From positions 1-20,475 of IMG/VR virus record IMGVR_UViG_3300036715_000359: a DNA stretch of 20,475 nucleotides; one strand, 5' to 3'. Origin of the DNA: a virus. Below the pieces are notes generated by a model, which saw nothing but the letters and a program-made list of their open reading frames with translations, was not told where the DNA came from and did no database searches. Within the stretch, counting starts at the first letter, position 1. Every line of letters starts with the position of its first letter. Positions 1 to 20,475 of this stretch are shown piece by piece. Position numbers and translations under genes: made by a program.

Positions 1-1932
1 GCGCGTGACCCAATCGTTGACCTGCTGGCGCACATAGCCCATGTAGGCGTTGCCTTCGGTGTCGCTGGACTTGGGCCGGGTGTCGATTCCCATCTGAGCC
101 AGGCGTGAGTTCAGAGTGTTGGTGATGGCAACATGATTCAGGCTGCCGGGGCCAATTGCCTTGTCCGGGTCGATGACATCGTGATAGCGGGCTAGCACTT
201 TCTCGAAGTCAGGCTTCGCAAGTTCGCCCTGAGTGGCATTCAACTGCGCGGGCGTGAGCTTGCGCAGGTAGTTGTCATCCGTCATCAGGTTCTGGTAAAG
301 GGTCAGGTTGGTCTTCACCGGCAAACCCTGCACGCCGCTCTTGGCGAAGTTCAGCACCTGATCGTACTTGTCAGCCGGTATGTTCGCCGTGATGCTGATC
401 GGCAGCGCCGACATGCTAAAGCCGTTGGAGCGCAGCGCGGTCATCGCATCGGTCATGCCCTGCGCCTGCTGCTGGTCGTGCGCCTGCTTCATCAGCGTGT
501 ACTGGCGACCGACTTCCGCCTCGATCTGCATCTGCACCTTCGGATTCGTATTGGCTGGCAACCGGCTGCGCACCTGCGCCAGCATGTCCTGCTCGGTCAT
601 CATCTGCGGCTTGCCTGCACCAGCTTGCAACAGGCTCATGTTATTCTGCACATACGCCTGCGTCTCGGCGGGCATATGCGCGATCCAGTTTGCCGGGTCG
701 ATCTTCATCGCCTTATCGACTGCACCCTGCCCTGCGTTGTATGCGGCCCACGCCTTCGCCGGGTCGCCCGCGTTGGCCTGAATCAGCTTGCCAAGGCCGT
801 ACTGGCCGAGCGCGCTGTTGTATGACTCATCCGTGCGCAGGCGGTTTTCATCCCAAGGGATGCCCATTTCCTTTGCCCACTGCTTGCCGGTGTCGACCGT
901 GACCTGATATTTGCCGATTCCGGCTTCCTGCTTGGTGCCATCCGGAAGCGTCTTGTAGCCGATCACCGTCGAGCCATCAGGCTTGAACTGCTTGCCGCCC
1001 GATTCACTTTGAACCGTGATGTTATGGATCAAGTCCATGCTGGTCGGCTGCAGGCTGGGCTGCGCTGACCTGAATACGCTGTTGACCACGGCCAGACCAT
1101 TCTGCAGCCCGGCCACTCTATCGACATTCGATGCGATTTCGAGCGCGTCGTGCGGGGTCAATTGATCCTTAAACTTGTTGCGGTAGGTGTCGGTCAGGTC
1201 GTACTTGCCCTGTTCCAGCATGGCATCGACTGCCATCTTGTGCGCACCGCTGACAGCTTCATTGTATGCGACATCAGCGGCTACCTGCGGCATACCGGCC
1301 AGACGCGCCTTCTCGCCCACGGCTGCGCGGATGCGGTCTACGGATTCCTCGATCAGCAGCCGCCCGGTGGCCGGGTTGATCTTGCTCGGGTCATTCGCAC
1401 CCAGCTTGGCGATGGCGTTCTGCTCGGTCTTCACCGATGCATCCATCACCATCCCATAAAAGGACTTGTATTCCTGCCCGACATGCTGCATTGCTGTGCT
1501 GCGCAGTTGTTCCTGCAACTGCTGCGCCTGCTGGTTGAACATGTCGCGCTGGGCGCCATTGCCCAGGCCATTAGAAATCTCGTCCAGTTGCTTCTTGAAT
1601 GCCGTTTCGTATTCGGTCGGCAGGTCTACCCCACTATCACGATGCAGGGCAGCCTGACCCTTCTGTTGAAGCAATCCAGTTTCAGGCTTGTACAGGGTGT
1701 CATACAGAATATCTTTGGCGTCAGATGCGGCCTTGATGACGCGCACCGTGTTAACCTGGTTCTGCATGTCGGTTGCAATTGATCCTACCTGTTGCCCGGT
1801 CTGCTGCATGGCATTGCCGAGGTCTACGGTCTGCTTGTCGCCAAAGTCGGTCGTGGTTGGCGCTGCGACCTGTGCGCTGGGCAGCGTTGCCTGGGTGACG
1901 CTAAAACCGTCGGGTTTCGGGACGGTCGCCAT
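1..1932 (-). CDS. Internal virion protein with lytic transglycosylase domain (partial, C-terminus beyond window)
   Basis: The frame stays open for 644 codons from the ATG at 1932 to the window edge, so the protein is larger than what is seen. A transglycosylase (SLT, lysozyme-like fold) domain spans about residues 300-410. It has the catalytic Glu in QSESGG (Glu310), then GIGKYQVT (338-345) and AYNAGQGAV (397-405). The flanking parts are Gln/Ala-rich and probably helical. In T7-like phages such proteins (gp16 family) are ejected with the DNA and open the peptidoglycan locally, and that role is inferred here. The SLT domain sits some 300 residues in, rather than at the N-terminus as in T7 gp16. 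The start overlaps the stop of the gp14-like gene (TGATG), which suggests translational coupling. The domain call is firm; total length and C-terminal content are unknown. Confidence 0.9.
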   Translation of the reverse strand, partial: MATVPKPDGFSVTQATLPSAQVAAPTTTDFGDKQTVDLGNAMQQTGQQVGSIATDMQNQVNTVRVIKAASDAKDILYDTLYKPETGLLQQKGQAALHRDSGVDLPTEYETAFKKQLDEISNGLGNGAQRDMFNQQAQQLQEQLRSTAMQHVGQEYKSFYGMVMDASVKTEQNAIAKLGANDPSKINPATGRLLIEESVDRIRAAVGEKARLAGMPQVAADVAYNEAVSGAHKMAVDAMLEQGKYDLTDTYRNKFKDQLTPHDALEIASNVDRVAGLQNGLAVVNSVFRSAQPSLQPTSMDLIHNITVQSESGGKQFKPDGSTVIGYKTLPDGTKQEAGIGKYQVTVDTGKQWAKEMGIPWDENRLRTDESYNSALGQYGLGKLIQANAGDPAKAWAAYNAGQGAVDKAMKIDPANWIAHMPAETQAYVQNNMSLLQAGAGKPQMMTEQDMLAQVRSRLPANTNPKVQMQIEAEVGRQYTLMKQAHDQQQAQGMTDAMTALRSNGFSMSALPISITANIPADKYDQVLNFAKSGVQGLPVKTNLTLYQNLMTDDNYLRKLTPAQLNATQGELAKPDFEKVLARYHDVIDPDKAIGPGSLNHVAITNTLNSRLAQMGIDTRPKSSDTEGNAYMGYVRQQVNDWVTR

Positions 1933-2474
1933 CAGTTGATGGACGTGCCGTTGGTTGACTTGTTCATCATGTACCACGACTGAGCCACCCGCCCTGCGCT
2001 GCCAAGTAGGCTGGTCGATGCTTCCATCGTCGGACTGATGCCTGATGCGCTGGCGTTCTTTGTCAGCGCATCATTGGTCGAGTTGACTGCCTGGGTGCGG
2101 TAGCCCCACGCCTGCAACAGTGCATTGTGGCTGATGGTAGCCGCGTCTATGTTCTTCAGGATGTCACTCGATGCACGCACTTCAGCGGCGCTGCCTTCTC
2201 CGAGGTCAATGCCGTTGGCCGCTTGGGCGGCGCGCTGGCTGCCCTGTACCTGCCCGGCGCGCTCAGTGAGCATGGCGACCTGCTGATTTCCCTGCGACAG
2301 TGCAGACTGCGCCTGCATTTCGCTCAGATGGGCGTTGATGCCATCCATCGTGGCCTGGTATTTCAGATTTGCCTTGGTGGACTTGGCCTGATAGAACCCG
2401 CCGACAGCCGACGTGATCGCTCCTCCAACTTGGGAGGCCATTGAGAACGTGCTTAATTGGTCGGGCGTGAACAT
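1932..2474 (-). CDS. T7 gp14-like internal virion (core) protein
   Basis: This 180-residue protein has a Gly/Ala-rich hydrophobic N-terminal stretch (QVGGAITSAVGGFY), then a helical Gln/Ala-rich body and a Gly/Ser-rich middle (NGIDLGEGSAAEV). That layout resembles the gp14-like inner core proteins of T7-type podoviruses, which leave the capsid with the DNA and help form a channel through the outer membrane. The assignment rests on composition, size and position between the nozzle gene and the transglycosylase protein; no catalytic motif is expected. The ATG at 2474 has a strong Shine-Dalgarno (AGGGGG, 6 nt away). The repeated promoter-like element at 2520-2533 lies just upstream, so this gene probably heads its own transcription unit. 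Confidence 0.75.
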   Translation of the reverse strand: MFTPDQLSTFSMASQVGGAITSAVGGFYQAKSTKANLKYQATMDGINAHLSEMQAQSALSQGNQQVAMLTERAGQVQGSQRAAQAANGIDLGEGSAAEVRASSDILKNIDAATISHNALLQAWGYRTQAVNSTNDALTKNASASGISPTMEASTSLLGSAGRVAQSWYMMNKSTNGTSIN

Positions 2475-2509
2475 CTGAAACCCCCTGTTAATGCGCCAAC
2501 ATTAGAGGC

Positions 2510-2533
2510 ACGGCAAGTGGATACGCGCACCCT
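2510..2533 (-). promoter_or_regulatory. Repeated promoter-like element, copy A
   Basis: On the minus strand AGGGTGCGCGTATC occupies 2533-2520 and is identical to copies at 8159-8172 and 13221-13234. After three bases it continues as TTGCC, as in the other copies. A possible -10-like TCTAAT follows further downstream. The element begins inside the stop codon of the nozzle gene and precedes the gp14-like gene by about 45 bases. No good -35 hexamer at 17 bp is visible, so a phage RNA polymerase or an activator-dependent promoter is more likely than a plain sigma-70 promoter; that is inference. Confidence 0.6.
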
Positions 2534-4715
2534 AGCTGCCGATTGCGACTTCCATCGTGAGATTGACCACGGTCAGCGGCAGCGGGTCAGACTGGCGAAT
2601 CACGACATGGCCGCTGTTGCCCCATGACGGCGTAATCAGCAGTTCGATCTCGTCGCTCTTGAGCGCAGGCGGCGTGCCGGGTGGCTCGGTGGTGCGCTGC
2701 TTGGCTTCGGTGAGGTGTGCGGTGTCCGGGCCGACGAAGATTCCGCTTGAGCGATAGACGCGCAGCCATACCTTGTTGACGTTCTTCTGCCGCCCCTGGC
2801 CGAATGCGGCGTCGATCTGCATCGCCAGCGGCAGGGTCTGCAGGTCGGCAGTGATGGGAAGTCCCACTTGTACCTTGCTGGCCGCCTGGTCGAGCGTGAT
2901 CGCGCCACCAGTGACGACGCGCTGCGGATGCACCGAGCCATCAGCAAGGATGCTGACTGTCTTTCCTTCGAGCGCGCTCAATCCGCTGATCGTGATCGCG
3001 GCGGCGCCGGAGTAGGTGAACCCGCAATCCACGAAGAACGCATCGGAAGCGGTGGCGAATGCACGCGATGCAAGGCGTTCGATGTAGCGCACCGATGAAC
3101 CGTTTATCGTGCGCTGGATGACGCAGTAAAGCCGATCCTCATTCCCTTCGGCCACGACCGCGACCGACTCGAATACGCCGTCGGTGTCATGCCAGTGCCA
3201 GCCGCCGATCTGCTGCTCGGGGATATAGGTCAGCCCCAACATCTTGCCGGATGTCGAGACGAACCAGACAATCGGCTGCGGCGCCTTGGCATAAGCCATG
3301 TCGGTGACATCGTAGCCATCGAACAGATGGGCCGAGCGCAGCGACAGGTCGCCGGTCACGAAGCCGTTTGCCTGCCAGTTGTAGGCGCACTCGCGGACAT
3401 GCCCGCCGCGCGCCGCCCCGTACAGCATGGTGTTGTTGATCAGCGCAGGCTGGACATTGGACGCGCCGACATAGGACTGCGGTCGCACGCTGATCGTGCT
3501 GGGCGTGATCGCGTCCGAGTTGACCGAGGTCACGCGCCACTCGGCGGAACTAGTCAGCAGCAGAAGCTGCGTCAGCGGAACAATGTGGCGGATCGTATTG
3601 GCTTCACGCGCGGCTACCCGGAAGGCGATGCGGTCGTCGTCCCGCGTCGGCAGCGAATACGACATAGATGACTCGGTGCCGCTCTTTGTCATCCAGATAT
3701 TCTGTGGCTTGGCAGTCGTCCCTGCAAAGCAGCGGCGCTGCTCGTAATAGGACACGGCAGCAGGATAGGCGCCGGTCGTGTTGAACACCGTCTCATAAGT
3801 CGGCGGCACTTTCGACAGATCGGGCGCGATGTTGTCGTCAATTATCGACAGCCCGGTGGTCTGGCCGATGTAGCCATACAGTCCACCCTGCAGTTTGAAC
3901 ACGTTGTATCGCAGCGCTCCAGTGACCGCCGACCATGAAACGGTATTGAGCCGCCCGGTGGTGAACAGGTTGTTAGTGCAGGTCGCAGCAGTCGATGCGG
4001 TTGACTCGCTGAAGCCGTCGGCATCGACAGCGGTGATGACGTAGCTGTATGACGAAGTGGTGTCTACCACGTTTGGCGTAGCAGTCTGCCCGGTCGGCGA
4101 TGCAATCGGCGAGGTGAAGACGATGGTCGTCAGTTGCCAGTTGGTCGCGCCCACTCGGCGCAACTCACGCGGTGCATAGTTCGGATGTACCAGGGTCAGC
4201 ACGTCAGCTGACTGGACATAGTGAAGATCGAACAAGTCAGCCTCAGCATAAGGCGTCGGCACTTCATACTCGCCGGTCGCCGGTTCAGCATACCAGTAGG
4301 AGGCATTCGGCGGCGCATTGCTGGTGGTCGGAGCGGTGCAATAGTAATTGACCCCGACGCTTGAACAAAGGCTGCCGACGACATAAGCCGTGGCGCCGTT
4401 GTAGGCGGCAGGCGTCCCGGCCAGCAGCGATGCACCCTGCGTATGGAAACGGACATAGCCATCGCCCATTTCTAGGATCATCGTCTGCGTGGTGGAATAA
4501 GTGAACGGAAGCAGCCGAACCTTCTTCGCCGAGTTCTTGACCGCGCGCACAAACGCGAAGCCTGGCCGGTTCTCGGCTGGGCCTTGTGGCTTGACAATGA
4601 AGTTGCGGCAGGTCGCCAGGCTGGAATGCGCCTTGGCATCGTCAATGCGACCGAACATTTCGGGCGAGACTTCGCCGTTCGAGAACGACATGGAAAGGCT
4701 GCGCAGGTTCGCCAT
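2532..4715 (-). CDS. Tail tubular protein B-like (T7 gp12-type tail nozzle)
   Basis: At 727 residues this is the size of gp12-like nozzle proteins, which form the distal tube of the short tail. The N-terminus contains MSFSNGEVSPEMFGRID followed by CRNFIVKPQGP and ENRPGF, a signature I associate with podoviral stabilization/nozzle proteins. Residues about 107-142 (AYVVGSLCSS ... ASYWYA) resemble a CBM5/12-type chitin/carbohydrate-binding insertion with two Cys. Residues about 203-300 look like a fibronectin-III-type domain (YSYVITAVDADGFSE, then WSAVTGALRYNVF). The ATG overlaps the stop of the gp11-like gene as TGATG, so the two tail genes are coupled. The inserted domains may touch the cell surface, which is inference. 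Confidence 0.85.
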   Translation of the reverse strand: MANLRSLSMSFSNGEVSPEMFGRIDDAKAHSSLATCRNFIVKPQGPAENRPGFAFVRAVKNSAKKVRLLPFTYSTTQTMILEMGDGYVRFHTQGASLLAGTPAAYNGATAYVVGSLCSSVGVNYYCTAPTTSNAPPNASYWYAEPATGEYEVPTPYAEADLFDLHYVQSADVLTLVHPNYAPRELRRVGATNWQLTTIVFTSPIASPTGQTATPNVVDTTSSYSYVITAVDADGFSESTASTAATCTNNLFTTGRLNTVSWSAVTGALRYNVFKLQGGLYGYIGQTTGLSIIDDNIAPDLSKVPPTYETVFNTTGAYPAAVSYYEQRRCFAGTTAKPQNIWMTKSGTESSMSYSLPTRDDDRIAFRVAAREANTIRHIVPLTQLLLLTSSAEWRVTSVNSDAITPSTISVRPQSYVGASNVQPALINNTMLYGAARGGHVRECAYNWQANGFVTGDLSLRSAHLFDGYDVTDMAYAKAPQPIVWFVSTSGKMLGLTYIPEQQIGGWHWHDTDGVFESVAVVAEGNEDRLYCVIQRTINGSSVRYIERLASRAFATASDAFFVDCGFTYSGAAAITISGLSALEGKTVSILADGSVHPQRVVTGGAITLDQAASKVQVGLPITADLQTLPLAMQIDAAFGQGRQKNVNKVWLRVYRSSGIFVGPDTAHLTEAKQRTTEPPGTPPALKSDEIELLITPSWGNSGHVVIRQSDPLPLTVVNLTMEVAIGS

Positions 4716-5350
4716 CAGAAGTTCCAGGAGGTGATGGGCTTGGCGCCGCGCGCCGCGATAAATGCGGGCGTATGGTCAGGCCGACGCTTGCGCTGGTTGG
4801 AATCCGATGCGGTCGCCTTCGACAGAATGGCCGCGAACATGCTCAGGCACTGCTTCGCCATCGCAGCGCCCGCATCGCCCTTGAGGATCGGCCCGGCCAG
4901 ATGAGACGCCAGCAGCCACCCGAGCGCGTCGGTGAACAGCGGCGAGAACTTGGTCGGGTCGGTGATGCGGCAGGAATAGATCAGCGATGCGGTTTCCTGA
5001 TTGGTCAGGATGATCTCATTGCCACTGTCGTCAACCTCGGAATCGAATTCCTGCGTCGGGTCGTCGCTCGATGCCAAGTCTGGCAGAACAGATAGCAGGT
5101 TGAGCGCGTCATTCGGCTGGGCGTAGGCGAACATCCAGTTCCAACTTGGCGAGGTTGTCAGCGCCAGCAGTGCACGCTTGGTGGCGAACGACCAAGGATG
5201 CATTTCAAGCAGGGAGTCGCGCGCGATGGGATAGAAGCGTGCGCAGTGTTCAGCCTGAGCCGAACCTTCTGGCGGGTCGATGCTGGACACGGTGGCGGTG
5301 TCGCCAAGGTGCGCAAGCGCCAGATTACAGATGTCGATTTCGCTGCTCAC
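4715..5350 (-). CDS. Tail tubular protein A-like (T7 gp11-type adaptor)
   Basis: This 211-residue protein starts MSSEIDICNLALAHLGD, a typical opening of gp11-like tail tubular/adaptor proteins, and carries YPIARDSLLEMHPWSFA further on, also characteristic. Such proteins form the ring joining the portal to the nozzle. The length matches the family (roughly 190-210). The start is GTG at 5350 with Shine-Dalgarno AAGGGGC 6 nt upstream. A strong terminator lies just upstream (5368-5394), so expression needs read-through from the capsid cassette or an unseen promoter. It is followed directly, with a 1-base overlap, by the nozzle gene. Confidence 0.88.
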   Translation of the reverse strand: MSSEIDICNLALAHLGDTATVSSIDPPEGSAQAEHCARFYPIARDSLLEMHPWSFATKRALLALTTSPSWNWMFAYAQPNDALNLLSVLPDLASSDDPTQEFDSEVDDSGNEIILTNQETASLIYSCRITDPTKFSPLFTDALGWLLASHLAGPILKGDAGAAMAKQCLSMFAAILSKATASDSNQRKRRPDHTPAFIAARGAKPITSWNF

Positions 5351-5367
5351 GGCTTGCCCCTTTGTTC

Positions 5368-5394
5368 AAAAAAATGGGGGCGCAATGGCCCCCA
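5368..5394 (-). terminator. Rho-independent terminator after the capsid cassette
   Basis: On the minus strand a perfect 7-bp stem TGGGGGC / GCCCCCA with a 6-base loop (CATTGC) is followed at once by seven T. It lies between the small gene 5422-5625 and the tail tubular A gene. In T7 the main late terminator Tphi also sits between the capsid gene and gene 11, so the placement is the same. Confidence 0.9.
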
Positions 5395-5421
5395 CATATT
5401 GCGCTCTATGGTGGGAGATCG

Positions 5422-5625
5422 TCAGACCTGCTGCTCGTCGAGCGACACATCGGGTTCAACCGTCTCGCTGGCCTTGGACTTGCCCTTCGCCAGTTCGATG
5501 TTGGACCCGAGCTTCACCGGCTTGCCGTTGACATCAGGGAAGACGGTCGTGAAGCGTTCGCCCTCCTTGACCTCGCGGCATTCATGGGAAAGCCAGGTCG
5601 TCTGCAGTGCAATGTAGTCAGGCAT
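5422..5625 (-). CDS. Small hypothetical protein in the capsid cassette
   Basis: This 67-residue protein starts MPDYIALQTTWLSHE and has a Lys/Glu-rich C-terminus ending in VSLDEQQV. I do not recognise a family with certainty. The first half (GERFTTVFPDVNGKPVKLG) reads as a small beta-rich domain. The start ATG at 5625 has a strong Shine-Dalgarno (AGGGG, 6 nt). It lies 10 bases after the cement gene and before the strong terminator, making it the last gene of the capsid cassette. A minor head or head-completion role is possible from position only. Confidence 0.75.
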   Translation of the reverse strand: MPDYIALQTTWLSHECREVKEGERFTTVFPDVNGKPVKLGSNIELAKGKSKASETVEPDVSLDEQQV

Positions 5626-5635
5626 CGTTCACCCC

Positions 5636-6091
5636 TTACAGCACGCTAAATCCACTGGCGTAATACTTGCCGTCAGTTACATCGCTGTCTGCGAATAAGC
5701 AGGAGAAAGCGCCAGCCGTAAGCGGGCCGTTTGCCACTACATACTGCACGCCAAGATACTGTTGACCAAGTTTCTGAGCGGCCAAAATTGTCTTGTTAAG
5801 GTGCAGGCTGATTAAGCCACGACCTGCCGTCAGTTCAGCCTTGCCGATTGCATCGGTGGACGAAATGACGGTCGGGCTGGACAGGTCAGAAGCAGCAGAC
5901 GTTAAGATCTGAAATGTGACCGTTGCTGAACCAGCAGCCGTTACGGTAGTGTCAACCGAGAAAAGCGCATACAGTTCCTCTCCGGGCGCCATGTCACGCG
6001 TAGGAAGTCCGAAGTTAATCTTGTCAGTAGATACGGCGGTAGTTGTAACAGCCTGGGCGTTTGAAACTTGCAAGGATGCGTCGGTAATCAT
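5636..6091 (-). CDS. Bbp16-like capsid cement (decoration) protein
   Basis: From the ATG at 6091 (MITDASLQVSNAQAV) the product is 151 residues. The opening, then VSTDKINFGLPTRDMAPGEE and LYALFSVDTTVTAAG, match what I know of the Bbp16-type cement proteins of BPP-1-like phages, which stabilise the HK97-fold shell from outside. An upstream ATG at 6142 is in frame, but it reads through the hairpin at 6120-6141, while 6091 has a Shine-Dalgarno (AGAAGGGA), so I prefer the shorter form. The gene directly follows the major capsid gene, as expected for a cement protein. No catalytic role is expected. Confidence 0.82.
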   Translation of the reverse strand: MITDASLQVSNAQAVTTTAVSTDKINFGLPTRDMAPGEELYALFSVDTTVTAAGSATVTFQILTSAASDLSSPTVISSTDAIGKAELTAGRGLISLHLNKTILAAQKLGQQYLGVQYVVANGPLTAGAFSCLFADSDVTDGKYYASGFSVL

Positions 6092-6119
6092 GATATTTCC
6101 CTTCTCAAAAAATGAGTGA

Positions 6120-6141
6120 TGGGGCAGCCAAAGCTGCCCCA
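6120..6141 (-). other. Strong hairpin just after the major capsid gene
   Basis: On the minus strand TGGGGCAGC pairs perfectly with GCTGCCCCA around a 4-base loop (TTTG), 5 bases after the capsid stop codon. A run of six T follows, but only after a gap of eight bases (TCACTCAT), so this is not a textbook terminator. It may act as a weak terminator, or as a 3' stabilising hairpin or processing site that sets the capsid-to-cement ratio. Confidence 0.6.
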
Positions 6142-6146
6142 ATCAA

Positions 6147-7166
6147 TTAGCTGACAACGCTCTCGGCATAGGTGAGCTTGTCAACACTACGCACCGGGAC
6201 GCCCATGAACTTCAGGGTCTGGATAGTATTGCCGAACTGGCTCAAGCCATCGGTGACGCTCAGTGCGTTCTGCGACTTCTCAAGCGCCTGGATCATCAAG
6301 CCTTCTTTTACAGTCCGGTTGCAGTAGAAGGCAGGGCGTCCCATGTTGATGTTGGGGATACGGGCCAGAGCGCGCATCATCAGCTTGATCAGGTTGGTCG
6401 AGGCAGTAGCCGCCTGGGTGCCGGTCACGCCGACCCAATCTGATGCGTCGATGTTGGCGATGCGAACCACGTAGCGCCAATCCTTGACCACCAGGCCGCC
6501 GTCCCACTGGAACAGGCTGCGTGCGGCCTGATACCAGCCGTTACTACCATCCGGAACAGATTCTTCGCCCAGGTCACGGTTGGCAAGGCCAGCGCGTGAA
6601 CCCTTGGGGAAGGTTCCGAACACGGTCTGTTCACCCCACACCACCAGATACATCGAGGCGTTGTCGGTGCTGGCACCGCCTGCCAGGATGACGTTGCCGC
6701 CGTTTCCTGCAGAGGTTGACGAATACCGGGTAGCTAGACCGCTAAAGGTCTTCATGTCGGTGCCGACGTTGCCGTTGAAGAATTTGCCAGTCATTTCCTG
6801 GTTCATCGCCTCAATGAATGGCGATTCTTCTGACAGGCGGAAGCCTGCGCTGTTGCCGTTCAGGTTCAACAGCTTGGCGTCGATGTGGCTGCGCGCTTCC
6901 AGCATCGCGCACGGCTCGGTAATCTGAGCAGTGGTTGACTTGCTGGACGGCACACCGGCGTTGTACTGGCGCCAGTAGACAGCAGGCAGGCCGGTGCGAA
7001 CGGTCGTGACGTGGGATGTGGCCTGGTTGGCTTCCTTCCATACGATGTCTTCAAGCACGTCGTTCTGCTGCGAAAGCAGTTCGGCAATGGGGTCGATCTT
7101 GCCATCGGGCGACATGCGCTTCGAGTAATCGGCAAGGGTGAGTTGTCCTGCGCTTAGTGTTGCCAT
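6147..7166 (-). CDS. Major capsid protein (Bbp17-like, HK97-type fold)
   Basis: The product is 339 residues. It has an N-terminal region with AELLSQQNDVLEDIVWKEAN, a middle with FIEAMNQEMTGKFFNGN and FSGLATRYSSTSAG, then YLVVWGEQTVFGTFPKGS and a C-terminal FYCNRTVKEGLMIQALEK. This pattern matches capsid proteins of the BPP-1 type, whose HK97-like fold has a permuted topology (known for BPP-1; assumed here). Position between the scaffold and a Bbp16-like cement protein supports it. The start ATG has Shine-Dalgarno AGGAGA about 8 bases upstream. A strong hairpin follows the stop codon. I am confident of the capsid role, less so of the exact fold class. Confidence 0.88.
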   Translation of the reverse strand: MATLSAGQLTLADYSKRMSPDGKIDPIAELLSQQNDVLEDIVWKEANQATSHVTTVRTGLPAVYWRQYNAGVPSSKSTTAQITEPCAMLEARSHIDAKLLNLNGNSAGFRLSEESPFIEAMNQEMTGKFFNGNVGTDMKTFSGLATRYSSTSAGNGGNVILAGGASTDNASMYLVVWGEQTVFGTFPKGSRAGLANRDLGEESVPDGSNGWYQAARSLFQWDGGLVVKDWRYVVRIANIDASDWVGVTGTQAATASTNLIKLMMRALARIPNINMGRPAFYCNRTVKEGLMIQALEKSQNALSVTDGLSQFGNTIQTLKFMGVPVRSVDKLTYAESVVS

Positions 7167-7179
7167 GATGCTTCTCCTG

Positions 7180-7827
7180 TTACGGGTTCATGTTGGGATA
7201 CATTTGCTGTGCGATGGATGGAGCGGAAGTGCTGCCGCCCTTGCCAGCCACATAGCCGTCTTCACTGATTGCCTTTCCGGCGCGGTAAAACGCCCGGATG
7301 ATCTCGGGATGGTTGCCGATTCCGGACTCGTTCAGCAGGGTGCGCAGTTCAGGCGTGCCGAAGGTTTCAAGTGCCTTCTGCGCGACCGCCATGTTCTCGT
7401 TGAGCTTGTCGCCGCCGAATTCCTTGTCGGACTTCGAATCGGTGGCCCACTGCTCACGAGCAGCATCAATCATTGCCTGCTGCTTGTTGGCGAGTGCCGG
7501 GCCAATCTTGTCGAGCATCAACTGTGCTGACTCGTTGGACAGGTTCAATTCCTTGGCGACTGCAGAGAATTCGGCCAGCACTTCGGGGTTAAATTCTTTC
7601 CCGTCTGGTGCCTTGAACTCGTAGGTTTCAGGAGCTCCTTGCGGCTTCGCCTCGCTGTCGGTCTTGCTTGCTTCTGCCGGTGCGGATTCGGCTGCCTGGC
7701 CTTCGGGTGCCTGCTGTTGACCGGGTGCATCCGCAACAGTAGCGGGTGCAGCATCGGTCGGTGTGGACGTGGCTGGGGCTTCAGTGGTGTTTGCGGCCTC
7801 ACTCGTCATCAGGGTTTCTTCTGTCAT
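7180..7827 (-). CDS. Capsid scaffolding/assembly protein
   Basis: This 215-residue acidic protein has a long disordered Ala/Pro/Thr/Glu-rich N-terminal third. It continues with TYEFKAPDGKEFNPEVLAEF and a charged helical segment (LNLSNESAQLMLDKIGPALA). The C-terminus (HPEIIRAFYRAGKAISEDGY) is typical of podoviral scaffold proteins. Scaffolds guide procapsid assembly and then leave. It sits directly upstream of the capsid gene, the usual position. ATG 7827 has Shine-Dalgarno AGAGG and gives a 29-base overlap with the Bbp19-like gene; a second ATG at 7809 is possible but has a poorer site. Confidence 0.85.
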   Translation of the reverse strand: MTEETLMTSEAANTTEAPATSTPTDAAPATVADAPGQQQAPEGQAAESAPAEASKTDSEAKPQGAPETYEFKAPDGKEFNPEVLAEFSAVAKELNLSNESAQLMLDKIGPALANKQQAMIDAAREQWATDSKSDKEFGGDKLNENMAVAQKALETFGTPELRTLLNESGIGNHPEIIRAFYRAGKAISEDGYVAGKGGSTSAPSIAQQMYPNMNP

Positions 7828-8131
7828 TCGCTGCCTCTTTGACCATTACTGGATACAACTCAGGGCATTGCGTGTTGATCACTGCCAGCAGACGGTTGCC
7901 CATGTTTCTATTTCCTTCAGCGAATGCCATCTGCATCGCATTGGTGTTGAAACTGAGGCGGAACGTCCCGGCCTGATCAAGAAAGCGATAAATAATCCGC
8001 CTTCCCCGCTTGCTACCCATGAGCCACTTGATGTCTGATTCTTCCGTGTCTGCTGCCAGCTTGTTGCGCAGTGCTGCCTGCTCTCTTGCGCGATCCTGGC
8101 TGCGGATGTCGGTCGGGTCTTTCATGCTCAT
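7799..8131 (-). CDS. Bbp19-like small phage protein
   Basis: The 110-residue product contains DIKWLMGSKRGRRIIYRFLD, then AGTFRLSFNTNAMQMAFAEG and NMGNRLLAVINTQCPELYPV, ending in an acidic tail. This matches the Bbp19-type family found next to the scaffold in BPP-1-like phages; its role is not established to my knowledge, but position suggests head assembly. It is the first gene after the terminator at 8187-8210 and the promoter-like element copy B. The start ATG at 8131 has no Shine-Dalgarno. Instead ATAGATTGCC lies 3 bases before it, exactly as before the cupin-like gene at 13193. A second ATG lies two codons in. Confidence 0.82.
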   Translation of the reverse strand: MSMKDPTDIRSQDRAREQAALRNKLAADTEESDIKWLMGSKRGRRIIYRFLDQAGTFRLSFNTNAMQMAFAEGNRNMGNRLLAVINTQCPELYPVMVKEAANDRRNPDDE

Positions 8132-8134
8132 GTT

Positions 8135-8172
8135 GGCAATCTATATGGCAGGTAATGCGATACGCGCACCCT
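8135..8172 (-). promoter_or_regulatory. Repeated promoter-like element, copy B, with start-proximal ATAGATTGCC box
   Basis: The minus strand has AGGGTGCGCGTATC at 8172-8159, then, at the same distance as in copy C, ATAGATTGCC at 8144-8135, three bases before the ATG. Copies B and C are highly similar along the whole stretch to the start codon. The element stands directly downstream of a terminator, so it probably starts the capsid-cassette transcript. Confidence 0.65.
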
Positions 8173-8186
8173 GTTTGATCGGGCGT

Positions 8187-8210
8187 AAAAAAGCCACCGA
8201 TATGGGTGGC
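8187..8210 (-). terminator. Rho-independent terminator before the capsid cassette
   Basis: On the minus strand GCCACC / GGTGGC (6-bp stem, loop CATATC) is followed immediately by six T. It ends the transcript coming from the portal/tail-enzyme genes, about 60 bases after the stop of the gene at 8271-8960 and about 15 bases before promoter-like element B. Confidence 0.85.
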
Positions 8211-8270
8211 CTTGGTTGGTGCTCAGAAAACCCGCCGGGTGCGCATTGTTAAGAGGCGTGGCGGGTGTTG

Positions 8271-8960
8271 TTACATGTTTATGGCATTGAGGATCGGCAG
8301 CCACTTATTATTAATATCCCACGGCTGCTGCACCCATGACCCGGCAATCTTTCGATAGCCACCCCACACCACGACCCCATCGCACAGTCTGGACAGCGTT
8401 TTGATTTGCAGGTGCCACATCGCATCCCCGACAGACCAGCCCTCTTGCCCGTCGAGCGGCGACTCCATCCACACGAATGGATAGACTGGCAGATTCGGGG
8501 CAACGCGGCGATACTGCTCGATCATCAATACCGCTGAGTCCGCCCATGCTATCGGGTCGGCAATCCACGTGTAGAGCGACGGGAACAGCGCATCCGTGTT
8601 GCGCAGAATGTTGGCGTACTGGTCGAACAGCGCCATCCACGCGATCTGTTGTGATGAGCCGCTCACTAGAATGCGCGGATCGTGGATTTCCAGCGCAGAC
8701 CCAAAATAGCCGAACGGCGCATCGCCGTAAGTATCAGCCCAGCGGGTCAGCCCTTTCAACTCCTGCGGGCTGCCGTGGGTTTCCACGTCGAGACACACCA
8801 GCGCATTCCCGGCCATTCTCGCTTTCAGATTGTCGGTGTTGAGCTGCGTCCCGGTATTGGCGTGAGTCACGCCGTCGAAGATGAACTGCTCATAAACGAC
8901 AGGCAGCTTCTCCCCAAAGTCCGGCGCACCCTTGAACTGCGTGGCATTGAGTACCCGCAT
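8271..8960 (-). CDS. Putative tail-associated protein, possibly TIM-barrel glycoside hydrolase-like
   Basis: From ATG 8960 (MRVLNATQFKGAPDFG) the protein is 229 residues. The frame stays open further upstream, but that part lies inside the deacetylase gene, and the ATG overlaps that gene's stop as TGATG. Visible stretches suggest a TIM barrel: ALVCLDVETHGS (strand with acidic residues), DAPFGYFGSALEIHD, LPVYPFVWMESP and a Trp-rich end (DGVVVWGGYRKIAG). Such patterns occur in phage glycoside hydrolase-like proteins (GH25- or hyaluronidase-like barrels), but I cannot name the family or the catalytic pair; Asp/Glu in LDVETHG and Glu in WMESP are candidates. Pairing with a deacetylase tail protein suggests a joint role in cell-surface polysaccharide recognition or degradation. 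Confidence 0.7.
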   Translation of the reverse strand: MRVLNATQFKGAPDFGEKLPVVYEQFIFDGVTHANTGTQLNTDNLKARMAGNALVCLDVETHGSPQELKGLTRWADTYGDAPFGYFGSALEIHDPRILVSGSSQQIAWMALFDQYANILRNTDALFPSLYTWIADPIAWADSAVLMIEQYRRVAPNLPVYPFVWMESPLDGQEGWSVGDAMWHLQIKTLSRLCDGVVVWGGYRKIAGSWVQQPWDINNKWLPILNAINM

Positions 8961-10732
8961 CAAAGCCCCACGCGCTGCTGGATTACAGTGGGCGCTGATG
9001 AGTAGGTGATCTTCACCGCCTCGCCCGGCTGCACAAGATAGATACCAGCGGTCTGCCCAGTGCTGGTGAAGTTCGTGCCGTCCATCGCAAAATCGATTGC
9101 GCTGACCGTGCCGCCCGATACCAGCAGGCGCACCGTCGTATAGGTGCGGTTGGTATATGTCCACGGCGACGTGCCAGCAGTGAACGTCTTGCTGTTCGGG
9201 ATCGTCAGGATATTGCGCGGTATTGTTTCACCTACGATGTTCAGCGCCTGTGACGGTGTGAACACGCGCAGCAGCCCTGCGTCCACCTTAGTCTTGACAT
9301 AGGCAATGAACGGCTCGAACGTATTGCGGTACATCTGGGATGTGCTTGGATAATCAGTGCCGTTACCGTCAGTTCCTGCGCCCGTCAGCAGTCCATATAC
9401 CTCATGTGTGAAGAAACTTGCAGTCCCACCATACATGATGAGTGAGTCGATCGCATTGGTAAGAAAGGCCAGCGTCTTGCCGCCTCCGGCCAGTGAGCCG
9501 TCCAGCAGCGGATTGATCTGCCCCACCAGCGTCGGCAGGTTGAACACACGCGACGACGCGCGCTGCCAGCGGCAACCGCGTTTTGCCAGTTCATAAATCG
9601 AACGCTGGTCGCTGGCGTTGTTCGGCGCGACAAACATGTCTGTCCCACGGATACAGCCAAGGCGGCGCAGTTCGTCGCGGCTGGCTTCGTATTCGTCAGC
9701 GATGCGCTGGGCGTCCTCGATTGAATTAAGCGAATTGTGCGATGCCGAGTGCGGGATCATGTCCCACCCCTGATCGTAATACAGCTTGATACGGTCGCGT
9801 TCGGAAGTGATCAGGTCATAGGTCGGGTTGGCCGGGTCGGCATTGGCGATAGGGACCGCTAGATAACCTTTGAACCCGGCGGCGTCCATCGCGGGTTTGG
9901 TATAGACATCAAGGTTACTACCCTGAATGTCGAAACCGATGGTCAGCGTGGCCGGGCCAGCACCGCCAAAATAGATGCCTTCAAGGAATACATCCGTCTG
10001 CTGAGTGTGAATATTATTAAATTCAAGTCGGCAATACGAGACCGGCGTGGTGGCAAAGTTATGCCCAAGGCCGACGACAGCCGGAGCCGGGTTATCCACG
10101 CTTGCCACGCGCGCGCCCCATGCTGTCACGTTAGTAGGGTTCTGCGTGCTGAAAAAATTGTTGTATTCGTTGGTGTGGATGAACAGTAGGTTCCAGCCTT
10201 CCATCAACTGCTGGTCGCCGTTGGTAAACACGGCATAGCGGCAGTTGTTGTAGTCTGTGCCAAGGTATAACTTCAGGTTTGGACGTGACCCCGACGCGAT
10301 GGTGTCATTCATGTTGTGCACATAAACCAACATAGCGACCACCCCACCCGCAGACAAGTCCCACGATAGCGCAGTTTTGCTGATGTTTCCGTAGTCCTGC
10401 GTCATGCTGCCGCCAGTCACTTTGAGCGCTGCACCTTCTCGGCGGAAAATCTCGTTGACTTTGGACTGCGCTGTATTGGTAGAAATATCGGGGGACATAG
10501 TCCAACCGATCAGGTCATTCGGCCCGGCAAGGCGTGTCCATTCTTTAGTGATGGTTGGACGGCCTGGAAATCGCTCAAGCTCGGTGGAACCCACCACCAA
10601 ACTCACAGAGCCATCCGGGTTGGTGGTGGATGTGACAAACATCGTCTCCCCACCATCAGCATCTTTGACGCCGACAATATCGCCGGTCGTGTTGTTATAC
10701 AAAAACGGTGAGCCTGGTTTCATGTAAGCCAT
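8960..10732 (-). CDS. Tail spike/fibre protein with polysaccharide deacetylase (NodB-like) domain
   Basis: This 590-residue protein has three apparent parts. Residues 1-50 (FLYNNTTGDIVGVKDADGGE) resemble a virion-anchoring segment common at the N-termini of phage tail proteins. Residues about 90-255 look like a beta-sandwich/CBM-like region. Residues about 262-500 resemble a NodB polysaccharide deacetylase: TIGFDIQG (Asp268, motif 1), HSASH (328-332, the metal-binding H-S-x-x-H motif), FVAPNN (motif 3) and FFTHE (His443, the late catalytic-His motif). The C-terminal 85 residues are a beta-rich domain (LLVSGGTVSAIDFAMDG) seen on podoviral spikes. The second Asp of motif 1 is Ile269, so metal binding may be altered. 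The likely role is removal of acetyl groups from capsule or O-antigen. Shine-Dalgarno AGGGG precedes the ATG. Confidence 0.8.
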   Translation of the reverse strand: MAYMKPGSPFLYNNTTGDIVGVKDADGGETMFVTSTTNPDGSVSLVVGSTELERFPGRPTITKEWTRLAGPNDLIGWTMSPDISTNTAQSKVNEIFRREGAALKVTGGSMTQDYGNISKTALSWDLSAGGVVAMLVYVHNMNDTIASGSRPNLKLYLGTDYNNCRYAVFTNGDQQLMEGWNLLFIHTNEYNNFFSTQNPTNVTAWGARVASVDNPAPAVVGLGHNFATTPVSYCRLEFNNIHTQQTDVFLEGIYFGGAGPATLTIGFDIQGSNLDVYTKPAMDAAGFKGYLAVPIANADPANPTYDLITSERDRIKLYYDQGWDMIPHSASHNSLNSIEDAQRIADEYEASRDELRRLGCIRGTDMFVAPNNASDQRSIYELAKRGCRWQRASSRVFNLPTLVGQINPLLDGSLAGGGKTLAFLTNAIDSLIMYGGTASFFTHEVYGLLTGAGTDGNGTDYPSTSQMYRNTFEPFIAYVKTKVDAGLLRVFTPSQALNIVGETIPRNILTIPNSKTFTAGTSPWTYTNRTYTTVRLLVSGGTVSAIDFAMDGTNFTSTGQTAGIYLVQPGEAVKITYSSAPTVIQQRVGL

Positions 10733-10744
10733 ATCAATCCCCTA

Positions 10745-12424
10745 TCATGTGTAACCGCTGAAGTTCCTAGTGACATCGGTCAGCGCGCTTGGTTGGTCGG
10801 TCTTGGCAGAAGCCAGTTTCTGTGCGGTATCTGCTGCCTGGTTTGCCTGTTCCTGCTGCGCGGCCTGCTGCTGCGCCTGCGCGCGCTGCTGGCGAATTGC
10901 CTGAACCTTGTCGGTTGGTAAGACCATTTCAGGGTCAACGCCCAGCATGTCGGCGTAAGAGTCGGCCCAGCGATCGGCGTCGAACTTATCGAGGACTTCA
11001 GGCTTGACCTGCGCGATCTGTTCCATGCTTGAAACAAAGCGGTCGATGCCATTGGTGGCGATGGCACGCTGCGCCTGGGCCAGCATTGAAACGAACTCGA
11101 CGTTGACCTGATGGCCCTGCAGTTCCTTCGGAGCAGGCGGCAGGATTCCAGAGTCGGCCATTTGGTCAAACGTGATGTCGATCAGCGGGTCAAGGATTTC
11201 GTTGTGCATCCGCTCTAACACCGGGCCGAGCATGAGCATCTTTTCCTCATGCCGTTCACTGACCTCAGTCGCTGTCATCCGTGAGTCCTGCTGGTTTGCA
11301 AGCATCATGAACAGGTCGGAGTAGAACGTGGAACGGATGCGCCCACGCACGTCCTGGATGTCTTCAAGCAGATACTGCAGGTTCAAGTTTACTTCGAACG
11401 CCGATCGGATGCCGCCATGCGGGCCAGCCACATCGACGTAAGACACACCGCCAGGCAGCATGTCCATATCCTTGTGCTTCATCGAGGTCGGCACTTGCAG
11501 CGGCGGGTTGGTCTGGTAGTCAATGCCCTGCGACTTGCGCAACTGCTCATGCTGTAACTGCTTGATGTCGCCCAGGGCTTCCATCGCTGGACTGTTGCCG
11601 TAGATGTCGCCGCCCGATACCGCCCAGCGGCCACACAATGCCGGGAATCGCTTGAACCCGGACTCGCGCAGGAACTTGTCGGTGACGTAGCCAGCTTCGA
11701 AGTAGATAGATGCCCACGGCATGTTCTTGGCGTCCTTCATGTTGGTGTCGCGGTTCTTGCGTGGCTCGATCACATGCACGACCGAAACCCACTGATCCAG
11801 CGCGTGTCGGTCGTACATGTTGCGCACCACGACGCTGCAGTTCTCATAGCCGAACTGGCTGACCAGTTGGTATACCGTCATCTGGAACTCGCGGTAGAGC
11901 GTATCGACCTTGCCGTTCTCATCCGTGCTGATGCTGTACTCGCCAGCCGTGACCGAATGGCAATGCACCACATTGTCAAAGTTGGGCAGGATGATCGTGA
12001 CTGCAGTGCCGAATGCGCCCAATTCCTCATACATCGAGTGCAGTGCACGGTAGACATTGGACTTGGCGAACACCATCTGCATCAGGCGCGTGACCTGGGC
12101 CAGCCATGCCTTCACCTCGGTTGACTCATCCAGCGCCGGGTCGGAGGTGGTGAGACGGAACCACGGACGCGCCGGGCTGGTCATGCCAGACATCATCCCG
12201 GCAGCCAGCACGCGCAGCGCGATGGTCGCGGTCGAGTCGTTGATCGAGTTGTGACGCTTCTCGCCACGGTCTCGGTCGGTCACGAAGAATCGGCCCGAGC
12301 GCGGCAGCAGGTATTCGCTGATCTCGCGCCAGTGGGCGATCCAGCTTGCACGTTCCAGCTTCAGGAACTGCAGACGCAACAGCAAGCGCTGTCGCGGAGT
12401 GAGTGCGTCCTTGGACTTGTCCAC
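10745..12424 (-). CDS. Portal protein (T7 gp8-like head-to-tail connector)
   Basis: At 559 residues this matches gp8-like portals, which form the 12-subunit ring for DNA entry and exit. Diagnostic stretches are RASWIAHWREISEYLLPRSG, LAAGMMSGMTSPARPWFRL, then MYEELGAFGTAV in the first third, and RMTATEVSERHEEKMLMLGP with ERMHNEILDPLID in the last third. The C-terminal 50 residues are Gln/Ala-rich. The start is GTG at 12424, abutting the TAA of the preceding gene with no clear Shine-Dalgarno, so it probably depends on translational coupling. It lies between the terminase group and the tail-enzyme module. Confidence 0.93.
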   Translation of the reverse strand: MDKSKDALTPRQRLLLRLQFLKLERASWIAHWREISEYLLPRSGRFFVTDRDRGEKRHNSINDSTATIALRVLAAGMMSGMTSPARPWFRLTTSDPALDESTEVKAWLAQVTRLMQMVFAKSNVYRALHSMYEELGAFGTAVTIILPNFDNVVHCHSVTAGEYSISTDENGKVDTLYREFQMTVYQLVSQFGYENCSVVVRNMYDRHALDQWVSVVHVIEPRKNRDTNMKDAKNMPWASIYFEAGYVTDKFLRESGFKRFPALCGRWAVSGGDIYGNSPAMEALGDIKQLQHEQLRKSQGIDYQTNPPLQVPTSMKHKDMDMLPGGVSYVDVAGPHGGIRSAFEVNLNLQYLLEDIQDVRGRIRSTFYSDLFMMLANQQDSRMTATEVSERHEEKMLMLGPVLERMHNEILDPLIDITFDQMADSGILPPAPKELQGHQVNVEFVSMLAQAQRAIATNGIDRFVSSMEQIAQVKPEVLDKFDADRWADSYADMLGVDPEMVLPTDKVQAIRQQRAQAQQQAAQQEQANQAADTAQKLASAKTDQPSALTDVTRNFSGYT

Positions 12425-12742
12425 TTATTGACCCAGCAGGGTTGACTTGCCGAGTGACAGGGAATTCGGGTCGATGCCAGACGCCCCGGTGAGCATCGTT
12501 CCAGACTGCCCGCCCCGCCCGGCCATCATTGCGGCGTCGATGCTATTGCGGGTGTCGGGTGTCTTCTGGTTGGACTTGTTCATCACCTGGTCTGCGGCGG
12601 TCGCCTGCGCCTGCGCGTTTGATGTCGCCTGTGCCAGCGCCTTCTTCTGCGCAGATGCCTGCTGTTGTCCGTTGTATACCGCCACGCCAACAGTCGCCAC
12701 TGCCCCGATTGCAGCCACTGCTGCTGCGCTAAGTCCGAACAT
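12425..12742 (-). CDS. Small Ala/Gln-rich protein with hydrophobic N-terminus
   Basis: From ATG 12742 (MFGLSAAAVAAIGAVATVG) the product is 105 residues. One hydrophobic N-terminal segment (about residues 4-25) may be a membrane segment. A helical Gln/Ala/Lys-rich stretch and a Gly-rich tail ending LSLGKSTLLGQ follow. Similar small proteins with a GTMLTG...LGKSTLLG-type tail stand beside the portal gene in other podoviruses, as far as I recall; their role is unclear. Shine-Dalgarno TTGGAG lies about 8 bases upstream. It overlaps the cupin-like gene by 14 bases. A longer in-frame start at 12814 exists but lies deeper in the neighbour gene. A minor virion or ejection protein is possible. Confidence 0.7.
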   Translation of the reverse strand: MFGLSAAAVAAIGAVATVGVAVYNGQQQASAQKKALAQATSNAQAQATAADQVMNKSNQKTPDTRNSIDAAMMAGRGGQSGTMLTGASGIDPNSLSLGKSTLLGQ

Positions 12743-13193
12743 CACTATTCTCCAATATGGTCTTTTCCTCGAACTGAATACCTGGGCGCCGCGTAAGCAG
12801 CAGTGCGGATTCATCTGTCATCGCGTCCTCGATGGAAACGATGTCAGTGAGATCTGTTTGCAATATGGTTGTCCACCAGGTATCAGAATGCGCAATTCCA
12901 GCGCGCTTGGCACCGGCCTTGGCTGGCAGGACGTTGAACCCAGTCAGTCGCTGCACGCCGTCATCTGTCGTAACGGTGATGTCTCCGTACATGACACAGA
13001 TGTTGTCCATGTTGGTGAGCGCGCCGGTCAGGACAGTTCCAGCCGGGATCATTCCAGTTCGCGCACACATGCCGCCGTGAATCACATGGGAAACTCCAAG
13101 ATCGACCTGCGGATGATCGAGCAGGCACTGCTCAAGATCGCGCACCGCCTCAATGGACGGCATACCGATGAAGATTAGGGGATTGGTTTCCAT
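12729..13193 (-). CDS. Cupin-like phage protein
   Basis: The product is 154 residues: METNPLIFIGMPSIEAVRD, then SHVIHGGMCARTGMIPAGTV, VLTGALTNMDNICVMYGDI and GFNVLPAKAGAKRAGIAHSD. The alternating beta-strand pattern with Pro-Ala-Gly turns resembles small cupin/jelly-roll phage proteins found next to portal genes in BPP-1-like phages. No full metal-binding cupin signature is evident, so a structural role is as likely as an enzymatic one. The ATG at 13193 is preceded by promoter-like element copy C and by the ATAGATTGCC box 3 bases away, without a Shine-Dalgarno. It is probably the first gene of the unit that includes the portal and tail enzymes. Confidence 0.78.
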   Translation of the reverse strand: METNPLIFIGMPSIEAVRDLEQCLLDHPQVDLGVSHVIHGGMCARTGMIPAGTVLTGALTNMDNICVMYGDITVTTDDGVQRLTGFNVLPAKAGAKRAGIAHSDTWWTTILQTDLTDIVSIEDAMTDESALLLTRRPGIQFEEKTILENSDVRT

Positions 13194-13196
13194 ACC

Positions 13197-13234
13197 GGCA
13201 ATCTATGCCGTAGGCAAACCGATACGCGCACCCT
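13197..13234 (-). promoter_or_regulatory. Repeated promoter-like element, copy C, with start-proximal ATAGATTGCC box
   Basis: The minus strand has AGGGTGCGCGTATC at 13234-13221 and ATAGATTGCC at 13206-13197, three bases before the ATG of the cupin-like gene. Spacing to the start codon is the same as in copy B. It overlaps a plus-strand sigma-70-like promoter, so the two directions may compete. Confidence 0.65.
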
Positions 13235-13239
13235 ATACT
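13211..13239 (+). promoter_or_regulatory. Sigma-70-like promoter for the plus-strand small gene
   Basis: TAGGCA (4 of 6 to TTGACA) at 13211-13216 and TATACT (5 of 6 to TATAAT) at 13234-13239 are separated by 17 bases. The predicted start of transcription near 13246 lies just before AGGAG (13253-13257) and the ATG at 13264. This is a match by eye and untested. Confidence 0.5.
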
Positions 13240-13263
13240 TCAGGATGACTACAGGAGAACATC

Positions 13264-13431
13264 ATGTTTGATCAATGCGGAAGGTATGTAGATGAGCGAG
13301 GGTTCGCCCGAAAAGTAATTGATGAGGTGCGATCAATCCCGCCGATAGGCTGGCTCTATTTCTCGTTCGTTGCAGCGACCATCGTCATCGGCGTGCTGCT
13401 CGGCTGGCCTGACTACACCATCGGGCGATAA
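13264..13431 (+). CDS. Small single-pass membrane protein on the opposite strand
   Basis: This is the only convincing plus-strand gene. ATG 13264 is preceded by AGGAG with a 6-base spacer. The 55-residue product begins MFDQCGRYVDERGFARKV, has charged residues in the N-terminal half, and then one hydrophobic segment (about residues 30-48, WLYFSFVAATIVIGVLLGW). It ends YTIGR. It ends 6 bases before the end of the converging terminase gene. I recognise no family. Possible roles are a small inner-membrane effector, an antiholin-like peptide, or a host-expressed accessory (moron-like) gene. A plausible sigma-70 promoter lies upstream. The evidence that it is real is the ribosome site, promoter and membrane segment. 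Confidence 0.65.
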   Translation: MFDQCGRYVDERGFARKVIDEVRSIPPIGWLYFSFVAATIVIGVLLGWPDYTIGR

Positions 13432-13437
13432 GCCATA

Positions 13438-15018
13438 TCAGCGCAGGTGGGCAAGCGGGTCATAGTCGCGCCTGGAATTGCCGCCAACCATTGCCCTGAT
13501 GTCATCAATCTTCGGTGTATCCAGTAGCGCCAGGACGTAGGCGCTGGCGAAGTCAGGTGATCGCCCAATCTTGGCAAGAATATGATCGCGGCTTGCAACT
13601 TGGATGACTGATCCGGATAAGTCCCATGTCGGTGCACACAAGTCGGCCAGCAGGCGTGAGTCAGGCGGAATAGCAATGCCGGTGTTGCTGGCCGGGTCAA
13701 GCGCCTCGCGGAACTTCCACCACAACTCACTGCGCTGATTCTTGAAGCGCAGCCGCCCTGACTTGTCTGTTCCGGTCGCCGCCTCAGACACGTTGATGCC
13801 AATCACCTGCTGGCCTGCATCGTTCAGGAAGTCATAAGGGCTGGCCCCGACTCCGATCACGTCGATATGGATAGGCGCGCTGTCACGCATGGCTGCGATT
13901 GTCATGCCTGCCACGGTTGGACCGTCTGGTGTTGCCGTGCCAGGATACACCAGCGCCTCATCGAACCACATGCCATGACGCCGGGCGATGATGGTCTGGT
14001 CGCGGCCACCGCGCGCCACGTCCACACCCATCGAGTCCATCGGCGCCAGCTTGTCTGGTTTCTTCCAGCGCGCCTGGGCAGCCTCCACCCATGATGTCGG
14101 GATGACCTGCATCGCGTCATCCTCGATGCCCGCCGTAAAGTCTCCTTTTAGCATCTGTGAGCGCAGCGGCTCGGGCAGTGATTGCAGTTGAGCCATGTAG
14201 CCAGTTCCCAAAAGGTAAGGGTTGTCAGTTATCCGCGAAGGAATGAAGGTACGGCTTTGCGGGGTGATGATGTCGTCGGCTGAGTGGCTTTCAGGATCGA
14301 AGTCATAGGACGGTTCACCATCCACCAGCACGAACGGCCTGCCATCCTCAACCCACATGTCGCGGCCATTCGGGTGCGCTCCATCAGCGGGCAGCGAAGC
14401 TGCATAGCGCAGTTCACCCGGCAGCGCAGGCTTGCTATGCTTGCGATCTAGCCACGGCGCAAAGAAGTCGATCACCCAGCGGCCCTCGGCGCTGGTCGGC
14501 GGATTGAAGGTGAACAGCGCCTGGCATCGTTGGCCTGGTATCGTGGTGCGCAGCCAGCCCAACAGGAACCGAACCTGCTGGGCGAGGAAGTTGGTAGCCT
14601 CATCGAATACCAGCAGGTCATGCGGTCGGCCCTGATACTTGCGCTCATCCCCGGCATTCGGCACTGCGCCGAACTCGATCTGCAGCTTTGGTCTGCGCCA
14701 GATGTTCGACTGCCCGTTGTATCCGTCGCGGCTGCCGATCAGTTCTTCAAGCCGGTCGATGACGCCGGTCAGTTCCGTTCCCACCCGGCGCAGGATCATA
14801 GCCTTGCGATGCTGGGTCAGCGCCTTGCCGCACGCTAGGTCGGTCTTGCCGCCCCCGGCTGCCCCGCCATATCCGATGATGTCAGCCATGCTGTTGTAGG
14901 CCATAGATTGCGGCCCATCAAGAGGCGACCACGGATTGCGCCGCTTCTTCTCACGCAGTGCCGCCAGCAGCCGTTCCTTCGCCTTGCGTGTATCAGATGG
15001 AGGATTTAAGGCTTGCAA
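13438..15018 (-). CDS. terL: Terminase large subunit (packaging ATPase/nuclease)
   Basis: The 526-residue product carries the ATPase signature: Walker A GGAAGGGKT (51-59), Walker B LLVFDE (135-140) and a coupling motif TFNPP (170-174). The RNase H-like nuclease follows, with GVDVARGGRD (Asp333), HIDVIGVG (Asp386) and SPDFASA (Asp489) as the metal-binding acids. It cuts concatemers and pumps DNA into the procapsid through the portal. The start appears to be TTG at 15018, with GGAAG upstream and a 26-base overlap with the small subunit gene; no ATG lies before residue 39. The gene ends just short of the converging plus-strand gene. Confidence 0.95.
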   Translation of the reverse strand: MQALNPPSDTRKAKERLLAALREKKRRNPWSPLDGPQSMAYNSMADIIGYGGAAGGGKTDLACGKALTQHRKAMILRRVGTELTGVIDRLEELIGSRDGYNGQSNIWRRPKLQIEFGAVPNAGDERKYQGRPHDLLVFDEATNFLAQQVRFLLGWLRTTIPGQRCQALFTFNPPTSAEGRWVIDFFAPWLDRKHSKPALPGELRYAASLPADGAHPNGRDMWVEDGRPFVLVDGEPSYDFDPESHSADDIITPQSRTFIPSRITDNPYLLGTGYMAQLQSLPEPLRSQMLKGDFTAGIEDDAMQVIPTSWVEAAQARWKKPDKLAPMDSMGVDVARGGRDQTIIARRHGMWFDEALVYPGTATPDGPTVAGMTIAAMRDSAPIHIDVIGVGASPYDFLNDAGQQVIGINVSEAATGTDKSGRLRFKNQRSELWWKFREALDPASNTGIAIPPDSRLLADLCAPTWDLSGSVIQVASRDHILAKIGRSPDFASAYVLALLDTPKIDDIRAMVGGNSRRDYDPLAHLR

Positions 15019-15445
15019 TCTCGGCTTCCAGTTCTTCGTCGCTCATCTGCTCGAATGAATGGGCAATCTTCAGCTTGTCATTCCACATGCCGAGGTGGCG
15101 CCCAAGCAGTTCAGAACCCTTCAGCACGTTGGTTGCATCGAACTTGTATTCGCCAGTGGGTTGCATATCCCCGTCCTGATTGCGCTCCATCACCGGCTCG
15201 GCCTGCTGGCAACGCTCGACCGTGGAGACGATGGTGTTAAGCACATAATCCTGAGTGATCTCGGTGCGTTTTGATCGCTCATCCATCACCGTTTTCAAAT
15301 ATGCCTGAACCTTAGCAAGACTTAATAGTCTGGATGCCTGCACTTCAGCCGTCTTTTGACTGTACCCAGCACGAATAGCGGCCTGCTTTCCATTCAGGTC
15401 GATCAGATATTCACGGCAGAAGTCTTGTTGTTTGGGGTTCAGCAC
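14993..15445 (-). CDS. terS: Terminase small subunit
   Basis: The 150-residue product starts LNPKQQDFCREYLIDLNGKQ and continues with AAIRAGYSQKTAEVQASRLL. This is the N-terminal helix-turn-helix of Terminase_2-type small subunits, which bind the packaging site on DNA. A helical oligomerisation region follows, then an acidic C-terminus (FEQMSDEELEAEIASL) that in this family contacts the large subunit. The start is GTG at 15445 with AGGTG 7 bases upstream. It overlaps the large subunit gene by 26 bases. Confidence 0.92.
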   Translation of the reverse strand: MLNPKQQDFCREYLIDLNGKQAAIRAGYSQKTAEVQASRLLSLAKVQAYLKTVMDERSKRTEITQDYVLNTIVSTVERCQQAEPVMERNQDGDMQPTGEYKFDATNVLKGSELLGRHLGMWNDKLKIAHSFEQMSDEELEAEIASLKSSI

Positions 15446-15453
15446 TTAATCAC

Positions 15454-15729
15454 CTATTCCTCGCCTGACAGCGTAGGGGTTCCACTGTCTTCAATGACCA
15501 TCTTTCCAATTTGGGTCAGGTTTCCGATGCTCTTGCCCTCGTTCAGCATGACGGAACGGACTTTTGCCACGTTCACCTCGGCCTGGATGGATGCCGTTAT
15601 TTCCTTTGCAAGCGATGCAATGCACATGCCTTTATCAACTGAAAGATCGCCAGAACGAATATCAACCATCGTTTGTGCCAGGGTGCGGCGGACATCACCA
15701 GCGGTACGGATCACTTCTTTAACGCTCAT
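15454..15729 (-). CDS. Hypothetical small helical protein before the terminase genes
   Basis: From ATG 15729 (MSVKEVIRTAGDVRRTLAQT) the product is 91 residues; an ATG four codons upstream (15741) is also possible. It looks wholly helical, with ITASIQAEVNVAKVRSVMLN in the middle and an acidic end. I do not name a family, although small proteins of this style commonly precede terminase genes in phages. It overlaps the zinc-ribbon gene by 11 bases and ends 8 bases before the small terminase gene, so it is in the same transcription unit. Confidence 0.7.
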   Translation of the reverse strand: MSVKEVIRTAGDVRRTLAQTMVDIRSGDLSVDKGMCIASLAKEITASIQAEVNVAKVRSVMLNEGKSIGNLTQIGKMVIEDSGTPTLSGEE

Positions 15730-16138
15730 CTTGTTTCTCATTAATGGTTTGAATTAACTGCTTGGTGCTTCGGTGAATCAGTATTTGCTGCCGTTTTAGT
15801 TCAATAAGTTCTGTTGATAAGTATTGAATACGTATGCCCAGCGCAGATGCTACATATCCATCAGATAATTTGGCTATCGATTTCGCTTTTTCTGCAATAA
15901 CCTTATCTATGTTTTTTTTATTCCATTTTTTCTTCGATGCCAATATTTTTTCTTTGTTCTTTTCCCGCCATTTTTTTATGCTTGCCCTCGCTTTATCTGG
16001 ATTGTTTTCCCGCCATTTTTCCCGACGTATCCCGTTGCACTTGTTACATGTACATGAAAACTTGTTTATATCCTTCCTGAAATAAAACTCCCCAAGCTCC
16101 TTAACCTTTCCGCACTGGCCGCATGTTTTAGTTTCCAC
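15719..16138 (-). CDS. Low-GC zinc-ribbon protein, HNH/homing-type relative
   Basis: A GTG at 16138, 7 bases after GGAGG, gives 139 residues. The N-terminus has CGQCG (Cys6, Cys9) and CTCNKC (Cys29, Cys31, Cys34), a zinc ribbon as found at the start of many phage HNH-type proteins (K-x-C-x-x-C ... F-Y-F). About three imperfect repeats of a Lys/Asn/Trp-rich unit (KWRENN, KWREKN, KWNKKN) follow, then a helical tail (LSTELIELKRQQILIHRSTK). No HNH catalytic histidines are seen, so it may be a DNA-binding remnant or a divergent nuclease. The gene is far more A/T-rich than its neighbours, a sign of recent transfer. Confidence 0.7.
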   Translation of the reverse strand: METKTCGQCGKVKELGEFYFRKDINKFSCTCNKCNGIRREKWRENNPDKARASIKKWREKNKEKILASKKKWNKKNIDKVIAEKAKSIAKLSDGYVASALGIRIQYLSTELIELKRQQILIHRSTKQLIQTINEKQDER

Positions 16139-16140
16139 GC

Positions 16141-16371
16141 TCACCCCTCCACTATCGTCTTGAACATCATCGCGCACTGGCAACGCCTTTTAGCAGTGCA
16201 GATGCTTGCGACGGTTGATTTCGGCATGTCCATCACCGTAGCTATGAACCCGTAACTTTTTCCCTCGTCCCGCATTTCAAGGACATGCCCAATCTCTCTG
16301 TTTGTGTACCGCGCATGTGGATGATCCTCCCCAATGCGATAGCCTTTTTCATTCACGGCTATCGAGATCAT
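16141..16371 (-). CDS. Small helix-turn-helix protein
   Basis: From ATG 16371, which overlaps the preceding stop as ATGA, the product is 76 residues (MISIAVNEKGYRIGEDHPHA). An alternative ATG lies eight codons upstream (16395). The middle contains TNREIGHVLEMRDEGKSYGF and IATVMDMPKSTVASICTAKR, a resolvase/sigma-like helix-turn-helix in which MPKSTVASI would be the recognition helix. Similar short proteins with V-N-E-K/R-G-Y-R-I-G-E-D are common in phage early regions. It may regulate transcription or help DNA packaging. Its function is not proven by sequence. Confidence 0.72.
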   Translation of the reverse strand: MISIAVNEKGYRIGEDHPHARYTNREIGHVLEMRDEGKSYGFIATVMDMPKSTVASICTAKRRCQCAMMFKTIVEG

Positions 16372-16571
16372 AATTTTGCGAACAGGTTGGGCCATCTCGC
16401 TTGCACCATCTCATGAGCCTTATCAATCGCTTTCCGTCGTTTCATTGCCGGGTCGAGCGAAGTTAAGTCGAGCGGGGTCTCCGCCGCATCCTGCAGAATC
16501 TGACCAGCCAGTGCCGGAAGAAGCGTCGAAACAATCTCGCCGCCCGTGTTGACTGTACGTTCTTCTTCCAT
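16368..16571 (-). CDS. Hypothetical small protein
   Basis: This 67-residue product begins MEEERTVNTGGEIVSTLLPA and ends ARWPNLFAKL. It has a short hydrophobic helix and a basic middle (DPAMKRRKAIDKAHEMVQAR). No family is recognised. The ATG at 16571 has AGGGG 6 bases upstream. It lies 11 bases after the previous gene and overlaps the helix-turn-helix gene, so it belongs to the same operon. Confidence 0.65.
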   Translation of the reverse strand: MEEERTVNTGGEIVSTLLPALAGQILQDAAETPLDLTSLDPAMKRRKAIDKAHEMVQARWPNLFAKL

Positions 16572-16582
16572 GCTGGCCCCTA

Positions 16583-16783
16583 TCAGTTGATGAGTTGGAT
16601 CATTCCACGGTCATGCTTGACGGGTGCGCCACCCTTGGCTGCCCGCAGCATGTTGAGTGCGACCACCTGGGCACCGGAAAGCATGGCGTCCGGGTTGTTC
16701 GCGTCGATCATGGGTTCGGCCTGGAACGAAACGTCGGTATCGCCTTCGGCGTTGTCTATTATGGTGATGATGATCAGTGCCAT
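16583..16783 (-). CDS. Hypothetical small protein
   Basis: This 66-residue product starts MALIIITIIDNAEGDTDVSF and contains DAMLSGAQVVALNMLRAAKG. A short beta-strand opening is followed by a helix. It resembles small conserved phage proteins that open with a beta-strand (ALIIITI), but I cannot name a function. The start has a good Shine-Dalgarno (GAGGAAC). The 89 bases upstream (16784-16872) are the widest gap in the early operon and carry an imperfect hairpin (CCGTGCGC / GCGCGG) but no convincing promoter or terminator. Confidence 0.65.
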   Translation of the reverse strand: MALIIITIIDNAEGDTDVSFQAEPMIDANNPDAMLSGAQVVALNMLRAAKGGAPVKHDRGMIQLIN

Positions 16784-16872
16784 GTTTGTTCCTCGATTAC
16801 CGCGCTACAGGGCGCACGGCTTACCCATTCATTCAGTCTTCAGTTTCTCAACAGAGTTTTACGTCCTCGTAA

Positions 16873-17142
16873 TTAAGCATTAGCCTGGGTCTTCCTGATC
16901 GTATCAGCCAGCATGTCCATTTCGTCTATCTTGTAGATGCGCAGCATGGTCTGGTCGCCGTGGATTCCCTGCGGGCCTTGGTGGCAGCTTGGGCACAGGG
17001 GTACAACAAGCCAGTTTGAGGCGCGCTGTGACATGCCCTGCCCCTCGCGTAGATGGTGGACTTGGCTGGGTGGAGGCGCACCGCATAGCGCGCACGGTAG
17101 CTGCGCGACTCGATCCATGTGGGCGCGTTCGGCATTGGTCAT
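16873..17142 (-). CDS. HNH-type nuclease (Ref/YbcO-like, zinc-binding)
   Basis: The 89-residue product has CALCG (Cys17, Cys20), VHHLREGQGMSQRAS (His29, His30), PLCPSCH (Cys50, Cys53, His54) and GIHGD (His61). This is the compact zinc-bound HNH arrangement of the YbcO/Ref-like phage recombination nucleases, which act with RecA or in recombination. Family membership is inferred from these motifs. It starts in an ATGA overlap with the preceding small gene. Its setting beside the DUF1367-like gene recalls the nin-type accessory region of lambdoid phages. Confidence 0.78.
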   Translation of the reverse strand: MTNAERAHMDRVAQLPCALCGAPPPSQVHHLREGQGMSQRASNWLVVPLCPSCHQGPQGIHGDQTMLRIYKIDEMDMLADTIRKTQANA

Positions 17143-17324
17143 TCAGGTTCTTCCTCGCGGCCTGCAAACATCGGAACATGCCCATGTATCGGGCAGGCTG
17201 AGTCAACCCAAAACTCGGTTTTTCCGTTGATGGTGATACCTCGCCCGTGGTGGTTATCGAGCACGGCACAGGTGCAGCCCTGGTCGATTGCTTCGTTGCT
17301 TCCGGGGTTTGGTTTCGTGTTCAT
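17139..17324 (-). CDS. Small Cys/His-containing phage protein
   Basis: The 61-residue product contains NPGSNEAIDQGCTCAVLDNH, then HGRG and FWVDSACPIHGH. Small phage proteins with the GCTCPVLDN-x-x-G-RG ... C-P-x-H-G pattern are widespread; the Cys/His pairs suggest one zinc site, but the function is unknown to me. Both ends overlap the neighbours by four bases (ATGA), so it is translated as part of a coupled series. Confidence 0.75.
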   Translation of the reverse strand: MNTKPNPGSNEAIDQGCTCAVLDNHHGRGITINGKTEFWVDSACPIHGHVPMFAGREEEPE

Positions 17325-17863
17325 GCGGCTTCAGGCATCAGGTCGGCCATGCGCTCGATAGCCTCACCCGTCAGGCTAGGCCAGTAGGTTTCCGCCACGT
17401 AGTTCGACAGCCTACGAATCGTAGCCATGAACTCGGCGCCGTCCATGCTTTCCCAGCCGAGGCTGCGCGGCGTGCGGTGGCTAATTCGTACCTTCTGCCC
17501 GAGGATGTCCATGTTCAACGGAATCTCGTCACATTCGACGTTCGCCTCTACTTGCAACCTTTTCAGCACGGTATGAGCATCCAGCCCGGAAAACTCGTCG
17601 ATGTTGTTGGCAATCACCTGACCAAGCACATGCGCCTTGCGGAAGAAACCAGGATTCACCGGCTTCTTGAACGTCGTAAGCACCTGGTCTCCCACCCGGA
17701 ACCCGCGCTCGACGATGCGCCTTGCCGTGTAGCCGTCAGCGGGGACAAGCGCACCCTTCTCGAAGCGCATCAGCAGGCTCTCGGGCTTGCGGGACTTGAC
17801 GCGGGTGCGCTGGTCTTCGGCGGCCAGGACGATGCGGCGTGGGGGGACGGATGGGCTGGTCAT
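17321..17863 (-). CDS. DUF1367-like phage protein
   Basis: This 180-residue product has a basic N-terminus, then FEKGALVPADGYTARRIVER, FKKPVNPGFFRKAHVLGQVI and DAHTVLKRLQVEANVECDEI. This matches DUF1367-type proteins as I recall them, a conserved phage family often near Nin-region genes and single-strand DNA or recombination functions. The biochemical role is unestablished. The gene starts in an ATGA overlap (17860-17863) with the preceding small gene and ends in another (17321-17324). Confidence 0.75.
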   Translation of the reverse strand: MTSPSVPPRRIVLAAEDQRTRVKSRKPESLLMRFEKGALVPADGYTARRIVERGFRVGDQVLTTFKKPVNPGFFRKAHVLGQVIANNIDEFSGLDAHTVLKRLQVEANVECDEIPLNMDILGQKVRISHRTPRSLGWESMDGAEFMATIRRLSNYVAETYWPSLTGEAIERMADLMPEAA

Positions 17864-18063
17864 GCTGCTGCCCTCGCGTCGTGCCTGATTTCAGAGGCCA
17901 GCGCAGCAAAGGTTGGGATGGCGTTGTCCAGGTCGGTGCGTGCGGCTGCTTTGGCCGTTTCATACTCGCCAAGCTGGCGCAGGTTGTAATGGGCGGCTAC
18001 CAGTTCAAAATCAGCAATGAACTGGCGCGGTACTGCTTTAGAAGCGGACATATTCGCTTGCAT
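17860..18063 (-). CDS. Hypothetical small Ala-rich helical protein
   Basis: From ATG 18063 the product is 67 residues. It contains VPRQFIADFELVAAHYNLRQ and EYETAKAAARTDLDNAIPTF and is probably helical. Start choice is uncertain: ATGs at 18108, 18063 and 18051 are in frame, and all overlap the helicase gene (which ends at 18038). GGAAA lies before 18063. No family is recognised. Its stop overlaps the DUF1367-like gene as ATGA. Confidence 0.6.
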   Translation of the reverse strand: MQANMSASKAVPRQFIADFELVAAHYNLRQLGEYETAKAAARTDLDNAIPTFAALASEIRHDARAAA

Positions 18064-18976
18064 CAGGTTGGTTTCCGGGTTCAAAGAAAAGTTGTGTTTC
18101 AGGGTCATGCAGAAGGTTTACCGAACCAATCCAGCCATCGCCATTTCTTTGCGCCTCAACCGTCAGGCTTGCGTCAGGTTCGTCGTGCTTTTGTCCTGGG
18201 TTCTTTTCCTTTTCCTTGTTGCGCCAAACGACAATGACGTTCTCGGCCATGTCTGCAATCTCACTTGCGCCCTTGATGTCGTGCAGGCGTGGCGGCTTGC
18301 TGTCGTCGTTGGTCTTGCGGGCGTGGGCGACAAGGTGAATATGCACCGGGTTGGAGTGGGCGACTGACTGGATACGGTCAACAAACTGCTTTTGTCCGGC
18401 GTAGTCATCCGGCCCCATGCCGCACTTCATCAGGCTGTCAATCAGGATGTGGTCGGGCTGCAAGGTGTCTGCCACATAGCGGCACAAGGCCACCACGTCA
18501 TCCGTTTTCAGGCTGGTTTGCGTGTCGTACAGCCACATGCGATCCATCAGAAAATCGAAAAATTCGTTTACATGGTCAATGGTCGGCTCGGTGGTGCGGC
18601 AATGCTGGTACAGCATCCGCTCAAGTACCGACTCAGGCCGGAACTCAGGCGACAAGATGAAAGCCCGCTTTCCCCGTTTGATTGCTGCCATGAATACCTG
18701 CGAAATCATCAGCGACTTTCCGTGCCCCTTGTATCCACTCCATATCGTCAGTTCGTGCTGGCGCATTTCAAACTTGCCACGCATGTGGTTGAACGGCATA
18801 ACCGTTGCGTGTGGATCGCCGTTGCCACGGTTGACCAGACGATCGCGCAGCAGCAACTTGTATTCGCTGGCAGGCTTGACGTTGTGGCTTACGCTCTCAG
18901 TCTGGTATTTGCTCAAGTCAACATTTCGCATGATGTTTGAATTAGCGAACTTATCGAAACTGTTAATCACAGACAT
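18038..18976 (-). CDS. DnaB/gp4-type replicative helicase (RecA-like domain only)
   Basis: The 312-residue product carries Walker A GYKGHGKS (81-88), Walker B HILID (176-180), the histidine/arginine sensor stretch HLVAHARK (214-221), KGASEIADMAENVIVVWRN (235-253) and a candidate Arg finger near VEAQRNGDGW. This is the ring helicase that unwinds DNA at the fork. It is only slightly longer than the ATPase core. The first 60 residues do not look like a DnaB N-terminal or a primase domain, so primase is probably supplied separately. It lies downstream of the replication initiator. The ATG overlaps the previous stop as TAATG. Confidence 0.9.
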   Translation of the reverse strand: MSVINSFDKFANSNIMRNVDLSKYQTESVSHNVKPASEYKLLLRDRLVNRGNGDPHATVMPFNHMRGKFEMRQHELTIWSGYKGHGKSLMISQVFMAAIKRGKRAFILSPEFRPESVLERMLYQHCRTTEPTIDHVNEFFDFLMDRMWLYDTQTSLKTDDVVALCRYVADTLQPDHILIDSLMKCGMGPDDYAGQKQFVDRIQSVAHSNPVHIHLVAHARKTNDDSKPPRLHDIKGASEIADMAENVIVVWRNKEKEKNPGQKHDEPDASLTVEAQRNGDGWIGSVNLLHDPETQLFFEPGNQPDASEYVRF

Positions 18977-19302
18977 TACCCAACCCCTCTAATCATCCGA
19001 ACTTCGTCGGTCGTAATCATTTCGCTGACGTTTCGGTCAAACACGCCACACCGGATCGCGCCACACTTCAAAGCCAATTCAGCAACATCCAGCGCACGGA
19101 TGGTCTTGCCCTTGTGCGCTACGGTGCATTCCAGCCCAGCCACAAGGTTCAAATCGAGAGTTGCTATGTCGGTGTCATCCGTAACAACGACGCGCGGCAA
19201 ACCCCTTCCTAGCGAGAAATCAAGGGAAATAATCAACCACGGCACATTCATGCCCCGGCGCTGATATGCGATCAGGTCGCGTCCGTATGCAGGCAGGCTC
19301 AT
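18976..19302 (-). CDS. Hypothetical protein between initiator and helicase genes
   Basis: The 108-residue product starts MSLPAYGRDLIAYQRRGMNV and has PWLIISLDFSLGRGLPRVVV followed by DLNLVAGLECTVAH. It is a mixed alpha/beta protein of the kind often found between replication genes in phages, probably conserved. I do not know its function; a helicase-loading or initiator-helper role is a guess from position only. It overlaps both neighbours (ATGA and TAATG), so its level is tied to theirs. Confidence 0.68.
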   Translation of the reverse strand: MSLPAYGRDLIAYQRRGMNVPWLIISLDFSLGRGLPRVVVTDDTDIATLDLNLVAGLECTVAHKGKTIRALDVAELALKCGAIRCGVFDRNVSEMITTDEVRMIRGVG

Positions 19303-20084
19303 GCAGCTTGCTCCTGCGCAAAGTGGGCGGCACGGGCAATTGCAATCTGTTCGGCCTTTTGTGCGGCGGCTTGCTCTGGCGTGATAGCTTGCACAAGTGC
19401 GATTCCAGCTGGCCGCTCGTCAAGCCAGCCTTGTGCGTTCAGGTACGAAGCAGGGTAAGGAACGTACTGCCCGCCCTCCTTCGTCCAGTCCTGGCTAGAA
19501 CGCTGCCATGCCAGTGCAGTTAGGATTGCTTGCAGGGTGTTGGCTTTGTCCTTCAGCTTCGACCATGCCTTTGTTGCGGCCCCCCTAGCTTTACGCTTTG
19601 GGTAGGAACTCCAAAATTGCTCAAACAATCCGTCAACTTTTGTTGGCGGTGAATCAGGAATCAATGAATCAGGAATCAATGAATCAGAGCGTTCTGGCAC
19701 CTTGCATTCACCGTTGCTTAACGGTGTTAGTACCGGCTTACCTGCAAAGGCTTGTGTGGCCGGGCACTTTGGGTATCCTCTTGATTTTTCTGTGTGGTGA
19801 GGGCTTTGGTGTTTTGCAAAGTTGTTAATCTGGATGTACTTCACGCCATCCACTTCGTAGCGGGTCAAAAATGCATCCCGTTCCATAACGGTTATATAAC
19901 CGTTAATGTCCAAACCTTCACGGTATGGGAACAGCTCTGCCTTGATGCGCAACGGACGATCTTCTAGAATCCCATCCTTATCGGCCAGGCACCACAGACC
20001 AGAGAACAGCAGTGTGATGATCGGATCGTATGTGCCAAGTAGTTCATTGGAGAAGAAGCCGGGCTTGATATTCCTTGCTCTCAT
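19299..20084 (-). CDS. Phage replication initiator (lambda O/DnaT-like)
   Basis: This 261-residue product begins MRARNIKPGFFSNELLGTYD and WCLADKDGILEDRPLRIKAE, then DGVKYIQINNFAKHQSPHHT. That is a winged-helix-type DNA-binding domain of the phage initiator/DnaD-like family. A linker contains SLIPD twice in tandem (about residues 133-146). The C-terminal region (FEQFWSSYPKRKARGAATKA, then VPYPASYLNAQGWLDE) matches the helicase-loading half of such proteins. The DNA under the linker forms the five-copy GAATCA cluster, and an 18-bp palindrome lies under residues about 61-66. Origins inside the initiator gene are known from phage lambda; here that is inference. The gene is coupled to both neighbours by ATGA overlaps. 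Confidence 0.85.
   Translation of the reverse strand: MRARNIKPGFFSNELLGTYDPIITLLFSGLWCLADKDGILEDRPLRIKAELFPYREGLDINGYITVMERDAFLTRYEVDGVKYIQINNFAKHQSPHHTEKSRGYPKCPATQAFAGKPVLTPLSNGECKVPERSDSLIPDSLIPDSPPTKVDGLFEQFWSSYPKRKARGAATKAWSKLKDKANTLQAILTALAWQRSSQDWTKEGGQYVPYPASYLNAQGWLDERPAGIALVQAITPEQAAAQKAEQIAIARAAHFAQEQAA
19651..19686. repeat. Iteron-like cluster of five GAATCA repeats
   Basis: GAATCA starts at 19651, 19658, 19666, 19673 and 19681, a regular 7/8-base spacing. The larger unit is 15 bases. The cluster lies in the initiator gene between the DNA-binding and helicase-loading parts. It also encodes the repeated SLIPD linker, so a coding explanation competes with an origin explanation. Confidence 0.7.
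19887..19904. repeat. Perfect 18-bp palindrome in the initiator gene
   Basis: AACGGTTATATAACCGTT is its own reverse complement, with an AT-rich centre. It lies about 200 bases from the GAATCA cluster inside the N-terminal half of the initiator gene. It could be a dimer-binding or origin site. Confidence 0.7.
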
Positions 20085-20410
20085 TTAAACCCCCTACTGC
20101 ATTCAATCCGCTTATTTTTGTATGCTTCTTGACGCTCAAGTCCCAAATCTGGTAACAGCGTCAAAACACGCCGCAACAAATCAACACCCTTCTGGATGCG
20201 TCCTGATTCGATAAAAGTCAAAGCGTCATCAACAAGAACAGTTGCGTATTTCGTGTCAACTGACTGGTTGTTTCCGTGTACTCGCGGCTTAGTTAAAGTA
20301 TCGTCCATCTCTGTCCTTTCAACCTGTCCTAAATAGGGTGACGGCATGAGGGGAAGGACAGGATTTCCCCCTCCAAGCTGCGCAGCCTGCGCCGTCATTG
20401 AAAAGTTCAT
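20081..20410 (-). CDS. Hypothetical small protein upstream of the replication initiator
   Basis: The 109-residue form starts at ATG 20410, overlapping the upstream stop as TGATG. The inner ATG at 20308 (MDDTLTKPRVHGNN, 75 residues) has a better Shine-Dalgarno (AAAGGA, 6 bases), so the start is uncertain. The second half is helical (DALTFIESGRIQKGVDLLRR) and the end basic. No family is recognised. The first part is Pro/Gly-rich (NPVLPLMPSPYLG), and its DNA carries two inverted repeats (GCGCAG/CTGCGC and GAGGGG/CCCCTC), so it may be a structured leader instead. It ends in an ATGA overlap with the initiator. Confidence 0.6.
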   Translation of the reverse strand: MNFSMTAQAAQLGGGNPVLPLMPSPYLGQVERTEMDDTLTKPRVHGNNQSVDTKYATVLVDDALTFIESGRIQKGVDLLRRVLTLLPDLGLERQEAYKNKRIECSRGFK

Positions 20411-20475
20411 CAGAATAACACCTGTTGCCCCACCACCGGCAACCCAACAGGGCGGATGCGTATCCCGCTGCGCCG
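20410..20475 (-). CDS. C-terminal end of an upstream phage gene (partial)
   Basis: The minus-strand frame is open from the right edge to a TGA at 20412-20410. The last 21 residues end in RIRPVGLPVVGQQVLF. The stop overlaps the next ATG as TGATG, the same coupling used through this phage, which supports it being a real gene end. Too little is seen to name a function. Confidence 0.5.
   Translation of the reverse strand, partial: RRSGIRIRPVGLPVVGQQVLF

Follow-up and report, generated by a model that had tools for sequence, protein, structure and literature searches.

Comparative sequence evidence supports the view that three identical 14-nucleotide repeats, found in the 20,475-nucleotide stretch of viral DNA analysed here (the window), each form the upstream half of a late-gene promoter of a type used throughout a phage family related to Bordetella phage BPP-1. 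The likely activator is a small helix-turn-helix (HTH) protein, a homologue of BPP-1 Bbp27 encoded in the window itself, and the explanation as a whole, i.e. that this Bbp27-like protein and the host RNA polymerase act together at late promoters composed of the repeat (the box) and a -10 hexamer, is considered probable.

The repeated element in the window

The repeat, AGGGTGCGCGTATC, is present without mismatch, always on the minus strand, at 2520..2533 (copy A), 8159..8172 (copy B) and 13221..13234 (copy C), where the sequence-only reading had placed it. Each putative activator box heads one of the late gene groups named in that reading: copy A precedes the internal virion protein genes, copy B the Bbp19-like, scaffold-protease, major capsid and tail genes, and copy C a short-tail-fibre/cupin-like gene, a spanin-like gene and the portal gene. 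No other 14-mer occurs three or more times in the window, and 300 first-order Markov simulations of it did not generate a single such 14-mer. Intergenic DNA makes up 3.2% of the window; copies B and C are entirely intergenic, as had been claimed for all three, but copy A shares 2 bases with the TAG stop codon of the upstream gene. With up to three mismatches, three extra scattered matches are found (one on the minus and two on the plus strand), which is chance level, 2.25 being expected in all.

The second half of the element, missed in that reading, is a TAnnnT hexamer lying exactly 15 nt downstream of each 14-mer on the minus strand, i.e. TAATGT at 2499..2504 (copy A) and TAGATT at 8138..8143 (copy B) and at 13200..13205 (copy C). 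It is of the TATAAT-like type of sigma-70 -10 hexamers and, with transcription predicted to start 6 nt past it (at 2492, 8131 and 13193, respectively), the boxes would span positions -41 to -28. The reported absence of a normal -35 box is borne out by a scan for a TTGACA-like sigma-70 -35 hexamer 16-18 nt upstream, which found none at A, B or C, the region being occupied by the box. The downstream extension TT[A/G]CC described earlier is indeed present in the window copies, but carries 0.05-0.22 bits over 50 homologous sites and falls outside the element. Two other assignments were considered: a -10 hexamer placed two bases further upstream (TATAGA) was dropped after alignment of the relatives, and a sigma-54 promoter (GG-N10-GC) was rejected by eye on account of its wrong spacing.

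For copies B and C the predicted start is the A of the ATG itself (that of the bbp19-like gene for copy B), so that their mRNAs should be leaderless; for copy A, an 18-nt leader, ATTAACAGGGGGTTTCAG, containing a Shine-Dalgarno sequence, is predicted ahead of the ATG at 2474. Adjoining promoter B on its upstream side, the minus strand at 8187..8210 reads as an intrinsic-terminator-like hairpin (GCCACC-CATATC-GGTGGC, then TTTTTT), which is missing from the list of the automatic scan.

Recurrence in related phages

A motif search in relatives, as the sequence-only reading had advised, shows that dozens of them carry the element at homologous places, ahead of bbp19 and of further late genes; no description of it was found in the open-access literature. 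A promoter model trained only on the bbp19-upstream sites of relatives, with the window excluded and a cut-off of 14 bits, recovers copies A, B and C, and no other site, from the window (18-32 bits; 18.2, 32.1 and 30.0, respectively) and scores none of the three extra mismatch matches. In each complete genome of a relative it identifies 2-5 sites, which lie where late genes start, vs 0-0.25 matches per genome for 20 column-permuted control models. The anticipated enrichment upstream of genes in a single orientation is likewise found, with 150 matches on the strand of the HTH gene and 6 on the opposite strand across 119 HTH-bearing loci. Among the matches listed for the exact 14-mer in IMG/VR, nearly all are single, probably by chance given the size of the collection, and only L020 carries the HTH gene.

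The recurring element, whose spacing and recurrence are demonstrated computationally, has the conserved box core GGT[G/A]CNCGTA[C/T]C and a TAnnnT -10 hexamer that is mostly TAGATT (the T, A and T of TAnnnT being found in 92%, 96% and 92% of 50 bbp19-upstream sites). In 41 of the 50 distinct bbp19-upstream sites, the distance between the core and the start codon is exactly 38 nt. More generally, the start codon is found 0-8 nt past the -10 box in 68 of 88 distinct sites, and exactly 6 nt past it in 49; a spacing of 5-8 nt is also seen in 33 of the 54 sites that are not ahead of bbp19 and, therefore, lay outside model training. A Shine-Dalgarno-like sequence precedes none of the 68 close start codons vs 12 of the remaining 20. 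The features of a BPP-1-type late module, i.e. box, -10 hexamer at fixed spacing, late-gene position and Bbp27-like gene, are all found.

The fixed distance from box to start codon in most copies could also be displayed by an element acting in RNA, as a translational or processing signal ahead of late genes rather than as a promoter. This is judged very improbable: where the start codon is distant (copy A and the sites of L130, L132 and L169), the spacing between box and -10 hexamer holds while the codon shifts and a Shine-Dalgarno sequence appears, and a DNA-binding HTH protein covaries with the box (see below). Scarcely more credence is given to a repressor operator or a replication or packaging site. 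Occupancy of -41 to -28 by a protein could in theory obstruct sigma-70, but there is no -35 box that would serve the unaided polymerase, the sites precede late operons only, and their fixed-distance pairing with a -10 hexamer is characteristic of activation. The phage-specific promoter originally proposed is supported instead by late-gene placement, single orientation, the lack of a -35 box and the homologous sites in relatives.

A candidate activator encoded in the window

The sequence-only reading had attributed recognition of the promoter to a phage RNA polymerase or to an activator, in either case not encoded in the window. Indeed, a repeated one-orientation element without a -35 hexamer, in a window that is an incomplete genome, would suit recognition by the product of a phage gene elsewhere, either a single-subunit RNA polymerase or a sigma factor; this is, however, held to be most unlikely, as: (i) PF00940 is absent from the 18 records searched (the window, itself only a fragment, six complete relatives and eleven IMG/VR relatives), while the T7 positive control was detected with E 1e-109; (ii) sigma-70 region 2 (PF04542) is absent from the same records, 10 of 14 control genomes being positive; (iii) a published survey (PMC11053796) states that RNA polymerase genes are lacking in the SR18 group; and (iv) a sigma-70-like -10 hexamer is kept at fixed spacing. 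The evidence favours the activator, alongside a host-type -10 hexamer, but a strong candidate for it lies within the window.

This candidate is the Bbp27-like HTH protein (16141..16395, minus strand; 84 aa, predicted pI 9.2), encoded upstream of terS. Its family is the only small DNA-binding one common to all motif-bearing genomes compared, and is lacking in epsilon15, where the promoter model gives a single weak match of 10.8 bits, under the cut-off. The gene is found in 21 of 21 Bbp19 loci that have the box and at least 7 kb of upstream sequence; L174 has neither box nor gene. The recognition helix of the window protein comprises residues 59-66, including the covarying Ala63 and Ser64, and its AF2 model has a pLDDT of about 95 over the HTH. 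The protein matches HTH models only, and Foldseek and VIA-align return generic HTH matches (transposases, resolvases, Myb/SANT, GcrA and sigma-4), none of them decisive. Among 47 family members, weak matches to sigma-70 region 4 are seen in 17-19 and to a 'positive control sigma-like factor' model in 11, and no HNH model is among the 25 families listed for them. In tblastn searches, matches of about 50-60 residues link the family to proteins, from actinophages and elsewhere, that carry the annotation HNH endonuclease.

Covariation of the HTH protein with the box

The identity of box base 5 can be predicted almost fully from HTH column 57 (Ser64 in the window), the mutual information (MI) being 1.41 of 1.52 bits over 30 representatives: Lys is found with C, Arg or Met with A, and Asp, Ser, Glu, Cys or Gly with G. 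Box base 3 covaries with column 56 (Ala63 in the window), Gln or Lys being found with A and Ala, Arg, Gly or Val with G. These two best-scoring columns are neighbouring residues of the recognition helix. As controls, Bbp19, TerL and the portal protein were taken from the same genomes (TerS was dropped, its 7 genomes being too few); their best z values are 4.3, 8.6 and 9.4, respectively, vs about 12 for HTH column 57, and their MI with base 5 is at most 0.80 vs 1.42-1.46 for the HTH protein. On the HTH tree, only about 4 changes are counted for base 5 and about 6 for base 3, and column 57 does not reach significance in a branch-wise test of co-change (p 0.10), so that part of the covariation is due to common descent. 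The simple residue-base code does not hold for L240 and L268.

Caulobacter phage SR18, which was outside the training set and whose box escaped the model, has Asp at residue 64, for which the code predicts G at box base 5. On its minus strand, GGTGCGCAT lies ahead of terS, bbp19, gp56 and a tail gene, with one more copy in the terminal repeat and a single match on the plus strand; SR18 fits the code.

The few independent switches on the tree would also be expected if the box were a late promoter or operator bound by another protein (a host factor or a different phage regulator), with the HTH gene merely tracking phylogeny, e.g. as a trimmed relative of HNH nucleases, the DNA-binding parts of which its BPP-1 homologue, annotated 'endonuclease', resembles. 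Such a reading, though it merits some weight, is unlikely in the face of the adjacent position of the top columns in the recognition helix, their superiority for base 5 over every column of three linked proteins, the absence of an HNH domain, the presence of the HTH protein wherever the motif is found among the genomes compared, epsilon15 lacking both, and the agreement of SR18.

Comparison with known systems

In BPP-1, Bbp27 is a direct homologue of the window HTH protein, encoded in the same place, and the cognate box, GGGTGCCCGTGCC, precedes bbp19, bbp24 and bbp9; its recognition residue is Lys and its box base 5 is C, as compared with Ser and G in the window. Phage HNH endonucleases have HTH segments similar to the Bbp27-like family, which differs from them by having no nuclease domain, a fixed position upstream of terS and covariation with the promoter box.

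T4 MotA acts with the host sigma-70 and a -10 box at promoters devoid of a -35 box. The same is described for the phage activators Mor and C of Mu (PMC4390567, PMC4461284), where Mor recognizes inverted repeats centred at -43.5, in contrast with the non-palindromic box at -41 to -28 found here. Mor, C and MotA all belong to protein families different from that of the window HTH protein.

The Ltr/RinA activators of Gram-positive temperate phages share with it the small size, basic character and location next to terS, which are observed in both the window and its relatives. However, they are about 130 rather than 84 aa long, the predicted leaderless starts set the present system apart, and Pfam/NCBIfam searches with the HTH family gave generic HTH and weak sigma-like matches and no such family. 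According to PMC13123087, Ltr of Staphylococcus aureus phage phi13 acts via repeats that precede the start site of a host-sigma late promoter and so activates it; a single such promoter, having four direct repeats, is described there, vs 3-5 dispersed promoters with one box each in the present case. The likeness to Xpf (PBSX positive control factor) and other sigma-like late regulators consists of a sigma region-4-like HTH, with weak matches; for Xpf, domains of both the sigma-2 and the sigma-4 type are listed (PMC10141391), whereas the present protein has only one HTH and lacks region 2.

Proposed mechanism and significance

In the proposed mechanism, the Bbp27-like protein, produced from the leftward operon just upstream of terS, would bind through its recognition helix to the 14-mer, which would take the place of the sigma-70 -35 box as the upstream promoter half at about -41 to -28, with residues 63 and 64 reading box bases 3 and 5. 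The bound protein would then recruit or stabilize the host RNA polymerase/sigma-70, replacing the contact of sigma region 4 with the -35 box. The predicted outcome, late in infection, is the activation of at least three transcription units (short tail fibre/portal; Bbp19/capsid/tail; internal virion proteins), with transcription expected to begin on the A of the ATG, giving leaderless mRNA, at the Bbp19 and tail-fibre/cupin sites, and to yield a short leader with a Shine-Dalgarno sequence at the internal-virion site. A broader proposal, put forward tentatively and falling somewhat short of probable, sees in the Bbp27-like proteins a family of one-helix 'minus-35 readers', probably exapted from the DNA-binding part of an HNH nuclease, that replace sigma region 4; a two-residue, two-base code would have given them naturally orthogonal promoter specificities, and the phages would use them to produce leaderless capsid and tail mRNAs.

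BPP-1 is the model phage for diversity-generating retroelements and capsid structure, and the open-access literature (the 2004 genome paper being outside that scope) yielded no account of the way in which its late genes are activated. The analysis provides it with named promoters with predicted +1 sites and with a named candidate activator, Bbp27, currently labelled an endonuclease, the recognition of the box by which can be tested at the level of single residues. It also suggests that leaderless mRNA serves to express a capsid operon in a Gram-negative phage, and that the family may yield a set of phage activator/promoter pairs with differing specificities.

The late module and its repeated element

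The window, an IMG/VR record of 20,475 bases and itself a fragment, carries on its minus strand a late module resembling that of Bordetella phage BPP-1. Its portal (PF12236, 630 bits) and Bbp19 (PF25181) share 68-71% identity with their BPP-1 counterparts; it also encodes a major capsid protein GP7 (409 bits), a terminase, internal virion proteins and the proteins of the tail tube and nozzle. Between portal and bbp19, positions 8271-10732 (minus strand) hold two genes, one weakly like polysaccharide deacetylase (PF01522) and the other with no match among phages; this is probably a variable region of cargo or tail-enzyme genes.

The three exact copies of AGGGTGCGCGTATC noticed in the sequence-only reading are indeed present, all on the minus strand, at 2533-2520 (copy A, sharing two bases with the stop codon of the preceding gene), 8172-8159 (B) and 13234-13221 (C). 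It is the sole 14-mer reaching three copies in the window, and none of 300 Markov-simulated windows contained such a 14-mer.

The larger, probable promoter element in relatives

Close relatives were taken from a phage collection (BPP-1, Limnohabitans phage DC33, ctEw122, ctQRb9, zth2-2 and SR18) and from a Bbp19-anchored scan, which yielded 80 viral and 7 genome loci; variants of the 14-mer lie 5' of bbp19 in nearly all loci. In 50 distinct core-bearing sites upstream of bbp19, the conserved core, GGT[G/A]CNCGTA[C/T]C, is followed by 15 unconserved bases and a sequence resembling TA[G/A]ATT, with the start codon usually 6 nt beyond it; these sites were chosen by their core, the conservation of which is thus partly circular, while the -10 and the spacing were unselected. 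The element is larger than first proposed, a conserved -10-like part lying further downstream. The record of DC33 (PQ492659.1) gives its taxonomy as Inoviridae, but its gene content is that of a tailed phage like BPP-1.

A matrix built from the relatives' sites, with the window excluded, matches the window exactly at A, B and C (18.2, 32.1 and 30.0 bits, respectively). Complete relatives have 2 to 5 sites each above 12 bits, nearly all at late gene starts, heading bbp19, the bbp24/cupin-like gene adjoining terL, an internal-virion gene and a tail-fibre gene; control matrices with permuted columns give 0-0.25 matches per genome. In BPP-1 a weak box (8.5 bits, about 26260, minus strand) lies inside the annotated start of terS, directly before a downstream ATG, which suggests that BPP-1 terS is annotated too long and has its own promoter. 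SR18 likewise has a box 5' of terS.

With the -10 set at positions 16-21 past the 14-mer, transcription is predicted to start at 2492 (A), 8131 (B) and 13193 (C) on the minus strand, the latter two being the A of an ATG. The start codon lies at most 8 nt past the -10 in 68 of 88 distinct sites (exactly 6 nt in 49), none of the 68 having a Shine-Dalgarno-like sequence; one is found in 12 of the remaining 20, where leaders are mostly about 18-30 nt. Spacing of 5-8 nt recurs in 33 of the 54 sites that are not 5' of bbp19. The spacing of the box is thus constant to the -10 and variable to the gene, which favours a promoter over an RNA-level signal.

Just upstream of promoter B, positions 8230-8265 (minus strand) match over its full length the abiF antitoxin-type RNA (RF03085; 50.9 bits against a cut-off of 37), with a terminator after it; the window contains no Abi_2 gene. 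In IMG/VR, 89 stretches match the pattern CGCCANGCCTCTNAACNATGCNCA, and pairing changes are visible among them (e.g. C-G, T-A, A-T, G-C); PF07751 was found in 0 of 38 tested viral records with the pattern, by a search whose control was weak (1 of 14 control genomes). The RNA antitoxin of AbiF has been shown in C. difficile (PMC12373285); these phage RNAs may possibly be decoys against host AbiF.

A candidate activator and its covariation with the box

The sequence-only reading had pointed to a phage RNA polymerase or activator encoded outside the window. When all open reading frames of BPP-1, DC33, ctEw122, ctQRb9, zth2-2, SR18, epsilon15 and the window were clustered, one small DNA-binding family was common to all but epsilon15, that of Bbp27-like helix-turn-helix (HTH) proteins, whose genes lie just 5' of terS; the window's member, at 16395-16141 (minus strand), is the candidate activator. 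Box and HTH are both present in 21 of the 22 Bbp19 loci having at least 7 kb upstream, and both are absent from the remaining one (L174). In the 119 loci reached by an HTH-first scan, 150 model matches lie on the HTH strand versus 6 on the opposite one. Bbp27 itself (26340-26573 in BPP-1) is annotated as an endonuclease and its ctQRb9 homologue as a '54S ribosomal protein'. Both labels appear to misname an HTH regulator, the former probably owing to the likeness of this HTH to the ones found in HNH nucleases.

When the model treated bases 3 and 5 of the box as neutral, no genome contained boxes in conflict with one another. Among 30 representatives at <80% identity, base 5 against HTH column 57 (Ser64 in the window) gave 1.41 of 1.52 bits, Lys pairing with C, Arg/Met with A, and Asp/Ser/Glu/Cys/Gly with G; for base 3 the top-ranked column is 56 (Ala63), Gln/Lys pairing with A and Ala/Arg/Gly/Val with G. 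In the predicted structure both residues belong to the recognition helix (59-66), a part modelled with a pLDDT of about 95. No column of Bbp19, TerL or portal exceeds 0.80 bits for base 5, versus 1.42-1.46 for column 57 in the same genomes. Phylogeny is a caveat, since the HTH tree shows only about four changes of base 5 and a branch-wise test on it was not significant. In favour of a real residue-base code, the Lys-with-C pairing arose on two separate branches, Gln-with-A is found alongside both C5 (L131, L132, L151, L283) and G5 (L203, more weakly L257), and SR18, missed by the model, fits, with Asp at the column-57 place and boxes GGTGCGCAT 5' of four late genes. Loci L240 and L268 are misfits to the simple code. 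An HTH subgroup with SC[IV]AHIATGRRRGQ (L255, L258, L266-L269) pairs with boxes GGGTGTCCGTGTC or GGGTATCCGTGTC, in which base 4 is altered as well.

Proposed mechanism and relation to known systems

A phage RNA polymerase, as formerly suggested, is not borne out: PF00940 was absent from 18 records, as was sigma region 2, positive controls being found in both cases. Given this and the -10, the host polymerase would transcribe from these promoters. A late activator gene adjoining terS, together with a host-sigma promoter, is of a known kind, that of Ltr/RinA (PMC13123087); the Bbp27-like family, the box, dispersed promoters, predicted leaderless starts and residue-base code are not described in the literature searched, which did not extend to the older BPP-1 literature. 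The box is predicted to span about -41 to -28, so that the HTH protein would occupy the usual place of sigma region 4 reading a -35 element; the weak profile similarity of the HTH to region 4 fits such a replacement, though it is not proof. Binding of the HTH protein at the box would thereby activate these genes, presumably late in infection.
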